This document shows positions 1-64,000 of a stretch of 64,000 nucleotides of DNA, piece by piece. The stretch spans positions 496,001 to 560,000 of the forward strand of contig NZ_SOAP01000001.1 of NCBI RefSeq assembly GCF_004364805.1. The letters run 5' to 3'. The DNA is from Pelagimonas phthalicica (GTDB lineage: Bacteria; Pseudomonadota; Alphaproteobacteria; Rhodobacterales; Rhodobacteraceae). The number at the start of each line of letters is the position of its first letter. Within the stretch, counting starts at the first letter, position 1. The translations under genes and the position numbers were made by a program. The notes beneath the pieces were generated by a model. It ran no database searches. It saw nothing but the letters and a program-made list of their open reading frames with translations, and was not told the origin of the DNA.

Positions 1-347
1 GGCCAGGGAATGTGATCGGGCAAGCTCGGTTCCCCCATCAACCAGGCACCGGGCGCGGCCCATTTCTGGTCCACCTTGTGCAGAACGACGCCCTCTGTCG
101 TGGCCATATCGACCATACGCTCCAGTTCCTCCGGCCCAACGGGAATAAGGCTCGCCTCATCCCGCGCCTGCAGGATCCGCTTGCGAAAATCCGCGTCGTA
201 ATCCGCGTATCGTCCGAAAACGCCTGCAGCCTCGGCCGCAGTGACGGCCCGCCCCAAATGATCAGACATCACGTCACAGATGTGGCGCGTCCCCGCCTCG
301 CTGAACCAAATGGTCTTGCCCTGTCGCTGCGAATACAAACCGTTCAC
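1..347 (-). CDS. Hypothetical protein, C-terminal part cut by window edge
   Basis: An open frame of at least 115 codons runs from a GTG at 347 off the left edge. The start is fixed by a strong Shine-Dalgarno, GGAGGTGG at 358-351, with about 6 nt spacing; no ATG upstream is open. The visible protein begins MNGLYSQRQGKTIWFSEAG and looks soluble and charged, with no signal peptide or membrane segment. I do not recognise the family. It is divergent from the isocitrate dehydrogenase gene at 579. The 231-bp gap holds no gene that I can support. Confidence 0.6.
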   Translation of the reverse strand, partial: MNGLYSQRQGKTIWFSEAGTRHICDVMSDHLGRAVTAAEAAGVFGRYADYDADFRKRILQARDEASLIPVGPEELERMVDMATTEGVVLHKVDQKWAAPGAWLMGEPSLPDHIPW

Positions 348-578
348 CGACCACCTCCACGTGTCTTTGCACGCGACCGCCTATCGGACACACCTCAACA
401 CGCTCACCTGCCGCCGCAACTGTGATCGACCGATCCGCGTTTCGCAAGCCGGGTCTGGCCTGGCGCTTGAACACCACTACAAACGCGACGAAATGCGACA
501 CGGTATACGCTCGTATACTGTAGACGCCCCGCCATTCTTCCCCTATGAGGAGCGCAATCATTTTGAAAGGCGGTCCTC

Positions 579-2789
579 ATGTCTGATAACACCCCCGATA
601 TCATCTACACCATCGTAGACGAAGCGCCCGAGCTGGCCTCGGCCTCTTTCCTGCCCATCATTCAAAGCTTTGCCTCTGCGGCGGGCGTGTCGGTCGGCAC
701 CAAGGACATCTCCTTGGCCGCTCGAATCATCTCGGCCTTCCCCGAAGCCCTGAGCGAAGATCAGCGTCAGTCCGACGATCTGGCCGAGCTGGGCCGCCTG
801 GTGAAAACACCAGAGGCCAACGTGATCAAGCTGCCCAACATCTCGGCCTCCGTGCCCCAGCTGGTCGCCGCCATCGAAGAGCTGCAAAGCCAGGGCTATG
901 CCCTGCCCGACTATCCCGAAGAGCCCAGCACAGATGAAGAAAAAGCCGTGCGCGCCAAGTATGACGCGATCAAAGGCTCGGCTGTGAACCCGGTTCTGCG
1001 CGAAGGCAACTCAGACCGCCGCTCGGCCAAAGCCGTGAAAAACTACGCCCAGAACAACCCGCATTCGATGGGTGAATGGGTGTCGGACAGCAAGACCAAA
1101 GTGTCCTCCATGTCCGGCAACGACTTTTACGCCAACGAAGTTTCCGCCACCATCACCGAGGCGCAAGCCGGTGACGCGAAAATCGAATTTGTGGCCAAGG
1201 ATGGCGCTGTCACCGTGTTGAAAGACGGCTGGCCGCTTGAGGCAGGCACCGTGGCTGACGCCACCTTCATGTCCGCCAAAGCGCTGGGTGAATTCCTTGC
1301 GGCGGCGATCGAAGACACCAAAGCCGACGGCACCATGTTCTCGCTTCATATGAAAGCCACCATGATGAAGGTCTCTGACCCGATCATCTTTGGCCATTGT
1401 GTCCGCGCCTGGCTCGCCCCTGTCTTTGAAAAGTTCGGTGCAGAGCTGGACGCATTGGGTGTGAACCCGAATTCCGGTCTGGGTGACCTGCTGGAACGCG
1501 TCAAAGACAATGCCGATATCATGGCGGCGATTGAAGCCGTGAATGCTGACCGCCCCTCCATGTATATGGTCGACAGCGACAAGGGCATCACCGGTCTGCA
1601 CGTGCCGTCCGACGTGATCATCGACGCCTCCATGCCTGCCGTGATCCGCGCTGGCGGCAAAGGCTGGGACGAAACCGGTGCCAAGGGCGACACCAACTGC
1701 GTGATCCCGGATCGCTGCTATGCCGGCGTCTATGACGAGACCATCAACTTCTTCAAAGCCAATGGCGCGCTGGATGTGACCAAGGCCGGTTCGGTGGCAA
1801 ACGTAGGTCTGATGGCCCAAAAGGCCGAGGAATATGGCTCGCACCCGACCACATTCGAAGCCCCTGCCGACGGCACCATCCGCGTGGTTCTGGCCAATGG
1901 CGAAACCCTGCACAGCCACGAGGTTGGCGCGGGCGACATCTGGCGCTCTTGCACCGTCAAGAAAGCTCCGATTGAGAACTGGATCCAACTGGCGATGGAC
2001 CGTCAGCGCCTGACCGGCTCCGAGGCGATCTTCTGGCTGGACGCAAACCGCGCCCATGACGCACAGCTGATCGAATACGTCAAGCCCGCGCTCGAAGCCG
2101 CCGGCGTTGCCGACAAGTTCCAGATCATGGCCCCACGCGCTGCCACCAAACAGTCGCTGGAAACCATCACCGCGGGCAAAGACAGCATCGCCATCACCGG
2201 CAACGTACTGCGCGACTACCTGACCGACCTGTTCCCGATCCTGGAACTGGGCACCTCGGCCAAGATGCTGTCCATCGTCAAACTGATGAATGGCGGCGGC
2301 TTGTTCGAAACCGGTGCCGGTGGGTCTGCCCCGAAACACGTGCAGCAGCTGGTCGAAGAAAACCACCTGCGCTGGGACTCCATGGGTGAGTTCTGCGCGC
2401 TGGGTGAATCGCTGAACTTCCTCGCCGACAGCCGTGGCAATGCCAAGGCAGGCGTGCTGGGTGCCGCTGCCGAGGCCGCGACCCAGGGCATTCTGGACTT
2501 CAACCGCTCGCCATCGCGCAAGGTTGGCCAGCCTGACAACCGCGACAGCCACTACTGGTTCGCCCGCTACTGGGCCGAAGCTCTGGCCGCTCAGGGTGAC
2601 GATGCCGATCTGGCCGCGCATTTCGCACCCATCGCCAAGGCACTGGCCGATGGCGAAGAGGCGATCCTGGCCGAGCTGGCCGCAGCCCAAGGCCCGAAAG
2701 CCGATATCGGTGGCTATTATCGCCCAAGCGTCGCGCTGAAAGCCAAAGTGATGCGCCCAAGCGCAACCCTGAACGCGATCTTCGGCTAA
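579..2789 (+). CDS. icd: Monomeric NADP-dependent isocitrate dehydrogenase
   Basis: This 736-residue protein has the size and sequence of the monomeric IDH family, starting [20 protein letters not shown]. It oxidatively decarboxylates isocitrate to 2-oxoglutarate with NADP in the cytosolic TCA cycle. The full-length frame from the ATG at 579, preceded by an AAGGCGG ribosome site, matches the usual 735-745 residues of the family. The family is unrelated in fold layout to the homodimeric IDH of E. coli. The gene stands alone and is followed by a clear intrinsic terminator, so it is probably monocistronic. Confidence 0.95.
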
Positions 2790-2812
2790 GACGCCGAAAA
2801 ACCTGAAAACAG

Positions 2813-2844
2813 CCCGTCGCAACATCCGTTGCGGCGGGTTTTCT
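2813..2844 (+). terminator. Intrinsic terminator of icd
   Basis: A perfect 11-bp stem (2813-2823 with 2828-2838, one G-T pair) closes an ATCC loop and is followed directly by TTTTCTTTT. It lies 24 bp after the icd stop codon. Confidence 0.85.
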
Positions 2845-2915
2845 TTTGCGACACCGCATCTGGAGACAAACGGTCAGCAGTACTCAAAATCAATACCTAA
2901 TTAAAATAATCAGGA

Positions 2916-2944
2916 TTGACATACCTGAGTCTTTAAGTCACATT
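2916..2944 (+). promoter_or_regulatory. Candidate promoter of the hemP operon
   Basis: TTGACA at 2916-2921 is followed by 17 nt and then a weak -10-like CACATT at 2939-2944, in an AT-rich stretch unlike the flanking DNA. It lies about 60 bp upstream of the first small ORF of the hemP pair. Iron control (Irr or RirA type) is expected for hemP genes in this order, but I cannot assign a named operator here. Confidence 0.4.
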
Positions 2945-3004
2945 ACATCCTATCAGCCACCCCGCACCCGGGTCAGCCAAATCTCGCGAAAACGGAGAAA
3001 CCCG

Positions 3005-3154
3005 ATGCAGATGACCCCTGCACCCAAGGCCAGCAGTCCTACGACCTCGCGATCCCACGAGGTTTCCATCGGCTTTGATCTCGGGCTTCCCCGTTTTCGC
3101 ACCTTAGAAAACCTGCTGGATCTGATCGAATTTGCGAAAGGTGACGAGACATGA
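3005..3154 (+). CDS. Small hypothetical protein coupled to hemP
   Basis: A 49-residue frame starts at ATG 3005 (MQMTPAPKASSP...) behind a CGGAGAAACCCG ribosome site and ends with TGA at 3152-3154. That stop overlaps the ATG of hemP as ATGA, which is a typical translational-coupling arrangement. The protein has a Ser/Pro-rich N-terminus and an amphipathic C-terminal half (FRTLENLLDLIEFAKGDE). There are no cysteines, signal peptide or membrane segment. Function unknown. The coupling to hemP and the promoter upstream suggest it is really translated and iron-linked; that is inference. Confidence 0.5.
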   Translation: MQMTPAPKASSPTTSRSHEVSIGFDLGLPRFRTLENLLDLIEFAKGDET

Positions 3155-3318
3155 CCCTGAACTTTGCCCCCGATATGTCGGAACAATCCATTCAACGCCT
3201 GCCCATTCATGACGCGACCAAACTGACCCAGGGCGGCAGCCTGGCCAATATTCAGTTGGGCGATCAGATGTATACGCTGCGTATCACCCGCGCGGGCAAG
3301 CTGATCCTGACAAAGTAA
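3151..3318 (+). CDS. hemP: Hemin uptake protein HemP
   Basis: A 55-residue protein with the characteristic C-terminus of the HemP family: a GGS-x-x-I/V strand (TQGGSLANIQLGDQMYTLRI) followed by TRAGKLILTK. HemP proteins are small cytosolic factors linked to heme and iron acquisition loci. The start ATG overlaps the stop of the preceding 49-codon ORF by 4 nt. The gene converges on the luxR-type gene with only 12 bp between stop codons. No heme receptor or transporter genes are adjacent, so hemP acts on loci elsewhere. Confidence 0.85.
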   Translation: MTLNFAPDMSEQSIQRLPIHDATKLTQGGSLANIQLGDQMYTLRITRAGKLILTK

Positions 3319-3330
3319 ACCCGATTGGGC

Positions 3331-4044
3331 TCAATTGCCCAAAGCCAGGAACCGGGCGGCCTCGGCTTTGTTCTTCAGCCCCAGTTTTTCATAGCTGTTC
3401 TTCAAATGCGTCGACACCGTGTGGTGGGAAATCCCCAGCGTGTCGGCGCATTCGCTTCTGGTTTTACCTTTTGCAAACAGCAGGAACACCTCGCGCTCGC
3501 GCGTGCTGAGCACCTCCAGCCCCTGTGGCAGTTTTGGCTCTGCCTCACGATCAATCAGATCTTCGAGCTTGCGATGCGCCACCATGCAAAAGGTCTGGAA
3601 TGCCGCCTCATGCGGCAGGATCTGCGCTTCAAACTTTTCCCGGCTCAGACCGGTGCCCAGATTGAACCCACCATAGCGCGCGCTGCCCTTGACCCGTACC
3701 GGAATGCCCAGCCCGGCGCGAAACCCGTTCTGCGCCGCCAATTCGATCAATCGACGTTCTTGCGCACCCAAATAGGCGTAATCCGACAAGAACTCTGCCC
3801 CGGTCCGAGTCACCGCATAACTATTGCAGCAATAATCCAGAAACGGGTCGCGATACCCGTCAGGGATGGCCGCGCTCAGGTCGATATTGGCCTCCATATA
3901 GAGATCATCGCCGCTGAGACTCAGATAGATGAACCGGGTGATCCCGACCGAGGTCATGCCATCTTCGAACAACTGCCAAAACCGGTCCAGATCAGGAACG
4001 GTTTCCAGCCGCTGCGCCAGCACCATCAACCTGTCTTGCGCCAA
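3331..4044 (-). CDS. LuxR-family autoinducer-binding regulator (solo)
   Basis: This 237-residue protein has an N-terminal autoinducer-binding domain (about residues 15-160). It also has a C-terminal GerE/LuxR helix-turn-helix (about 172-235; LSTREREVFLLFAKGKT, then ISHHTVSTHLKNSYEKL). Such proteins bind acyl-homoserine lactones and control transcription. The N-domain has W23 and the Y/D-rich segment expected of the pocket, but I did not verify every ligand residue. No luxI synthase lies in the window, so it is a solo or pairs with a distant synthase. The 240-bp region upstream holds no other gene. Confidence 0.85.
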   Translation of the reverse strand: MAQDRLMVLAQRLETVPDLDRFWQLFEDGMTSVGITRFIYLSLSGDDLYMEANIDLSAAIPDGYRDPFLDYCCNSYAVTRTGAEFLSDYAYLGAQERRLIELAAQNGFRAGLGIPVRVKGSARYGGFNLGTGLSREKFEAQILPHEAAFQTFCMVAHRKLEDLIDREAEPKLPQGLEVLSTREREVFLLFAKGKTRSECADTLGISHHTVSTHLKNSYEKLGLKNKAEAARFLALGN

Positions 4045-4283
4045 GCTCGCCCCCTAAATTCGCCTGCCTCCCCTGTTTGAGGGATGTTCAGGATTTTTCC
4101 AAGTAAATATACCGGTTACGCAGCGGAGTTTGGAATACATCCCTATCCCGTGACCAAGACTTAGACACAGTTTTTTCAGAACCTGCACCTTCCTTCAGGC
4201 TCTGCTGCACCTCTTCATTCGCAATGATTGCGCCACGGCATCGACCGGGCTAGGCTACCCTTATTTTCAACAGGAGGTGACCC

Positions 4284-4769
4284 ATGCTTCGCCGTGCCTT
4301 TATTTTGTCTCTCGTTGCTTTTACATCTGCCTGCGCCGTGCCCAATGGCCAATTGGCGCTGGCCCCCAATTCCACCCTGATTGTCGTGCGTCACTCTGAT
4401 CGTGACGGCGAGAATCTGAACGCCAAGGGCATTGAACGCTCCAAGGCGCTGGTCAAGGCGCTGGATGGCATGCCTCTGGATGCGATCTATTCGCCCGGGA
4501 TCAAACGAAACCTCGACACCGCCGCGCCCCTGTCCAAGGCTCGCGCCCTGCCGGTTCAGCGTCAGGCCCAGGAAAATCCGACCCCGGCCCTTGTGTCAGC
4601 CTCGGCCGGTCAAACCGTCATCTGGATTGGCAACAAGGGCAATATCGCCGCCATTTGGGAGGATCTGAGGCTCTCGGACCCGGCCCCGCTGGACTATGGT
4701 GATTTGCATATCATCCGGTCCGACAGCGCCGGAGCGGTCACCATTGAACGCCGCCGCTTTGGCCCCTGA
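4284..4769 (+). CDS. Histidine-phosphatase-like lipoprotein, probably inactive
   Basis: A 161-residue protein starts at ATG 4284 after a textbook AGGAGGTG ribosome site. Residues 1-17 form a lipoprotein signal ending in TSAC, so it is probably exported and lipidated. The rest resembles the histidine phosphatase (SixA/phosphoglycerate mutase) fold: VVRHSDRD replaces the usual RHG, and the Y-SPGIKRNLDTA segment follows. Where the family normally has a second catalytic His (typically VSHxG), this protein reads WIGNKGN. The second His is therefore missing and catalysis is doubtful. The substrate is unknown. Confidence 0.65.
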   Translation: MLRRAFILSLVAFTSACAVPNGQLALAPNSTLIVVRHSDRDGENLNAKGIERSKALVKALDGMPLDAIYSPGIKRNLDTAAPLSKARALPVQRQAQENPTPALVSASAGQTVIWIGNKGNIAAIWEDLRLSDPAPLDYGDLHIIRSDSAGAVTIERRRFGP

Positions 4770-4804
4770 CCCCACCAAGCGCAACAGAACAGGGCCAAAT
4801 TATC

Positions 4805-4820
4805 TAGGGTCGGGACCCTA
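4805..4820. repeat. 7-bp perfect inverted repeat upstream of iclR gene
   Basis: TAGGGTC and GACCCTA are separated by 2 nt, about 90 bp upstream of the IclR start. There is no T-run after it, so an operator is as likely as a weak terminator for the upstream lipoprotein gene. Confidence 0.4.
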
Positions 4821-4908
4821 AGGCCCTGTTAACAACATTCCCTAATCCCAGCTTCTTCGTTATAGCTGTGCAAACCCATTCGGATCACAGCAAAATACGG
4901 AGCGCGAC

Positions 4909-5700
4909 ATGGACGGGGACAAATCCGAAACAATCCCGACAAACCTCAGATTGCTGCTTGTGCTGGAAGAGGTCGCACGGATTGGCGTGCCCGTAACCCC
5001 GACCTCGGTCAATGACCAGATCGGCCTGCCCAAACCAACGATCCACCGGCTGTTCACCACCCTGGAAGAAGAGGGTTTTTTGCAGCGTGACATGGATGGG
5101 CGCAGCTATTCCCCCGGCCCGCGGCTGCGCGATATGGCAGGGGGCATCCTGTCCTCTCTGCGCATCCGAACCGCGCGTCAGGCGATTTTGCGCCGCCTCA
5201 GTGGTCAGATCGGCGAAACCTGTAACATCGCCCTGCCAGATCGCCACGCCATGACCTATCTGGAACGGGTCGAAACCGAATGGCCACTGCGCATTCAGCT
5301 GCCGATTGGCACGCAGGTGCCGTTTTACTGCACAGCTTCGGGCAAGATGTATCTCTCCTCGCTGACCCGAAACCACCTGCGCCGCTACCTCGAGGCCGCC
5401 GCCCTTGACCAACGCACCCCCAACACCCTGACCGATCCTGACGCCTTGGTCCGCGAGATTGCGCAGGTGCGTAAATCCGGCTACGCGCTGGATCGCGAAG
5501 AGTTCATGACCGATATGATTGCGCTGGCGGTGGCCATTCCCGATCGCCATGGCCGACTTTTGGCGACCCTGTCCTTTCACGCGCCCACGCAACGATTTGA
5601 CATCGACAAAGCGCTGGATTTCCTACCCGCCCTGCGCGAAGCCGCTCAGGATCTGGCGGCACTGATGACCGATGACGGGTTGCAGGATTCAACAATTTGA
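4909..5700 (+). CDS. IclR-family transcriptional regulator
   Basis: A 263-residue protein with an N-terminal winged helix (about residues 12-70; TSVNDQIGLPKPTIHRLFTTLEEEGFL). The effector-binding IclR C-terminal domain follows (about 85-255; the YCTASGKMYLS and GYALDREEF segments are family hallmarks). The start ATG follows CGGAGCGCGAC. The gene lies 107 bp upstream of, and in the same direction as, an aldehyde dehydrogenase gene, its most likely target. TGTGCAAA occurs upstream of both genes (4867-4874 and 5787-5794) and could be part of a shared operator. The effector is unknown. Confidence 0.88.
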   Translation: MDGDKSETIPTNLRLLLVLEEVARIGVPVTPTSVNDQIGLPKPTIHRLFTTLEEEGFLQRDMDGRSYSPGPRLRDMAGGILSSLRIRTARQAILRRLSGQIGETCNIALPDRHAMTYLERVETEWPLRIQLPIGTQVPFYCTASGKMYLSSLTRNHLRRYLEAAALDQRTPNTLTDPDALVREIAQVRKSGYALDREEFMTDMIALAVAIPDRHGRLLATLSFHAPTQRFDIDKALDFLPALREAAQDLAALMTDDGLQDSTI

Positions 5701-5807
5701 TCACATTTTGCAACCTTTGCTGAAATGCGCTTGAAACCCGGTGCCAGTCTTTTGCTAATGGCTCGGCTGACATTTCGCTCAGTTATTGTGCAAAAGGGGG
5801 CTGCCAG

Positions 5808-7244
5808 ATGGCGGTGTTTGACCAGATCTTCATCGCTGGTGCGTGGCAACCCGCATCCGGGCAAAGCCTTGCCCTGATCAACCCCGATACCGAGGCACAA
5901 GAGGCGCAGTTGGTTTGCGCCAGCCCGGACCAATGCGCCGAGGCGGTCGCCGCCGCGCGCCGCGCCTTTGACGCGGGCTGGGGCCAGGCTGATCTCGCCA
6001 CCCGCCGCGCCGCTTTGGAGCGGGTCATCACCCAGATCGAGGCCCGCGCCGAGGAGCTGGCGCAAACCATCAGCACAGAAATCGGTGCGCCGATTGATTT
6101 CGCCCGCAAGGGCCAGGTCGCAGCTGGCCTTGCCCATTTGCGCGCCACATTAGTCGCGCTGGATGGATTGGTCGAAGATTGCCCCCTCACCAACCACCCC
6201 GAGCATCGCTTGCGCTACGAACCGCTGGGCGTTGCCGCCCTGATCACCCCTTGGAACTGGCCACTGAACCAGGTGGCGCTCAAGCTTGGCGGAGCCTTGG
6301 CGGCAGGGTGCTGCATGGTGCTGAAACCCTCCGAACTCTCCTCGCGCACCGCGCTGGTTTTGGCCGAGGCCATGGAAGCCGCCGATCTGCCCCCCGGTGT
6401 CTTTAACCTGATCACCGGCGCGGGGGATATCGGGGCCGCGCTGGTGCAAAACCGCGATGTCGATATCGTTTCCTTTACCGGCTCCACCCGCACAGGCCGG
6501 TTCATCGCCGCCGAGGCCGCGCAGAACATGACCCGCACCGTGCTGGAACTGGGCGGCAAGTCCCCCAATATCCTGTTTGAGGATTGCGACCTGCCGCTGG
6601 CCATCACCCAGGGTCTTGCCCATTGTTTCCGCAATGCTGGTCAGTCCTGCAATGCCGCTTCGCGCATGTTGGTGGCGCGCGACATCTATGAGCGCGCGGT
6701 CGCCTTGGCTGCCGAAGGGGCGGCGCAAACCCGCGTTGATCGCCCCGCCCTGCCCGGTGCCCATATCGGCCCGCAAATCACCGCGCTGCAATATGCGCGG
6801 GTTCAGGATTATGTGTCCCAAGGGCTCGCCGAGGGCGCGCGCCTGATTGCCGGAGGTCCGGGCCGCCCCGATCACCTCGATCACGGCTTTTATTCGCGCC
6901 CCACGGTCTTTGCCGATGTCACGCCCGATATGGCAATTTTCACGGATGAGATCTTTGGCCCGGTCCTGACCATGACCCCCTTTGACAGCGAGGAAGAGGC
7001 CATCGCCCTGGCCAATCAGACTGAATACGGGCTGGCGGGCTATATCCAAACCGCCGATCCCGCGCGCGCTGATCGCGTGGCTCGGGCCTTGCGGGTTGGC
7101 ATGGTGCAGATCAATGGCCAAAGCCGCGAAAACGGGGCCCCCTTTGGCGGGCGCGGCTTGTCCGGCTATGGCCGCGAAGCGGGATTGTTCGGCATCCGCG
7201 CCTTTCAGGACGCGAAATCAATCAGCGGCGCTGTGGCAGTCTAA
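5808..7244 (+). CDS. NAD(P)-dependent aldehyde dehydrogenase family protein
   Basis: This 478-residue protein belongs to the aldehyde dehydrogenase superfamily, oxidising an aldehyde to the acid. Family motifs are visible in order: TPWNWPLNQ, KPSELSS, the nucleotide-binding FTGSTRTGR, ELGGKSP with the general-base Glu, and NAGQSCNAASR with the catalytic Cys. Further on come EIFGPVL and ENGAPFGGRGLSGYGRE. The ATG follows AAGGGGG. It sits directly after an iclR-type gene and probably forms a regulator-enzyme pair. The aldehyde substrate cannot be told from the sequence. Confidence 0.88.
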   Translation: MAVFDQIFIAGAWQPASGQSLALINPDTEAQEAQLVCASPDQCAEAVAAARRAFDAGWGQADLATRRAALERVITQIEARAEELAQTISTEIGAPIDFARKGQVAAGLAHLRATLVALDGLVEDCPLTNHPEHRLRYEPLGVAALITPWNWPLNQVALKLGGALAAGCCMVLKPSELSSRTALVLAEAMEAADLPPGVFNLITGAGDIGAALVQNRDVDIVSFTGSTRTGRFIAAEAAQNMTRTVLELGGKSPNILFEDCDLPLAITQGLAHCFRNAGQSCNAASRMLVARDIYERAVALAAEGAAQTRVDRPALPGAHIGPQITALQYARVQDYVSQGLAEGARLIAGGPGRPDHLDHGFYSRPTVFADVTPDMAIFTDEIFGPVLTMTPFDSEEEAIALANQTEYGLAGYIQTADPARADRVARALRVGMVQINGQSRENGAPFGGRGLSGYGREAGLFGIRAFQDAKSISGAVAV

Positions 7245-7261
7245 ACTCTGTCAACAAAACT

Positions 7262-7406
7262 CCGGATCGCTCGCGATCCGGTTCGCACCCGACCCGCCCC
7301 CCAGGGCGGGTGCGAAAACTCTGCTGTTTCATTCTCTTGGAACGCCGTGGTTTTCACAAAATGACACAGGCCGAAAAACCCGCCCTCGGGATCGGGTGCG
7401 AACCTC
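7262..7406. repeat. Dispersed palindromic intergenic repeat, family 1, copy a
   Basis: The element starts with a 9-bp inverted repeat (CCGGATCGC, 2 nt, GCGATCCGG; 7262-7281). Next comes a GC-rich hairpin whose ends are TTCGCACCC and GGGTGCGAA. About 90 bp later a second half ends in GGGTGCGAACC. The same arrangement recurs at 46596-46746, and a degenerate inverted copy lies at 46832-46877. It is non-coding and lies between two convergent transcription units. Confidence 0.7.
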
Positions 7407-7470
7407 TGTTGTGTTATACTTGCCTATTCGACATTATTTCGAAAAGCCAATCCCCTAAGGCACCTCACCC

Positions 7471-8253
7471 TTATTCCAAACAAGGCGCGCCATCAGGCGC
7501 GACGACCACCTCCGTCTCCCAGCCTTTGCATTTCGCCGCCAGATCCGCGGTCAGCGGTGCATCGGTGAAAAACGTATCAATCGCCTCAAGCGAGGCAATC
7601 CGGGCCGGGGCGCTGCGGGTGAATTTGGACCCATCTGCCACCAAAAAAGTCTTGCGCGACTGGCGCAGGATGGTCTGGCTCACCCCGACCTCCTGAATGT
7701 CGAAATCCAGCAGGTCGCCATCCTTGTCCAGCGCCGAGCAGCCGATCACCGCTAGATCGACCTTGAACTGCTTGATCGTGTTGCCCGCCAGGTTCCCGAC
7801 CAAACCACCATCCGTGCGCCGCAACTGCCCGCCGGTCACAATCACTTCGCAACTGCCATGCCCGGCCAGGATATTGGCCACATTCATGTTATTGGTGACA
7901 ACCAGCAGATTGCGATGCCCTGACAGCGCACGCGCCACCGCCTCGGTGCTGGTGCCGATGTTCAGAAACAGCGAAATATCGTTGGGGATCTCGGCCGCGC
8001 AGGCCCGCGCAATCGCGTCTTTGACCTCGGGGTTCAGCACCCGGCGTTCCTCATAGCCGATATTCGTCGTGCCCGAGGGCAGCACTGCACCGCCATGCAC
8101 GCGCTCGAGCCGCCCCTCTTCGGCAAGATCGGTCAGATCACGGCGAATGGTCTGCAAGGTTACGCCAAAATGCGCCGCCAGCCCGTCAACGGTAACTTTG
8201 CCCTCACGGCGCGCAATCTCAAGTATTTCTGGATGGCGAATGGTCTGCGACAT
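7471..8253 (-). CDS. glpR: DeoR-family repressor, probably GlpR
   Basis: A 260-residue protein from ATG 8253: DeoR helix-turn-helix (about residues 5-60; GKVTVDGLAAHFGVTLQTIRRDL), then the sugar-phosphate sensor domain with FLNIGTSTEA and LVVTNNMNVANIL. These match GlpR proteins closely. GlpR represses glycerol-3-phosphate genes until glycerol-3-phosphate binds. The start overlaps the MarR gene stop as TGATG; an ATG 15 nt upstream lies inside that gene. No glp gene is adjacent, but glpK and glpD lie 31 and 40 kb away and both have TTCG/CGAA inverted repeats upstream. The GlpR assignment is inference; DeoR family is firm. Confidence 0.7.
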   Translation of the reverse strand: MSQTIRHPEILEIARREGKVTVDGLAAHFGVTLQTIRRDLTDLAEEGRLERVHGGAVLPSGTTNIGYEERRVLNPEVKDAIARACAAEIPNDISLFLNIGTSTEAVARALSGHRNLLVVTNNMNVANILAGHGSCEVIVTGGQLRRTDGGLVGNLAGNTIKQFKVDLAVIGCSALDKDGDLLDFDIQEVGVSQTILRQSRKTFLVADGSKFTRSAPARIASLEAIDTFFTDAPLTADLAAKCKGWETEVVVAPDGAPCLE

Positions 8254-8690
8254 CACTCCACCTCGCAAATAGCTGTCAGCGCGTCGATCAAGGCCTCATG
8301 CTGCTCATCGCCCAGCGCGATGCGGAACTTGTCCATGATCTCGGTGGTTTCTTCGAGATTACGATCAATCACCGCCTGCCCAGCCGGGGTGACGGACAGG
8401 TTCTGACGGCGGCGATCATCGGTATCCTGCACCCGCTCCAGCAGCCCCCGTTCCAGCATCGCCCGCACAATCCGCGTCAGGCTGGGCAACAGCAGACAGG
8501 CGCGTTCCGACACTTCGGTGGCATCAATCGTCCCGGCCTCTGACACCACTCGCAACACCCGCCATTGCTGTTCGGTAATCCCTTCTTCAACCAGCACTTT
8601 GCGGATCGGTGCCATGATATGCTCGCGCGCGCGGATCAATGTGATCGGAAGCGAGCGCGCGGTCGGGGGAAGCTTGGATCTGCTAGTCAT
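8253..8690 (-). CDS. MarR-family regulator, HpaR-like
   Basis: A 145-residue winged-helix protein (MTSRSKLPPTARSLPITLIR...) with the MarR core at about residues 30-120, including TEQQWRVLRVV, LLLPSLTRIVRAMLERGLL and the wing DDRRRQNLSVT. The N-terminus and length fit the homoprotocatechuate regulator HpaR/HpcR subfamily. The start at 8690 follows GGCAGG; in-frame ATGs at 8702 and 8777 are possible but would add unusual residues. The stop overlaps the downstream DeoR gene by one base (TGATG), so the two regulators are co-translated. No hpa catabolic genes are in the window. Confidence 0.75.
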   Translation of the reverse strand: MTSRSKLPPTARSLPITLIRAREHIMAPIRKVLVEEGITEQQWRVLRVVSEAGTIDATEVSERACLLLPSLTRIVRAMLERGLLERVQDTDDRRRQNLSVTPAGQAVIDRNLEETTEIMDKFRIALGDEQHEALIDALTAICEVE

Positions 8691-9088
8691 CGAACCTGCC
8701 ATTTCACGTTTGGGCCAACCTAAAGTGCTTTCGATGTTAATGGAAGTCTGGCGAAACGAAGCAGGCTTATTCAGCACACCAGTGTCTCACAGGATGCCCC
8801 GCCAAGATTCGAAGGAAGGGTGTTTCCCACAACTGTTGGCCGCGCTCCTGAACAGTTCAACGCCTTTTTCTACGCATTAAAACCTACACTTAAAATCAAC
8901 CTTTCACCCCGCTGTCGCGCATCCCACCCAAAAACCCATTCCTTTTCAGAAGGCTGCGCATAAATTCCACTTACAGAATACATTCAAGGCCTTACAGTGC
9001 AAAATAATCCACCAAAGACATGACTTTCGTCAATTACCCGCAATCGGCCCGGGCCTATGCCTGATTTCAAGCCAGATTGGGGCACCCT
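8691..9088. other. Intergenic region, divergent marR / nap promoters
   Basis: This 398-bp AT-richer stretch has no supportable gene. It contains an Fnr/NnrR-like box at 9020-9033, described separately, and must hold the divergent promoters of the marR-glpR pair and the nap operon. I saw no other palindrome of note. Confidence 0.6.
9020..9033. promoter_or_regulatory. Fnr/NnrR-type box upstream of napF
   Basis: ATGACTTTCGTCAA reads TTGAC-N4-GTCAT on the minus strand, one mismatch from a perfect TTGAC-N4-GTCAA palindrome. It ends 55 bp before the napF ATG. A near-identical box precedes nnrS and another precedes norC. Confidence 0.55.
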
Positions 9089-9622
9089 ATGCAACATCAG
9101 CCAAAACGACGCGCCTTCTTGACCGGGCGGATGAATAGACCGCTTCCGATGCGCCCTCCCGGTGCCATCGAAGAAGAAGCCTTTCAGGACACTTGCACCA
9201 AATGCGGCGACTGTGCCTCGGCCTGCCCGCAGGAAATCATCCGCTTTGATGGCGACGGGCTGCCCACTGTCGACCTGTCCACCTCTCCTTGCACCTTCTG
9301 CAATATTTGCGCCGAAAGCTGCGAGGCCGGCGCGATTGACTATGCCGATGGCTGGGATTGGCGTGCTCGGGTCGATGACAGCTGCATGTCGGCCAATGGC
9401 ATCATGTGCCGCACTTGCGAAGACCAATGTGACCATCAGGCCATTCGGTTTCGCCTCCTCCCCGGTGGCCTCTCAGAAGCGCAATTTGACAGTGACGCCT
9501 GCACCGGTTGCGGGGCCTGCGCCAATGCCTGCCCCAGCGGCTCGATCTCTTTTTACACCCCGAAACAGCAACGCCCCAATCACGAAGGCCCCAATCAGGA
9601 AAGAAAGACACAGACATGCTGA
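9089..9622 (+). CDS. napF: Ferredoxin-type protein NapF
   Basis: A 177-residue cytoplasmic iron-sulfur protein. It carries an RRAFLTGR stretch near the N-terminus and three 4Fe-4S-type clusters: CTKCGDCASACP, CTFCNICAESC and CTGCGACANACP, with a further C-rich segment CRTCEDQCDHQ. NapF is implicated in maturing NapA before Tat export. The ATG at 9089 follows TTGGGG; the upstream TTG at 9077 is in frame but lies inside that ribosome site. It is first of napFDAGHBC and overlaps napD by 7 nt. Confidence 0.88.
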   Translation: MQHQPKRRAFLTGRMNRPLPMRPPGAIEEEAFQDTCTKCGDCASACPQEIIRFDGDGLPTVDLSTSPCTFCNICAESCEAGAIDYADGWDWRARVDDSCMSANGIMCRTCEDQCDHQAIRFRLLPGGLSEAQFDSDACTGCGACANACPSGSISFYTPKQQRPNHEGPNQERKTQTC

Positions 9623-9891
9623 ATATTTGTGGCTGCCTTGTCCATGTGATGCCCGAAAAGACCGACAGCGTCGTCGCCGCCATCACCGCCACCCCCGGTT
9701 GCGAGGTGCACGCCCAGGAGGATGGGCGCATTGTCGTGACCGTCGAAGACACCGGTGACAAGCTCGCCAGCGACCAGATCATGGACATGCACCAGATCCC
9801 CGGCGTGCTGACCGTCACCCTGACCTATCACCATTTCGAACCGCTCCACGCGCAAGACGGCCCCGCAATGGCCGCTGCGCCAGCTCTCTGA
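9616..9891 (+). CDS. napD: Nitrate reductase maturation chaperone NapD
   Basis: A 91-residue protein from ATG 9616 (MLNICGCLVHVMPEK). NapD chaperones bind the twin-arginine signal peptide of NapA and hold back export until the molybdenum cofactor is inserted. The ferredoxin-like NapD fold is evident in SVVAAITATPGCEVHAQEDGR and the C-terminal LTVTLTYHHFE strand. The start lies within the end of napF (7-nt overlap), and napA follows after 12 bp. The C-terminus has a short extension rich in Ala. Confidence 0.88.
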   Translation: MLNICGCLVHVMPEKTDSVVAAITATPGCEVHAQEDGRIVVTVEDTGDKLASDQIMDMHQIPGVLTVTLTYHHFEPLHAQDGPAMAAAPAL

Positions 9892-9903
9892 GGAGGCTTT
9901 GCC

Positions 9904-12420
9904 ATGACCAAAACCACCGATCCCCTAATGACTGACAGGCGTAAGTTTCTAAAGGCCTCGGCAGCCGCCGCCACAGCCTCAGCCGCGGGCATCACCCTGC
10001 CCAATGGCGCGACCGCACAGGTCGGAACCCCGGATATCCGCTGGGACAAGGCTGCCTGTCGGTTCTGCGGCACTGGCTGCTCTGTTCTGGTCGGCACCAA
10101 GGATGGCCGCGTTGTCGCCACCCAGGGCGACCCACAGGCACCGGTGAACCGAGGCCTGAACTGCATCAAGGGCTATTTCCTGTCCAAGATCATGTATGGC
10201 AAAGACCGCCTGACCACTCCGCTGCTGCGCAAATCAAACGGCGTCTATGACAAGAACGGTGATTTCGAGCCCGTCAGCTGGGACGAAGCCTTTGATGTCA
10301 TGGCCGAAAAGTGGAAGGAAACCATCGCCAAGAAAGGCCCGACCGCCGTGTCGATGTTCGGCTCTGGCCAGTGGACTGTCTGGGAAGGTTACGCCGCCGC
10401 CAAGATGATGAAGGCCGGGTTCCGCTCCAACAATATTGACCCCAACGCCCGCCACTGCATGGCCTCGGCTGTGGCCGCCTTTATCCGCGGCTTTGGTATT
10501 GATGAACCGATGGGCTGCTATGACGACCTCGAACATGCCGACACATTTGTGCTCTGGGGCTCCAACATGGCCGAGATGCACCCGATCCTGTGGTCGCGCC
10601 TCACCAATACCCGCCTGACCAAGCCGGGGTGCGAGGTGCATGTGCTCTCGACCTTCGAACATCGCTCGTTCGAGCTGGCCGATAATGGCATGATCTTCAC
10701 GCCGCAAACCGACCTGGCGATCCTGAACTACATCGCCAATTACATCATCTCCAACGGTTATGTGAACGAGGACTTCGTCAAGAACCACGTCAACATCACC
10801 AAGACCGCCACCGATATCGGCTATGGTCTGCGCCCCAACCACGAGCTGGAACAGGCCGCCGCCAATCCAAGCCATGAAGGCAAGCACGGCAAGCTGACCC
10901 CGATGTCCTTTGAGGAATATGCCGAGGCGGTTTCCAAATACACCGTTGAATATGCTTCGGAATTGTCCGGTGTCCCGGCGGCGAAACTGGAACGTCTGGC
11001 CCAGCAATACGCCGATCCAAACCGCAAGGTCATGTCGCTTTGGACCATGGGCTTTAACCAGCACACACGCGGGTCCTGGGTTAACGGGTTGATGTATAAC
11101 GTCCACCTGCTGGTCGGCAAAATCGCCGAGCCGGGCAACTCGCCCTTCTCGCTCACCGGTCAGCCCTCAGCCTGTGGCACCGCGCGCGAGGTTGGCACCT
11201 TTGCCCACCGTCTGCCCGCCGATATGGTGGTCATGAAAGAGGCGCATCGCGACATCGCCGAGGCGAAATGGGGCCTGCCCAAAGGCACCATCCCGCCCAA
11301 GCCCGGCTTTCACGCCGTGTTGCAGCACCGCAAGCTCAAGGATGGTGATCTGAACTGTCACTGGGTGCAGTGCAACAACAACATGCAAGCCGCGCCGAAC
11401 ATGAACGAAGAAGGTTATCCGGGTTACCGCAACCCCGAAAACTTCATCACCGTGTCCGACCCTTACCCTACCGTGACCGCCCTGGCCGCCGACCTGATCC
11501 TGCCCACCGCCATGTGGGTCGAAAAAGAAGGGGCCTATGGCAACGCCGAGCGCCGCACCCAGTTCTGGCGTCAGCAAGTGGACGCGCCGGGCGAGGCGAA
11601 ATCGGATGTCTGGCAGGTGATGGAATTTGCCAAACGCTTCAAGATGGAAGAGGTCTGGCCCGCCGATCTGCTTGACCAAGCCCCTGAATACCGTGGCAAA
11701 ACCATGTATGAGGTGCTGTTCGAAAACGGCAAGGTCAACAAATACCCGCTGTCCGAAACAGCCGAAGGTTTCAACAACACCGAGGCCAAGCATTTTGGCT
11801 TCTATGTCCAGAAAGGCCTGTTCGAAGAATATGCCGATTTTGGCCGTGGCAAGGCGCATGATCTGGCGGACTTTGACACCTATCACCAGGCCCGTGGTCT
11901 GCGCTGGCCGGTCGTGGATGGCAAAGAGACCCTCTATCGCTTCCGCGAAGGCTATGACCCCTATGTCGAAGCTGGCAAAGGCGTGCAGTTCTACGGCAAG
12001 CCCGATGGCAAGGCCAACATCATCTTTGCGCCATTCGAACCAGCGGCTGAAACCCCGGATGATGAATATGATCTCTGGCTGGTCACCGGTCGTGTGCTGG
12101 AACATTGGCACTCTGGCTCCATGACCCGTCGTGTGCCTGAGCTGCACCGCTCTTTCCCCAGTGCAGTTCTCTACATGCACCCACAGGATGCCAAGGATCG
12201 TGGGTTGCGCCGTGGTCAGGAAATCAGCGTCTCAACCCGACGGGGCGATGTTCTAACCCGCGTCGAAACCCGGGGCCGCAACAAGATGCCTTTGGGCGTC
12301 GTGTTCATGCCTTGGTTCGACGAAGGCCAGCTCACCAACAAGCTGACCCTGGACGCAACCTGCCCGATCTCGAAAGAGACCGATTTCAAGAAATGCGCCT
12401 GCAAGGTTGAACGCGTCTAA
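9904..12420 (+). CDS. napA: Periplasmic nitrate reductase catalytic subunit NapA
   Basis: An 838-residue molybdoenzyme that reduces nitrate to nitrite in the periplasm. A Tat signal ([20 protein letters not shown]) occupies residues 10-39. The 4Fe-4S ligands are C52, C55, C59 and C87. The molybdenum-ligating cysteine is C185 (ARHCMASA), as in NapA rather than the Asp of NarG. The C-terminal molybdopterin-binding domain ends in [11 protein letters not shown]. The ATG follows TGAGGAGG. Electrons should arrive from NapC through NapB, and also through NapGH. Confidence 0.96.
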
Positions 12421-12445
12421 GCGCTGACGAGAAAAGAGAACACCC

Positions 12446-13306
12446 ATGTCCGCCGCCACCAAGCATAAACCGATGGATCGCCGTCGCTTCCTTAGGGATG
12501 CGTCGCGCGGTGTCGCCGGATGCGCTTTGGCGGGCATGGGTCTGACCCAATTCATTTCGGATGCCCGTGCGCTCCCGGCGCAAGCCATCCGTCCGCCAGG
12601 GGCGCTTGAGGAGAGCGATTTCCTGGCGGCCTGTATCCGATGCGGCCTTTGTGTGCGCGACTGTCCCTATGACACGCTCAGCCTCGCCGAGCTCGGGCAT
12701 GACGGCGCGGCCACAGGGACCCCGTTCTTTACCGCGCGCGACGTGCCCTGCGAGATGTGCGAAGACATCCCTTGTGTCGTCGCCTGCCCCACCGGCGCTC
12801 TGGATCACAACCTGACCAATATTGACGATGCCGATATGGGCGTCGCCGTGCTGATCGACGAAGAGGCCTGTTTAAACGCCCTCGGGTTGCGCTGCGATGT
12901 CTGCTACCGGGTCTGCCCGGTCATCGACAAAGCAATCACACTGGAACTCAGCCCCAATACCCGCTCGGGCGCCCATGCGATCTTTATGCCGATTGTGCAT
13001 TCGGACCATTGCACCGGCTGCGGCAAATGCGAAAAATCCTGTGTCCTGCCCGATGAAAGCGCCATCAAGGTGCTCCCGACGCGGCTGGCCAAGGCCCATA
13101 GCGCCGAGCATTACAAACTCGGATGGGAGGAAAACAACCCGCTGGTGGATGAGCTGATCGACCTGCCCGACCGCCTGCCGGGTTCGGGCACCGACAATCT
13201 CGCTGCGCCCGGTGGGTTCCTGCCCGGAGATATGCCTGATCCCTCCATGGAAGGCGGCTTTACCTCTTCGATTAAACTCCCTGGCACCGGGGGGGCAGGC
13301 CAATGA
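12446..13306 (+). CDS. napG: Ferredoxin-type quinol-oxidation protein NapG
   Basis: A 286-residue protein with a Tat signal ([21 protein letters not shown]) and four 4Fe-4S cysteine clusters, including [35 protein letters not shown] and [11 protein letters not shown]. NapG works with membrane NapH as a quinol dehydrogenase branch feeding NapA. It begins 25 bp after napA behind AAAAGAG, and its stop overlaps the napH start as ATGA. The length is slightly above that of E. coli NapG because of a Gly/Pro-rich tail. Confidence 0.92.
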
Positions 13307-14223
13307 GCGACAAGACCCATCTGCCCGTCGGAGCCGAGGCCATCCGCGACAAAGGCTGGCTCACTGCGCATAAATACCTGCTGCTGCGCCGCGCCTCTCA
13401 GCTGTTCTTCCTGTTCCTGTTTCTCATGGGGCCGTGGTTGGGCATCTGGTGGGTCAAGGGCAACCTTTCAGGTTCCCTGACCTTTGACATCTTGCCGCTG
13501 ACCGATCCGTTTATCGCGGCCCAGGGGATCATTGCCGGGCACTGGCCCGCCCTGACCGCGCTTATCGGCGCGCTGATCGTTGGCGTCGCCTATGCGCTGA
13601 TCGGCGGGCGGGTCTATTGCTCCTGGGTCTGCCCAATCAACCCGGTCACCGATGGCGCGCATTGGCTGCATGACAAGCTTGGCATGACCAAAGGCTGGCA
13701 GCCCAAGCGCGAAACCCGCTATTACGTGCTGGGCATGGTCTTGGCCGTGTCCCTGTTGACCGGCACCATCGCCTGGGAATTTGTCAATCCGATCAGCATG
13801 TTGCATCGCGGCCTGATCTTTGGTGTCGGCTTTGCCTGGGCCTTTGTGCTGGCGGTCTTCCTGTTCGACTTTGCCGTGTCGCGGCGCGGCTGGTGTGGCC
13901 ATCTCTGCCCTGTGGGCGCGTTTTACAACCTGCTGGGCACAGCTTCGGTGCTGCGGGTCACGGCCAAAAACCGCGCCGCCTGCGATGATTGCATGGATTG
14001 CTTTGCTGTCTGCCCCGAAAATCACGTCATCACCCCCGCCCTGCGCGGCCAGGATGACGATACCCCACTGATCCTATCCCCCGACTGCACCAATTGCGGC
14101 CGCTGCATCGATGTCTGCGCGCCAGAGGTCTTTGAATTCACCCACCGTTTCGACGCCACCCCCGCCCCGGGGCGTGTGCGAGCCAAATCAACCCCTGCGC
14201 CAAGAGCCGACAAAGCGGCCTGA
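13303..14223 (+). CDS. napH: Membrane quinol dehydrogenase component NapH
   Basis: A 306-residue inner-membrane ferredoxin-type protein. About four membrane segments are visible: around residues 27-47, 66-92, 140-160 and 175-195. The family CxxxCP motifs on the cytoplasmic side are CSWVCPINP and CGHLCPVGA. Two C-terminal 4Fe-4S clusters follow, [13 protein letters not shown] and [11 protein letters not shown]. It is translationally coupled to napG (ATGA), supporting a NapGH complex. The tail after residue 285 is Pro/Arg-rich. Confidence 0.92.
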
Positions 14224-14256
14224 GCACGCCCGCCCGGGCAAAAAAGGAGACATGAT

Positions 14257-14688
14257 ATGAAAAAGCATAGCCTTATAAGCGCCCTCTCTATCGCGGCCCT
14301 GCTTGCTGCGGGCGTCGCCATTGCCCAGCAATCCGGGGTTAAATCCCTGCGCGGGGCTGAGATCGACGAGCCGGTCGTGGTTGATCCGGTGCACAAACAG
14401 CAGGATCATGGCCGCTACACCCGCAATTACCGCCAGCAACCGCCGCTGATCCCGCATTCCACCGCGCAGTATCAGATCGATCTGAACACCAACCAGTGTC
14501 TGACCTGCCATGACTGGACCAAGGCCGGAGATCGCGGCGCGCCCACCCTCTCGATGACCCACTATCTGGGTCGCAATGGCGAACAGCTCGACAGTGTCGC
14601 CGGCACCCGCTGGTTCTGCAACCAGTGCCACGTGCCGCAGGTCGACGCCCCGGCGCTGGTCGACAACACCTTTGTACCGTCGAACTAA
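14257..14688 (+). CDS. napB: Diheme cytochrome c subunit NapB
   Basis: A 143-residue periplasmic electron-transfer subunit of nitrate reductase. A Sec signal peptide spans residues 1-27 (…LLAAGVAIAQ). Two heme-binding motifs, CLTCH and CNQCH, are present, with the conserved HDWT-like segment after the first. NapB passes electrons from NapC to NapA. An AAGGAGACATGAT ribosome site precedes the ATG, and napC follows after 21 bp. Confidence 0.93.
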   Translation: MKKHSLISALSIAALLAAGVAIAQQSGVKSLRGAEIDEPVVVDPVHKQQDHGRYTRNYRQQPPLIPHSTAQYQIDLNTNQCLTCHDWTKAGDRGAPTLSMTHYLGRNGEQLDSVAGTRWFCNQCHVPQVDAPALVDNTFVPSN

Positions 14689-14709
14689 ACGCGGGGAAGG
14701 AGCTGACCC

Positions 14710-15396
14710 ATGTCTGATCAAAAACCCGGCCTGTTCAAAAGGTTCTTTACCCCTTCGGCGGTCTATTCCTTTGGCGGTATCCTGATCGGCGGTTTTATCG
14801 CCGGGATCGTCTTTTGGGGTGGTTTCAACTGGACCCTCGAAATGACCAATACCGAGGAATTCTGCGTCTCCTGCCACGAGATGGAGGTGAATGTGTACGC
14901 CGAATACCAAGGCACCATTCACCAGAATAACGGCTCGGGCGTGCGCGCCACCTGCCCCGATTGCCACGTGCCCAAAGACTGGACGCCCAAGATCATCCGC
15001 AAGATCCAGGCCTCCAAGGAGCTATATGGTCACTTCATCACCCATGTGGTCGACACACCCGAGAAATTCGCCGAACACCGCGCCGTCATGGCGTCGCGCG
15101 AATGGGCGCGGATGAAACGCACCGATTCCAAAGAGTGCCGCAACTGCCACAACTTCGATTACATGGATTTCACCATGCAAGAGACTCGCGCCGCCGAGAA
15201 CCACCAAAAGGCCATTGACGAGGGTAAGACCTGCATCGACTGCCACCAGGGCATCGCGCATGATCTGCCGTCCAACTATCTGGAACATTACGAAAAAGTG
15301 GTTTCGGATCTGGATGACAAGGGTCTGATCCCGCCTGCGCAGGGCACCCGTTTTGCCGATGGGGCAGCCATTCGGGCGCATTTGTCCGACCAATGA
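14710..15396 (+). CDS. napC: Tetraheme quinol dehydrogenase NapC
   Basis: A 228-residue NapC/NirT-family protein. A single N-terminal membrane anchor (about residues 14-39) leads to a periplasmic domain with four CXXCH heme motifs: CVSCH, CPDCH, CRNCH and CIDCH. It takes electrons from the quinol pool and delivers them to NapB. The ATG follows GGAAGGAGC. It ends the napFDAGHBC set; a hairpin lies 20 bp downstream. Confidence 0.94.
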   Translation: MSDQKPGLFKRFFTPSAVYSFGGILIGGFIAGIVFWGGFNWTLEMTNTEEFCVSCHEMEVNVYAEYQGTIHQNNGSGVRATCPDCHVPKDWTPKIIRKIQASKELYGHFITHVVDTPEKFAEHRAVMASREWARMKRTDSKECRNCHNFDYMDFTMQETRAAENHQKAIDEGKTCIDCHQGIAHDLPSNYLEHYEKVVSDLDDKGLIPPAQGTRFADGAAIRAHLSDQ

Positions 15397-15416
15397 GCCA
15401 TTGACGCACTCCCCAA

Positions 15417-15442
15417 AAGGGCGTCCCATAAGGGCCGCCCTT
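15417..15442 (+). other. Stem-loop between napC and the DUF2478 gene
   Basis: AAGGGCG (15417-15423) pairs with CGCCCTT (15436-15442), enclosing a CCC/GGG inner pair and an ATAA loop. Only TCC follows, with no T-run. It may be an mRNA-processing or partial termination hairpin rather than a full terminator. Confidence 0.5.
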
Positions 15443-15460
15443 CCTTCATGAGGTCCAAGA

Positions 15461-15967
15461 ATGCAGATCGCCTATCTGAAATCCGCCGATGGCGTCGATG
15501 TGAATGCCACCCTCGCCGAGCTGGCGGCGCGCTTGATTGATCAAGGGCTGCAGGTGGTGGGCACCACCCAGACCAACACCGCGCGCACAGACACGCATAA
15601 ATGCGATATGGATGTGCGGGTTTTGCCCGATGGCGAGATCATCCGCATCTCACAAAATCTCGGCCCGAAATCGCGCGGCTGCCAATTGGACCCGGATGCG
15701 CTGGAACAGGCGGTGGCGGCGACCCTGACCCGGCTTGAAAAGGCCGATCTGCTGATCATCAACAAATTCGGCAAACACGAGGCGGATGGGCGCGGCTTTC
15801 GCGAGGTGATCGCTGCGGCATTAGAGCTGAACATCCCGGTTCTGGTGGGCACCAATGGCTTGAACCTGCAGGCCTTTCTGGAATTCACCGATCATTCTGC
15901 CAGCGAACTGCCCGCTGATATCGAGCAACTGACCGCCTGGGCCAACACCCTGCGCCGCGCGGCCTGA
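15461..15967 (+). CDS. DUF2478 family protein
   Basis: A 168-residue cytoplasmic protein that matches the DUF2478 family, which is often found beside molybdenum transport or molybdoenzyme genes. Features include the N-terminal MQIAYLKSADGVDV strand and TNKFGKHEADGRGF-like LIINKFGKHEADG. The fold may be P-loop-like, but no canonical Walker A is present. The ATG follows ATGAGGTCC. Its place 64 bp after napC suggests a role in molybdate or cofactor supply for NapA; that is inference from context. Confidence 0.7.
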   Translation: MQIAYLKSADGVDVNATLAELAARLIDQGLQVVGTTQTNTARTDTHKCDMDVRVLPDGEIIRISQNLGPKSRGCQLDPDALEQAVAATLTRLEKADLLIINKFGKHEADGRGFREVIAAALELNIPVLVGTNGLNLQAFLEFTDHSASELPADIEQLTAWANTLRRAA

Positions 15968-16031
15968 CGGGGGGGGCGCTGCCCCCGTCTGCCAAGGAAG
16001 ACTCCCCCGGGATATTTTGAGCCCAAAGAAA
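15968..16031 (+). repeat. Dispersed intergenic repeat, family 2, copy a
   Basis: A GGGGGCGCTGCCCCC hairpin is followed about 20 bp later by CCCCCGGGATATTTTGAG and CCCAAAGAAACC. Related copies lie at 31386-31454 (inverted) and 37818-37886. This copy follows the DUF2478 stop codon directly and may act as its terminator. Confidence 0.7.
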
Positions 16032-16081
16032 CCGTGAGATCGTGGTTTCAAAAGCGCTAAAAACCTGCCATCACCCGGGCC

Positions 16082-16591
16082 ATGACCATACGCCGTGCCA
16101 CCATTGACGATGCGTCCAGCCTCGCCGCGATTTCGATCGAGGTCTGGATCGGAACCTATCTCAAGCACGGTGTCTCGGCATTCTTTGCCGATTATGCCTT
16201 GAACACCTTTCGTGCGGAGAAGCTGGCGCAGCTGATCACTGATGACCGCCAGTCGATCTTGGTCTCGGAAGAGGCAGAAGGGATTGTTGGTTATGTCCGG
16301 CTTGCGACAGCCAGCCCCGCCCCGGTGCCGGGCTGTTCTGACACCGAGATCGCGACGTTTTACCTCCAGCCGCGCCATCATGGAAAAGGCATTGGCAAAA
16401 CCCTGTTTGAGGCAGCCTTGGAGGAATGTCGTGCCAAGGGCATTGCCTCGCTCTGGCTGACCACCAATGCCGAAAACGACCCAGCGATCGGGTTTTACCT
16501 GGCGCAGGGGTTCCAGCGCGACGGTGAGACATATTTCGAGATCGAAGATCAGAAATATCTCAACCACGTCTACACTTATCAGATCGAGTGA
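16082..16591 (+). CDS. GNAT-family N-acetyltransferase
   Basis: A 169-residue GCN5-related acetyltransferase. The acetyl-CoA-binding motif A is visible as LQPRHHGKGIGKTLFEAAL (Q/RxxGxG/A). The motif B region follows as NAENDPAIGFYLAQGFQRDG. The substrate is unknown. The ribosome site is weak. The gene converges on the nir minus-strand cluster, whose last gene ends 14 bp downstream. Confidence 0.85.
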   Translation: MTIRRATIDDASSLAAISIEVWIGTYLKHGVSAFFADYALNTFRAEKLAQLITDDRQSILVSEEAEGIVGYVRLATASPAPVPGCSDTEIATFYLQPRHHGKGIGKTLFEAALEECRAKGIASLWLTTNAENDPAIGFYLAQGFQRDGETYFEIEDQKYLNHVYTYQIE

Positions 16592-16604
16592 TCCTAGGGC
16601 CTGT

Positions 16605-16835
16605 TCAGGCCCGCCCCTCCGCCTCGTCGATCAACCCCTGCACCCAATGCGCCATCAGGTAATTGGCCGGCACACCCAAAGGAATTGCCAGGATCAGGGC
16701 GGTCAAAGGTGGCATAGCGGGGATGCCAAGCGCTTGCAGCATCAAGAAAAGCAGGAACAAATTGATCGCCACCGCGGCGGCGACAAACGGATAGAGGATC
16801 AGTTTCAATTTGAACGTGGTCTTGCGCAACATCAT
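16605..16835 (-). CDS. Small two-segment membrane protein, end of nir cluster
   Basis: A 76-residue protein beginning MMLRKTTFKLKLILY. Two membrane helices are likely (about residues 14-36 and 42-62), followed by a short acidic tail. The ATG at 16835 overlaps the stop of the chelatase-like gene as TGATG, with AGGAGG just before it, so it is firmly part of the nirDL-G-H-J transcription unit. I do not recognise the family. A role in heme d1 or nitrite-reductase assembly at the membrane is possible from context only. Confidence 0.65.
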   Translation of the reverse strand: MMLRKTTFKLKLILYPFVAAAVAINLFLLFLMLQALGIPAMPPLTALILAIPLGVPANYLMAHWVQGLIDEAEGRA

Positions 16836-17533
16836 CACGCTGCCTCCTGACTTTCCGCGCGCAGCGCCTGCGCGATGATCTCGGCCGTTTCGGGCCATTC
16901 GATAAAGGAGGGCAGCACCGCCCCCTCAAACCCGGCCTGCTCCAGCGCCTCGGGCACGTCATCCAGCATATGCCCGGCCACCAGCGCGAAAAACGGCAGG
17001 CAGATCGCCTGGCCAAGGTCGCGCGCGGCGGGTTCCAGAAAGGGCTCTTGTTCGACAAACCCGGTGCGGATCTCGCGAAACCCCATGCGCTCTTGCAGGG
17101 CGGTTGCGAAATCCTGCGCCGCATCGGCGCTGCGCTTGGACACGGCTGAGCCATGCGCCGCCACCAGAACCGCCGTTTCATCCGCCTGCCAGTCACGCGC
17201 GGCCAATTCCCGCGCCAGCCGTGTTTCGACCAGGGTCAACAGGGCGGGATCAACGCCAAACGGTGTCATGGGCGAGAGACCAAACGGGGCCAGCCGTTTT
17301 GGCAAAACCCGCCCGGTGAAATAGCCCTGCGCCATGAAATAGGGGTAGATCAGCGGGGCCGCCATTCTGCCCAGCTTTTCCTCCAACCGTTCCGGCGCGG
17401 CCAAGGTTGCGCTTTTGACGTGCCATCCGGGCAGATAAAAAGCCACGCGCACCGCCAAAGCCGCCAGCGCCGCCTCTTGCGTTTCAACATCCGAGGGGCT
17501 GCCATGGGTGACTAAAAGGGCGCTTTGCGGCAT
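16835..17533 (-). CDS. CbiX-like sirohydrochlorin chelatase
   Basis: A 232-residue protein of the CbiX/SirB chelatase superfamily. The N-terminal LLVTHGSPSD and central LVAAHGSAVSKRS segments carry the paired histidines used to insert metal into sirohydrochlorin. The start at 17533 follows AAGGATCACCCCA; a second possible start at 17638 would overlap the nirJ stop (TGATG) and add 35 residues of unusual composition. In a heme d1 cluster the likely job is to supply siroheme, the substrate of the NirDLGH decarboxylase. Cobalt rather than iron specificity cannot be excluded. Confidence 0.7.
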   Translation of the reverse strand: MPQSALLVTHGSPSDVETQEAALAALAVRVAFYLPGWHVKSATLAAPERLEEKLGRMAAPLIYPYFMAQGYFTGRVLPKRLAPFGLSPMTPFGVDPALLTLVETRLARELAARDWQADETAVLVAAHGSAVSKRSADAAQDFATALQERMGFREIRTGFVEQEPFLEPAARDLGQAICLPFFALVAGHMLDDVPEALEQAGFEGAVLPSFIEWPETAEIIAQALRAESQEAA

Positions 17534-17637
17534 TGGGGTGATCCTTGCACAAGGGTTTGGCAAGGATATAACCCGCGCGCCGCCAAGGGCAATCGGATTG
17601 CCCGTCAGCGCCGCGCCCACTGCAACCGCCTCAAACA

Positions 17638-18861
17638 TCACAGAAACTGGTGTTTGGGATCGTGACGTTTGCCCCGAAACGGGGTGACTACCACGCCATC
17701 ACCAATGCCATCGGCAATCCCAACCTCTTGATTGCTCATGTAACAGGCCGGATCTTCGGCCCAGGGATCACCTGTCACCTGCAAGGCCCGAATGCGGGTA
17801 TTGCCACCGCAAACCTCCTTAAAGGCGCAGGCCCCGCAGCGCCCTTTCAGGGGGCGCGGGCGTTGGCGCAGGGTGGCGAGCATCGCGTCATCGCCGGTCC
17901 AAAGCTTGGTAAAGGGGGCGGTTTTCACATTGCCGATGGTGTAATCGGACCAATAGGTGTCGGGATGCACCCGGCCCAGCGGGTCGATATTGGCCACGCC
18001 AAGCCCCGAACTATTCCCACCCCAGGCCTCAAGATGGGCGCGCACATGTTCGGCCTGCTCGGCGCTGAAGTTCTGTTGCACCCATTGCAGGAAATAGACC
18101 GCATCCGCATCGTTATTCCCAGTCACCAGCTCCAGCGGCTTGCCATTCTGGATCGCCTCCCAACCGCGCTGGATCAGCACATCCATCGCGTGGCGGGTGC
18201 GTTTGTGTTCGGTGTCATCACCGCGATGCTTGTCGCCGCGCCCGGCATAGACCAGATGGGAAAGGTAAAACTTATCGACCCCTTCGCTGTCACAGAGATC
18301 CAGCATATCCTCCAGCATATGGGCGTTTTCCTCGGTGATGGTGAACCGCAGCCCCACCTTGATGCCCCGCGCCTTGCAGGCCCGAATGCCCGCCAGAGCC
18401 TCGGCATAAGCCCCCTCTTGGCCGCGGAACCAATCGTTGAAATCCTGCACCCCGTCGATACTGATCCCCACATAGTCAAAGTTCAGATCGGCCACGCGCT
18501 CAGCGGTATCGCCAACCAATTTGGTGCCATTGGTCGACAAGGCCAGATAACGGAAATCGAGATCACGGGCATGGCGGGCCAGATCAAAGAAATCAAAGCG
18601 CGACAGCGGCTCGCCCCCCGACAGGATCAGCGCCGGGATCTTGAACCCGTTCAGATCATCCAGAACCCCCATCGCCTGGTCATGGCTCAGCTCACCGGGA
18701 AACTGCACATCCGCCGAGGTCGTATAGCAATGGCGGCATTTCAGATTGCAGCGCCGGGTCAGGTTCCAGATCACCACCGGCTTGACGCCTCCGGACCCAC
18801 GCCGCACGCGCACCGGGGTCGGGGTTTTCAGCTGTTGCATATATTGGCTTAGACGAAACAT
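17638..18861 (-). CDS. nirJ: Heme d1 biosynthesis radical SAM protein NirJ
   Basis: A 407-residue radical SAM enzyme. The N-terminal cluster motif is CNLKCRHC (about residues 38-45), followed by SGGEPL. A C-terminal SPASM-type cysteine set ([13 protein letters not shown] and PACY) is present. Length and sequence fit NirJ, which acts after siroheme decarboxylation in making heme d1 for cytochrome cd1 nitrite reductase. The start overlaps the nirH stop (TGATG). It also resembles AhbC of the siroheme-dependent heme pathway, but the neighbours favour NirJ. Confidence 0.88.
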
Positions 18862-19349
18862 CAGGTGCTTCCTTTGCTCAGGCGCATGCCGGTCTTTTTC
18901 AGGATGCGCGTCGAATAGAGAATGTCGCAGCTGCGAAGTGCTTGACCAAGCAGGGTTTTCACCTCCTCTCGATGGGCTTCGACCTCGGCGCGGGTCGCGC
19001 CATGCAGCATGGCGAACAGGTTATAGGGCCAGTCCGGCAGCGCGCGCGGGCGCAGGTAGCAATGGCTGACAAAATCCAGCGCCCCGATCTGCGCGCCCAA
19101 TTCTTCCGAGCGCGCGTCCTCCACATCCCAGACCGACATGCCATTGGCCACCATGCCCAACGCATAATGGTTGGGGGCCACTGCGATGCGGCGGATCACG
19201 CCGCTATCAATCATGGCGCTAATGCGGGCGACGACCTCGGCCTCTTCCAACCCCAGCCAGCCCGCTACTTCGGCATAGGGCTGCGCGGTCAGTGGCAGCC
19301 CACCCTGGGTGGCGGTCAGGATCTTGCGGTCAGTTGCGTCGATGCTCAT
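18861..19349 (-). CDS. nirH: Siroheme decarboxylase subunit NirH
   Basis: A 162-residue AsnC/Lrp-like protein with an N-terminal helix-turn-helix relic ([20 protein letters not shown]) and a C-terminal ligand/catalytic domain ([28 protein letters not shown]). NirH, with NirDL and NirG, decarboxylates siroheme to didecarboxysiroheme. The start ATG lies inside the nirG stop (ATGA), and the stop overlaps nirJ. Assignment to H rather than G rests on gene order and the [11 protein letters not shown]-terminus. Confidence 0.82.
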
Positions 19350-19819
19350 GCGGACACCTTGAAGCCGATAAAGAACTCTTTCAGTTTCGGGAACCGTTTG
19401 ACCGCGATACCGGTCTCTGCCTCGATCTGATCCGCCGCCTGATCAATGCCTTCGGGCTGATCACAGGCCAGCACGAACCACATATTCAGGTGGTGAACGC
19501 GCTCATAATTATGCGCGACCTCTTTATGGGCATTGACCAAAGTCATGACATCTTCGAATCTGTCCTGAGGCACCGCCATGGCACAAAGGCAAAAGGCCCC
19601 GCCCATCGCCGCCGCATCGATAAAGGGGCCAAAGCGGGTGATTGCGCCGATCTCGCGCAGATGCCCCAACCGTTTCAGCACGTCCTCCTCGGAACAGCCT
19701 AGTTGTGCGCCAACCTCGGCATAGGGCCGGTTGGACAGGGGAAACCCCTCTTGCAACAGATTGATCAAGGCCCGGTCGGTGGCGTCCAACGCCCCCTCTG
19801 GCAAAGGTTGACGGCGCAT
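19346..19819 (-). CDS. nirG: Siroheme decarboxylase subunit NirG
   Basis: A 157-residue AsnC/Lrp-like protein (MRRQPLPEGALDATDRALIN...). Its helix-turn-helix region is RPYAEVGAQLGCSEEDVLKRL, and the C-terminal domain has the HNYERVHHLNMWFVLACD strand with the histidines typical of siroheme decarboxylases. The ATG at 19819 overlaps the nirDL stop as TGATG. It belongs to the NirDLGH complex of heme d1 biosynthesis. Confidence 0.82.
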   Translation of the reverse strand: MRRQPLPEGALDATDRALINLLQEGFPLSNRPYAEVGAQLGCSEEDVLKRLGHLREIGAITRFGPFIDAAAMGGAFCLCAMAVPQDRFEDVMTLVNAHKEVAHNYERVHHLNMWFVLACDQPEGIDQAADQIEAETGIAVKRFPKLKEFFIGFKVSA

Positions 19820-20811
19820 CACGCGGCCCTTTCCTGACGGGATTGCAACATCGCCCCGGTCTGTTTGAAACAGCGAACGGAAAACAGCGGCTCGCGCGTG
19901 ATCCCGGCAAGCTCCGGCATCTCACTGGCGCTGGCCAAGATCTCCAGCGCTTCGCTCCGGCTGCGGGCATGGATCATGGAATACAGGCTATAGTCCCAAA
20001 CCCCCGGCACCGTGGCGCGCTCGTAACACAGGGTGACACCGGGATGATTGGCCAGGGCCTCACCGGCGGCGATCATACGGTCCTGCGGGACTTTCCAAAC
20101 CACCATGGCGTTAGACGACCACCCGACCGAGCGATGCCGCACAATCACCCCGATCCGCGTCAGTATCCCCGCCGCCAGCAGCGCCTGGACCCGTGCAATC
20201 ACATCATCCTCTTGCCACCCCAACTGATCCGCCAAAGCCGCAAAAGGCCGCGAGACCAGCGCCAAACCCTGCGACATGGCATGCAAAAGCGGCCGATCAC
20301 TTTCACGCAAAACCGTCAGGTCCGGCTCGCCCCGGCGCGGTGTCGTGCGACGATCCCCGGTCAGGCGAAAGCCCAGATCGATGTTGAACGGGCGGCGCAG
20401 GCGCAAGTCCAACACCTCCAGCCCGGTATCGCTCTGGATTCCGTTCAGACAGGTTTCAAGCCGGGCCACATCCGGCGCGGTGGCGACAAACCACAGGTTC
20501 CAGTCATTCTCGCGCTGGTAGGAATGGTTCACTCCCAATTCGCGCCCCACCCGCGCGGCGACCTCAACCATGCGCTCCTCGGGCACCGCCATCGCCGCCA
20601 GGGTCGAGGCACCGGCAGTGTTGGGCCGCACCGTGCCCCCCACCCGCGCAATCCGCCCCGCCGCCTGCAAGGCCCGCAATCGCTCCAGGACCTCATCCTC
20701 GCTCAGCCCCACCTGCCGCGCCAGTTCAACAAAAGGCCGCGCGACCAGGGGAAAATCGCGCTGAAAATCATCAAGCAGGCTGCGGTCAATCGGATCAATC
20801 CGTGAAATCAT
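19819..20811 (-). CDS. nirDL: Fused siroheme decarboxylase subunit NirDL
   Basis: A 330-residue protein made of two tandem AsnC-like halves (about residues 1-160 and 170-325). Each has a helix-turn-helix-like segment, RPFVELARQVGLSEDEVLERL then RPFAALADQLGWQEDDVIARV. Each also has a C-terminal strand containing NHSYQRENDWNLWFV or LCYERATVPGVWDYSLY. This is the D-L fusion seen in several denitrifiers. ATG 20811 follows GGGAG; upstream in-frame codons have no ribosome site and improbable residues. It heads the minus-strand nirDL-G-H-J operon. Confidence 0.85.
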   Translation of the reverse strand: MISRIDPIDRSLLDDFQRDFPLVARPFVELARQVGLSEDEVLERLRALQAAGRIARVGGTVRPNTAGASTLAAMAVPEERMVEVAARVGRELGVNHSYQRENDWNLWFVATAPDVARLETCLNGIQSDTGLEVLDLRLRRPFNIDLGFRLTGDRRTTPRRGEPDLTVLRESDRPLLHAMSQGLALVSRPFAALADQLGWQEDDVIARVQALLAAGILTRIGVIVRHRSVGWSSNAMVVWKVPQDRMIAAGEALANHPGVTLCYERATVPGVWDYSLYSMIHARSRSEALEILASASEMPELAGITREPLFSVRCFKQTGAMLQSRQERAA

Positions 20812-21282
20812 CTTGGAAACTCCCGTGGGAAGGCATTGCGCCGACCTGCAGCTGACCCGGAAAAGATCAACGCGGCTGGCATGTTTTTGGGGAAATAAAA
20901 GGCCGGATGCAGGGCGATAGCCCGCTCCCGGTGGCATGCGGCTGATACCGCCATGGCTGGCAGGGACGATACCAGGCCATGGCGGATCAGCTTGGGCGCA
21001 GGTGTTGCGACACCTATCGCGCCCGAATGTCTGGCCAGCACGCCTCCCCAACCACAGATTCCCCGTGTCATTTCAACGAGAAAGGGGGTGATAGGGATCA
21101 TGGCGCGCACTCTTGCTTGGCTTCATCTGCTGGCTTTGCTCAGAGACTCGTCGCCTCCGTTACCGCCCAAATTGTCGCTTCGCGCCTGTCGCCTCCTTGA
21201 CTTTGGTCAAAGCAAATCTGCGCGCCAAAGCGGAACCTGATCGCAGGCGATACGCGCCCGCAAAAGCAACCGGAGTCCCGTC
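20812..21282. other. Divergent nirDL / nnrS control region
   Basis: This 471-bp region has no supportable gene; frames within it lack ribosome sites and family resemblance. It carries one perfect Fnr/NnrR-like palindrome at 21197-21210, 73 bp before nnrS and about 390 bp before nirDL. The long leader on the nirDL side is unexplained. Confidence 0.6.
21197..21210. promoter_or_regulatory. Perfect Fnr/NnrR-type box between nirDL and nnrS
   Basis: TTGACTTTGGTCAA is a perfect TTGAC-N4-GTCAA palindrome centred about 80 bp upstream of the nnrS ATG. It is the best match in the window to the target of Crp/Fnr-type NO or oxygen regulators, and a gene for such a regulator lies at 38491-39189. Confidence 0.75.
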
Positions 21283-22470
21283 ATGAGTTTCACCCCTTGC
21301 AAGCGCCTGCTTTCAGCCGGTTATCGGGTTTTCTTTCTGCTTGCAGGCCTGTTTGGCCTGCTCTCCATCGCGATCTGGACGCTTTGGCAGGCCATCTATG
21401 GCGCGTTTGATCTGCCTGTCGCCCTGCCGCAGATGTGGCACGCGCATGAGATGGTCTTTGGCTATGGGTCCGCTGCGGTGGCTGGCTTCCTGCTCACCGC
21501 CGCCCCCAATTGGACCAAATCCGGACCCGAGCCATTGTCCTTTTTCGCCGCCACATCAGGGCTTTGGCTGCTCGGGCGATTGGCCATGTGGCTGTCAGGC
21601 GACCTGCCCGCGCTGCTGGTTGCGTTTGTCGATCTGGCCTTTTTGCCGGTCCTGGCCGGGCGCATTCTGCAAACCCTGCTGAAACGCCCCAAACCCCAGC
21701 AACTGATCCTTCTGGCGGCGATCCTGGTCCTGTGGCTGGGAAATTTGCTGACCCATGTGGAATGGGTCGGCCTCAGCGCTGACACCGCTGACCAAGGGCT
21801 GCGCGGCGGGCTTTTGGCGCTATGTGCGCTGATCATGATCCTCGGCGGGCGTGTCACTCCGGCCTTTACCCGCAATGCCATGCTGCGCGAAGGGCGCGAA
21901 GAAAACCTCCCGAGCAACCCCGCCCCGCTGGCCGCCATGGCCATCGCCCCGGCCCTGCTGGCCGCGCTGGCCACCCTCGCGGGTCTGCCGCTGCAAATGG
22001 CCGGAGCTGCAGCGCTTTTGGCCGGGCTATCCGGCCTGATCCGCGTTGCGCTCTGGCGCGGGGCTTGGACCCGCAACCAGCCCATCCTCTGGGTCTTGCA
22101 CCTGTCCTATGCGCTCAACGCTCTGGGCTTTGTGCTCTACGGTCTCGCCGCCATTGATCTGGTCTCAGAGATCGCGGCCCTGCATATGCTGGGGATCGGC
22201 GGGGTTGGCGGCATGACACTGGCGGTGATGTCGCGCGCCGCACTTGGCCATTCCGGGCGCGCCCTGATCGCCCCGCGCCCCGTGGCCCTGGCCTATGCGC
22301 TGCTCCCCCTCGCCGCCCTCTCGCGGCTGGCCGCAAACCTCTCACCCGACCTCTACATGCCCGGCATCATCGCCTCCGGCCTGCTCTGGACCCTGGCCTT
22401 TGCGCTCTATTCCTACGCGCTCTGGCCGGTCTTCTGGGGCGAAAAACAACAAAAACCTGCCCCGGCCTGA
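21283..22470 (+). CDS. nnrS: NnrS family membrane heme/copper protein
   Basis: A 395-residue polytopic protein with about 12 membrane segments. NnrS hallmarks are visible: the N-terminal YRVFFLLAGLFGLLSI and WHAHEMVFGYGSAAVAGFLLTAAPNWT, plus HMLGIGGVGGMTLAVMSRAALGHSGR near the C-terminus. Histidines in these segments are the expected metal ligands. NnrS proteins are produced in response to NO and relieve its toxicity to metabolism. The gene is divergent from nirDL and has an Fnr/NnrR box 73 bp upstream. Confidence 0.92.
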   Translation: MSFTPCKRLLSAGYRVFFLLAGLFGLLSIAIWTLWQAIYGAFDLPVALPQMWHAHEMVFGYGSAAVAGFLLTAAPNWTKSGPEPLSFFAATSGLWLLGRLAMWLSGDLPALLVAFVDLAFLPVLAGRILQTLLKRPKPQQLILLAAILVLWLGNLLTHVEWVGLSADTADQGLRGGLLALCALIMILGGRVTPAFTRNAMLREGREENLPSNPAPLAAMAIAPALLAALATLAGLPLQMAGAAALLAGLSGLIRVALWRGAWTRNQPILWVLHLSYALNALGFVLYGLAAIDLVSEIAALHMLGIGGVGGMTLAVMSRAALGHSGRALIAPRPVALAYALLPLAALSRLAANLSPDLYMPGIIASGLLWTLAFALYSYALWPVFWGEKQQKPAPA

Positions 22471-22500
22471 CGAGGCCGCCGATCCCACGGCCCCACCTCC

Positions 22501-22570
22501 GATTTTGCGTTTTGACCAGTTTTGCGCTATTCTAGCGCATATTGAACCCAGTCATTTTCAACGCAAAATC
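22501..22570. repeat. Nested palindromes upstream of the 22591 gene
   Basis: GATTTTGCGTT (22501-22511) and AACGCAAAATC (22560-22570) are perfect 11-bp inverted repeats. Inside them TGCGCTA (22523-22529) and TAGCGCA (22533-22539) form a second perfect 7-bp repeat. TTTTGCG occurs three times in all, counting both strands. The GGAGGAGG ribosome site of the next gene begins a few bases later, so these may be operators or a 5'-UTR structure. Confidence 0.55.
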
Positions 22571-22590
22571 ATTCCGGAGGAGGATTTGTC

Positions 22591-23091
22591 ATGACAGAGG
22601 TATTTGATGGACAGGTGACCATCCGAAACGCCGGCGGCACGGAAGAGCGCATCATTCTTTCAGGCGAAGGCTCTGAAGTCTCGATCAAGGGCGGGGCGCA
22701 GGTGGCCCGACTGCGTTTGAAAGACCGGACCGGGGCCGACAGCATGGTGATTGATGGCGAAAATTCCAGCATCAACGGTTTTAATGGCGGGCGGATTTCC
22801 TTGCGCGACGCCGATAACCAGCCGCGACTGATTTTTGACGGGGCCAATGGCAATCTCAATGTGCAGGGACCGGCAGGGTGTCAGGTTGTCACCAAGCGAG
22901 ACATCGACGATGCGAGCTTTGCCATCGGCACCAATTTTGGCCTCAGGATCACCAATCCAAACGGCTCGCCTCGGGTCAATATCAGTCAAAACGGCCAGGT
23001 AGAAATCTTTGACAGCGCAGGTAATCTGACCTTCAAGGTTAATCCCGAAACCGGTGATGTCTCTATCAAGGGCCAGATCATCCAGCTCTGA
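22591..23091 (+). CDS. Repetitive beta-rich protein of unknown function
   Basis: A 166-residue protein (MTEVFDGQVTIRNAGG...) made of short Gly/Asn-turn strands such as GSEVSIKGG, SMVIDGENSSING and NGNLNVQG, ending in GDVSIKGQIIQL. The pattern suggests a right-handed beta-helix or a stacked-strand fibre-like fold. No signal peptide, membrane segment or catalytic motif is visible; one Cys occurs. The ATG follows a strong GGAGGAGG. I do not recognise a family. An 8+5-bp hairpin follows the stop codon. Confidence 0.6.
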   Translation: MTEVFDGQVTIRNAGGTEERIILSGEGSEVSIKGGAQVARLRLKDRTGADSMVIDGENSSINGFNGGRISLRDADNQPRLIFDGANGNLNVQGPAGCQVVTKRDIDDASFAIGTNFGLRITNPNGSPRVNISQNGQVEIFDSAGNLTFKVNPETGDVSIKGQIIQL

Positions 23092-23100
23092 GATTTGCGC

Positions 23101-23137
23101 GGCCCGTTGACTAGGAACAAAACCCTAGGAACGGGCC
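23101..23137 (+). terminator. Hairpin after the beta-rich gene, possible terminator
   Basis: GGCCCGTT (23101-23108) pairs with AACGGGCC (23130-23137), and CTAGG pairs with CCTAG inside. No T-run follows, so termination would be atypical; it could instead be a processing or stability hairpin between the two genes. Confidence 0.45.
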
Positions 23138-23159
23138 ACCTCTGCATAAGGATTCCAAC

Positions 23160-24125
23160 ATGCGCCGCCACAGCCTTAGCACCGCTCTGCTGCTCTTCGC
23201 CTTCGCACCACCCGCCCTTGCCGCCGACTGTTTTGATCGCAGCCTGGCGGTGGCCCGCTATCACTATGTCAATCCCGGCAATATCGCCGACAATTGGCAA
23301 GAGATTTACCAGCTCACGCTCAGCGGTGGCACAGTCACAAAATCCACCCGCCTGACCAAAGGGGCAATTTCATCGCCGCGCTATGACAGCTCTGCCCCGG
23401 TCTATTCCCCGGATGGTGCGCATATCGCCTATGTGGAATCTGATGCGGGCGGGGCCAATGCGCGGCTCAAACTGATGGAGGCCATGGATGCGGACCAAGA
23501 CCTGCAGGGCGATAACCCGGTTGTGCTGGATGACACAGATGTCGACATCACCTTGGTCGCCTGGGGGCCGGGCGATCGTCTGGCCTATGGGAAATTTGAC
23601 GGCAATGGCGACACCCAGATCGCCTCCGCCATCCTAAGCGCCGGCGGGCTTGGCACAATCACCCTGCATACGAGCGATGCCGATTACCCCGACAGCTTTG
23701 CCTTCGTGGCAGCAGATATGCTGGTCTATGACGCTGACGGGCAGTCGCTCAAACATATCGACCTGACCAATAACACGATCACCTTGCTCAGCGGCCCCAC
23801 GCCGCGTGATCGCACTCCGACAGCCAGCCCAAACAGCGCCGAGATCTTTCATACCCGTATTGTCGGATCGACGCTGGACCTGTGGAAAGCCACATTGGCC
23901 TCAGGCCCCAGCCTCACCGCGCAGCAATCAGTGCTGGCCACCTCCGGCATGAACGAAGCCAGCGTCGCTCTCAGCCCCGACGGGCTCTGCCTGGCCTATC
24001 TCGCTGGTGATCTCAGCATCACCTATGGCCCAAATTCCGACCTGTGGATCCAGGATCTCGAAACCGGGGCCATCCAACAAATCACCGCCTCCCGCGATCT
24101 CGCTGCGGTGGCTTGGAAACCATAG
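23160..24125 (+). CDS. Exported beta-propeller (TolB/WD40-like) protein
   Basis: A 321-residue protein with a Sec signal peptide (about residues 1-21, ending PALAA) and repeated propeller blades. The clearest are YDSSAPVYSPDGAHIAYVES, PDSFAFVAADMLVYDADG and NEASVALSPDGLCLAYLAG, which resemble TolB/PD40 repeats (SPDGxxIAY). It is probably periplasmic and may act in binding or scaffolding; no enzymatic motif is seen. It follows the beta-rich gene in the same direction and converges on rtcB, 21 bp away. Confidence 0.7.
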   Translation: MRRHSLSTALLLFAFAPPALAADCFDRSLAVARYHYVNPGNIADNWQEIYQLTLSGGTVTKSTRLTKGAISSPRYDSSAPVYSPDGAHIAYVESDAGGANARLKLMEAMDADQDLQGDNPVVLDDTDVDITLVAWGPGDRLAYGKFDGNGDTQIASAILSAGGLGTITLHTSDADYPDSFAFVAADMLVYDADGQSLKHIDLTNNTITLLSGPTPRDRTPTASPNSAEIFHTRIVGSTLDLWKATLASGPSLTAQQSVLATSGMNEASVALSPDGLCLAYLAGDLSITYGPNSDLWIQDLETGAIQQITASRDLAAVAWKP

Positions 24126-24146
24126 CCCCAAAACGGCAGACGCCGG

Positions 24147-25565
24147 TCACGCAGACCGGCGTCCTTTCTTGCGGTTCTTCCAAAACGGCGGGATATCCCC
24201 GGCCATGATGCAGCCATAAGGGTCGATGTAATCGACGATCTCGGCCAGATCATGCGACTTGATCTGATCGACCACACCCTCGGCCCGCTTATAGCTCGAT
24301 GGCAGCTCCGAGGCATCCACCGCCCCGGCATAAAACCGCACATCCAGCCCCTCGGTCTCCGCCTCCAACAGCTGGTCCGGCGTCATCTGCCCCATCCGGC
24401 GCTTATGCTCGGAGCGCGAGAAGTTCCGCCCCGCGCCATGTGGGCTAAAGCCCAGCGCGTGATCGGCATCCTTGCCCTTCACCACCAGAACCGGCTCGGA
24501 CATATTGAGCGGGATCAGGGTCAAGCCATTGGCGTCATTCGCATAATCCCCCCAGGCCGGAGTCGCCCCCTTACCATGCAGGTAAATGTCTCCGCGTTTG
24601 AAGACAAAATTATGCTCGTTCCAATACCGCTCACCGGAGTAGGCTTTGGCCGCCTCCACCGTCGCCTGATGGATGGCATTATGGTTGGCCTTGGTCCATT
24701 TCCGGATCAGCTGTAGCGCCGCCCAATAATCCTGCCCTTCCTGCGTGTCCGCCGGAATCCAGGCATTCTGTTTGGCGGTTTTCGGCGACAGCGTCTTGCG
24801 GAACTTCTCCGCCACCGCCATGCCGTTCTTGTACAGCACCGCCCCCGGCCCGCGCGAGCCGTGATGCGTCACCATCGCCGTGCGCCCTGTCGCGCGTGAC
24901 CGCCCGACAAAGAGGAAATGATTGCCGTCCCCTTGCGTGCCCATATGCTCCTGCGCCATGCGCAAGCTCTTGGGATTGTTCAGAAACGGGTTTTCCCGGA
25001 ACGCGTCAAGCAGGCTCAGAGACACGGTAAACCGCTTGCCCTGAGGCCGCCCGCCCGGACCAAAATGCGTCACCGATTGCGCCGCATCCAGCACGGTTTT
25101 CGGGTCGGCATCGCCGAGGTCCGTGATCATCACCGAACAGCAGATATCAGCGGAATGCATGCCCGGATGAATGGCGTTCCTGGCCGCGGCCACGCCCCCA
25201 ACCGGGATCGTGCCCACCGGCCCCGCTGGGCAGGCATCCGGCATGATCGCCCCGCCCACAAGGGTCGGCGTGCGCATCAGCGCCCGCATGGTTTCGCGCA
25301 CTTTGACAAGGTTGTCTTCCTCATCCGGCCCGCTGACCTCGATATTCTCGTGAAACGCCACCGCGCCCGGCGCGTGCAAATCCAAGGTCTCCGGCTCGGG
25401 CACCAGATCGCCCTCAAGCTCCCGACGGATTTTCACCAAACCAAACCCCTCGGCCCGCAGCCCATTGGCCTTTTCCAACAGCTGCGGAAACTGCTTGCCC
25501 GGCCGATGCCCCCATTCTTTGAGGTGGTCCCCGGTGACCGGGTCAAATTTCGTTTCATGTGTCAT
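24147..25565 (-). CDS. rtcB: RNA-splicing ligase RtcB
   Basis: A 472-residue GTP- and Mn-dependent ligase. It joins 2',3'-cyclic-phosphate or 3'-phosphate RNA ends to 5'-hydroxyl ends. Conserved metal and nucleotide residues are visible: HSADICCSVM, GTQGDGNHFLF, VTHHGSRGPG and SPHGAGRNFSR, which holds the histidine that becomes guanylylated. The ATG at 25565 follows GAGGAGATTGAG. It is the distal gene of the rsr / Y RNA / kptA island, and no rtcA cyclase is present; its place is taken by kptA. Confidence 0.95.
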   Translation of the reverse strand: MTHETKFDPVTGDHLKEWGHRPGKQFPQLLEKANGLRAEGFGLVKIRRELEGDLVPEPETLDLHAPGAVAFHENIEVSGPDEEDNLVKVRETMRALMRTPTLVGGAIMPDACPAGPVGTIPVGGVAAARNAIHPGMHSADICCSVMITDLGDADPKTVLDAAQSVTHFGPGGRPQGKRFTVSLSLLDAFRENPFLNNPKSLRMAQEHMGTQGDGNHFLFVGRSRATGRTAMVTHHGSRGPGAVLYKNGMAVAEKFRKTLSPKTAKQNAWIPADTQEGQDYWAALQLIRKWTKANHNAIHQATVEAAKAYSGERYWNEHNFVFKRGDIYLHGKGATPAWGDYANDANGLTLIPLNMSEPVLVVKGKDADHALGFSPHGAGRNFSRSEHKRRMGQMTPDQLLEAETEGLDVRFYAGAVDASELPSSYKRAEGVVDQIKSHDLAEIVDYIDPYGCIMAGDIPPFWKNRKKGRRSA

Positions 25566-25777
25566 CTCAATCTCCTCGCAACCTCATAGGTCGCCTTACT
25601 CGTTCAACACGGTCACCTGACCGCTCCATTTTCGTTCTGCAAAATCCATGCGCTCACGCACGGCCAAGGATTTATCCCCACGCAATCGCTCCGTGGCCTA
25701 ATTCGCTGATCGGTGACCACTGGTTTGGCTCCAGAGTAGCGTGCTATGAAAGCAATCAATCAACGCAAACCACTGTC
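25566..25777 (-). other. Spacer between the zinc-ribbon gene and rtcB
   Basis: This 212-bp gap shows no Y RNA core motif and no well-supported gene. One short frame ending about 25 bp before rtcB (with MDFAERKWSGQVTVLNE as its C-terminal part) lacks a convincing ribosome site. An independent promoter for rtcB cannot be excluded. Confidence 0.4.
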
Positions 25778-26215
25778 TCATTGTTCTTTCCAATAGGTAT
25801 GCCGCGCTATGGGCACGAACACATGCCACTGATAGCTATCTGCGTATTCCGTTCCGACCAAAGCTCCGCATTTGCACAGCTTGTTGGGGCCATTATTACC
25901 GTCGACCCCATCACGCCCCACATGATAAGATACCTCTGAAATCCAGTGCAGAACCGATGTCAGATCACTTGGGTTGATCCAGACAGTATCCTCGGCATCA
26001 ATGGAATTGGGCTGCCAGCTCGCCGGAAACTCTGTGCAAAATTCAGCGTCCACACATAGCTTGCCGCCCTTCGGGACCGGCGCAACTTCGGCGACACGGT
26101 TTTCACCAGGTTCTACGAAATTGCACCGCGAAACACCCTCCGGCGAGAGCGGGATCACATCCAACCGTCTGGTCAATTGTGCGTCACAGTTCTTGCAATA
26201 CAAAGCGCTCGACAT
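25778..26215 (-). CDS. Unknown protein with zinc-ribbon-like cysteine pairs
   Basis: A 145-residue protein starting MSSALYCKNCDAQLTRRLD. An N-terminal CxxC pair and a C-terminal CKC pair (NKLCKCGAL) could together bind one zinc. The middle is acidic and aromatic (DTVWINPSDLTSVLHWISEVSYHVGRDG). The start at 26215 has a weak AAAGA site; a longer frame would begin inside Y RNA E's 3' stem. I do not recognise the family. Its place between Y RNA E and rtcB suggests an RNA-repair or RNA-binding role, but it could be an unrelated insertion. Confidence 0.55.
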   Translation of the reverse strand: MSSALYCKNCDAQLTRRLDVIPLSPEGVSRCNFVEPGENRVAEVAPVPKGGKLCVDAEFCTEFPASWQPNSIDAEDTVWINPSDLTSVLHWISEVSYHVGRDGVDGNNGPNKLCKCGALVGTEYADSYQWHVFVPIARHTYWKEQ

Positions 26216-26247
26216 GGTCTTTTCTTTCGTCTGATACCTTTCAAAGC

Positions 26248-26399
26248 GCGGGGACAAGGGTGCGCAGGATGAATTTTCCGCCACCGGAGTTTTGCGCTCC
26301 GGGCCGGGTTTGAACCGGCAAGGGCCTCGGGTCAGCTAAACCAAATGGCCCATCCCCATGGGGGATGCGTCTACCTGTAATCCTGCGGGCATTCCCCGC
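26248..26399 (-). ncRNA. Y RNA-like module E with tRNA-like domain
   Basis: A terminal stem GCGGGGA / TCCCCGC (26399-26393 with 26254-26248) opens into the motif shared by all five modules, GAATGCC-x-G-x-GG-x-TTACA, with TTG before the 3' stem strand. A second stem, CGCAGGAT / ATCCTGCG, follows. The interior holds a perfect 5-bp T-arm mimic (GCCGG TTCAAAC CCGGC). A 6-bp acceptor-like hairpin (CCGGAG / CTCCGG) capped by seven bases comes next, plus a CATCCCC / GGGGATG hairpin. It lies between kptA and the zinc-ribbon gene. Confidence 0.78.
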
Positions 26400-26406
26400 T
26401 GAAATT

Positions 26407-27000
26407 TCAATTTGGCCAACCAGAAAGATACTCTGGCGGCACATGATCGGTGAGCCAGACACCGTTATCCGCCTGATAAAAGGCGAACCCGTCTGCCTGC
26501 ATCCGCGCAGCATCGACATGCAACACATGCGGCTTGCCGTGTCGCGTGCCAACCTGCCTTGCGGTGGCTTCATCCGCCGACAGATGAACCTGTCTCCGGC
26601 TCATCGGCTTTAACCCCTCTGCGCGTAGGATGCTCAGCTTGTTCAACGCCGTACCATGGTACAACTGGTCAGGCGGTTCCACCGGTTCCAGCCCAAGGCA
26701 GACATCAACCGAATGCCCCTGCGCTGCTCGGATACGTTGCCCATCTTGCGACAGCGAAAACCGCGACTTCTGGTCGTTTCGGACAATCGCCTTGAGCTCC
26801 TCAAGAGATAGGGCCGTCCCATGCGCCTCCGCTTTTTGCAAAAGAGCTGGGACATCGGCCCATCCCTGCGCATCAAGGGTCAACCCAATTGCATCGGGTT
26901 TATGGCGCAGCACGTAGCTGATAAATTTGCTTTTCTGTGTCATCATCTTGGTCACGCTTGGCGGCGGTAGTTTCAATTTTCTAGTGTCAGGACCCGACAT
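26407..27000 (-). CDS. kptA: RNA 2'-phosphotransferase KptA/Tpt1
   Basis: A 197-residue Tpt1-family enzyme that moves an internal RNA 2'-phosphate to NAD, giving ADP-ribose 1''-2''-cyclic phosphate. Family motifs are clear: SKFISYVLRHKPDAIGLTLDAQGW, then IRAAQGHS, LYHGT, and RRQVHLS, including the Arg-His-Arg catalytic set. The start at ATG 27000 follows AAAGGAG with 8-nt spacing. It sits between Y RNA modules D and E. Such 2'-phosphates are made by plant/fungal-type ligation, not by RtcB, so its partner ligase or substrate in this cell is an open question. Confidence 0.92.
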   Translation of the reverse strand: MSGPDTRKLKLPPPSVTKMMTQKSKFISYVLRHKPDAIGLTLDAQGWADVPALLQKAEAHGTALSLEELKAIVRNDQKSRFSLSQDGQRIRAAQGHSVDVCLGLEPVEPPDQLYHGTALNKLSILRAEGLKPMSRRQVHLSADEATARQVGTRHGKPHVLHVDAARMQADGFAFYQADNGVWLTDHVPPEYLSGWPN

Positions 27001-27002
27001 CG

Positions 27003-27040
27003 GACCCGCTCCTTTGTTCCACGGGCATCGCCCGCTATTC
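27003..27040 (-). other. Possible decayed Y RNA core in the kptA leader
   Basis: The 38 bases before the kptA start contain GGCGATGCCCGTGGAACAAA, close to the core GGCGAATGCCGGTGGAACTACA of module C but without a matching 3' stem strand. The segment includes the kptA ribosome site. It may be a remnant of a sixth module or a mimic used for control. Confidence 0.35.
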
Positions 27041-27061
27041 CTTCAACACGTTTAAAATTAG

Positions 27062-27238
27062 GCCTCGGCGACAAAGCGGTCACGCTTGGCGCGACCAAAG
27101 AAACAACTCGGGGGCCTGCCCCGTCTCTGAATGGGCAGAGACGTTTGCCATATGGGCATCCGCGAAAGAGGGGAGTCGAACCCGCTCGGCACACCCGAAG
27201 GTTTGATGCGATGTAGTTCCTTCGGCATTCGCCGAGGC
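27062..27238 (-). ncRNA. Y RNA-like module D, divergent tRNA-like domain
   Basis: A perfect 10-bp terminal stem, GCCTCGGCGA / TCGCCGAGGC (27238-27229 with 27071-27062), leads into ATGCCGAAGGAACTACA, with CTTTG before the 3' strand. A T-loop mimic (GGG TTCGACT CCC) lies at 27173-27185. After it come TGCC / GGCA and a perfect 8-bp CGTCTCTG / CAGAGACG hairpin. No clear D-arm is visible, so the tRNA mimicry is weaker than in B and C. It follows module C after 14 bp. Confidence 0.75.
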
Positions 27239-27252
27239 TTTTGAAAAATGGA

Positions 27253-27395
27253 TCTGGCGACAAATCAGCCGTTGCGACCTAAGGGTGAAACGATCCTGCT
27301 CTACCTGACTGAGCTACGCGCCATCACTTGCCTGATTGGCTGGCGCGGCGGGATTCGAACCCGCGACACGTGTAGTTCCACCGGCATTCGCCAGA
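27253..27395 (-). ncRNA. Y RNA-like module C with permuted tRNA-like domain
   Basis: Terminal stem TCTGGCGA / TCGCCAGA (27395-27388 with 27260-27253). The core is ATGCCGGTGGAACTACA. Inside, in order, are a T-arm (GCGGG TTCGAAT CCCGC), then CGCGCCA followed by GCCA, a 13-nt spacer, TGGCGCG, and a D-arm (TAGCTCAGTCAGGTAGAGCA). CGCGCCA and TGGCGCG are exact complements and make a 7-bp acceptor stem. The tRNA 3' half therefore precedes the 5' half, and GCCA reads as discriminator plus CCA. Cloverleaf order is circularly permuted. Confidence 0.85.
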
Positions 27396-27412
27396 ATGTC
27401 AGTATTTTCGGT

Positions 27413-27638
27413 CCTGACGACAAGGTGTGGGTGAACCAATCCGCGCTCTCCAGCGTTTGGCGAAGTCCTTTCGGAGATGACTCCCTTGGCGCGTTGAAAT
27501 CTCTGATTTCAGGCAGCGTCAAAGGAGCCCGTCTCTTCGCAAACGCTTTTCCACTGAGCTACGTTCCATTTTGGAACGGCGGGAGTCGAACCCGACTCTC
27601 GGGCGTCTTGGGCTGTAGGTCCACCTGCATTCGTCAGG
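27413..27638 (-). ncRNA. Y RNA-like module B with permuted tRNA-like domain
   Basis: Terminal stem CCTGACGA / TCGTCAGG (27638-27631 with 27420-27413). The core is ATGCAGGTGGACCTACA, with AGGTG pairing with CACCT. The interior has a T-arm (CGGG TTCGACT CCCG), then CGTTCCA, three A residues and TGGAACG, a perfect 7-bp acceptor mimic. A D-arm-like TAGCTCAGTGG follows. A long extra arm comes after it: AGCGTTTGCGAAG pairs with CTTCGCCAAACGCT with one bulge, and a TGAAATC / GATTTCA hairpin sits inside. At 226 nt it is the largest module. Confidence 0.83.
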
Positions 27639-27670
27639 CTATCTTCCTTTCTTTTCAATTCCTGTTCAGG

Positions 27671-27737
27671 CCGGGCGGACAAGGGATCTGCGAGACGTTA
27701 CAGTTTGGAGATGTAGTCCCGCAGGCATTCCGCCCGG
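27671..27737 (-). ncRNA. Y RNA-like module A, minimal, no tRNA-like domain
   Basis: A 67-nt hairpin: terminal stem CCGGGCGGA / TCCGCCCGG (27737-27729 with 27679-27671), the shared core ATGCCTGCGGGACTACA, and CTTG before the 3' strand. The upper stem CTGCGGGA pairs with TCTCGCAG (one G-T) and closes a loop of about 20 nt. It has the presumed Ro-binding stem but no T-arm or acceptor mimic. It lies 47 bp after the rsr stop codon. Confidence 0.78.
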
Positions 27738-27754
27738 TTTTCTTTTCTGTCCCC

Positions 27755-27774
27755 CGGGGCGGTCACCCGCCCCG
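27755..27774 (-). other. GC hairpin between rsr and the Y RNA array
   Basis: CGGGGCGG and CCGCCCCG form a perfect 8-bp stem with a GTGA loop, 10 bp after the rsr stop. It is followed by GGGGACAGAAAAGAAAA and not by T residues, so a processing or mRNA-protecting hairpin is more likely than a terminator. Confidence 0.5.
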
Positions 27775-27784
27775 AGGTATGAGG

Positions 27785-29341
27785 TCAGACCTCGATTTTG
27801 GCGATCTGCTCGACCCAGTAATCCGGGCCGGTGGCGCCATTGGCAAAGCGCGCGATCTGGTCAAAGACCACATCCGAGAACCCGCCGATATTCAGCACGT
27901 CCTGGCGCGTCTTGGCCTGTGCGGTGCCGTATGGCGCGATGTCGATGCAGACCAGCTTGGCCTTTGGGTTGCGCCGTTTCAGCGCTTCCCATTCCTTCAT
28001 CATCGCCGTCCCACGATGCCCATCCCGGGCATCCACCCAGGATTGGTTATCGGAGACAAACACCACCAGATCCGGTGCCTGGCGTTTCGCGTTCAGCAGC
28101 CGCAGCGGCGCGGAACAATCCGTTCCTCCACCGGCATAAGCCGCCAGGCGCTCGGCATTGGTCAGCACGCTATCGCGCGGCCGCAACCCGCCCTCATGCA
28201 CCTTGGTGTCAAAGGCCAGCACCCGCGCCCCACGGTTCGCCCGCAGAAACGCCGCCGCCACCAGCCCCGCCACATCCACATGCCGCATCACCGAGCTCGC
28301 GCCCTTGCGATAACCGGTCACTGGCCAGGTCATCGAGCCGGACACATCCGGACAGATCACCACCTGACCCGCCACCTTCGGCACATTCTGCACCGCGATC
28401 TCCATCGCATCCTGCAGCGCCTCGGTGATCTCACCCGGCATCTCAGCCGCAACATTCTGCGCTGCCACCATCAGCTGACACGGAAAGGCCCGCGCCTTTC
28501 GGATCCGCTTTGGGTCGCGCAACAGCGCCGCCACATGTGCCCGCATCTCGGCATCCTCAAAGACGCCGTGACGCAGAAACGTATTCAGGTTCTGCCGCAC
28601 CATCTGCCAAGACCCGGCCCGCGCAATTTGCGCCCAATGCTCGGTGCTCAGCTTCAGCTGCGTCAGCATCTGAAACGGCACATCCGGCACTTCACCGCGC
28701 CCCGTGGCCTGAAAGCCCAGCCAATCCTGCAGCGCCTGCGGCAACAGCCCAACCTCGCAGGGCTTCCCCAACACCCAGGCAAACAGCGCCTCGCGCTCCT
28801 TGCTCACAGGCTTTGGGTGCACCATACGCAGCACATCCGCCAGAGCCGGATCATTGCCGATATTGGCCATCAGCAGCGCCCGGTCCGAGGCCGTGTTCAG
28901 CCAGTTCTGCACCATCGCCTTTGGGGCCGAGCCCAGAGACTTGCGCCCGGTCTGGCCCGAGCGCATCACCTGCACAAAGACCCGCAGCATCTTGCCATTA
29001 TCGACCACGCGACCAAACACCGCCCGAAACAGGGCCGGATCACGCCGCGCCAGCACCGCCAGCAACACCGCTGGCATGTCCTTCATGTAACCGGACTGAC
29101 GGGCATAGATCGCCGCCTGTGCCAGAAACCGTGGCTCGACCTTCTCCGCCGCCGCGACAACCTTGGCCAGCTCCGCTTCGGCGGATTGGTAAAACATCTC
29201 ACCAAAGCTGCCGGTCACAGCCAGCTGCGCCAGCTTATGCGCATCGCTCAGGCGGTAGGCCGGCGCCCCTGTCGCGTTCCTGGTGTCCGCCTGTGGCAGC
29301 AACCGGCCCTTCAGTGATGCAAACACGGATTTGTTTGCCAT
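27785..29341 (-). CDS. rsr: Bacterial Ro ortholog (TROVE domain) Rsr
   Basis: A 518-residue Ro60-type RNA-binding protein. Residues about 10-350 form the TROVE HEAT-repeat ring (e.g. KLAQLAVTGSFGEMFYQ and FLAQAAIYARQSGYMKDMPAVLLAVL). The C-terminal von Willebrand A domain has a MIDAS motif, CPDVSGSM. Ro rings bind Y RNAs on the outer face and misfolded RNA ends in the hole, and in bacteria they can dock on polynucleotide phosphorylase. AAGGA lies upstream of ATG 29341. It is the first gene of the island, followed by five Y RNA-like modules. Confidence 0.93.
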   Translation of the reverse strand: MANKSVFASLKGRLLPQADTRNATGAPAYRLSDAHKLAQLAVTGSFGEMFYQSAEAELAKVVAAAEKVEPRFLAQAAIYARQSGYMKDMPAVLLAVLARRDPALFRAVFGRVVDNGKMLRVFVQVMRSGQTGRKSLGSAPKAMVQNWLNTASDRALLMANIGNDPALADVLRMVHPKPVSKEREALFAWVLGKPCEVGLLPQALQDWLGFQATGRGEVPDVPFQMLTQLKLSTEHWAQIARAGSWQMVRQNLNTFLRHGVFEDAEMRAHVAALLRDPKRIRKARAFPCQLMVAAQNVAAEMPGEITEALQDAMEIAVQNVPKVAGQVVICPDVSGSMTWPVTGYRKGASSVMRHVDVAGLVAAAFLRANRGARVLAFDTKVHEGGLRPRDSVLTNAERLAAYAGGGTDCSAPLRLLNAKRQAPDLVVFVSDNQSWVDARDGHRGTAMMKEWEALKRRNPKAKLVCIDIAPYGTAQAKTRQDVLNIGGFSDVVFDQIARFANGATGPDYWVEQIAKIEV

Positions 29342-29371
29342 TGTTCCATTCCTTCTCTTTGGTGAGCTTGT

Positions 29372-29393
29372 TTTGCCATGGCCAACCCCCGGC
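29372..29393 (-). promoter_or_regulatory. Weak sigma-54-like promoter candidate for rsr
   Basis: On the minus strand GGGGGTTGGCCATGGCA places a GG and a GC ten bases apart, about 35 bp before the rsr ATG. It matches the -24/-12 spacing but not the full TGGCAC-N5-TTGC consensus. RtcR-type activators need sigma-54, so a site of this class is expected in this intergenic region. Confidence 0.25.
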
Positions 29394-29473
29394 CCAAAGA
29401 AAAACTAAAAATCCAAACAAACACCTGAAACAAAACACAAAAATCAGGATTTGAAAAAATCCACCCCATCACA

Positions 29474-29493
29474 TACGATACAAACATATCGTA
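29474..29493. promoter_or_regulatory. Palindrome in the rsr-rtcR divergent region
   Basis: TACGATA, six bases, TATCGTA is a perfect 7-bp inverted repeat. It lies 23 bp before the rtcR start and about 130 bp upstream of rsr, a suitable place for an upstream activating site of an enhancer-binding protein such as RtcR. Confidence 0.45.
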
Positions 29494-29515
29494 ACTTATC
29501 CATTTGGATCACATC

Positions 29516-31087
29516 ATGCGCAATGTCGTCCTCGGCTTCCTTGGCACCACGCTTGATATGGGGCGCAAACGCAAATGGCGGCCCAGCATCAGCCTGGTCA
29601 TGCATGATGATTTCCACGTGGACCGGCTGGAACTGCTCTATGACGAGAATTTCCACCGCCTCGCCCATCAGGTGAAACAAGAGATCGAGGCGCTGTCACC
29701 CGATACCGAGGTTCTGCTGCAAACGCTCAACCTCTCCGACCCTTGGGATTTCCAAGAGGTCTATGGCAAGCTGTTCGATTTCGCCCGCAATTACGGCTTT
29801 GATGAGGATCGCGAGCAATATCACATCCACCTGACCACCGGCACCCATGTGGCGCAGATCTGCTGGTTCCTGCTCGCCGAAAGCCGCCACATCCCGGCGC
29901 GCCTGATCCAGACCGGCCCGCCGCGCAGCGATGATCCCCAGCCCAGCTATGGCATCATCGACCTTGATCTCAGCCGTTACAATCTGCTCCAGCACCGCTT
30001 TGACCAGCTCTCGCGCGAATACGGCGACCAGCTCAAAGGCGGGATCGACACGCGCAACCCCGCCTATAACGCCCTGATCGACCGGATCGAGTTGGTGGCG
30101 GGCAATTCCGACGAACCGATCCTGCTCTTGGGCGAAACCGGCACCGGCAAGACCGAGCTGGCCGAGCGCATCTACAATCTCAAACTCGACCGCCGCCGGG
30201 TCAAAGGGCGCATGGTGCATATCAATTGCGCCACGCTCAACAGCGCTAACGCCATGGCATCCTTGTTTGGCCAGCGCCGCAGCTATACCGGTCAGGCCGG
30301 CTCGGAACGCGGCGGGCTGCTGCGCGAGGCGGATGGCGGCGTGCTTTTCCTGGACGAGATTGACGAGCTTGACCTCAAAGGTCAGGCCATTCTGCTGCAC
30401 GCCATTGAATCCGGGCGGTTCTACCCTTTGGGCTCCGATCACGAGGTCTCCAGCCGGTTTCAGGTCATCGCCGGGGCCAATCGTGACCTGCGCAGCCTCA
30501 GCGCCGATGGCTTGTTCCGCCCCGACCTGCTGGCCCGGCTCAGCATGTGGCGCTTTACCCTGCCGCCCTTGCGCGAGCGCCGCGAAGATATCGAGATCAA
30601 CCTGGCCTACGAGCTGGCCCGCTCCGAAGGCAATCTTGGCAGTCAAACCGGGTTCAACGCCGATGCCCGCGCCGCCTATCTGCGTTTTGCCAGCGATCCG
30701 GCCACGCCCTGGCCGGGCAATTTCCGCGATTTTGGCGCGTCGATCCGGCGGCTCTGTACGCTGGCCCCGCGCGGGCGCATCACCCGCGCCATGGTGGACG
30801 AAGAAATCGCCACGCTGCAACGCCATTGGCATGGCTCCACCAAAGACAGCGATGCCCGCCTCGTCGCCTCGGTTCTGGGCGCGGCGGCGCAGGATCTTGA
30901 CCCGTTCGATCTGGTGCAACTGGCCGAGGTGATCCGCTGCTGTCGCCAATCCGCCAGCCTTTCGGCGGCGGGCCGGGCGCTGTTTGCCGTGTCACGGGCC
31001 AAGCGGACCTCCACCAATGACGCCGATCGCTTGCGCAAATACCTCGCCCGGTTTGACCTCGACTGGGACCGCGTCTCGCCCTTGTGA
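29516..31087 (+). CDS. rtcR: RNA-repair regulator RtcR (CARF + AAA+ + HTH)
   Basis: A 523-residue protein (MRNVVLGFLGTTLDMG...). The N-terminal CARF-like domain covers about residues 1-180. A sigma-54 AAA+ domain (about 185-420) has Walker A GETGTGKTE and Walker B GGVLFLDEIDEL. A C-terminal DNA-binding region follows (about 460-520). RtcR activates the rsr-rtcB operon when damaged RNA is sensed. The sigma-54-contacting loop, normally GAFTGA, reads RSYTGQ here, while E. coli RtcR keeps GAFTGA. ATG 29516 is preferred over an upstream TTG. It is divergent from rsr. Confidence 0.9.
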   Translation: MRNVVLGFLGTTLDMGRKRKWRPSISLVMHDDFHVDRLELLYDENFHRLAHQVKQEIEALSPDTEVLLQTLNLSDPWDFQEVYGKLFDFARNYGFDEDREQYHIHLTTGTHVAQICWFLLAESRHIPARLIQTGPPRSDDPQPSYGIIDLDLSRYNLLQHRFDQLSREYGDQLKGGIDTRNPAYNALIDRIELVAGNSDEPILLLGETGTGKTELAERIYNLKLDRRRVKGRMVHINCATLNSANAMASLFGQRRSYTGQAGSERGGLLREADGGVLFLDEIDELDLKGQAILLHAIESGRFYPLGSDHEVSSRFQVIAGANRDLRSLSADGLFRPDLLARLSMWRFTLPPLRERREDIEINLAYELARSEGNLGSQTGFNADARAAYLRFASDPATPWPGNFRDFGASIRRLCTLAPRGRITRAMVDEEIATLQRHWHGSTKDSDARLVASVLGAAAQDLDPFDLVQLAEVIRCCRQSASLSAAGRALFAVSRAKRTSTNDADRLRKYLARFDLDWDRVSPL

Positions 31088-31167
31088 TCCACGCCTTTAA
31101 CCTAAGTAAAGGCAATTTAACCCTTTTTCGCGTCGCGCCCCGCGCACCGGGCCTCTCTGCGCACCCA

Positions 31168-31288
31168 ATCCCCCCAAAACTCCGCCAGAATCGGACAGAT
31201 TGCCCCCAATCGCTCCCCCGGGGCCCCATGTCCACCCCGGGGCAATCCCCCCAAAACGCGGGCCAAAACGGACCAATTGCCCCGTTGC
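31168..31288 (+). repeat. Imperfect tandem repeat, about 75-bp period
   Basis: CAATCCCCCCAAAAC begins both units, and each continues to a GGACA/GGACC-x-ATTGCCCC end. The units start near 31171 and 31246. Between them lie GGGGCCCC and CCCCGGGG palindromes. No function is evident. Confidence 0.5.
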
Positions 31289-31385
31289 GCAAACCCCGCG
31301 CGATCCATTACCCCCACCGCCCGCCACCTTTACCCATTGCGCAAAAAACACCCCGCAACGCCCCCCCAAAAACACCCCGCCGCAG

Positions 31386-31454
31386 GCTTCTTTGGGCCAG
31401 AAGTATCCCGGGGTGAATTGGTCGCCCCGCGGCCAAGAGGGGCAGCGCCCCTCC
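31386..31454 (-). repeat. Dispersed intergenic repeat, family 2, copy b (inverted)
   Basis: On the minus strand this reads GGGGCGCTGCCCC, then TTGG-CGACCAATTCACC, then CCGGGATACTTCTGGCCC and AAAGA. It is nearly the same as the copy at 37818-37886. It lies between rtcR and norC. Confidence 0.75.
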
Positions 31455-31591
31455 CCCGCCCGCGGCACGCGACTGCGCCATTTATGGCGCAGAAACCGGC
31501 TTGATCACCCGACAACCAGGCCATCTCCGCGCCACAGCATCACGCAAATAACAAAACAAATTCAGACAGCTAACCAATCACCCGCCGCCGA

Positions 31592-31605
31592 TTGACTATT
31601 GTTAA
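31592..31605. promoter_or_regulatory. Fnr/NnrR-type box upstream of norC
   Basis: TTGACTATTGTTAA differs by one base from the TTGAC-N4-GTCAA palindrome seen before nnrS. It ends 64 bp before the norC ATG. Confidence 0.6.
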
Positions 31606-31669
31606 GGAGCGACTCGCCCCCCTGAGGGATTTTCTGACCACCAGAAAACTCAAGGGAAGGATAAGCGCG

Positions 31670-32119
31670 ATGCGCGAAGTCATGACCAAGAGCATGGCCC
31701 GCAACATCTTCTATGGCGGGTCATTGTTCTTCATAATCATATTCCTGGCCCTTTCGGCCCATTCTCACCGCTATATCGTCACGACCTCAACCAACGAAGA
31801 CACGCTCACCGAGAGCGTGAAACTCGGCAAACATGTCTGGGAAAAACACGCCTGCATCAACTGTCACACGCTGATGGGTGAAGGCGCATATTTCGCCCCG
31901 GAATTGGTTAACGTAATGGAGCGCTGGGGCGTGGAAACGCCGGAAGAAGCCCACGAAGCCCTCCGCAACTGGATGGAAGCCATGCCGACCGGCATCGAGG
32001 GGCGCCGCCAGATGCCTTTCTTTGACCTCAGCGACGAAGAATTCCGCGGCCTCGCGGACTTCCTGCTCTGGTCTCAGACCATCAACGCCCAAGACTGGCC
32101 GCCCAACGAAGCTGGCTAA
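31670..32119 (+). CDS. norC: Nitric oxide reductase cytochrome c subunit NorC
   Basis: A 149-residue membrane-anchored cytochrome c. One N-terminal membrane helix (about residues 15-35; IFYGGSLFFIIIFLALSAHSH) precedes a periplasmic domain with the heme motif CINCH and a Met ligand in RRQMPFF. It delivers electrons to NorB for reduction of NO to N2O. ATG 31670 follows AAGGATAAGCGCG; the upstream frame has no ribosome site. norB starts 12 bp downstream. Confidence 0.95.
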   Translation: MREVMTKSMARNIFYGGSLFFIIIFLALSAHSHRYIVTTSTNEDTLTESVKLGKHVWEKHACINCHTLMGEGAYFAPELVNVMERWGVETPEEAHEALRNWMEAMPTGIEGRRQMPFFDLSDEEFRGLADFLLWSQTINAQDWPPNEAG

Positions 32120-32131
32120 GGAGAGAGGGAC

Positions 32132-33499
32132 ATGAAATATCAAACACAAAAAATCGCCTTTGCCTATTTCATCGTGGCCATGGCGCTGTTCGCAGTGCAG
32201 GTAACGGTGGGTCTGGTTCTGGGCTGGATCTATGTCGACGGAAACTTCCTCGCCGAGCTGATCCCCTTCAACATTGCCCGCATGCTGCACACCAATTCCC
32301 TGGTGGTCTGGCTGCTGCTGGGGTTCTTTGGCGCGGCCTATTTCCTTGTACCCGAGGAATCCGAGCGTGAAATCCACTCCGAAAAACTCGCCTATCTTCA
32401 GCTGCTTATCCTCGTGATCGGCACGGCAGGCGTCGTCGTCACCTATCTCTTTGACATCGCACAGGGCAACTTCCTGTTCGGCAAAGAGGGGCGCGAATTC
32501 ATCGAGCAGCCCAAATGGGTCAAGGCCGGTATCGTCGTTGCGGCGCTGATCTTCCTCTACAACATCTCGATGACCGTGCTGAAAGGCAAAAAAACCGCGA
32601 TCACCAATATCCTGCTCTTGGGCCTTTGGGGCATTGCCATCCTCTTCCTGTTCAGCTTTTACAACCCGGCCAACCTGGCGCTCGACAAAATGTACTGGTG
32701 GTACATCGTGCATCTCTGGGTCGAGGGCACCTGGGAGCTTGTGATGGCCTCCATCCTTGCCTTCCTGATGCTGAAACTGACCGGTGTGGACCGCGAAGTT
32801 GTTGAAAAGTGGCTTTATGTTCTGGCCGCTCTGGCCCTGTTCTCAGGCATCCTTGGCACCGGACACCACTATTTCTGGATCGGCACGCCGGGTTACTGGC
32901 AGTGGATCGGCTCCATCTTCAGCTCGCTCGAAGTTGTTCCCTTCTTTGGCATGATGGCCTTTGCCTTTGTCATGGTCTGGAAAGGCCGCCGTGACCACCC
33001 CAACAAGGCCGCTCTGCTGTGGTCCTTGGGCTGCGCAACACTGGCCTTCTTTGGCGCGGGTGTCTGGGGCTTTTTGCACACGCTGCATGGTGTGAACTTC
33101 TACACCCACGGCACGCAGATCACCGCCGCCCATGGTCACCTGGCTTTCTTTGGGGCCTATGTGGCGCTGAACCTGGCGATCATCTCCTATGCGATGCCGA
33201 TCCTGCGGGGACGCGACCCGTATAATCAGGTGCTGAACATGGGGTCCTTCTGGCTGATGGCCGGTGGCATGACCTTCATGACCTTCACCCTGACCTTTGC
33301 GGGCACAGTGCAAACGCACCTGCAACGCGTCAATGGCGAAGGCTTCATGGATGTCCAAGACCAGCTCTGGATCTTTTATGTCATGCGCTTTGGCACCGGC
33401 ATTGCCGTGGTGCTTGGGGCTGTTCTCTTCATCTATGCGGTTCTGCGCCCACGCAAGGAACTGATCGAAGCCGGTGTCTCTGGCACCCCAGCCGAGTAA
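32132..33499 (+). CDS. norB: Nitric oxide reductase large subunit NorB
   Basis: A 455-residue heme-copper oxidase superfamily protein with about 12 membrane helices. It reduces two NO to N2O at a heme b3/non-heme iron centre. Conserved histidines appear in ARMLHTNSLVVW, VHLWVEGTWELV, GTGHHYFWIG and HGHLAFFGAY. Glutamates typical of NorB are in the VEGTWE segment. The length fits the cNOR type (quinol-oxidising qNor is fused and longer). AAGGAGAGAGG precedes the ATG. Confidence 0.96.
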   Translation: MKYQTQKIAFAYFIVAMALFAVQVTVGLVLGWIYVDGNFLAELIPFNIARMLHTNSLVVWLLLGFFGAAYFLVPEESEREIHSEKLAYLQLLILVIGTAGVVVTYLFDIAQGNFLFGKEGREFIEQPKWVKAGIVVAALIFLYNISMTVLKGKKTAITNILLLGLWGIAILFLFSFYNPANLALDKMYWWYIVHLWVEGTWELVMASILAFLMLKLTGVDREVVEKWLYVLAALALFSGILGTGHHYFWIGTPGYWQWIGSIFSSLEVVPFFGMMAFAFVMVWKGRRDHPNKAALLWSLGCATLAFFGAGVWGFLHTLHGVNFYTHGTQITAAHGHLAFFGAYVALNLAIISYAMPILRGRDPYNQVLNMGSFWLMAGGMTFMTFTLTFAGTVQTHLQRVNGEGFMDVQDQLWIFYVMRFGTGIAVVLGAVLFIYAVLRPRKELIEAGVSGTPAE

Positions 33500-33506
33500 A
33501 GGAGCC

Positions 33507-34322
33507 ATGACTGTCATGGACGGAACTCAAATCACGGAGGGGGCGGCACATGCCCCCTTCTACCTCCCCACCGGCGATGAATGCGAAATGTTCGCCGCCG
33601 CCAGCCAGAACAATCTGCCGGTCCTGCTGAAAGGTCCGACAGGCTGCGGGAAAACCCGGTTTGTGGCCCATATGGCCGCCAAATTGAACCGCAAGCTTTA
33701 CACCGTGGCCTGCCACGATGACCTGTCTGCCAGCGATCTGATCGGGCGCTACCTGCTCAAGGGCGGTGAAACCGTCTGGGTGGACGGCCCGCTGACCCGC
33801 GCCGTGCGCGAGGGGGCGATTTGCTACCTTGATGAGGTTGTTGAGGCCCGAAAAGATGTAACAGTCGTACTTCATCCGCTGACCGATGACCGGCGCATTC
33901 TGCCGTTGGATCGTACAGGCGAAGAGCTGGAGGCCGCACCGGGCTTTATGCTGGTGGCGTCCTATAACCCCGGCTACCAAAACATCCTGAAAACACTGAA
34001 ACCTTCGACGCGGCAACGCTTTGTGTCGATGGAATTCGACTTCCCCAGCCCCGCGCATGAGATCCCCGTGGTCGCACGCGAATCCGGCCTGGACGAAGAG
34101 CGCGTCAAACCCCTTGTCCGTCTTGCCAATAAGCTGCGCGACCTCAAGGGGCAGGACCTTGAGGAGGGTGTCTCGACCCGGTTGGTGATCTATGCGGCAA
34201 CGCTGATCAACCAAGGCATGCCGGTCGAGCGCGCCATTCTGGCCGCCATGATCGAACCGCTCAGCGATGACGCGGACGTGAAACGCGGGCTCCTCGATCT
34301 TGTCACTGCTATTTTCGGGTGA
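33507..34322 (+). CDS. norQ: NO reductase activation AAA+ ATPase NorQ
   Basis: A 271-residue MoxR-type AAA+ protein with Walker A GPTGCGKT and Walker B AICYLDEVVEA. With NorD it inserts the non-heme iron of NorB. The ATG at 33507 follows AAAGGAG closely; ATG 33516 is an alternative with more normal spacing. Its stop overlaps the norD frame. Confidence 0.92.
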   Translation: MTVMDGTQITEGAAHAPFYLPTGDECEMFAAASQNNLPVLLKGPTGCGKTRFVAHMAAKLNRKLYTVACHDDLSASDLIGRYLLKGGETVWVDGPLTRAVREGAICYLDEVVEARKDVTVVLHPLTDDRRILPLDRTGEELEAAPGFMLVASYNPGYQNILKTLKPSTRQRFVSMEFDFPSPAHEIPVVARESGLDEERVKPLVRLANKLRDLKGQDLEEGVSTRLVIYAATLINQGMPVERAILAAMIEPLSDDADVKRGLLDLVTAIFG

Positions 34323-34330
34323 GGCCAGTG

Positions 34331-36301
34331 GTGAGCACGATCGAAATTGAGCCATGGGAACCCGAAGAAACCGTCGGGAAGCTGTGGCACAATTATGCCA
34401 GTCGTCTGGACGCACCTGTCGTCCACGAAGGAGCCCGCGTCGACCTTACCGAGGTCGGCGGGCGACTGGCAGTCTTATTCCGGGGTTTGGGCGGCGATCC
34501 GTCGGTCGAACTTAAACCAGTTGGTGATGAGGTGTCTCATCACCGTCTGTCCCTGCGCCGCAAATTGGGCACCTGGGCCGAGGCCGTGCCGCGCGCCAGC
34601 TATGACGGGTTTGCCCTGCGCATGCCCGAAAGCCTCGCGGTGTTCCCGGCGCGCGAGGCAAACGCGGCGCTTTATCTGTGGCTGGCCGCTGCAGCGGCTG
34701 GGGCGGCGCAGGTTGAGTGCCTCAGCGAAGAAGACGACCCACTGCGCGCCGATATGGCGGGGCTTGGGGCCGCAATGCAGGTGATTGATAAGGCGCTGGA
34801 CATCGCACCGGGCTATCGCAAACTTTATGCTGATCTGCGAGAAGCGACTTTGTTGCTGCGCCGCACGCCAACCCTGCCTCCGGCAGAGGCTGCGGTTGAG
34901 GCGATTATCTGTCATCTGCTGGGGTCCGATGCGCCGCTGAATGACCGAGCGAAGGATATGTTGACTGCAATCCGGGCTGGCGAACTGTCCGACTGGCGCG
35001 CCCCGCGCGGCTACCTGCCCTTCCGCCCCATCGCCATCTGGCCCGATCTGCGCCCGGCTGACCGCTCGGAATCCATGACCGTGGACAACCCAGAAACCGA
35101 TGGGGAGACCGAACAAGGCGACACCGAAGAGGGCCGTGCCCGCAAAGCCCGTCGTCGCAAGGCCGATCAGGTCGAACGCCCCGACAGTTTCATTCTGCAC
35201 AAGTTCGAAGCCATCCTGAGCTGGGCCGAGTTCATGAACATCAACCGCCGGGTTGAAGATGACGAAAACGACGACGCCAAAAAGGCGGCGGATGATCAGG
35301 AAGAGATCGGGTTGGGGCAGATCAAACAGGCTCCGGCGACACGGTTAAAACTGCACCTCGATCTCGCCCCCGAAGACGTGGATCGCGAGATGTTATCGGC
35401 GGTCACCACCTATCCCGAATGGGATTGCCGCACCGGGACCTATCTGCGCAATCACTGTCGCGTTCTTGCCTCAAAGGCCGAGCCGGGCGATGTGGATGTC
35501 TTTACGCAGGACCCGAGGGCGCAGGCCCGTATCCGCGCCGTGCGCCGTCAGTTCGAAGCGCTGCGCCCCGGTCGCATCTCGACCCATGGCCATCCGGATG
35601 GAGATGAGCTGAACACCGAACGCGCTGTGCGCGCCCATGTGGATTTCATCGCCACCGGGGTCTCGGATGATCGCGTCTGGAACCAGACCCGCGCCGAAAA
35701 ACGCGATCTGGCAGTGTCGATCCTGCTGGATGTCTCGCGCTCAACCGAAAGCGCGATCCCCGGACATGGCCATGATGGTCGCCGAGTGATTGATGTGGAA
35801 CGCGAAGCCTTGGCGGCTTTTGCCTGGGGGCTGGATGCCTGCGGCGATGATTTTGCCATCAACGCCTTTAGCTCGCTGAAACGCGACCGGGTTTATGTGC
35901 AAGAGGCCAAAGGCTTTGACGAGCAGATGAGCAGACAGGTCGAGGGTCGGATTGGTGCGCTGCAACCGGGGTTCTACACCCGGCTAGGGGCGGCGATGCG
36001 CCATGTCTCCAAGGATCTCAGCAATCAGCCGCGCAAACGTCGTCTGCTGCTGGTGATTACCGATGGCAAGCCCAACGACCTCGACCATTACGAAGGCCGC
36101 CACGGCATCGAAGACAGCCGCAAGGCGGTGCAAGAGGCGCGCCGCGCCGGCCACGCAGTCTATGGCATTGCCGTGGATCGCGATGGCAAAAGCTGGTTCC
36201 CGCGCATCTTTGGCAAATCGGGCTATTCGCTGATCCCCGACCCGGACAAGCTTCTTGTCGCCCTGCCCCGCATCTATCGCGAGCTTGTGGGGGCGGGATG
36301 A
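34331..36301 (+). CDS. norD: NO reductase activation protein NorD
   Basis: A 656-residue protein with a C-terminal von Willebrand A domain (about residues 455-650) whose MIDAS motif reads DVSRSTES. The middle is acidic, with DDENDDAKK. NorD partners NorQ in maturation of the NO reductase. The most likely start is GTG 34331, placed 6 nt after GAGG; GTGs at 34328 and 34319 are also in frame. The stop overlaps norE as ATGA. Confidence 0.9.
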   Translation: MSTIEIEPWEPEETVGKLWHNYASRLDAPVVHEGARVDLTEVGGRLAVLFRGLGGDPSVELKPVGDEVSHHRLSLRRKLGTWAEAVPRASYDGFALRMPESLAVFPAREANAALYLWLAAAAAGAAQVECLSEEDDPLRADMAGLGAAMQVIDKALDIAPGYRKLYADLREATLLLRRTPTLPPAEAAVEAIICHLLGSDAPLNDRAKDMLTAIRAGELSDWRAPRGYLPFRPIAIWPDLRPADRSESMTVDNPETDGETEQGDTEEGRARKARRRKADQVERPDSFILHKFEAILSWAEFMNINRRVEDDENDDAKKAADDQEEIGLGQIKQAPATRLKLHLDLAPEDVDREMLSAVTTYPEWDCRTGTYLRNHCRVLASKAEPGDVDVFTQDPRAQARIRAVRRQFEALRPGRISTHGHPDGDELNTERAVRAHVDFIATGVSDDRVWNQTRAEKRDLAVSILLDVSRSTESAIPGHGHDGRRVIDVEREALAAFAWGLDACGDDFAINAFSSLKRDRVYVQEAKGFDEQMSRQVEGRIGALQPGFYTRLGAAMRHVSKDLSNQPRKRRLLLVITDGKPNDLDHYEGRHGIEDSRKAVQEARRAGHAVYGIAVDRDGKSWFPRIFGKSGYSLIPDPDKLLVALPRIYRELVGAG

Positions 36302-36852
36302 GCGAGCAAACCGCACCGCAGGGCATCGACGCCCTGCCCGGTGATCTGATGATGTGGGTTCTGATTGTCTCGGAGCTGTTGGTTTTCGGGGCTGGATTGG
36401 CGGCCTTCATGGCGGTGCGGGTCACGGACCCTGTCGGCTTTGCCGAGGCGCAAGGCCATCTCAACGCCACCGCCGCCGGGATCAACACCGTGGTTCTGGT
36501 CACCTCGGGTTGGTTTGCCGCACTGGCCCTGCGTTGTAGTGAGACCGGCCAAATTGGCCGGGCGCGGGGTTTGCTGGGTGCTGCCATGGTGTTGGGCCTG
36601 GTGTTTCTGGTGGTCAAATGGCTGGAATACGTCGCGAAATCGGAATTGGGGATCACCTTTGAAACCCATGATTTCTTTCTGTTCTATTACATGCTGACGG
36701 GTTTTCACGCCATGCATGTCATCGCTGGGATTGTCATTCTCGCCCTCGTTGCCTGGAAAATCAGCCCCCGCAATACCGAGGTTGGGGCCGCGTTTTGGCA
36801 TATGGTTGATCTGGTTTGGGTGCTGCTCTTTCCGATCATTTACCTGCTTTAG
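36298..36852 (+). CDS. norE: NorE, cytochrome oxidase subunit III-like
   Basis: A 184-residue membrane protein of the heme-copper oxidase subunit III family, with about five membrane segments and the HDFFLFYYMLTGFHAMHVIAG and FWHMVDLVWVLLFP signatures. NorE supports NO reductase activity in denitrifiers but is not part of the purified core enzyme. It is translationally coupled to norD. Confidence 0.9.
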   Translation: MSEQTAPQGIDALPGDLMMWVLIVSELLVFGAGLAAFMAVRVTDPVGFAEAQGHLNATAAGINTVVLVTSGWFAALALRCSETGQIGRARGLLGAAMVLGLVFLVVKWLEYVAKSELGITFETHDFFLFYYMLTGFHAMHVIAGIVILALVAWKISPRNTEVGAAFWHMVDLVWVLLFPIIYLL

Positions 36853-36861
36853 GTGTCTGCC

Positions 36862-37107
36862 ATGCCTGTTACCCAAGCCTGGCTGTCTCTTATCGCGCTG
36901 TCGCTCGGCTCCACCCTGCTGGCGCTGTTCGGAGCAAGCGGCATTTGGGCTGCTTTGGCGATGCTCGCCTTGGCCTGGATCAAAGCGCAGCTCATCTTGC
37001 GGGTCTATCTGAACCTGCAAAGCGCGCCCGGCTGGGGGCGCGGATTTGCCCTTGTTCTGGCGATCTATATGAGTGTTATCATGGGCTTGGCCGTGCTGGC
37101 CGGGTAA
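36862..37107 (+). CDS. norF: NorF, small membrane protein
   Basis: An 81-residue protein with about three membrane helices (MPVTQAWLSLIALSLGS...; IWAALAMLALAWIKAQLILRVY; FALVLAIYMSVIMGLAVLAG). It resembles NorF/cytochrome oxidase subunit IV-like proteins. The ATG at 36862 follows AGGTG; a GTG at 36853 directly after the norE stop is a less likely start. It is part of norCBQDEF. Confidence 0.8.
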   Translation: MPVTQAWLSLIALSLGSTLLALFGASGIWAALAMLALAWIKAQLILRVYLNLQSAPGWGRGFALVLAIYMSVIMGLAVLAG

Positions 37108-37122
37108 AAACAGGAGACCGCC

Positions 37123-37803
37123 ATGGAATGGATTGAATTCGCCGTTGCGATGCTGCTTTTCATGGGGTCACACCGGGTTCCAGCCGCACTTGGCGTCAAG
37201 GATGTGTTGGTGACCCGGCTTGGCACAATGGGCTACACGGCGCTGTTTTCATTGGGCTCGACCTTGCTGTTGCTCTGGGTGATCTGGGCGGCCGGGCGCG
37301 CGCCTTTTGTGCCGCTTTGGGACCAATCTGCGGCGTCGCGTTGGGCGGTCAATCTGGTGATGCCCGTCGTCATCTTGCTCGCAAGTTTTGGCGTCGCCGC
37401 GCCCAACCCCTTTGCCTTTGAGGGACGCAGAAGCGGCTTTGACCCTGACCATCCCGGCATTGTCGGGCTGACCCGACAGCCCTTGCTTTGGGCCCTGGCC
37501 CTGTGGTCGGGGGTGCATCTTTGGGCGAACGGAGATCTGGCCCATGTCATTCTGTTTGGTACTTTCGCGGCGTTTTCCGTGCTGGGCATGGGCCTGGTCG
37601 AGCGCCGCCGTGCGCGGATAATTGGGGCGGATTGGGGCCGTTTGTCTGCGCGCACCTCGCTGATGCCTTTTGCAGCCCTGATATCGGGCAAATGGCGGCC
37701 GCGTTCCTTGCCGTCATGGTTGCGTTTGACAATTGCGATCCTGGCCTGGGCGGCGGTGTTTCACCTGCATGAAGCGGTGATCGGGGTTCTGCCGGTGCCG
37801 TGA
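37123..37803 (+). CDS. nnrU: NnrU family membrane protein
   Basis: A 226-residue protein with six or so membrane segments. The N-terminal MLLFMGSHRVPAALGVKD and the central RHP-like LTRQPLLWALALWSGVHLWANGD segments match NnrU, a protein required for or co-regulated with nitrite/NO metabolism and related to 15-cis-zeta-carotene isomerase. AGGAGACCGCC precedes the ATG. It closes the nor operon, and family 2 repeat copy c follows the stop. Confidence 0.88.
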   Translation: MEWIEFAVAMLLFMGSHRVPAALGVKDVLVTRLGTMGYTALFSLGSTLLLLWVIWAAGRAPFVPLWDQSAASRWAVNLVMPVVILLASFGVAAPNPFAFEGRRSGFDPDHPGIVGLTRQPLLWALALWSGVHLWANGDLAHVILFGTFAAFSVLGMGLVERRRARIIGADWGRLSARTSLMPFAALISGKWRPRSLPSWLRLTIAILAWAAVFHLHEAVIGVLPVP

Positions 37804-37817
37804 GACTGGGTCGGGCG

Positions 37818-37886
37818 TGAGGGGCGCTGCCCCTCTTGGTCGCGAGGCGACCAATTCACCCCGGGATATTTTTGGCCCAAAGAAAC
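37818..37886 (+). repeat. Dispersed intergenic repeat, family 2, copy c
   Basis: GGGGCGCTGCCCC forms one hairpin and TTGGTCG / CGACCAA a second, followed by CACCCCGGGATATTTTTGG and CCCAAAGAAACG. It lies between the convergent ends of nnrU and the DUF4202 gene and could serve as a bidirectional terminator. Confidence 0.75.
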
Positions 37887-37908
37887 GCAGGCAGCCTTTG
37901 ATAGCAGT

Positions 37909-38472
37909 TCAGTCTCGGAACATGGCTGCAAAAGGTTCCGGAAGGTCGAACTCCTGCAAGGCACGGGCGCGGCCGTCAACCGACATTTTCGCCGCCGTGC
38001 GTTCAACAATACGGGGCAACGCTTCGGGTTTTTGTGTGTCGGCGAAGGGCGAGAAATACCATTTCAGAAAGGTGAAACAGATCACATCCTCGAGCGCCTG
38101 CACCTCATCGTCGCGCTTGATGCCTTCTTTGCGCAGCAAGACACCGACGCGCTCTTGTGCCGTCTCGTCATAACCGGCCTCGGCCATGATCCCGGCGACG
38201 CGTTCGCCGTGGCGGCGCCCCTGTTCCTTACGCCAAGCGAAGTAACCGGCGCGGCCTTCGGGATAGTCTTTGCGCGGTAATTTCCAGCGTTCCACATGTT
38301 GGCCGCGGCTGGCGATTTTCAACACATCCGAGGCATCAGGAAACAGGCGATCGAGCTCAGAGCTCATGCGTTCGCCATAAAGACGCGCGGCGGGCTCGCC
38401 ATCCTCCAATGTTGGATCAGCCGCATTGGCCGCATCAATCAACGCGATGGCTTTGTTCAGATCTCCGGCCAT
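37909..38472 (-). CDS. DUF4202 family protein
   Basis: A 187-residue cytoplasmic protein (MAGDLNKAIALIDAANAADP...) with the DUF4202 signature. It shows HVERWKLPRKDYPEGRAGYFAWRKEQGRRHGE and later DEVQALEDVICFTFLKWYFSPFA, with spaced His residues that could bind metal. Genes of this family often accompany denitrification or sulfur loci; the function is unknown. It lies downstream of and codirectional with the Dnr/NnrR-type regulator (18-bp gap). Confidence 0.75.
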   Translation of the reverse strand: MAGDLNKAIALIDAANAADPTLEDGEPAARLYGERMSSELDRLFPDASDVLKIASRGQHVERWKLPRKDYPEGRAGYFAWRKEQGRRHGERVAGIMAEAGYDETAQERVGVLLRKEGIKRDDEVQALEDVICFTFLKWYFSPFADTQKPEALPRIVERTAAKMSVDGRARALQEFDLPEPFAAMFRD

Positions 38473-38490
38473 ATCAGCCCCCTTGTTTTC

Positions 38491-39189
38491 TTAGCGGCCC
38501 CAGGCATTTGCCGGGTCTTCCTCGGCATAGGCGCGCAATTGTTCGACGTCCGAGATTTCCGCCTTGTTCTGTTTGATCTTGACCCCATGCGCCTTGAGCG
38601 CGCCAAAGGCGCGGCTGAGGCTTTCGGGTTTCATACCCAGACGCCCGGCAATCAGCACCTTGTCATAGGGCAGGACAACTTCGCAGCTGCCCATCTCGCA
38701 TTTGGACAGCTCTAGCAGGAATTCCGCCACGCGCTGTGCGCCAGTACGCGCCTTGAGCGCTTCGACCTGGCCGACCAGACTGTGCAAATGGGCAAAGGTG
38801 GCCGACAGGATCGACACGGCCATTTCCGGGTTGGAGCGGATCATATGCAGGAAATGGTCGGCCTCGATGCGCGCTACGCGGCAATTGGTGACCGCCTCGG
38901 CAGAGACCGGATAGGTGTCATGGCGAAAGGCCACCGCCTCGCCAAAGCTGCGGCCTTTGGTAAAGACGCCAACCACCGCCTCGGACCCATTGCGGGCAAT
39001 GCGGTAGAGTTTCACCCAGCCATCCAGCACGATATAGATCGCGCTTGCCCGCTCCCCTTGCAGGAACACCGTGGCCCCTCGATCAAATTCGCGGGCCTGG
39101 GCGCGCTGTAACAACAGCTCCCGCGCCTCTGGCGACATGCCTTCGATCAACAGCGATGAGGCGGCGATTTCAAGATCTTCTGGTTTCAT
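38491..39189 (-). CDS. Crp/Fnr-family regulator, Dnr/NnrR type
   Basis: A 232-residue regulator with a cyclic-nucleotide-binding-like sensor domain (about residues 20-140) and a winged helix (about 150-225). The recognition helix reads LIAGRLGMKPESLSRAFGAL; the E-SxSR pattern is the one that contacts TTGA half-sites in Fnr and Dnr. It lacks the N-terminal cysteine cluster of Fnr, which points to the NO-sensing Dnr/NnrR branch. Boxes of the right type lie before nap, nnrS and norC. ATG 39189 is chosen over the GTG at 39195. Confidence 0.82.
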   Translation of the reverse strand: MKPEDLEIAASSLLIEGMSPEARELLLQRAQAREFDRGATVFLQGERASAIYIVLDGWVKLYRIARNGSEAVVGVFTKGRSFGEAVAFRHDTYPVSAEAVTNCRVARIEADHFLHMIRSNPEMAVSILSATFAHLHSLVGQVEALKARTGAQRVAEFLLELSKCEMGSCEVVLPYDKVLIAGRLGMKPESLSRAFGALKAHGVKIKQNKAEISDVEQLRAYAEEDPANAWGR

Positions 39190-39300
39190 GGACACGGATT
39201 ATTGGCGGGCCGATAAGGCATTGCTATTTGCCCTTTTTGTATTGCTGATTGAGCCCGCCATGTCGAGGGCGTGGCCCGCCAAATCCGTGAATTGCCAGGA

Positions 39301-40785
39301 TCAAAAGGCCTGTGCGGCGCTAACGGCACGTTTCCACGCGCCATATTTGCGATCACGGGTCTCGGCCTCCATCTGGGGTTGAAACCGGTTTTCCAGCGCC
39401 CAGGTTTTGGCGAACCCGGCTTGGTCCGGATAGATCCCAGCCCGTTGTCCCGCCAGCCAGGCCGCGCCCATTGCGGTGGTTTCCAAGACCTCGGGGCGAT
39501 CAACCGGCGCGTCCAGAATATCGGAGAGGAATTGCATTGCCCAATCCGACGCGCTCATCCCGCCATCAACCCGAAGGGCCGTATCCCCAGACGTGCCCCA
39601 ATCGGCCTGCATAGCCTCCAATAGATCGCGTGTCTGGTAGCCGACGCTTTCCAGCGCCGCGCGAGCAAACTCTTCGGGGCGCGAACCGCGGGTCAGGCCA
39701 AACACTGCGCCGCGACATTCCGCGTTCCAATAGGGCGCGCCCAGCCCGGTAAAGGCCGGGACAAGGATCACATCCTGATTGTCATCCGCCTGTTCAGCCA
39801 GGGCCTGCGTTTCTGGGGCGGAGTTGATTATCTGCAACCCATCACGCAACCATTGCACCACCGCACCGGCAATAAAGATCGAGCCTTCGAGCGCATAAGT
39901 CGGTTTGCCATCAAGCTGATAGGCGATGGTGGTCAGCAGGCGATTTTTAGACGCAACCGGTGTGTCGCCGGTATTGAGCAGCGCAAAACAGCCCGTGCCA
40001 TAGGTGGATTTCAGCATACCCGGTTCGAAACAGGCCTGCCCGATTGTAGCTGCCTGTTGATCACCCGCCACGCCCAGAATGGGCAGTTCGGCCCCCAGCA
40101 ATTCGGCTTTGGCCGTACCAAAATCAGCCGCGCAGTCGAGCACCTCGGGCAGCATCTGCATCGGGATTTTCAACAGCTCGCAAATCTGCGACGACCATTG
40201 GCCAGAGCGGATATCGTAGAGCAAGGTGCGCGCCGCATTGGTGGCGTCGGTCACATGACGGTCACCGCCTGTCAGGTGCCAGATCAGCCAGCTATCCACG
40301 GTGCCAAAGGCCAGTTCGCCTGCTTCGGCACGCGCACGCGCCCCATCAACATTGTCCAGGATCCAGGCCAGCTTGGTGCCGCTGAAATAGGGATCAAGCA
40401 AAAGGCCGGTGGTCTCGGTGACCATTGCCTCATGCCCAGCCGCCTTGAGGCTTTGACACATGTCAGAGGTGCGGCGATCCTGCCAGACGATGGCGTTGTG
40501 GATGGGTTCACCGGTGGCGCGATCCCAAACAACGGTGGTCTCGCGCTGATTGGTGATGCCGATGGCTGAAATGTCGTTGGCCGCGATCCCGGCCTGAGCG
40601 ATGGCCGCTTTACAGGTGGCCAGGGTGGTGGTCCACAGGTCCATGCAATCATGCTCAACCCAGCCAGAATCCGGGAAATGCTGGGTGAATTCCTCTTGCG
40701 CGCTTGCGGTGATCTTGAGATCGCCATCAAAGACAATCGCCCGGCTGGACGTCGTCCCCTGATCAATGGCCAGAACAAAGCCCAT
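39301..40785 (-). CDS. glpK: Glycerol kinase GlpK
   Basis: A 494-residue FGGY-family kinase that phosphorylates glycerol to sn-glycerol 3-phosphate. Motifs include the N-terminal phosphate loop [30 protein letters not shown], and the adenine-binding [11 protein letters not shown]. The ATG at 40785 follows GGAGGGG. A strong 11-bp palindrome resembling a GlpR operator lies 20 bp upstream. No facilitator gene (glpF) is adjacent. Confidence 0.95.
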
Positions 40786-40804
40786 TTTCCCCTCCACTTT
40801 CGTC

Positions 40805-40828
40805 AGTTTTCGAAATTTTTCGAAAACT
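40805..40828. promoter_or_regulatory. GlpR-like operator upstream of glpK
   Basis: AGTTTTCGAAA, two bases, TTTCGAAAACT: a perfect 11-bp inverted repeat with TTCG/CGAA cores, 20 bp before the glpK ATG. DeoR-family GlpR proteins bind operators of this kind. Confidence 0.6.
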
Positions 40829-40887
40829 AGCCCAATTCGAACAAGGAGGCCATAGAAAAGCGCGCGGTTTTCCGTTCTGAGATACGT

Positions 40888-41490
40888 TTAGGCCAGCCCT
40901 TTGTCACGGGCGATCATGGCCACATGGGTACGATTGCGCGCGCCCAGTTTGCGGCTCAGGGTTTTGACATGCAGCTTGACCGTCACCTCTTGCAGATCAA
41001 GGTCACGGGCGATTTCCTTGTTCGCTTTGGCCTCGCATATGCCGCGCAACACGTCCAATTCGCGCCGTGTCAGCATCCCGGCCTCATCGCTGGGCTTTTG
41101 CTGCATGAATTCGACGGGGGCATAGACCTCACCCGCGGCCATGAAACGGGCCGCGGTCAGCAGCGATTTCGCGCTTAGCGTCTTGGGAATAAAACCTTGT
41201 GCCCCAGCCTGAAGCGCCGCATCCGCCACCTCGCGCGAGGCGCTGCCGGAGATGATGGCCACTGGCCGCCCCTCATTGGCTTCTTTCATGCGGGCGAGCC
41301 CTTCAAGCCCATTCATGCCCGGCATATTGTAATCCAACAGAACCAAATCAAAACTGCCGCCGCTGACAGCCGCCTCAACCGCATCATCCAAGGTGGAGAC
41401 TGTGACGACCTCATCCCCTTCATTTCCGGTCAAATAGGCGGCGATGGTATCGCGGACCAGATCATGGTCATCTGCTAACAGAATGCGCAT
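40888..41490 (-). CDS. NarL/LuxR-type response regulator
   Basis: A 200-residue response regulator. The receiver domain (about residues 1-120) has DD near the N-terminus, the phospho-acceptor Asp in LLDYNMPGMNG, and the conserved Lys in FIPKTLS. A LuxR-type helix-turn-helix follows (about 138-198; LTRRELDVLRGICEAKANKEIA and EVTVKLHVKTLSRKLGARNR). The start at 41490 has GTGGA 9 nt upstream; ATG 41499 is also possible. It is divergent from, and presumably the partner of, the hybrid kinase at 42284. Confidence 0.88.
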   Translation of the reverse strand: MRILLADDHDLVRDTIAAYLTGNEGDEVVTVSTLDDAVEAAVSGGSFDLVLLDYNMPGMNGLEGLARMKEANEGRPVAIISGSASREVADAALQAGAQGFIPKTLSAKSLLTAARFMAAGEVYAPVEFMQQKPSDEAGMLTRRELDVLRGICEAKANKEIARDLDLQEVTVKLHVKTLSRKLGARNRTHVAMIARDKGLA

Positions 41491-41728
41491 TCGGTTCATT
41501 CCACTTCAGGCCTTTTGGCCACTTATTGTTATACTCTCACGAGAAGGTTAACATTGGTTATGCCCGTTTGGGACGCTGTTGCCGCTTACATGCCAGACCG
41601 TCACGTTCCATGCCCTAGCCTGCCACCCTATACGAAAGAGAGCAACAGGTATCCGCCTGCACCTATCAACATTAAAGAGCCACTGACCACACTTGCGGCC
41701 ACCTATTCTTGGTGGAAAGTACCTAAAT

Positions 41729-42238
41729 ATGATTCGTTTTTTGCGCAGCTGCTTTGTTTTCCTTGTTTTCTTTGGTGGCGTGCAGGCACAAGCAGATGAA
41801 ATGCCCATCCCGACCGGTCCTGTTATCCTACAGATGTCCGGCGAGATTTCGCGCCACAATAACGAAGATTTGGCCGAATTCGATCTGGAAATGCTACAGG
41901 CCCTGCCCCGCACCGAATTGCGCACCACCACGATCTGGACAGATGGGATGCAGGAATTTGTCGGCGTCGAATTGGGCGACCTGCTTGACTATATCGGCGC
42001 GAATGGAACGGTTATCGACGCCTGGGCCATCAACGACTATTACGCCGAAATACCGCTGACGGATGCGGTTCCCGGCTCGGCCCTGATTGCCTATCAGCGC
42101 AACGGAAAACCCATGTCCGTGCGCGACAAGGGGCCTTTGTGGATCATTTACCCCTATGATCACTCCTCGGATTTTCGCACCGAAGTCTATTTTTCCCGCA
42201 GTGTCTGGCAGTTGAACCGGTTGGAGGTTCTTCGCTAA
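41729..42238 (+). CDS. Exported SUOX-fold protein without a Mo-ligating Cys
   Basis: A 169-residue protein with a Sec signal (about residues 1-22, ending VQAQA). The mature part resembles the oxidoreductase molybdopterin-binding (SUOX-like) domain: VILQMSGEISRHNN, FVGVELGDLLDYIGANG, and the C-terminal DKGPLWIIYPYD. The mature region contains no cysteine, so it cannot bind molybdenum as the enzymes do. It sits 45 bp upstream of a hybrid sensor kinase and may be its periplasmic ligand-sensing partner; that is inference. Confidence 0.68.
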   Translation: MIRFLRSCFVFLVFFGGVQAQADEMPIPTGPVILQMSGEISRHNNEDLAEFDLEMLQALPRTELRTTTIWTDGMQEFVGVELGDLLDYIGANGTVIDAWAINDYYAEIPLTDAVPGSALIAYQRNGKPMSVRDKGPLWIIYPYDHSSDFRTEVYFSRSVWQLNRLEVLR

Positions 42239-42283
42239 GGTCGCGGAGACCAAACAAAGAAACAAGCCAGACAGGATCCCCCG

Positions 42284-44905
42284 GTGAGCACATGGGCCGA
42301 TAGCGACACAGGCGAAACCGGCAAGATGCGGCGCGGTTTGACCGCCGTCATCGTCATTTTGTTCATCACGATCATTCTGCTTTTGGTGATGGATGTGCGC
42401 CGGCAGTTGGAACGTCTGGCCTATGCCACATCAGACAATGTGCAATGGTTCCTGGCGCAGAGCGAATCCGAAGCCTTGTCGCTGGAACTCGCGGCGCAAA
42501 AAGCGCTCAATTCAGAAACCCCTGATCTGGCCAATCTGAAAACCCGTTTCGATATTTTCTACAGCCGGGTGGACACGCTGCAAAGCGGGCCGACCTTTGC
42601 CCCCCTGCGCGAAAAGGAACGCATTCGACAGAACATCCTCTATATCGGCAAGTTTTTGACGAAATGGGTGGCGATTATCGATGCGCAGGATGGCAGTTTT
42701 GAAAACTCGCTCGAGGAATTTGCCCGCGATGCTTCGCTTGCGCGTACCGCCAATCGTCAGATCGCCCTGTCCGGGATCAAGGTCTTTTCCGAAATCCGCG
42801 ACGCCCAGCGCGCCAGCATTTCGCAAACGCTGACCCGTATCGCCATTCTGACCATCGCCTTGGTCACGGTTCTGATCATCGTGGTGCTTGCCATGTTCCG
42901 TCTGGCCCAAATCCGCGAACAGGATGCCCAGACCAATCTGGAAATCAGCGAGCGGATGGAGGCGATCATCGCCACCTCGCTGGATGCCATCGTCGTGACC
43001 AATCGCGATGGTGAAATCGTTGAATATAACGGCGCGGCCGAGCGGATGTTTGGCTATCCGCGCGATGTTGCCTTGTCGCAAAACTTTGTCGACCTGATCC
43101 TGCCAGAGCCCTTGCGAGAGAATCTTTGGACTCAATTGATGCAGTTCAAGGCCGCCAACCAGCAAAACCTGGGCACCCTGTCGAGCTTGGTCAATCTCGA
43201 CAATGTCAAACTCGAGGCGCAGCATCAGGACGGTCAGGCGTTCCCAATCGAGCTGGCCCTGGCGCGCACCCATAGCCGCGATGGTGAAATCTTTGTTGGC
43301 TTTATTCGCGATATTTCCACCCGTTTGCGCGCCGAAGAGGCCATGCGCGATGCCCGAGACCGCGCCATTGCCGGGGAAAAGCACAAGGCCGACCTGCTTG
43401 CCGTCATGAGCCACGAGATGCGCACGCCGCTTAATGGTATGTTGGGCACGATGGAGCTGTTCGAGCCGGACAAGATGAATGACGAACACCGTCATTACCT
43501 TGGCGTTATGCAGAAATCCGGCCAGATCCTGCTGCGCCATGTGAATGACGTTCTGGATGTCTCGCGCTTGGATGCGGGTAAGATGAACCTGCGCCACGAG
43601 GCCTTTGATCTGGTCGAACTGCTTGAGGAATTGATCGAGGGCCAAAATGGCCGCGCCAAGGCTCGTGGCAATATGTTGACCCTGTCCCCCATGCACCCTG
43701 CCCTGCACGAGGTTCATGGTGATCCGGATCGGTTGCGGCAGATCCTGCTCAATCTCTTGGGCAATGCCATCAAGTTCACCGAGAATGGCGAGATCACCAT
43801 CGAGGCCGATTGCCAGAACGGCCTGGACGAGGTCGAAATCCGCGTGATCGATACTGGGCTTGGCATCTCGCAAGAGGATCTGGACCGGGTGTTTGGCGAT
43901 TTTGTCACCATCGACAGCTCTTATGCCCGCTCAAATACCGGCACCGGCCTTGGTCTTGGAATTTCGCATCGGTTGGTCACAGCCTTGGGCGGTGACATGG
44001 GCGCTGAAAGCGAATTGGGCGAAGGCAGCGTGTTCTGGCTGCGCCTCTCGCTGGCCTATGACGCGGAAAAGATGGAAAAGCAGCCGATTGCGGATGTGGC
44101 TGGCGACGCAGGCGCAGGCTTTGATCCTGAAGCCGAACAAAACACTGCCCTGCCCGCGCCCATGCAGGTGCTTTTGGTCGAGGACAACCCCGTCAACCGC
44201 ATGGTGGCGCGCAAATTGCTGGAACGGGACGGCCATACCGTCACCGAGGCCGAAGACGGTTTGATCGGTGTTGAAAAGGCCCTGCAAGGCGAGTTTGACG
44301 TGATCCTGATGGATATTTCGATGCCCGGCATGGACGGGCTGACCGCCACCGGCGAAATCCGCAAACAGGATCAGGACACACCGATCATTGCCACCACCGC
44401 CCATGCCCTGCCGACCGAGGCCGCGCGCTTCATTGGGGCGGGCATGAATGCCGTGCTGATCAAGCCGATGACCAAAACCGCACTGCGCCAAGCCCTTCTC
44501 AATTGCCGCGCCGGGCAGAAATTCACCCTCAGCGACCTGAACTTCGACCAATCCCTGTTGAACACAACCGTGTTGGACGAATTTCTGGACGAAATCCCAA
44601 AGGCACAAGTACGCAACCTGTTGACCAAGTTCACCGAAGAGATGACCGCCTTTCTTGCCGATCTGCCCCCGCATAAGAAACGTCTGGATGCTTTTGCCGC
44701 CGAGGCCCACCGCATGGCGGGCTCAGCGGGCGTTTTCGGGGCCAATCGGTTGAATATCCTGTTGCGCACCTGTCAGGAAGAGGCGCTCAAAGGCAGCCGG
44801 TCCCTGCCGCCTTATGTCGAACAGCTCCCGGATACCTGGGCCGCGACATATGCGGAATTTGAGAAACTTGGCCTTGTTTCTGCGCCCGCAGAGGGTAAAC
44901 CCTGA
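42284..44905 (+). CDS. Hybrid sensor histidine kinase (PAS-HK-REC-HPt)
   Basis: An 873-residue membrane kinase starting at GTG 42284. Membrane helices lie near residues 18-38 and 183-206, enclosing a helical periplasmic domain. Then come a PAS domain (about 222-345), a HisKA domain with H377 (MSHEMRTPLNG), and a HATPase domain (about 480-600; NAIKFTENG, TGLGLGIS). A receiver follows with D677 (LMDISMPGMDG), then an HPt domain with H809 (AEAHRMAGSAG). The architecture implies a His-Asp-His phosphorelay to the divergent NarL-type regulator. The gene follows the SUOX-fold gene. Confidence 0.9.
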   Translation: MSTWADSDTGETGKMRRGLTAVIVILFITIILLLVMDVRRQLERLAYATSDNVQWFLAQSESEALSLELAAQKALNSETPDLANLKTRFDIFYSRVDTLQSGPTFAPLREKERIRQNILYIGKFLTKWVAIIDAQDGSFENSLEEFARDASLARTANRQIALSGIKVFSEIRDAQRASISQTLTRIAILTIALVTVLIIVVLAMFRLAQIREQDAQTNLEISERMEAIIATSLDAIVVTNRDGEIVEYNGAAERMFGYPRDVALSQNFVDLILPEPLRENLWTQLMQFKAANQQNLGTLSSLVNLDNVKLEAQHQDGQAFPIELALARTHSRDGEIFVGFIRDISTRLRAEEAMRDARDRAIAGEKHKADLLAVMSHEMRTPLNGMLGTMELFEPDKMNDEHRHYLGVMQKSGQILLRHVNDVLDVSRLDAGKMNLRHEAFDLVELLEELIEGQNGRAKARGNMLTLSPMHPALHEVHGDPDRLRQILLNLLGNAIKFTENGEITIEADCQNGLDEVEIRVIDTGLGISQEDLDRVFGDFVTIDSSYARSNTGTGLGLGISHRLVTALGGDMGAESELGEGSVFWLRLSLAYDAEKMEKQPIADVAGDAGAGFDPEAEQNTALPAPMQVLLVEDNPVNRMVARKLLERDGHTVTEAEDGLIGVEKALQGEFDVILMDISMPGMDGLTATGEIRKQDQDTPIIATTAHALPTEAARFIGAGMNAVLIKPMTKTALRQALLNCRAGQKFTLSDLNFDQSLLNTTVLDEFLDEIPKAQVRNLLTKFTEEMTAFLADLPPHKKRLDAFAAEAHRMAGSAGVFGANRLNILLRTCQEEALKGSRSLPPYVEQLPDTWAATYAEFEKLGLVSAPAEGKP

Positions 44906-44953
44906 CGCCGGTTTGCCGATGTGAACACTTGGCAGAGGAACGGAGGACGCGAC

Positions 44954-46468
44954 ATGGCCAATCTTTTGCATGACAGCCTGCTGGGCAAACAAGCCAACAA
45001 TCCCGCGCCGTTTCTGCATCTGCCTGAAGGGGGCCGGATCAGCTATGCTGAGTTCGCCAAACGGGCTGCGCAATTTGCCCAGGCTCTGCGGGATAAAGGC
45101 ATCAGAACCGGGGACCGTGTCGCCATCCAGGTACAAAAATCCCCCGATGCGCTGGCGCTGATCTTTGGCTGTATCCAGGCCGGGGTTATCTTTTTGCCGC
45201 TGAACACTGGCTACACAGCGGATGAAGTGTCTTACTTTGTCGAAAACAGCGGCGCGCGTCTGTTGGTTTGTGATCCAAACACGCGCGACAGCCTGACTCC
45301 AGTGGCCCAAGCCGCAGGTGCGATGATCAGCGATCTTGGCACGGGCGGCGATCTGACAAATGCCGCGGCGGCCTGTTCAGGCGATTTTGCCACCGAACCG
45401 CGCGCGGGCGATGACATTGCCGCCTTTCTCTATACCTCCGGCACAACGGGCCGGTCCAAAGGCGCGATGCTGAGCCAGAACAACCTTCTCTCTAACGCGT
45501 TGATGCTGGTGGATCACTGGCACTTCACATCTGAGGATGTGCTGCTGCACGCCTTGCCGATCTTTCACACGCATGGGCTGTTCGTGGCGACAAATGTCCT
45601 TCTAGCCGCCGGGGCTTCGATGGTCTTCTTCCCCAAGCTCGACGCCGATGCGCTGATTGATCACATGCCCAACGCGACAAGCCTGATGGGCGTGCCGACC
45701 TTTTACACCCGCCTACTCGACAATCCGCGTTTTGATCAGGCGCTCTGCGCAAAAATGCGGTTGTTCATCTCGGGTTCGGCCCCCTTGCTGGCGGAAACGC
45801 ACCGTCAGTTTCAGGCGCGCAGCGGCCACCGCATTCTAGAACGCTATGGCATGACCGAAACCAATATGAACACCTCAAACCCCTATACCGGCAACCGCCG
45901 CGCAGGCACTGTTGGCCTGCCTTTGCCGGGGGTTGAGATCAAGGTCTGCGATAGTGCCGGTCAGGAACTGCCGCGCGGCGAGATTGGCGTGCTCGAAGTG
46001 CGCGGGCCGAACGTGTTCCAGGGCTATTGGCAAATGCCCGAGAAAACCGCCGAAGAGCTGCGCCCGGATGGGTTCTTTATCACCGGGGATTTGGCGCAGC
46101 AGGGCGAAGATGGCTATGTCACCATCGTTGGACGCAACAAGGATCTGATCATTTCGGGCGGCTATAACATCTATCCCAAAGAGATCGAGACCCTGCTTGA
46201 TGATCAACCCGGGGTTCTGGAAAGCGCTGTGATTGGCGTGCCCCATCCCGATTTTGGCGAAAGCCCGGTGGGGATATTGGTGGCGCAAAAGGGCGAGGCC
46301 CCGGATCTGAGTGCCATTGAAACCGCCATTGCCGGGTCTTTGGCACGGTTCAAACATCCCAAACGCCTGATCCTGGTAGATGAATTGCCGCGCAACACAA
46401 TGGGCAAGGTGCAAAAGGCCCTGCTGCGGCAGGACTATGCGGATTTGTTTTTGCCAATCACAGGTTAG
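44954..46468 (+). CDS. matB: Malonyl-CoA synthetase MatB
   Basis: A 504-residue acyl-adenylate-forming enzyme, joining malonate to CoA with ATP. AMP-binding motifs are LYTSGTTGRSKGAMLSQNN, YGMTETNMNTSNPY and GRNKDLIISGGYNIYPKEIE, with the catalytic Lys in RNTMGKVQK. The subgroup signatures LPIFHTHGLFVATN and RYGMTETNMN fit malonate-specific ligases. ATG 44954 follows GGAGGACGCGAC. No malonyl-CoA decarboxylase gene is adjacent. Confidence 0.85.
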   Translation: MANLLHDSLLGKQANNPAPFLHLPEGGRISYAEFAKRAAQFAQALRDKGIRTGDRVAIQVQKSPDALALIFGCIQAGVIFLPLNTGYTADEVSYFVENSGARLLVCDPNTRDSLTPVAQAAGAMISDLGTGGDLTNAAAACSGDFATEPRAGDDIAAFLYTSGTTGRSKGAMLSQNNLLSNALMLVDHWHFTSEDVLLHALPIFHTHGLFVATNVLLAAGASMVFFPKLDADALIDHMPNATSLMGVPTFYTRLLDNPRFDQALCAKMRLFISGSAPLLAETHRQFQARSGHRILERYGMTETNMNTSNPYTGNRRAGTVGLPLPGVEIKVCDSAGQELPRGEIGVLEVRGPNVFQGYWQMPEKTAEELRPDGFFITGDLAQQGEDGYVTIVGRNKDLIISGGYNIYPKEIETLLDDQPGVLESAVIGVPHPDFGESPVGILVAQKGEAPDLSAIETAIAGSLARFKHPKRLILVDELPRNTMGKVQKALLRQDYADLFLPITG

Positions 46469-46595
46469 ATAGAAAACCTCTTGAAGTGCATTGCCCACCA
46501 GAGGGTCGCACCCCATCCCGAGGGCGGCAATCAGTTTGGTCCAACACTAGGCCTAGTCACCTGAAACTTAAGTACTTGCCATACAGATATAGTTC

Positions 46596-46746
46596 CCGGA
46601 TCGCCTGCGATCCGGTTCGCGCCCGACCCCGCCCCCCAGGGCGGGCGCGAATTCGTTTCAACGTTTCTTATGGTTGCACGGTTCTTTGATGCCGGAACCC
46701 GATTGCCAAGCTAATTCGCGCCCACCCTCGGTGCCGGGCGCGAACC
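46596..46746. repeat. Dispersed palindromic intergenic repeat, family 1, copy b
   Basis: It begins with CCGGATCGC, 2 nt, GCGATCCGG (46596-46615). TTCGCGCCC...GGGCGCGAA follows (46616-46651), and a second TTCGCGCCC...GGGCGCGAA pair lies at 46715-46744. The order and spacing match the copy at 7262-7406. Confidence 0.75.
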
Positions 46747-46831
46747 TGTGTGGTGGCTATTTATCAATGTAGCGGATTTCGGTTCTAGGTGACTGGAACT
46801 AGCGTTCCAGTATAGTTTTTCACTCAAGTAA

Positions 46832-46877
46832 TCGCGCCCGCCTTGGGGGCGCGAACCGGCTCGCCTGCAATCCGGGA
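46832..46877. repeat. Repeat family 1, copy c (degenerate, inverted)
   Basis: TCGCGCCC / GGGCGCGA comes first (46832-46854), then CCGGCTCGCCTGCAATCCGG, a mutated form of the opening palindrome. The two parts occur in the reverse order to copies a and b. Confidence 0.55.
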
Positions 46878-46895
46878 TTTGCCTCCAAAAGCGAC

Positions 46896-47366
46896 CTACT
46901 TATCCGGCGCTTGCACGCTATAGCCGCAGCGATCCGGCTTGATATCCAACAGCGGCGTGCCATCCAGACAATCCAGCCCACGCACCGTCAAAACCGCCCC
47001 ATCAACCGCCACGAGCTCAACCAAAGACGTGCCGATCGGATTGGGCCGCACGGGCGAGCGCAGGGCAAATGTGCCGCGCGTTTTGCCATCAGATTTCGGG
47101 CTTTGCGTCAGCAGATCGCGGCGCGATTGGTGCAGCCAATACAGAATCTCAAGCCGTTTTCCCGGTTCAAGCCCCTGCAAAGCCGGAACAAAGCGCGCCT
47201 CAACCTCAATCCGGCACTCCGGCCCATCAAACCGCCCCTGACGCGGACAGTCATCGCGGGTTTTGAACGGGGTGCGGATCACGCCGATGAATTGAACATG
47301 CGCGTCCGGCGCGACTTCGGCATCCAGAACAGTCTCTCCGGGACGTGGGGCGTATTTGTCTGTCAC
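46896..47366 (-). CDS. TrmO/TsaA-like tRNA m6t6A37 methyltransferase
   Basis: A 156-residue protein of the TrmO/UPF0066 beta-barrel family. Family elements are visible: FIGVIRTPFKTRDDCPRQG, LEILYWLHQSRRDLLTQ, GTFALRSPVRPNPIGTSLVEL and the C-terminal GTPLLDIKP. TrmO methylates threonylcarbamoyladenosine at position 37 of certain tRNAs using S-adenosylmethionine. Sequence is shorter than E. coli TrmO, lacking its C-terminal domain. A 17-bp gap separates it from the upstream codirectional SMP-30 gene. Confidence 0.78.
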   Translation of the reverse strand: MTDKYAPRPGETVLDAEVAPDAHVQFIGVIRTPFKTRDDCPRQGRFDGPECRIEVEARFVPALQGLEPGKRLEILYWLHQSRRDLLTQSPKSDGKTRGTFALRSPVRPNPIGTSLVELVAVDGAVLTVRGLDCLDGTPLLDIKPDRCGYSVQAPDK

Positions 47367-47383
47367 GACGCGGCGTGCTCCTG

Positions 47384-48232
47384 CTAAAGCAGGACCTGAT
47401 GTTCCTGCTGACCTTGAGCAGCAGTTTGCACGGCAAAGACCTGCCCACGCAAGGGATCTTCGTCGCCTAGACCCGTCGCTGCCGAGGTGGCAAACAAGGT
47501 GCCCAGCTCTGGCCCGCCAAAGGCCGGGCAGCTGATCTGTGTCGCCGGATACGGCACCGCCTCAACGAACGTACCCGCCGGATCATAACACGCCACCCGC
47601 GACGCGCCCCATTGGGCGTTCCAGAAATTGCCCGCCGCATCGATTACGGCGCCATCTGGGGCGACGCCCTCGGCATTCAGGTCCAGCCAAGTCTCAGCCT
47701 CGCCGAACGGCCAGCCATCCGCGTCCAGCGCCACGCGCTTGATCAGCTTGGTGGGCGTGTCGGTGAAATAGGCGTGTTTGCCATCGGGAGCAAAACAGAT
47801 AGCGTTGGAAATACTGATCTCGCCAAACAGCTTGCGCAGCTCACCCTTGTAAAAGCGATAGATCGCGCCGGCACCGGGCTCTGCATTATAGCCCATGGTG
47901 CCAATCCAAAAGCCGCCCAGCGGATCGGCCCGCCCGTCATTCGACCGGGTCACCGGATTGTCGGCCTCAAGATCAACCAGATGGGTTTGCGCCTCACTTT
48001 CGAGGTCAAACACAAACAAATCGCGTTCCGAGGCGATCAAAAGCCGGGTCTCATCCACCCAGCCCGCCGCCGACACCGCGCGGTCAAACTGCCAGACCCG
48101 TTCCTGCCCATCCTTGTTCTGATAGAGGCGATGTTCGAGAATATCGAACCAGAACAAACAGTTGAGCTTTGGGTGCCAAAGCGGGCCTTCGCCCAGCGTG
48201 CATTGGGTCTGAGACAGGATCGTTGCGGACAT
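47384..48232 (-). CDS. SMP-30/gluconolactonase/LRE family protein
   Basis: A 282-residue six-bladed propeller hydrolase. The signature residues are in CTLGEGPLWHP (metal-binding Glu), SNDGRADPLGGFWIGTMG (Asn/Asp) and APDGAVIDAAGNFWNA. It probably opens a sugar lactone such as gluconolactone or arabinolactone; the exact substrate is unknown. No signal peptide is present, so it is cytosolic. It lies between glpD and the TrmO-like gene on the same strand. Confidence 0.85.
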   Translation of the reverse strand: MSATILSQTQCTLGEGPLWHPKLNCLFWFDILEHRLYQNKDGQERVWQFDRAVSAAGWVDETRLLIASERDLFVFDLESEAQTHLVDLEADNPVTRSNDGRADPLGGFWIGTMGYNAEPGAGAIYRFYKGELRKLFGEISISNAICFAPDGKHAYFTDTPTKLIKRVALDADGWPFGEAETWLDLNAEGVAPDGAVIDAAGNFWNAQWGASRVACYDPAGTFVEAVPYPATQISCPAFGGPELGTLFATSAATGLGDEDPLRGQVFAVQTAAQGQQEHQVLL

Positions 48233-48303
48233 GGGCGGACTGCTCCGTGTGAGACGTTTGCGCCAACTTTTACGGGAGCATCAGCAGAGGTAAACCCCCG
48301 CCC

Positions 48304-49890
48304 CTAAGCCGCATCCACTGCGTGACGGTTTTGCATCCAATCCTCAAGTGTCGCAACCTGATCCGTACTCAGATGCAGCCCCAGCTTGCCGCGCCGCCAG
48401 ATGATGTCTTCGGCGCGGGTGGCATATTCACGCTCCATCAGCCAAATCACCTCGGCCTCGCTCAGCCCTGCGCCAAAATCGCGCCCCAGATCTTCGGATT
48501 TGCGCGCATTGCCCAGAATGTCCGTAACTTCGGTGCCATAGGCGCGAAACAGGCGTTGCGCCGATTTGGGCGTGAGGAAGGGATAGCTGTCTTGCAGCAT
48601 AGCGATGCGCGCATCGACCTCCGCCACCGGGAAATCACCGCCGGGCAAAGGCACGCCTGCGGTCCAATCACCCTCCATCCCGTCGAAATAGGGAACAAGC
48701 TTGGCCAGAGAGTTTTCCGCCAAACGGCGATAGGTTGTGATCTTGCCACCAAAGACATGCAGCACCGGCGCGCCGCCTGTGTCATCAACCTTGAGCACAT
48801 AGTCCCTCGTTGCCGCCGTGGCGCTGGAGGCCCCGTCATCATAAAGCGGGCGCACCCCGGAATAGGTCCAGACCACATCCTCGGCGCTGAGATCACGGGT
48901 GAGGTAGTTATTGGCAAAATTCAGCAGGTAATCGCGTTCATCATCGGTGCAGCGTGGCTTTTCACCCAGCTCCGCATGTTCCGCATCCGTGGTACCGATC
49001 AGGGTGAAATCCTGCTCATAGGGAATGGCAAAGATGATCCGACCATCTTCGCCCTGGAAGAAGTAGCACTTGTCGTGATCATAAAGCTTCTTGGTCACGA
49101 TATGGCTGCCACGCACCAGACGAACACCCTCGCGCGAATTCAGGCGCAGGGTTTCCTGCAAGACCTGCCCAACCCAAGGCCCGCCAGCATTGACCAGCGC
49201 GCGGGCGCGGTGCGTACGGGTCTCGCCGCTGCGTTGATCTGTAGTTTCGATCACCCAGATCCCCTCGTCGCGTCGGGCCGATGTGACCTTGGTTTGCACC
49301 AAAATCTCGGCCCCGCGCGCCTCGGCGTCACGGGCGTTCAGTACGACCAGACGCGCATCCTGCACCCAGCAATCGGAATATTCGTATGCCAGTTCAAACC
49401 GATCCTCAATCGGCGCGCCCTCGGCGCTGCCTTTCAGGGACAGGGTCTTGGTCCCCGGCAGGATCTTACGCCCGCCCAGATGGTCATACATGAACAGGCC
49501 CAAGCGGATCAGCCAGGCCGGGCGCCGCCCCTTCATCCAAGGCATAAAGGTGGTCAGCAACCGCGATGTTGGCGTGTCTGAATCAAAGCGCATTTCCTTG
49601 TGATAAGGCAGCACAAAGCGCATGGGCCAGCTGATATGAGGCATGGCGCGCAGCAGGGTTTCGCGCTCAATCAACGCCTCGCGCACCAGCCGCACCTTAA
49701 AGAATTCCAGATAGCGCAATCCACCATGGAACAGCTTGGTCGAGGCCGACGATGTCGCCCAGGCCAGATCATTCATTTCGGCCAAGGTCACCGACATGCC
49801 CCGCCCCGCCGCATCACGCGCGATGCCGACACCGTTGATGCCCCCGCCGATGACGAACAGGTCTGAAATCTTGTCTTGCGCAGCGCTCAT
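48304..49890 (-). CDS. glpD: Aerobic glycerol-3-phosphate dehydrogenase GlpD
   Basis: A 528-residue FAD enzyme that oxidises glycerol 3-phosphate to dihydroxyacetone phosphate and passes electrons to quinone at the membrane face. The FAD-binding motif is DLFVIGGGINGVGIARDAAGRG. The family signatures SSASTKLFHGGLRYLE and NAGGPWVGQV follow, and a C-terminal DAO-C domain is present. ATG 49890 follows GGAGG. An inverted repeat with ATGTTCG / CGAACAT cores lies about 60-100 bp upstream. Confidence 0.95.
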   Translation of the reverse strand: MSAAQDKISDLFVIGGGINGVGIARDAAGRGMSVTLAEMNDLAWATSSASTKLFHGGLRYLEFFKVRLVREALIERETLLRAMPHISWPMRFVLPYHKEMRFDSDTPTSRLLTTFMPWMKGRRPAWLIRLGLFMYDHLGGRKILPGTKTLSLKGSAEGAPIEDRFELAYEYSDCWVQDARLVVLNARDAEARGAEILVQTKVTSARRDEGIWVIETTDQRSGETRTHRARALVNAGGPWVGQVLQETLRLNSREGVRLVRGSHIVTKKLYDHDKCYFFQGEDGRIIFAIPYEQDFTLIGTTDAEHAELGEKPRCTDDERDYLLNFANNYLTRDLSAEDVVWTYSGVRPLYDDGASSATAATRDYVLKVDDTGGAPVLHVFGGKITTYRRLAENSLAKLVPYFDGMEGDWTAGVPLPGGDFPVAEVDARIAMLQDSYPFLTPKSAQRLFRAYGTEVTDILGNARKSEDLGRDFGAGLSEAEVIWLMEREYATRAEDIIWRRGKLGLHLSTDQVATLEDWMQNRHAVDAA

Positions 49891-49951
49891 TGCGGCCTCC
49901 ATTGGCTTACCTGCGTCAAATGCCACAAACTTCGCAAAATAGAAAGTCAAA

Positions 49952-49989
49952 ATGTTCGCTTTTGCGCGCAATCACGCAGAAGCGAACAT
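49952..49989. promoter_or_regulatory. GlpR-like inverted repeat between glpD and nasT
   Basis: ATGTTCGCTT (49952-49961) and AAGCGAACAT (49980-49989) are perfect 10-bp inverted repeats 18 nt apart. ATGTTCG/CGAACAT cores match the E. coli GlpR half-site, but the spacing is much wider, so one operator per half or a looped site is possible. Confidence 0.5.
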
Positions 49990-50107
49990 TCCATTTCCGC
50001 TCATTATTTGGGCGATTGATCGCAAACTGTGCAAGTGCAGCAAAAAGCATCGCAATACGCTGCACCGCAGCTTTACTTCCCGTGCCGAGGCAGGTTCCAA
50101 CCGTTTC

Positions 50108-50692
50108 ATGTCGAGCCAGCTATCCATTGTCGTGGTCGAAGCCGACCGCGAGCGCGCCTTTCAAATCGTTGATTCCCTGCGCGACGCCGGAGAGTTCGAA
50201 ATCCATGTGATTTCCGAACCCACCGGCCTTGCCCGCCAGATCCAACGCCATGACCCCGATATTGTCCTGATTGATGTGGAAAACCCGTCGCGGGACACAC
50301 TTGAGGAACTGACGTTGGCCTCGGGCCCACAGGATCGCGCTGTGGCCATGTTTGTCGATCGCAGCGAAGACGGGCTGTCTGCAGCCGCCATCGAGGCCGG
50401 GGTCTCGGCCTATGTGGTTGGCGGTATGATGCCCGAACGGGTGACCCCGATTGTCGAGGCCGCCATCGCCCGCTTCCGCCTGTTCCAACGTATGCGCACC
50501 GAACTTGAGGAAACCAAACGCGCGCTTGAGGAGCGCAAGGTCATCGACCGCGCCAAGGGCATGATCATGAAAGCCCGCGGTGTCACCGAAGACGAGGCCT
50601 ATGCGCTGCTGCGCAGAACCGCGATGGACCAAAACAAACGTATGGCCGATGTGGCTCAGGCCCTTGTTACGGCAGCGGGGCTGCTCTCATGA
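50108..50692 (+). CDS. nasT: Nitrate antitermination regulator NasT (ANTAR)
   Basis: A 194-residue protein with a receiver-like domain (about residues 1-120; SIVVVEADRERAFQIVDSL, IVLIDVENPS with the phospho-acceptor-type Asp). A C-terminal ANTAR RNA-binding domain follows (about 130-190; LEERKVIDRAKGMIMKARGVTEDEAYALLRR). Free NasT binds the nas leader RNA and prevents termination; NasS sequesters it when nitrate is absent. The ATG at 50108 is the only sensible start. It overlaps nasS by ATGA. Confidence 0.92.
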   Translation: MSSQLSIVVVEADRERAFQIVDSLRDAGEFEIHVISEPTGLARQIQRHDPDIVLIDVENPSRDTLEELTLASGPQDRAVAMFVDRSEDGLSAAAIEAGVSAYVVGGMMPERVTPIVEAAIARFRLFQRMRTELEETKRALEERKVIDRAKGMIMKARGVTEDEAYALLRRTAMDQNKRMADVAQALVTAAGLLS

Positions 50693-51867
50693 AGACCCAT
50701 GTGCTGCCTGTTGGTTACATCCCCCTCGTGGATGCTGCCCCGCTGATCGTCGCCCAGGAAATGGGGTTTGCCGCCCAAGAGGGGCTGGTGCTGGATCTCA
50801 AACGCGCGCCGTCCTGGTCTGGTCTGCGCGACATGCTGGCCTTTGGCCAGGTGGATGCGGCGCATATGCTCTCGCCGATCCCGGTCGCCTCGGCCCTTGG
50901 GCTTGGCAGTGCCGGGGTGCATTTTGACGCCATCATGGTGCTGTCGATCAATGGTAATGTGATTGGTGTCGGCAAAGAGCTGGCGCATCAGTTGCAAGAT
51001 CAGGGGCATGACTTCTCGTTCAATGACCCGACCAAGGCCGGCCGTGCGCTGATCGCCGCCGCCAAATCGCGTCTGCGTATTGGCGTGCCTTTCCCTTTCT
51101 CCATGCATGCTGAGCTGCTTTATTATTGGTTAACCGCCCTCGGCCTGCCTGCACCGCAAAATGTCGACATCCGCACCATCCCCCCCGCCCTCATGGCGGA
51201 CGCGTTGAAAGCGGGTGAAGTGGATGCGTTCTGTGTCGGCGAACCTTGGGGGTCGATTTCTGTCGATCACAGCGAAGGCGCGCTTTTGCTACCCGGTGCC
51301 GCGATCTGGAAACGCGCCCCGGAAAAGGTCTTGGCTGTGCGCAGCGATTGGGTGCAATCGGACCCGGCGATCGCACATCGCCTGATCCGCGCCATCTGGC
51401 GGGCCTGTGCCTGGCTTGCCGCGCCCGGTTCGCGCATGTTGGCCTCAGAACTTTTGTCGCGCGGTGGCTATCTCAACCTGCCGACCGAGATCATGGACCG
51501 CGCCCTGACCGGCACGCTGACCGTAACCCCGCAAGGGTTGCAGCGTCACTGCGCCAATTTCCTCGAATTCCACGACGGCAGCGCAAATTTCCCGTGGCGC
51601 AGTCAGGCGCAGTGGATCGCTGGCCAACTGGCCGCCCGCACCGGCTTGGATCGCGTTCAGGCCATGGATGCTGCCAGCACGGTGTTTCGCGCCGATCTGT
51701 TCCGCCAGGCCCTGCGCCAGACAACCGCAAACCTGCCCGGTGCCTCAGCCAAGATCGAAGGCGGAAACACGGAATCGGCCACCGTCGCCGGAGAGAGTGG
51801 CAGCCTGATTCTCCCCTCAGACAGCTTCTTTGATGGCCAAATTTTTGACCCATCCCAGCCTGCGTGA
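50689..51867 (+). CDS. nasS: Nitrate sensor NasS
   Basis: A 392-residue NrtA-like nitrate/nitrite-binding protein without a signal peptide, hence cytosolic. It begins MKTHVLPVGYIPLVDAAPLIVAQ and contains the family segments VGVPFPFSMHAELLYYWL-like GVPFPFSMHAELLYYWL and DAFCVGEPWG. NasS binds NasT and releases it when nitrate is present. Co-translation with nasT (ATGA) supports the pair. The C-terminal 45 residues are a low-conservation tail. Confidence 0.9.
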   Translation: MKTHVLPVGYIPLVDAAPLIVAQEMGFAAQEGLVLDLKRAPSWSGLRDMLAFGQVDAAHMLSPIPVASALGLGSAGVHFDAIMVLSINGNVIGVGKELAHQLQDQGHDFSFNDPTKAGRALIAAAKSRLRIGVPFPFSMHAELLYYWLTALGLPAPQNVDIRTIPPALMADALKAGEVDAFCVGEPWGSISVDHSEGALLLPGAAIWKRAPEKVLAVRSDWVQSDPAIAHRLIRAIWRACAWLAAPGSRMLASELLSRGGYLNLPTEIMDRALTGTLTVTPQGLQRHCANFLEFHDGSANFPWRSQAQWIAGQLAARTGLDRVQAMDAASTVFRADLFRQALRQTTANLPGASAKIEGGNTESATVAGESGSLILPSDSFFDGQIFDPSQPA

Positions 51868-51968
51868 CTAAAAAATAGGCAACAAGCCTGACCTAGACGC
51901 TGCATTGCAGCAAATCTAAGGAGAATCTTTGCCAATCCCGCGCCGTCTGGCGCAACATGAATTCAGGT

Positions 51969-52012
51969 CAGCAACGGAGCTGCCCCTTCCGAATTCCCCA
52001 GAACCTTCTGGG
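51969..52012 (+). promoter_or_regulatory. Candidate NasT-binding tandem hairpins in the nas leader
   Basis: CAGC-AACGGA-GCTG (51969-51982) has a six-base loop with A1 and G4, the ANTAR target pattern. After 14 nt, CCCAG-AACCTT-CTGGG (51997-52012) has another six-base loop with A1 but C4. They lie just before the leader terminator. Confidence 0.5.
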
Positions 52013-52025
52013 ATATCCAGAGCAA

Positions 52026-52082
52026 AGCCGCTCGACAGTTGCCATCCTCCCTTAGGCAACCTGTCGGCGGCTTTTGTTGTTT
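52026..52082 (+). terminator. Leader terminator of the nas structural operon
   Basis: AGCCGC and CGACAG pair with CTGTCG and GCGGCT (one bulged T), and TTGCC pairs with GGCAA above. TTTTGTTGTTT follows. It lies between nasS and nrtA, directly after the tandem hairpins, as expected for NasT-controlled antitermination. Confidence 0.8.
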
Positions 52083-52133
52083 CGGACCAGACCCTGGCCC
52101 CGGGACGCATATATGAAAAAGGAACTGATCCTG

Positions 52134-53501
52134 ATGAAAAAGCTGTTTTTCGCACTTGCGGCGACAACTGCCCTGACAACCCCGGCCCTGGCCGAGATGC
52201 TGGACCTGGAAAAGGACGAGCTGACCTTTGGTTTCATCAAACTGACCGACATGGCTCCGCTGGCCGTTGCTTATGAGCAGGGCTTTTTTGACGATGAAGG
52301 CCTGTTCGTCACGCTCGAAGCACAAGCCAACTGGAAAGTACTTCTGGATGGTGTGATCGATGGCACTTTGGACGGCGCGCATATGCTGGCCGGTCAGCCG
52401 CTGGCGGCCACAATCGGCTACGGCACCGAAGCGCATATCATCACCCCCTTCTCCATGGACCTGAACGGCAACGGCATCACCCTGTCCAACGATGTTTGGG
52501 AAATGATCAAGCCGGGCCTGCCCAAAGACGATGATGGCAAGATCATTCACCCGATCTCCGCCAGCCACCTCAAGCCGGTGATCGAAAGCTACCAGGCCAA
52601 GGGCAAGCCCTTCAACATGGGCATGGTTTTCCCGGTTTCCACCCATAACTACGAACTGCGCTACTGGCTCGCCGCCGGTGGTATCAACCCTGGCTATTAC
52701 AGTCCGGAAAACGTAACCGGCCAGATCAACGCCGAAGCGTTCCTGTCCGTGACACCTCCACCGCAAATGCCAGCCACTTTGGAAGCGGGCACAATCGACG
52801 GTTACTGCGTGGGTGAACCCTGGAACCAGCAGGCCGTATTCAAAGGCATCGGCGTTCCTGTGATCACCGATTATGAGCTCTGGAAGAACAACCCGGAAAA
52901 AGTCTTTGGCATCACCGCCGAATTCGCCGAAGAGAACCCAAACACCACCCTGGCTGTGGTCAAGGCTCTGATCCGCGCCGCGCAGTGGCTGGATGAAAAC
53001 GACAACGCCAACCGCCCCGAAGCGGTCGAAATCCTGAGCCGTCCAAACTATGTGGGTGCCGATTACGACGTGATCGCCAACTCCATGACCGGCACCTTTG
53101 AATATGAAAAAGGTGACAAGCGCGACGTTCCGGATTTCAACGTGTTCTTCCGCTATAACGCGACTTACCCGTTCTACTCTGATGCTGTCTGGTACCTGAC
53201 CCAGATGCGTCGCTGGGGCCAGATCCCAGAGGCCAAGCCTGACAGCTGGTATGATGAAGTCGCCAAGTCGGTTTACAAGCCTGAGATCTATCTCGAAGCC
53301 GCCAAACTCCTCGTCGAAGAGGGCCTGGTCAACGAGGCAGATTTCCCTTGGGACAGCGATGGTTACAAGGATCCGACCCCAGCGGCCGATATCATCGACG
53401 GTATCGCCTATGACGGCAAGGCCCCCAATGCCTATCTCGACAGCCTGCCCATTGGTCTGAAAGCAGACCAGCGTGTGATTGGCTCCGATATCGAGGGTTA
53501 A
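52134..53501 (+). CDS. nrtA: Nitrate ABC transporter substrate-binding protein NrtA
   Basis: A 455-residue periplasmic nitrate/nitrite-binding protein. The signal peptide is [20 protein letters not shown]. Family segments include [44 protein letters not shown] and [18 protein letters not shown] 52134 follows AAGGA; the in-frame ATG at 52113 would add seven residues before the signal. It is the first structural gene of the nas operon and close in fold to NasS. Confidence 0.93.
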
Positions 53502-53513
53502 CCTTCTCTCCCT

Positions 53514-53564
53514 GCCGGTGTTCTGCTCATCCCGAGACCACCCCAGAGCACCGGCCTTCTTTTT
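53514..53564 (+). terminator. Partial terminator between nrtA and nrtB
   Basis: GCCGGTG-x-TCT (from 53514) pairs with AGA-x-CACCGGC (to 53555) and is followed by CTTCTTTTT. It lies 12 bp after nrtA and could reduce transcription into nrtB, giving excess binding protein. Confidence 0.6.
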
Positions 53565-53574
53565 AGCTCCCTAC

Positions 53575-53627
53575 GGGACGGTGGGTGGGGCGCGGTTTGC
53601 CCCGCAAACCAGCGTCACCCCCGTCCC
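53575..53627 (+). other. Large hairpin upstream of nrtB
   Basis: GGGACGG-TGGGTG pairs with CACCC-CCGTCCC, with GGGGC / GCCCC inside. There is no T-run, so it is likely an mRNA-stability or processing structure following the partial terminator. Confidence 0.45.
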
Positions 53628-53670
53628 GGTCATTCAGGCCCCCATCTAGGCCAAACTTCAGGACAGACCT

Positions 53671-54753
53671 ATGACTGCCACCGACCCAGATAGCCTTAAT
53701 ATCGACGCCGAGCGCGAAGCGCGCCGCGCCCGTATTTTCACCCGCATCAACGCCGCCGACAAATGGTTCCAGGTTCTTGGCCTGGCCTGGATCACCCCGA
53801 TCCTCAAAGCCGCTGCTGGTGACAATCCCAAGGCCCAGATGAAAGACATCTGGACCTTGCTGGGCGTTCCCGTCCTTTCCATTACCGCCTTTCTGATGCT
53901 TTGGGCCACCCTGGCCCCGCAGGTGCAAACCTCACTCGGTGCGATCCCCGGACCAGCCCAAGTTTGGACCGAAGCGGTCAACCTGCACGAAGACGCCGTT
54001 GCCAAGGCCGAAAAGAAAGCCGCCCATGAAGAACGCGTCGCCAAGCGCAATGAGCGCCTGATTGCCCAAGGCAAGGCTGACAAGGTCAAGGACATCCCCT
54101 TTACCGGCGCGCCCAGCTATTACCAGCAGATCTGGACCTCGATCAAAACCGTGTTCTTTGGTTTCCTGATCGCCTCGGTTGTCGCCATCCCGCTCGGCAT
54201 TCTGGCCGGCCTCTCAGCTTCGGCCAATGCCGCGATCAACCCGCTGGTGCAGATCTTCAAACCGGTGTCGCCCCTAGCTTGGCTGCCCATCGTGACCATG
54301 ATCGTCTCGGCCACCTATGCCAATGACGGCTTCTTTGCCAAATCCTTCCTGGTCTCCGCCATCACCGTCACCCTGTGTTCGCTCTGGCCAACCCTGATCA
54401 ACACGGCGCTGGGTGTGGCATCCATCGACAAAGACCTGGTCTCGGTCTCCAAAGTTCTGAAAATGAACACCTGGACCAAGATCACCAAGCTGGTTCTGCC
54501 CTCTGCCCTGCCACTGATCTTCACCGGTCTGCGCCTGAGCCTCGGTGTCGGCTGGATGGTTCTCATCGCCGCTGAAATGCTGGCGCAAAACCCCGGTCTC
54601 GGCAAATTCGTCTGGGATGAATTCCAGAACGGCTCCAGCCAATCGCTCGCCAAGATCATCGTTGCGGTTCTGACCATCGGCATCATCGGCTTCCTGCTTG
54701 ATCGCGTGATGTATGCCCTGCAGTCGCTCTTCACCTTCTCCAACAACCGGTGA
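53671..54753 (+). CDS. nrtB: Nitrate ABC transporter permease NrtB
   Basis: A 360-residue permease. A cytoplasmic N-terminus of about 65 residues precedes the first membrane helix, and a charged linker (about residues 105-145, KAEKKAAHEERVAKRNE) precedes the BPD transport domain. The EAA-like loop contains NTALGVASIDKDLVSVSKVLKMNTWTKI. It forms the nitrate channel with the double-ABC protein. AGGACAGACCT precedes the ATG. Confidence 0.9.
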   Translation: MTATDPDSLNIDAEREARRARIFTRINAADKWFQVLGLAWITPILKAAAGDNPKAQMKDIWTLLGVPVLSITAFLMLWATLAPQVQTSLGAIPGPAQVWTEAVNLHEDAVAKAEKKAAHEERVAKRNERLIAQGKADKVKDIPFTGAPSYYQQIWTSIKTVFFGFLIASVVAIPLGILAGLSASANAAINPLVQIFKPVSPLAWLPIVTMIVSATYANDGFFAKSFLVSAITVTLCSLWPTLINTALGVASIDKDLVSVSKVLKMNTWTKITKLVLPSALPLIFTGLRLSLGVGWMVLIAAEMLAQNPGLGKFVWDEFQNGSSQSLAKIIVAVLTIGIIGFLLDRVMYALQSLFTFSNNR

Positions 54754-54758
54754 TCGAC

Positions 54759-56456
54759 ATGAGCAGCACAAACAGCATTCTCAAGTTCGAAAACGTCAAC
54801 AAAGGCTTCGGTGAGGGTATTCACCGCACCGAAGTCCTCAAAGACATCAATCTCGACATCGAAGAAGGCGAATTCCTCGTGATCCTCGGCTTCTCCGGCA
54901 CCGGCAAGACCACGCTGGTCAATCTGATGGCCGGGCTCGATCAGCCCTCCTCCGGCTCGGTGACCTTCAAGGGTAAGCCGATCAAAGACCCCAGCCCCGA
55001 ACGTGGCGTGATTTTTCAATCCTACTCGCTGATGCCTTGGCTGACGGTGAACGGCAATGTTCAGCTGGCGCTGGACTCGGTCTTTCCCAAAATGTCAAAG
55101 GCCGAGAAAGAAGAGAAAACCGCCCATTACGTCAAAATGGTCGGCCTGTCCCACGCCACCAACCGCCGCCCAGCGGAACTCTCTGGCGGGATGCGCCAGC
55201 GCGTGAACGTGGCCCGCGCCCTGGCGATGGACCCAGAGATGCTGCTCCTGGACGAGCCGCTCTCAGCGCTTGATGCCCTCACCCGCGCCAATCTGGCCGA
55301 TGAGATCGTCAATATCTGGGATGAAAGCAAAAAGACCTGCGTCTTGATCACCAATGATGTGGACGAGGCCATTCTGGTCGGTGACCGCATCATTGCGCTC
55401 AACCCCGATGGAACACTTGGCTCCGAGTTCAAGGTCAACATCCCGCGCCCGCGTGATCGCAGCGCCATGAACAATGACGAGGCGTTCAAAAAACTGCGCG
55501 CCGAGGTCACGGGTTACCTCATGGATGTCGGTATCAAGGGAAAGGTCGAAGGCTCCAAGATCCTGCCGGATGTCACCCCGATCCACGGCGTGCCGTCGGC
55601 AATCGCCGAAGCTCAGAAAGGCATGATCGAGGAACGTTTCCTCGACTTCAGCCAGTTGCACAAGATCTATCCAACGCCCAAAGGCCCGCTGACCGTGGTC
55701 GAGGATTTTGACCTCAAGATCAACAAGGGCGAATTCATCTCGCTGATCGGCCATTCGGGTTGCGGTAAATCCACTGTTCTGACCATGGCCGCCGGCCTGA
55801 ATGAAATCTCCAAGGGTGCGATCAAACTGGATGGCCGCCATGTTGAGGGCGCGGACCCGGAACGCGCAGTTGTGTTCCAATCCCCCAACCTCTTCCCCTG
55901 GCTCAGCGCCCGTGAAAACTGCGCCATTGGCGTGGACAAGGTCTATCCCAAGGCGTCGCAGGCGGAACGTCAGGATGTGGTGGAATACTATCTGGAACGC
56001 GTGGGTCTGGCCGATGCCATGGACCGCCCGGCGCATTCCATGTCCAACGGGATGAAGCAACGCGTCGGCATCGCCCGCGCCTTTGCTCTGTCACCGAAAT
56101 TGCTGCTGCTGGACGAACCTTTCGGCATGCTCGACAGCCTGACCCGCTGGGAGCTGCAAGAGGTTCTGATGGAAGTCTGGGACCGTACCAAGGTCACCGC
56201 AATCTGCGTGACCCATGACGTGGACGAAGCCATTCTTTTGGCGGATCGCGTGGTCATGATGACCAACGGCCCGCAGGCGACCATCGGCAAGATCACCGAT
56301 GTGGATCTGCCCCGTCCGCGCACCCGCAAGGCTCTGCTGGAACATCCCGATTACTACACCTACCGCCAGGAAGTGCTCGATTTCCTTGAGGAATATGAAC
56401 ATGGCGCAAAACCGAAACCCAAGGCGGCCCCGGCCAAAGCCATCGCTGCGGAGTAA
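54759..56456 (+). CDS. Nitrate transporter double ATPase (NrtC/NrtD fusion type)
   Basis: A 565-residue protein with two complete ABC domains in tandem (about residues 8-235 and 290-530). Walker A motifs are GFSGTGKTT and GHSGCGKST; signature motifs are LSGGMRQR and MSNGMKQR; Walker B motifs are LLLDEPLSALD and LLLDEPFGMLD. The second signature has N for the usual G at position 2. Cyanobacterial NrtC carries a solute-binding domain instead; here both ATPases are fused. ATG 54759 is preferred over a GTG at 54750 that overlaps nrtB. Confidence 0.9.
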   Translation: MSSTNSILKFENVNKGFGEGIHRTEVLKDINLDIEEGEFLVILGFSGTGKTTLVNLMAGLDQPSSGSVTFKGKPIKDPSPERGVIFQSYSLMPWLTVNGNVQLALDSVFPKMSKAEKEEKTAHYVKMVGLSHATNRRPAELSGGMRQRVNVARALAMDPEMLLLDEPLSALDALTRANLADEIVNIWDESKKTCVLITNDVDEAILVGDRIIALNPDGTLGSEFKVNIPRPRDRSAMNNDEAFKKLRAEVTGYLMDVGIKGKVEGSKILPDVTPIHGVPSAIAEAQKGMIEERFLDFSQLHKIYPTPKGPLTVVEDFDLKINKGEFISLIGHSGCGKSTVLTMAAGLNEISKGAIKLDGRHVEGADPERAVVFQSPNLFPWLSARENCAIGVDKVYPKASQAERQDVVEYYLERVGLADAMDRPAHSMSNGMKQRVGIARAFALSPKLLLLDEPFGMLDSLTRWELQEVLMEVWDRTKVTAICVTHDVDEAILLADRVVMMTNGPQATIGKITDVDLPRPRTRKALLEHPDYYTYRQEVLDFLEEYEHGAKPKPKAAPAKAIAAE

Positions 56457-56459
56457 CTC

Positions 56460-58895
56460 ATGACACAAAAACTCGTCATCATTGGTGCAGGCATGGCCGC
56501 TGGCCGTGTTCTGGACCACCTTACCGACGCGGGAGGCGATTGGGACATCACCCTGTTCAACGCCGAACCGCGTGGCACCTATAACCGCATCATGTTGTCC
56601 CCAGTTCTCTCCGGGGAAAAGACATTTGACGAAATCGTCACCCATGACGACGCTTGGTATGCCGACAAGGGTGTGGCCACCAAATTCGGCGTCAAAGTGA
56701 CCGAGATCGACAGCGCAGCGCAGATTGTGCGCGGCGATGACGGCAGCGAAACCGCCTATGACAAGCTGGTCTTTGCAACCGGCTCCAACCCGTTCATCAT
56801 CCCGATGCCGGGCCATGATCTTGACGGTGTGGTCGCCTATCGCGACCTTGAGGACACCGAAGCCATGATGGCCCTGACCGAGGGTCAAAAAGCGGTCGTG
56901 ATTGGCGGTGGTCTCCTTGGCCTCGAAGCGGCGGCGGGCATGGCCGCGCGTGGCGTCGACGTCACCGTCGTGCACTTGATGGGCCACCTGATGGAGCGCC
57001 AGCTGGACGAACCCGCCGGTTACCTGCTGCGCAAGGCGCTGGTCGACAAGGGCATCACTGTCAAATGCTCGGCCAATTCCAAGCAGATCCTGGGCGAAAA
57101 CGGCAAGGTCAAAGCTCTGCAACTGGACGATGGCACCGAACTGCCCTGTGATCTGCTCTGCATGGCCGTGGGCATCCGCCCCTCGATCGCTTTGGCGCAG
57201 GAAAACGGTCTGGCCGTGGGTCGTGGCATCCATGTGGATGACCAGATGCGCACCTCGGTCGAAAACATCTACGCCGTGGGCGAATGCGTCGAACATAACG
57301 GCGATATCTTTGGCCTCGTTGCACCGCTCTTTGATCAGGCCAAAGTTCTCGCCAAGGTCCTGCAAGGCGAAGAGGCAGAATTCGTCAATCGCGAAGTATC
57401 CACCAAGCTCAAGGTCACCGGCTGTGATCTGTTCAGCGCGGGTGATTTCGCCGATGGCGATGATCGCGAAGACATCGTTTTCCGCGACCCGGCGCGCGGC
57501 GTTTACAAACGCCTTGTGCTGAAAGAGGACAAAATAATCGGTGCGGTCATGTATGGTGACACGGCCGATGGCAACTGGTTCTACGGCATGATCAAGGACG
57601 GCACCGATGTGTCCGAGATGCGCGATACGCTGATCTTTGGCCCAGCCTACCAGGGAGGTACCGCCGAGGACCCTCTCTCAGCCGTTGCAGCCTTGCCGGA
57701 TGATGCGGAAATCTGCGGCTGCAACGGCGTTTGCAAAGGGGATATTGTAAAGGCGATCAACGCAGGTGCGACGGATTTGGGGGCGATCAAAGCCACTACC
57801 AAAGCCAGTGCGTCATGCGGGACCTGTTCAGGCCTGGTCGAACAGGTTCTGGCGGTCACTTTGGGCGATGATTTTGTCATGCCCACCGCCGAACCTATGT
57901 GCGGCTGCACCGATCTGACCCATGAAGATGTGCGCCTGCTGATCAAATCCAAAGAGCTGAAAAGCATGCCTGCGGTGATGCAGGAACTGGGCTGGAAAAC
58001 CTCTTGCGGATGCCATGTCTGCCGCCCGGCTCTGAACTATTACCTGCTGGCCGATTGGCCCGAGGACTATATCGACGATCCGCAAAGCCGTTTCATCAAT
58101 GAACGCAAGCACGCCAACATCCAAAAGGACGGCACCTATTCCGTTGTCCCACGCATGTTTGGCGGCATGACCACCCCGGACGAGCTGCGCGCCATTGCGG
58201 ACGCAGCAGACAAATACAACGTGCCAACCGTGCATGTGACCGGCGGTCAGCGGATCGACCTGCTTGGCGTCAAAGGCGAAGACCTGCCAGCGATCTGGAA
58301 GGATCTCAACGATGCGGGCATGGTCTCGGGCCACGCCTATGCCAAAGGCCTGCGCACCGTGAAAACCTGCGTCGGCAAGGATCATTGCCGCTTTGGCACC
58401 CAGGACAGCACCGGGCTTGGCATCAAGCTGGAAAAGGCGCTGTGGGGGTCGTGGACACCGCATAAGGTCAAGCTGGCCGTGTCCGGTTGCCCACGCAACT
58501 GTGCCGAAGCCACCTGTAAGGATATCGGCGTCGTCTGCGTCGATTCCGGGTATCAGATCGGGGTGGCTGGTGCGGCTGGCATGGATGTGAAGGAAACCGA
58601 ACGTCTCGCCGATGTAGCAACCGAGCAAGAGGTCATGGATCTCGCCACCGCCTTTATGCAGATCTATCGTGAGAACGCCAAATACCTGGATCGCCCCTAT
58701 AAATGGGTCGCCAAGGTTGGCTTGGATTGGGTCAAAGAGCAGATCGTCGACAATGTCGAAGAGCGCAACGCCCTGATCGAACGCTTCAAAATATCGCAGA
58801 AGATCTACCAAAAGGATCCATGGGCCGAAGAGGCTGCCGACAAGGCAGACCAATACGAACCCATCGCAAACCTTGTCTTGGAGGCCGCAGAATGA
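56460..58895 (+). CDS. nirB: Assimilatory nitrite reductase large subunit NirB/NasB
   Basis: An 811-residue flavoprotein that reduces nitrite to ammonium with NAD(P)H. An N-terminal FAD/NAD domain (about residues 1-310; VIIGAGMAAGRVLD, VIGGGLLGLEAAAG) comes first. A BFD-type [2Fe-2S] segment follows (CGCNGVCKGDI, CGTCSGL), with further Cys pairs after it. A C-terminal siroheme/4Fe-4S domain carries TCVGKDHCRFGTQDS and SGCPRNCAEATC. GGAG precedes the ATG. It is coupled to nirD by ATGA. Confidence 0.93.
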   Translation: MTQKLVIIGAGMAAGRVLDHLTDAGGDWDITLFNAEPRGTYNRIMLSPVLSGEKTFDEIVTHDDAWYADKGVATKFGVKVTEIDSAAQIVRGDDGSETAYDKLVFATGSNPFIIPMPGHDLDGVVAYRDLEDTEAMMALTEGQKAVVIGGGLLGLEAAAGMAARGVDVTVVHLMGHLMERQLDEPAGYLLRKALVDKGITVKCSANSKQILGENGKVKALQLDDGTELPCDLLCMAVGIRPSIALAQENGLAVGRGIHVDDQMRTSVENIYAVGECVEHNGDIFGLVAPLFDQAKVLAKVLQGEEAEFVNREVSTKLKVTGCDLFSAGDFADGDDREDIVFRDPARGVYKRLVLKEDKIIGAVMYGDTADGNWFYGMIKDGTDVSEMRDTLIFGPAYQGGTAEDPLSAVAALPDDAEICGCNGVCKGDIVKAINAGATDLGAIKATTKASASCGTCSGLVEQVLAVTLGDDFVMPTAEPMCGCTDLTHEDVRLLIKSKELKSMPAVMQELGWKTSCGCHVCRPALNYYLLADWPEDYIDDPQSRFINERKHANIQKDGTYSVVPRMFGGMTTPDELRAIADAADKYNVPTVHVTGGQRIDLLGVKGEDLPAIWKDLNDAGMVSGHAYAKGLRTVKTCVGKDHCRFGTQDSTGLGIKLEKALWGSWTPHKVKLAVSGCPRNCAEATCKDIGVVCVDSGYQIGVAGAAGMDVKETERLADVATEQEVMDLATAFMQIYRENAKYLDRPYKWVAKVGLDWVKEQIVDNVEERNALIERFKISQKIYQKDPWAEEAADKADQYEPIANLVLEAAE

Positions 58896-59227
58896 GCACT
58901 TGGACCGATATTGGACCGCTGGACGCGGTGCGCCGTCGCGGTGCGCGCATCATCAAGGCCCCCGGACAGGATCTGGCGGTGTTTCGCACCATCGACGATC
59001 AGGTCTTTGCCCTGGTCAATGCCTGCCCTTATCGCCAAGGCCCTCTTTCCGAGGGCATCGTGCACGGCACGCTGGTCACCGATCCGCTCTATAACTGGGT
59101 GATTTCGCTGGAAACCGGCGAAGCCCAGGGCGCGGATGAGGGGCGGGTCGACACTTTCCCGGTCAAGGTCGAAGGCGGCCGCATCCTCTTGGACACGTCC
59201 AGCATCTATCAAAGGCAGGCAGCATGA
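58892..59227 (+). CDS. nirD: Nitrite reductase small subunit NirD, Rieske ligands lost
   Basis: A 111-residue Rieske-fold protein, small subunit of the assimilatory nitrite reductase. The GPLSEGIVHGTLVTDPLYNW segment aligns with the Rieske cluster region. Where ligands would be CxH and CxxH, it reads CPY and DPLY, leaving only the first Cys, so it cannot hold a [2Fe-2S] cluster in the usual way. E. coli NirD also lacks it. Overlaps nirB and nasA by ATGA at both ends. Confidence 0.88.
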   Translation: MSTWTDIGPLDAVRRRGARIIKAPGQDLAVFRTIDDQVFALVNACPYRQGPLSEGIVHGTLVTDPLYNWVISLETGEAQGADEGRVDTFPVKVEGGRILLDTSSIYQRQAA

Positions 59228-61839
59228 CCCAACCCATTCGCTCGACCTGCCCCTATTGCGGCACCGGCTGCGGGGTTTTGCTGACCCCGACTGAAAACGG
59301 GCTCGAGGTCAAAGGCGACCCGGATCACCCGGCCAATTATGGTCGGCTCTGCTCCAAGGGCTCGGCCTTGGGCGAAACAGTGGGCCTGGGCGGGCGATTG
59401 CTTGCCCCGCAAGTCCATGGGCAAGAGAGCGATTGGGACACCGCATTGCAGCTGGTGGCGGATAAATTCGCCGCCAGCATCCGCGATCATGGCCCTGATA
59501 GTGTCGCGTTTTACCTTTCTGGTCAGTTGCTAACCGAGGATTACTACCTCGCCAACAAACTGATCAAAGGCTATATGGGCACGGCAAATGTCGACACGAA
59601 TTCAAGGCTTTGCATGGCCTCAACCGTGGCCGGACATAAACGTGCCTTTGGCACCGACACGGTGCCGCAAACCTACGAAGACATTGAAAGCGCCGATCTG
59701 GTGGTGCTGGTGGGTTCCAACCTCGCCTGGTGCCATCCGGTGCTCTATCAACGCCTGATCGCCGCCAAGGCCGAACGTGGAACCAAGATCGTGGTCATCG
59801 ACCCGCGCCGCACCGCCACCTGCGATGGGGCCGATCTGCACCTGCCACTTGAGGCGGGCAGTGACGTGGCCCTGTTCAACCATCTGCTGGCGCAGATCTA
59901 TGAGCAAGGGGCAGTCGACGCCGAATTCCTTGCCCATGTGAACGGGTTTGACGCGGCGCTCGCCGCTGCGTTCAACAGCGATCTGTCGGTGACCAAGCTT
60001 GATCCCGATCTGGTCCGGCAATTCTGCAACCTGTTCCTGCGCACCGAAAAGACCGTCACAATCTTTAGCCAGGGTGTGAACCAATCCAGCGCCGGCGCGG
60101 ATAAGGTCAATGCCATCCTCAACTGCCATCTGGCCACCGGTCGGATCGGCAAACCGGGCTGTGGGCCTCTATCGGTCACCGGGCAGCCCAACGCCATGGG
60201 CGGGCGCGAAGTTGGCGGGCTCGCCAATATGCTGGCCTGCCACCTCGATATTGAAAACGCGCAGCACCGGGATGCGGTGCAGGGGTTCTGGCAGTCCCCC
60301 TGCATGCCTCAGGCGGCGGGGTTGAAAGCCGTCGACATGTTCCGCGCCGTGGGTGATGGCCGGATCAAGGCATTGTGGATTATTCACACCAACCCCGCCG
60401 TCTCCATGCCCGACGCCTCAGCCGTGCGCGACGCGATTGCAGGCTGCGACTTTGTCGTGGTCTCGGACGTGACCGGACAGACCGACACCGCGCGCCTGGC
60501 AGATGTGCTGCTTCCCGCCTCGGCCTGGGCCGAGAAAAGCGGCACCGTCACCAATACCGATCGCACCATCTCGCGCCAGCGGGCCGTTCTGCCCGAACCC
60601 GGCTTTACCCGCCCCGATTGGGCGCAACTGGCCGAGGTGGGCCGCCGTATGGGCTGGGAAGAGGCGTTCACCTATGCCTCCGAGGCCGATGTATTTCGCG
60701 AATACGCCGCGCTCTCGGCCATTTCGGGAGATCTGGGCAAGGATTTCGACATTTCCGGCCTCGCGACGCTTAGCGATGAGGCATATGACGACCTATCGCC
60801 CACCCGCTGGCCAATTGCCGATCACAAACAAGGTGGTCGCTTCTTTGCGGATGGACAATTCTTCCACGCGGATGGCAAGGCCAAGATGCTGGCCGTGACC
60901 CATCGCCCACCGGTGGCGCGGACCGGCCCGCGCTACCCGTTCCGGCTTAATACCGGGCGGGTGCGCGATCAGTGGCACACCATGACCCGCACCGCCCGTT
61001 CGCCGCGCCTGTCGGCCCATCTCGCCGAACCCTTTGTCGAGATCAACCCGACCGATGCCCGCCAGCTTGAGATCAAAGCGAATGATCTCGTGCAACTCAA
61101 AAGCCCGCAAGGCAGCGCCGTCATGCGCGCCCGCATCACTGATGCGGTGCAAACCGGTGCGCTGTTCGCGCCGATCCACTGGACCGGCGAAACCGCCCCG
61201 GCCGCGCGGATTTGTGACACCGTCGCCGGTGAGGTGGATCCGGTCTCCGGCCAACCGGAAAGCAAGGCGTCGGTTGTGTCTGCAACACGGTTCCAGGCGG
61301 CATGGTTCGGCTTTGCCATCACCTTAAACGACATCACCCCGCAAGCGGAATACTGGGCGAAGGCCAAGACCGAGGCAGGTTTCCGCGTCGAACTCGCCGG
61401 TGCCACGGTGCCCGAGGATTGGGAGGCCACCGCGCGCGCCATGTTTGGCCTGCCAGAGGCTGATTTGCAGATCCTGCAGGACAAGAAACGCGGCGTTGCC
61501 CGCCTTGCCTTTCACAAGGATGGCATCCTTCAGGCCGCGCTCTTTGTGGCCCCCGATCCGGTCGCCCTGATGCGCGACTATGCGGCCACCCTGCCCGGTC
61601 AGGCTGCACCTGACGCGCTCACCGGGCGCGCGCCCGCCCACATGCCAGACCCCGGCCCGACGCTCTGTTCCTGTTTCAATGTCGGGGTGAACACCATCCT
61701 GACCGCCATCGAAACCCAAGGGTTGATGAGCGTCGAAGCCATTGGCGCTGCGCTGCAGGCAGGCACAAATTGCGGCTCTTGCCGCCCGGAAATCGCAGCG
61801 CTTCTGGCGCAAACGCAACAGCTTGAGGCGGCTGAATAG
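59224..61839 (+). CDS. nasA: Assimilatory nitrate reductase catalytic subunit NasA
   Basis: An 871-residue cytoplasmic molybdoenzyme that reduces nitrate to nitrite for assimilation. It has no Tat signal. The N-terminal 4Fe-4S motif is CPYCGTGCGVLL (C9, C12, C16) with a fourth Cys in GRLCSKGSA. The Mo-ligating Cys is in NSRLCMAS. A C-terminal BFD-like [2Fe-2S] domain has CSCFNVGVNT and CGSCRPE. Its start overlaps nirD (ATGA). It is the last gene of the nas operon. Confidence 0.94.
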   Translation: MTQPIRSTCPYCGTGCGVLLTPTENGLEVKGDPDHPANYGRLCSKGSALGETVGLGGRLLAPQVHGQESDWDTALQLVADKFAASIRDHGPDSVAFYLSGQLLTEDYYLANKLIKGYMGTANVDTNSRLCMASTVAGHKRAFGTDTVPQTYEDIESADLVVLVGSNLAWCHPVLYQRLIAAKAERGTKIVVIDPRRTATCDGADLHLPLEAGSDVALFNHLLAQIYEQGAVDAEFLAHVNGFDAALAAAFNSDLSVTKLDPDLVRQFCNLFLRTEKTVTIFSQGVNQSSAGADKVNAILNCHLATGRIGKPGCGPLSVTGQPNAMGGREVGGLANMLACHLDIENAQHRDAVQGFWQSPCMPQAAGLKAVDMFRAVGDGRIKALWIIHTNPAVSMPDASAVRDAIAGCDFVVVSDVTGQTDTARLADVLLPASAWAEKSGTVTNTDRTISRQRAVLPEPGFTRPDWAQLAEVGRRMGWEEAFTYASEADVFREYAALSAISGDLGKDFDISGLATLSDEAYDDLSPTRWPIADHKQGGRFFADGQFFHADGKAKMLAVTHRPPVARTGPRYPFRLNTGRVRDQWHTMTRTARSPRLSAHLAEPFVEINPTDARQLEIKANDLVQLKSPQGSAVMRARITDAVQTGALFAPIHWTGETAPAARICDTVAGEVDPVSGQPESKASVVSATRFQAAWFGFAITLNDITPQAEYWAKAKTEAGFRVELAGATVPEDWEATARAMFGLPEADLQILQDKKRGVARLAFHKDGILQAALFVAPDPVALMRDYAATLPGQAAPDALTGRAPAHMPDPGPTLCSCFNVGVNTILTAIETQGLMSVEAIGAALQAGTNCGSCRPEIAALLAQTQQLEAAE

Positions 61840-61840
61840 T

Positions 61841-62209
61841 CTATCTGTGCTGATCCACCAGGATCACATTGCCATCTGGATCGGCGATAACGAAACTCGC
61901 CGGTCCGCTTTCTCCGCCCTGCTCCTGACTGATTTCAACGCCAGCCTCTTGCAGCCGCGCCTTGATCTCTCGCACATCATCAAACGGGTTCACCTCGCCC
62001 GCTGATTGATCCCAACCGGGGTTAAAGGTCAGCATCTGCCCCTCAAACATACCTTGAAAGAGCCCGATCAGGGTCTCTCCATTCTTCATGATCAGGTAAT
62101 TGTGCTCCTCCGTCCCGCCAAAGGACCGGAACCCCAAGCTCTCATAAAACGTCTTGGACGCCGCCAGATCCTTGACCGCCAGCGACACCGAAAATGCACC
62201 CAATTGCAT
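61841..62209 (-). CDS. VOC (glyoxalase/bleomycin resistance) family protein
   Basis: A 122-residue vicinal-oxygen-chelate protein with two beta-alpha-beta-beta-beta units. The first is VSLAVKDLAASKTFYESLGFRSFGG and the second carries VIADPDGNVILVDQH. The Glu/His metal ligands of glyoxalase I are only partly evident, so the reaction is unknown. AGGAGG lies 5 nt before ATG 62209; the ATG at 62212 is too close to it. It converges on nasA, with one base between stop codons. Confidence 0.8.
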   Translation of the reverse strand: MQLGAFSVSLAVKDLAASKTFYESLGFRSFGGTEEHNYLIMKNGETLIGLFQGMFEGQMLTFNPGWDQSAGEVNPFDDVREIKARLQEAGVEISQEQGGESGPASFVIADPDGNVILVDQHR

Positions 62210-62255
62210 CATACCCTCCTGAAATGACCTGTCAGAAGGGTATCACATTTCGCGG

Positions 62256-62867
62256 TTAAAGCCCCGCAACATCCTTGATCTGCGCGACAACGTCGCTCAC
62301 CCCGTTTCCATGCCTTAGGGCTGTAAAAACAAAGGGGCGGCCTGCGCGCATGCGGGTGGCGTCGCGTTCCATCACCTCGAGCGACGCCCCGACATGTGGG
62401 GCGAGATCGGTTTTGTTGATGATCAACAGATCAGATTTGGTGATCGCCGGGCCGCCTTTGCGCGGGATTTCCTCACCTGCGGCCACATCAATCACATAAA
62501 GCGTCAGATCCGCCAGCTCCGGGCTGAAGGTCGCGCTCAGATTATCGCCCCCGCTTTCAATCAGCACAATCTGCACCTCGGGGTGACGTTCCTGCATCTG
62601 CGCCACCGCCGCCAGATTGATCGAGGCATCCTCGCGGATCGCCGTATGCGGGCAGCCGCCGGTTTCCACCCCAATCACCCGATCCGCTGGCAGGATCTGC
62701 ATGCGCATCAGCGCCTCGGCATCCTCTTGCGTGTAAATATCGTTGGTGATCACCCCAATCGAAAAGTCCTCTTTCAGGGCTTCGGCCAAACGGGCGGTCA
62801 GCGTGGTCTTGCCAGCGCCCACCGGGCCGCCAATACCAATTCTCAAAGGGCCATGGAACGTCGTCAT
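62256..62867 (-). CDS. ureG: Urease accessory GTPase UreG
   Basis: A 203-residue SIMIBI GTPase that delivers nickel to urease. P-loop [10 protein letters not shown], the nickel-binding CPH motif in [16 protein letters not shown], and [20 protein letters not shown] are family hallmarks; the NKTD base motif is present. The start at 62867 lies in the ureF stop (ATGA). Confidence 0.95.
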
Positions 62868-63505
62868 GATTGGAACAGTCTCGGTTGTTGTGTTTCGTGT
62901 TTCATCGCCGCGATGTCTGACAGAAAGGCGTTTGACCACAGGTCCTCGACTCCTTCACTGCGCGACACCAATGTCAGGCGCAGGCAAAGCGGGGTCAGCG
63001 CGGTGACCACCTGCTGCGCCTCGGTCTGACCCAAACGCATAAGCCGCTGCGCCGCCGAGACCAGATTGCCAACAAAAGCATTGAGATAGAGCGAGACAAC
63101 CGCGTCGCCATCCATGCGTTGGCGCGCCGCCGCTGCGCCAACCGCCAGAGGCAATTGCACCGCCGGAAAATTGGTGAACCAGACCGCATTCACGGTTTTG
63201 ACAAAGGCCGCGCCTTGCTTTTCCGCCTCGCGCAATCGTTCTGCTGCCGGGGCATAGGCGCGCGCCAAGGCGTTCAGGTCATCCAAATCCGCACCATCCT
63301 GCATCGCCGCACGGATCCAGATCGCATCCGCCCGCCCGGTCCCTTGCTCCAACACATCCTCAAGCCAGTTCTGCAGGCTGACCGCATCATGCACCCACCC
63401 CGCTTCAATCGCGGCCTCAAGCCCGTGGGAATAGGTGAAGGCCCCAATCGGAAAGGCCGGAGACAGCCATTGCGACAGGATCAGGAGATTGCCATCAATG
63501 GGCAT
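62864..63505 (-). CDS. ureF: Urease accessory protein UreF
   Basis: A 213-residue alpha-helical urease chaperone ([30 protein letters not shown]...). The conserved [17 protein letters not shown]-terminal segment and [18 protein letters not shown] region support it. It acts with UreD and UreG in the nickel-loading complex. The start at 63505 overlaps the ureE end by 11 nt, and its own stop overlaps ureG. Confidence 0.92.
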
Positions 63506-64000
63506 GGCTATGGGCCTTTTCGCCGCTGTGATCGTGGCTGCGTCCATGGTCATGCCCATGATCATGAGCAGAGGCCCCATGTTCGTGGCTATGGGTGCGC
63601 CCATGCCCATAGGCCCCGCCCTCGGGCGTAAAGGGTTCCACCGCCTCGCAAATCTGCGCATCAAGATGCTCCAGCATATGCCGGATCACCGGGTCACGCT
63701 GGATCACCAACCGTGTGTCCTCGACCTGACAGGGGGTGTGGCGATTGCCGATATGCCAGGCCAACCGCGCCAGATAGCCGGTCACGACCAGCACATCCTC
63801 TGCCGCGGCCCGCACCTCGATCAACCGACCATCGGCCAGTTGCAACGCATCCCCGGCCTCAAGCGAGGTGGTTTTGGCCAAATCCACCACAAAGCCCAGC
63901 CCGCTGTCGCAGACCAGTTTCTTACGGCGCAGAAACCGCGCATCATAGTCGAGTGTTACGAACTCGGTCGCTTCGCCCCAGTCCCCTTTGCGCAACAGCA
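63495..64000 (-). CDS. ureE: Urease nickel chaperone UreE, 5' end beyond window
   Basis: At least 168 residues of UreE; the frame stays open to the right edge, where LLRKGDWG matches an internal UreE sequence, so the true start is outside. The core contains TLDYDARFLRRKKLV and GYLARLAWHIGNRHTPCQV, with the metal-binding His in RHTP. After residue 130 comes a His-rich tail with more than a dozen histidines, able to bind several nickel ions. UreE gives nickel to UreG. Confidence 0.93.
   Translation of the reverse strand, partial: LLRKGDWGEATEFVTLDYDARFLRRKKLVCDSGLGFVVDLAKTTSLEAGDALQLADGRLIEVRAAAEDVLVVTGYLARLAWHIGNRHTPCQVEDTRLVIQRDPVIRHMLEHLDAQICEAVEPFTPEGGAYGHGRTHSHEHGASAHDHGHDHGRSHDHSGEKAHSHAH

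Follow-up and report, generated by a model that had tools for sequence, protein, structure and literature searches.

A Repertoire of Five Different Y RNA Modules on a Shared, Putatively Ro-Binding Stem in the rsr-rtcB Island of Pelagimonas phthalicica

Introduction

Y RNAs of the YrlA type are circularly permuted relative to tRNA, according to the passages of PMC11472068 and PMC8394870 cited here. In the cited part of PMC7790460, the operon of Salmonella carries the name rsr-yrlBA-rtcBA, with two Y RNAs; the term "tRNA genes" has 0 occurrences in that paper. In the excerpts of PMC10272220 used here, the trn operon of Anabaena (TrcR regulon) carries normally silent extra tRNA genes that are induced together with rtcB under translational stress. 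Finally, phage tRNAs that evade anticodon nucleases are described in an excerpt of PMC10264068.

The island reported here lies in a 64-kb stretch of the Pelagimonas phthalicica genome, termed below "the window", and holds five RNA modules (A to E). It shares with YrlA (Rfam RF02553; Salmonella YrlA, PDB ID: 6CU1) the stem with a conserved internal loop, the rsr/rtc gene linkage, and, by fold in B, C, and E, a tRNA-like domain, module C being a member of that family. It differs in that A is devoid of a tRNA-like domain, the D loop of B carries a long insertion, D has diverged, and the Y stem of E appears attached at the D loop and not at the anticodon position. An RtcR activator, a Ro60 orthologue, Y RNAs, and RtcB are common to this island and to the Salmonella operon, as far as the cited part of PMC7790460 describes it; here, however, five Y RNAs are found versus two named, kptA lies within the array, and relatives possess tRNA genes in the array. 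The Anabaena system is alike in having extra tRNA genes linked to rtcB induction. In contrast, the PMC10272220 excerpts mention neither Ro60 nor Y RNA, and in them the tRNA operon is plasmid-borne and rtcB chromosomal, under a repressor (TrcR) and not an activator (RtcR). The phage tRNAs of the PMC10264068 excerpt resemble the array tRNAs of the relatives as extra tRNAs unlike the housekeeping copy, a possible answer to tRNA cleavage; here, the host is bacterial and the anticodon loops are mostly unchanged.

Genes and Operon Layout

The island reads rtcR / rsr-[array]-rtcB, with the modules downstream of rsr (Table 1). Rsr, the bacterial Ro60 orthologue, has both Pfam domains above cut-off and shares 69-78% identity with its relatives (L002-L042); with the NCBIfam Rsr model it scores 63 bits, far under the cut-off of 900. 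RtcB is above the Pfam cut-off, and its scores with the NCBIfam RtcB models are all under their cut-offs. RtcR, divergent from rsr, reaches 688.7 bits with the NCBIfam equivalog model (cut-off 650). For the small ORF that follows E, neither Pfam nor NCBIfam gives a family at E<=0.001. Its listed start overlaps E, an overlap that a later start would avoid, and a relative with 34% identity precedes rtcB in locus L022.

Table 1. Features of the island (positions in the window).
Feature	Positions	Strand	Description
rtcB	24147..25565	-	RNA ligase; Pfam RtcB 5.7e-38
Small ORF	25778..26284	-	After E; from the ORF list, GTG start
Module E	26248..26399	-	Class 5 Y RNA, 152 nt; putative permuted tRNA-Leu-like fold
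kptA/Tpt1	26407..27000	-	RNA 2'-phosphotransferase; Pfam PTS_2-RNA 1.4e-48; NCBIfam 248 bits, cut-off 239
Module D	27062..27238	-	Class 1 Y RNA, 177 nt; divergent
Module C	27253..27395	-	Classic YrlA, class 0, 143 nt
Module B	27413..27638	-	YrlA-like Y RNA, 226 nt
Module A	27671..27737	-	Class 2 minimal Y RNA, 67 nt; outer helix 9 bp, inner helix 9 bp
rsr	27785..29341	-	Bacterial Ro60 orthologue, 518 aa; Pfam vWA_Ro60 9.4e-13, TROVE 4.4e-8
rtcR	29504..31087	+	Sigma-54 activator of RNA repair operons; Pfam RtcR 3.5e-74

This layout recurs in relatives. Both rtcR and rtcB are found in 75/80 of them and one of the two in the remaining 5; rtcR is divergent and at most 400 nt from rsr in 77/80, and rtcB sits on the same side of the array. 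A strict sigma-54 promoter consensus is absent upstream of the window's rsr, as it is in all Rhodobacterales-type relatives (0/41), versus 24/39 matches among the others. A conserved block does exist.

All modules occupy same-strand intergenic gaps, as would structured segments of an rsr-kptA-rtcB mRNA governing its processing or stability. Such a role in place of free RNAs is very unlikely, given that one member is YrlA, a known free RNA, and that the discrete tRNA genes found between modules in relatives would need excision.

Five Modules on a Common Stem

The original prediction had placed five modules on the minus strand, each starting with its own stem strand and sharing one core motif. 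A strict descriptor (GA[AG]TGC ... TTGTC with an outer helix of >=6 bp, the inner helix being scored) was run on both strands of the 64 kb and returned exactly 5 matches, precisely these modules at the same coordinates. The closing stem of 7-10 bp predicted for each is present, with outer helices of 9, 8, 8, 10, and 7 bp in A, B, C, D, and E, respectively. An inner helix of 8-9 bp, unmentioned in that prediction, exists in every module. The descriptor finds 4 matches in 20 Markov-resampled copies of the plus strand (1.28 Mb, one strand), and 0 in the same copies once an outer helix of >=7 bp and an inner helix of >=5 bp are required. A sixth candidate near 27040 was left uncounted because no 3' partner was found.

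The common core motif holds for A-E in a looser form than first described, B reading ATGCAGGTGGACCTACA and E ATGCCCGCAGGATTACA. The tandem arrangement fails for E, which kptA separates from D. By sequence and pairing, a putative Ro-binding module (closing stem plus conserved internal loop) is present in all five. Their interiors are very different (67-226 nt), and the modules are therefore not five copies of one RNA.

In the window, the true pairing of stem arms is the single best among 120, a circular result, since the earlier reader had picked the arms by complementarity. Modules were also defined by sequence alone, as a 5' core followed by the first TTGTC downstream, yielding 218 modules in 81 loci; the strict core misses E, so that 4/5 of the window's modules are included. 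In this set, the two arms of one module match at 6.30 of 7 positions, versus 4.15 when the arms are taken from different modules of an array. For the 198 modules of multi-module loci, own arms form 955/990 pairs, versus a mean of 671 (sd 21) when shuffled within arrays, and none of 10,000 permutations reaches 955. Stem complementarity is a property of each individual module.

The class alignments point the same way. They were built after a scan of the oriented loci that gave 399 forward matches and, as a control, 13 on the reverse strand, 17 of the 399 (score <19) being removed before clustering, and they hold 33 of the 49 class 2, 41 of the 52 class 1, and 28 of the 103 class 0 modules found. 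Alignment A4 comprises 10/12 class-5 modules and both class-15 modules. Since the scans that chose the sequences of alignments A1, A2, and A4 demanded the outer and inner helices, the percentage paired in them is partly built in. The class A alignment (33 sequences) has 99.0% of its cells paired and both-side changes in 13/19 pairs; its covariation score is matched by 0/500 shuffles, and slid versions are at most 52% paired. In class 1, the D type (41 sequences), both-side changes occur in 7/16 consensus pairs. The non-circular evidence comprises the pairing of sequence-defined arms, the within-array permutation, and helices 7 and 8 of the class E alignment.

Covariation within modules had been part of the original prediction, to be given up if homologous islands were devoid of it; the opposite outcome was observed in the relatives, by permutation and by class alignment. 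Together with the adjacency of rsr and the identification of C as YrlA by Rfam, it bears out the proposal of Y RNAs with a common, probably Rsr/Ro-binding stem. As far as sequence and pairing go, the analysis establishes the modules with a conserved stem of two helices that covaries, the rsr linkage, and several distinct inner domains.

Inner Domains of Modules A to D

Module C alone among the five is above the cut-off of the Rfam YrlA model (75.1 bits, cut-off 69). Its Y stem occupies the place of the anticodon arm, and its closing stem runs to 27253, the Rfam boundary being 27268. B scores 23.4 bits, under the cut-off, and A, D, and E give no match to this model at E<=1. The model was rejected as a module counter, as it detects only C and ends it at 27268.

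By fold, B is composed of a T arm, a closed acceptor-like hairpin, and a D arm whose loop holds a 94-nt hairpin (27546-27453); it is a singleton in the module clustering, no class mate having been found. D possesses a T-arm-like hairpin and hairpins of its own. A folds with a short loop and no tRNA-like domain, and its class is found in 49 loci of Alpha- and Betaproteobacteria. By fold, a tRNA-like domain that imitates tRNA is predicted in B, C, and E, whereas D has only a T-arm-like hairpin and A no such domain.

Such tRNA-like domains without an anticodon loop might serve as decoys, titrating anticodon nucleases or other tRNA-damaging enzymes while Ro60 merely stabilizes them; a competitive-inhibitor role for YrlA is raised in the cited part of PMC7790460. 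A has no tRNA-like domain, and the best conserved, common part of the modules is the shared stem, which makes the decoy function doubtful, and we consider it quite unlikely.

The Fold of Module E

In the fold model, the Ro-binding (Y) stem of E appears to join via the D loop rather than at the anticodon position. Among the 12 sequences of class E, both-side changes are observed in 24/39 pairs, the covariation being reached by 0/500 shuffles. Two helices unused in sequence choice are those of the T arm, 100% paired with both-side changes in 2/5 pairs, and of the acceptor, 97% paired with such changes in 4/5. The D stem has zero variation across the 12 sequences, and the hairpin at the anticodon place and the variable arm align poorly (53-55% of cells paired). 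In locus L032, the minimum free energy fold is the proposed cloverleaf.

When class E sequences are rotated, ARAGORN reads a tRNA in 6/12, versus 1/12 unrotated and 0/1200 shuffles; it reads none in the window's own E after rotation. Only one of these six, L043, is called Leu, and it is also the row read unrotated. By alignment, Leu or Ser is the best tRNA identity in 10/10 class E rows, of which 9 are sound because L027 was cut at a wrong T-arm motif; the panel, restricted to tRNAs of the fetched loci with some false calls, favours long tRNAs. L043 and L056 were excluded from this count because the best match of both is the L043 module itself.

The class E model matches 15/248 genomes of the family. 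Rsr is present in 13 of them, and in the remaining 2 the match is a tRNA-Leu gene. Model R1 was applied to the window plus 92 loci, omitting L001, a dozen other loci, and the tRNA loci; as it includes D-stem pairs, its matches lean towards these pairs.

Arrays and tRNA Genes in Relatives

Multi-module arrays are usual in this family, a point missed by the original prediction, as were the varied inner architectures and the tRNA genes of the relatives: at least 3 modules are found in 36/41 Rhodobacterales-type islands, the number ranging from 1 to 7. This variation, the class 0 modules repeated two or three times within one array in some loci (e.g., L020 and L041), and the singleton status of B are what plain redundancy would leave, i.e., duplicated Y RNAs doing the same job with interiors drifting freely. 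We regard this as rather unlikely. Between genera, the domains typical of each class are preserved, for the most part in the same order, the A and E types are conserved across Alpha- and Betaproteobacteria, and covariation is seen in the T-arm and acceptor helices of E.

In 26/41 Rhodobacterales-type relatives, tRNA genes (Asn, Lys, Gln, and Pro) are interspersed among the Y RNAs; L025 is counted via its tRNA-Asn and not via the ambiguous call at L025 6831. The tRNA-Asn and tRNA-Lys copies tested are extras. Among L002-L042, the anticodon loop is the usual one in 11/16 array tRNA-Asn and 9/10 array tRNA-Lys(TTT), the others having changes at its first or last position, and the anticodon stems differ from those of the housekeeping copies compared. 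Four ARAGORN calls were not retained as tRNA genes: the call at L043 7082 overlaps a Y module, the one at L044 6302 starts with a Y core, L103 2725 is inside rsr, and L074 139 lies in rsr on the opposite strand.

ARAGORN detects 0 tRNA genes in the window, its array included, and Rfam gives no tRNA match at E<=1 in 24000-29600. The T-arm and D-arm sequences of the modules and the tRNA genes in relatives' arrays might recall a degenerate tRNA gene cluster. The absence of an ARAGORN tRNA in the window, stems that covary and persist, and the permuted order render this extremely improbable, and the conserved permuted folds largely contradict it.

A search of viral contigs gave 2 pattern matches and no Rsr relative. 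Plasmids gave 65 records with an Rsr relative, every one at <60% identity; rtcR, rsr, and rtcB are present in the one annotated plasmid region inspected.

A Putative Adaptor Set for One Ro60

The island probably encodes five or more distinct Y RNAs on a shared stem, serving as the adaptor set of one Ro60 (probability around 0.72). The Y RNAs would probably be co-produced with rsr and rtcB once RtcR senses cut tRNAs. By analogy with the known Y RNA system, each may dock on the Rsr ring by the common stem while displaying a domain of its own. One Ro60 with several adaptors might thereby recruit to damaged RNA a variety of tRNA-reading partners (PNPase, tRNA enzymes, or nucleases). In the same analogy, A, having no tether, would act as a plain gate. 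In E, the elbow and acceptor stem of a tRNA appear to be presented in a new orientation, with the Y stem coming in by the D loop and a short hairpin in place of the anticodon arm.

The extra tRNA genes in relatives' operons may be replacements for tRNAs lost to cleavage, an idea that rests on the relatives, as the window's array has no tRNA gene. The chances seem even that the Rhodobacterales RtcR operon counters tRNA damage in three ways, by repair (RtcB), replacement (extra tRNAs), and imitation (Y RNAs); the window holds the Y RNA part of this system, without the tRNA part. If this threefold reading is true, the Y RNA set supplies a single Ro60 ring with adaptors that can be exchanged, one of them of a new topology, its Ro-binding stem exiting a tRNA-Leu-like fold through the D loop.

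Since the Rfam YrlA model reaches its cut-off for 1/5 of these RNAs, arrays of this kind probably go under-annotated. Because different Y RNAs form a conserved set within one operon, the adaptor idea can be tested directly, and a tRNA-like fold attached at the D loop would offer a second route to a tRNA mimic. The extra tRNA genes in the operon would connect RNA repair with tRNA replacement and would hint at which tRNAs a nuclease attacks.

Locus Layout and Module Plan

The five Y RNA candidates of the original prediction (modules A-E) are borne out by a descriptor scan, which finds them at the claimed positions on the minus strand between rsr, encoding the bacterial Ro60 orthologue, and rtcB, encoding the RNA ligase. 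All five are built of two nested helices. The outer stem (7-10 bp) ends in GA/TC and is separated from an inner helix of 8-9 bp by an internal loop whose 5' side has AATGC and whose 3' side has a stretch that ends in TTG. The part enclosed by the inner helix is different in each module. The same scan of the 64-kb window gave no match besides A-E, and 1.28 Mb of Markov control sequence gave no strong match.

Positions of the features discussed (window positions unless a fetched locus, L, is named)
Feature	Position	Strand	Remark
rtcR	from 29504	opposite to rsr	sigma-54 activator gene
Conserved block	29342-29400		upstream of rsr
rsr	29341-27785	minus	first in minus-strand order, then A, B, C, D
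Module A	27737-27671	minus	class 2
Module B	27638-27413	minus	singleton
Module C	27395-27253	minus	class 0 (YrlA)
Module D	27238-27062	minus	class 1
Possible sixth-module remnant	27045-26955		just before kptA
kptA/Tpt1	26407-27000	minus	inside array, between D and E
Module E	26399-26248	minus	class 5
Small ORF of unknown function		minus	between E and rtcB
rtcB	25565-24147	minus	last in minus-strand order
tRNA clusters	L045:2225-4325, L050:130-561, L051:1509-2499, L055:1293-2501		
Core-less long-stem RNA	L003:6641-6796, L010:6646-6798, L026:6640-6794, L036:6641-6798		and six more
Array tRNA-Lys-TTT, example	L085:3590-3664		GCGCCCG...CGGGCAC ends

The possible sixth-module remnant has a recognisable 5' core, and no complementary 3' half was seen there. 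Relatives of kptA (RNA 2'-phosphotransferase) also lie 3' of the array in L020, where the contig end cuts the gene, and in L028, and a partial match lies within the array of L041.

Pairing and Covariation

When sequence alone was used to define the modules, a 5' arm matched the 3' arm of its own module at 6.30/7 positions, versus 4.15/7 for arms taken from different modules of the same array. When the 3' arms of 198 modules were shuffled inside their own arrays, the observed 955 of 990 pairs was reached in 0 of 10,000 trials. Covariation in homologous islands, proposed as the check on the RNA structures, was found. Class A, represented by 33 sequences of alpha- and betaproteobacterial origin, has 99.0% of cells paired, versus at most 52% when the helices are slid out of register, and 13 of its 19 pairs change on both sides. 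The class D consensus shows such changes in 7 of 16 pairs, and class E in 24 of 39, a value as high occurring in 0 of 500 shuffles.

Inner Domains of Modules A to D

Module A encloses a short loop only. Module C is an ordinary YrlA, displaying the known layout of T arm, closed acceptor-like hairpin and D arm, with the Y stem (the putative Ro-binding stem common to all modules) in place of the anticodon arm. Module B follows the same order of elements, its D loop holding a 94-nt hairpin. Module D harbors a T-arm-like hairpin and other hairpins; in class members from Rhizobiales, these are followed by a D-arm-like GCTCTCTGGCACGAGC (L047). A further conserved RNA, with a long stem, a T arm and a D-arm-like hairpin and devoid of the Ro-binding core, lies 3' of an early module in ten islands; the 33-nt gap at the corresponding place of the window leaves no room for it.

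Module E: A Probable Split D Arm

Module E carries GGTAGACGC on its 5' side and TGGCGGAA on its 3' side, which together make up a tRNA-Leu D arm (cf. GTGGCGGAATGGTAGACGC in L118 tRNA-Leu). The halves enclose, in order, a short hairpin, a hairpin resembling a long variable arm, a T arm, and an acceptor stem that a small loop closes. Because the D-arm halves flank these elements, E appears to be a tRNA-Leu-like cloverleaf in permuted order, its opening lying in the D loop at the entry point of the Y stem. The minimum free energy structure of the L032 member is the proposed cloverleaf, and the window's E folds likewise. After rotation, ARAGORN reads 6 of 12 class E sequences as tRNA versus 0 of 1200 shuffles; only one of the six is called Leu, and module E of the window itself goes unrecognised. 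The D stem is invariant in all 12 sequences, and the variable arm aligns poorly.

The D arm was compared in 17 modules outside the training set of R1, the covariance model of this class. Both Leu-type halves are kept in seven (L041, L010, L088, L079, L074, L065, L050), and in three more (L102, L007, L028) with 5'-side changes. Ordinary D-arm halves, GGTAGAGC and TAGCTC, are split likewise in L062, L063 and the first L104 module, with variants in L081 and the second L104 module; L051 and L055 have GGTAGCGC with GGTGGCGC. Such change of D-stem sequence with pairing retained is the best sign of a real split D arm, with the reservation that R1 itself rewards such pairs.

Among 248 family genomes, R1 matched 15, of which 13 possess rsr; the matches in the other two are genuine tRNA-Leu genes, and a TROVE family search of these two found nothing. 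R1 matched 330 times (E<=0.5) across 93 sources. Among the best 150, all those in L002-L081 begin within 1700 nt 3' of rsr; positions beyond these were inspected by eye only, up to the best 300 of 330.

Arrays in Relatives

Few genomes of the family have rsr (24 of 394, E<=1e-20). The genome collection contains 131 stretches with a gene for an Rsr relative, and the best 80 of these were fetched. By relaxed scan, the 41 Rhodobacterales-type islands (L002-L042) hold one to seven modules (in 1, 4, 5, 14, 9, 6 and 2 islands, respectively), and the window's five are therefore typical of the family. The 39 other islands (L043-L081) hold zero to five (in 1, 5, 13, 10, 9 and 1). Over 104 loci, 399 matches of the relaxed scan fell on the expected strands versus 13 on the opposite ones.

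Classes were obtained by BLAST clustering of 323 unique modules, and their order is largely kept: class 2 (A type) opens the array on the rsr side and is followed by class 0, in some cases by class 6 or 7, and then by class 1 (D type) and class 4. Towards the array end lies class 0 or class 5 (C or E type). Exceptions include L020, L027 and L030. On a Shinella plasmid (L175, gene table without RNA genes by design), a second rtcB-like gene and prfH come after rtcR, rsr and rtcB.

A literature search with the main Y RNA papers outside its scope found no array of distinct Y RNA classes, no D-loop-entered tRNA-Leu-like module and no tRNA genes inside a Y RNA array. Chen (2014) reportedly described one or more tRNA-like Y RNAs for each species, and several per species may therefore already be known.

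tRNA Genes in and near the Arrays

In relatives, tRNA genes often occupy the gaps between modules (e.g., L003, L005, L011, L020, L036 and L041, in the rsr-rtcB interval). By ARAGORN, 26 of the 41 Rhodobacterales-type islands contain one or more such genes: Asn-GTT (16), Lys-TTT (10), Lys-CTT (3), Gln-TTG (3), Pro (3) and one ambiguous, most encoding CCA. Rfam gave 15 tRNA matches in 12 loci tested, 14 of them at 59-75 bits (cut-off 29); the fifteenth (L067, 33 bits) overlaps Y modules.

Array tRNA-Asn and tRNA-Lys are extra copies where tested. A second tRNA-Asn, near-constant in sequence and 80-82% identical to the query array copy, lies elsewhere in all nine searched genomes with an array tRNA-Asn, and a second tRNA-Lys(TTT) in 4 of 4 with an array tRNA-Lys. 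Among the matches inspected, the window's genome has tRNA-Asn only of the non-array kind. The anticodon stem of array tRNA-Asn is mostly CCTGA/TCAGG, whereas the housekeeping one is GTTGA/TCAAT; for Lys, ACCGC/GCGGT or GCCGC/GCGGC stand against ACTGA/TCAGT. In L002-L042, 11 of 16 array Asn genes and 9 of 10 array Lys(TTT) genes have the standard anticodon loop; the remaining five and one, respectively, deviate at its first or last position. Array tRNA-Lys-TTT copies with GCGCCCG...CGGGCAC ends show an apparent C2-A71 acceptor-stem mismatch.

In five non-Rhodobacterales loci, mostly Betaproteobacteria-like, tRNA clusters lie on the rsr strand, upstream of rsr or beyond rtcR (17, 5, 10, 8 and 2 genes in the fetched stretches of L045, L050, L051, L055 and L075). 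A further tRNA-Asn is present elsewhere in both tested genomes with such a cluster.

Regulation and Proposed Mechanism

No strict sigma-54 consensus precedes rsr in the window or in any of the 41 Rhodobacterales-type loci; 24 of the 39 others have one. At the place where these 24 have it, the window and its 41 relatives display a conserved block around CATGCC-AAAAC-TCCTCAC. Published work describes RtcR as activated by tRNA fragments that end in a cyclic phosphate and the RNA repair operon as comprising Ro60, Y RNAs, RtcB and RtcA; in Deinococcus, a Y RNA tethers Rsr to PNPase (PMC7790460; PMC8394870). The rtcR gene and its position support control of the operon by damaged tRNA, although the missing sigma-54 consensus counts against it. 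The anatomy of the modules suggests that one Ro60 ring may work with a repertoire of adaptors whose heads differ and in several cases resemble tRNA. Anticodon nucleases that attack Lys, Asn, Gln and Pro tRNAs are known, and the array tRNAs would replace the cut tRNAs.
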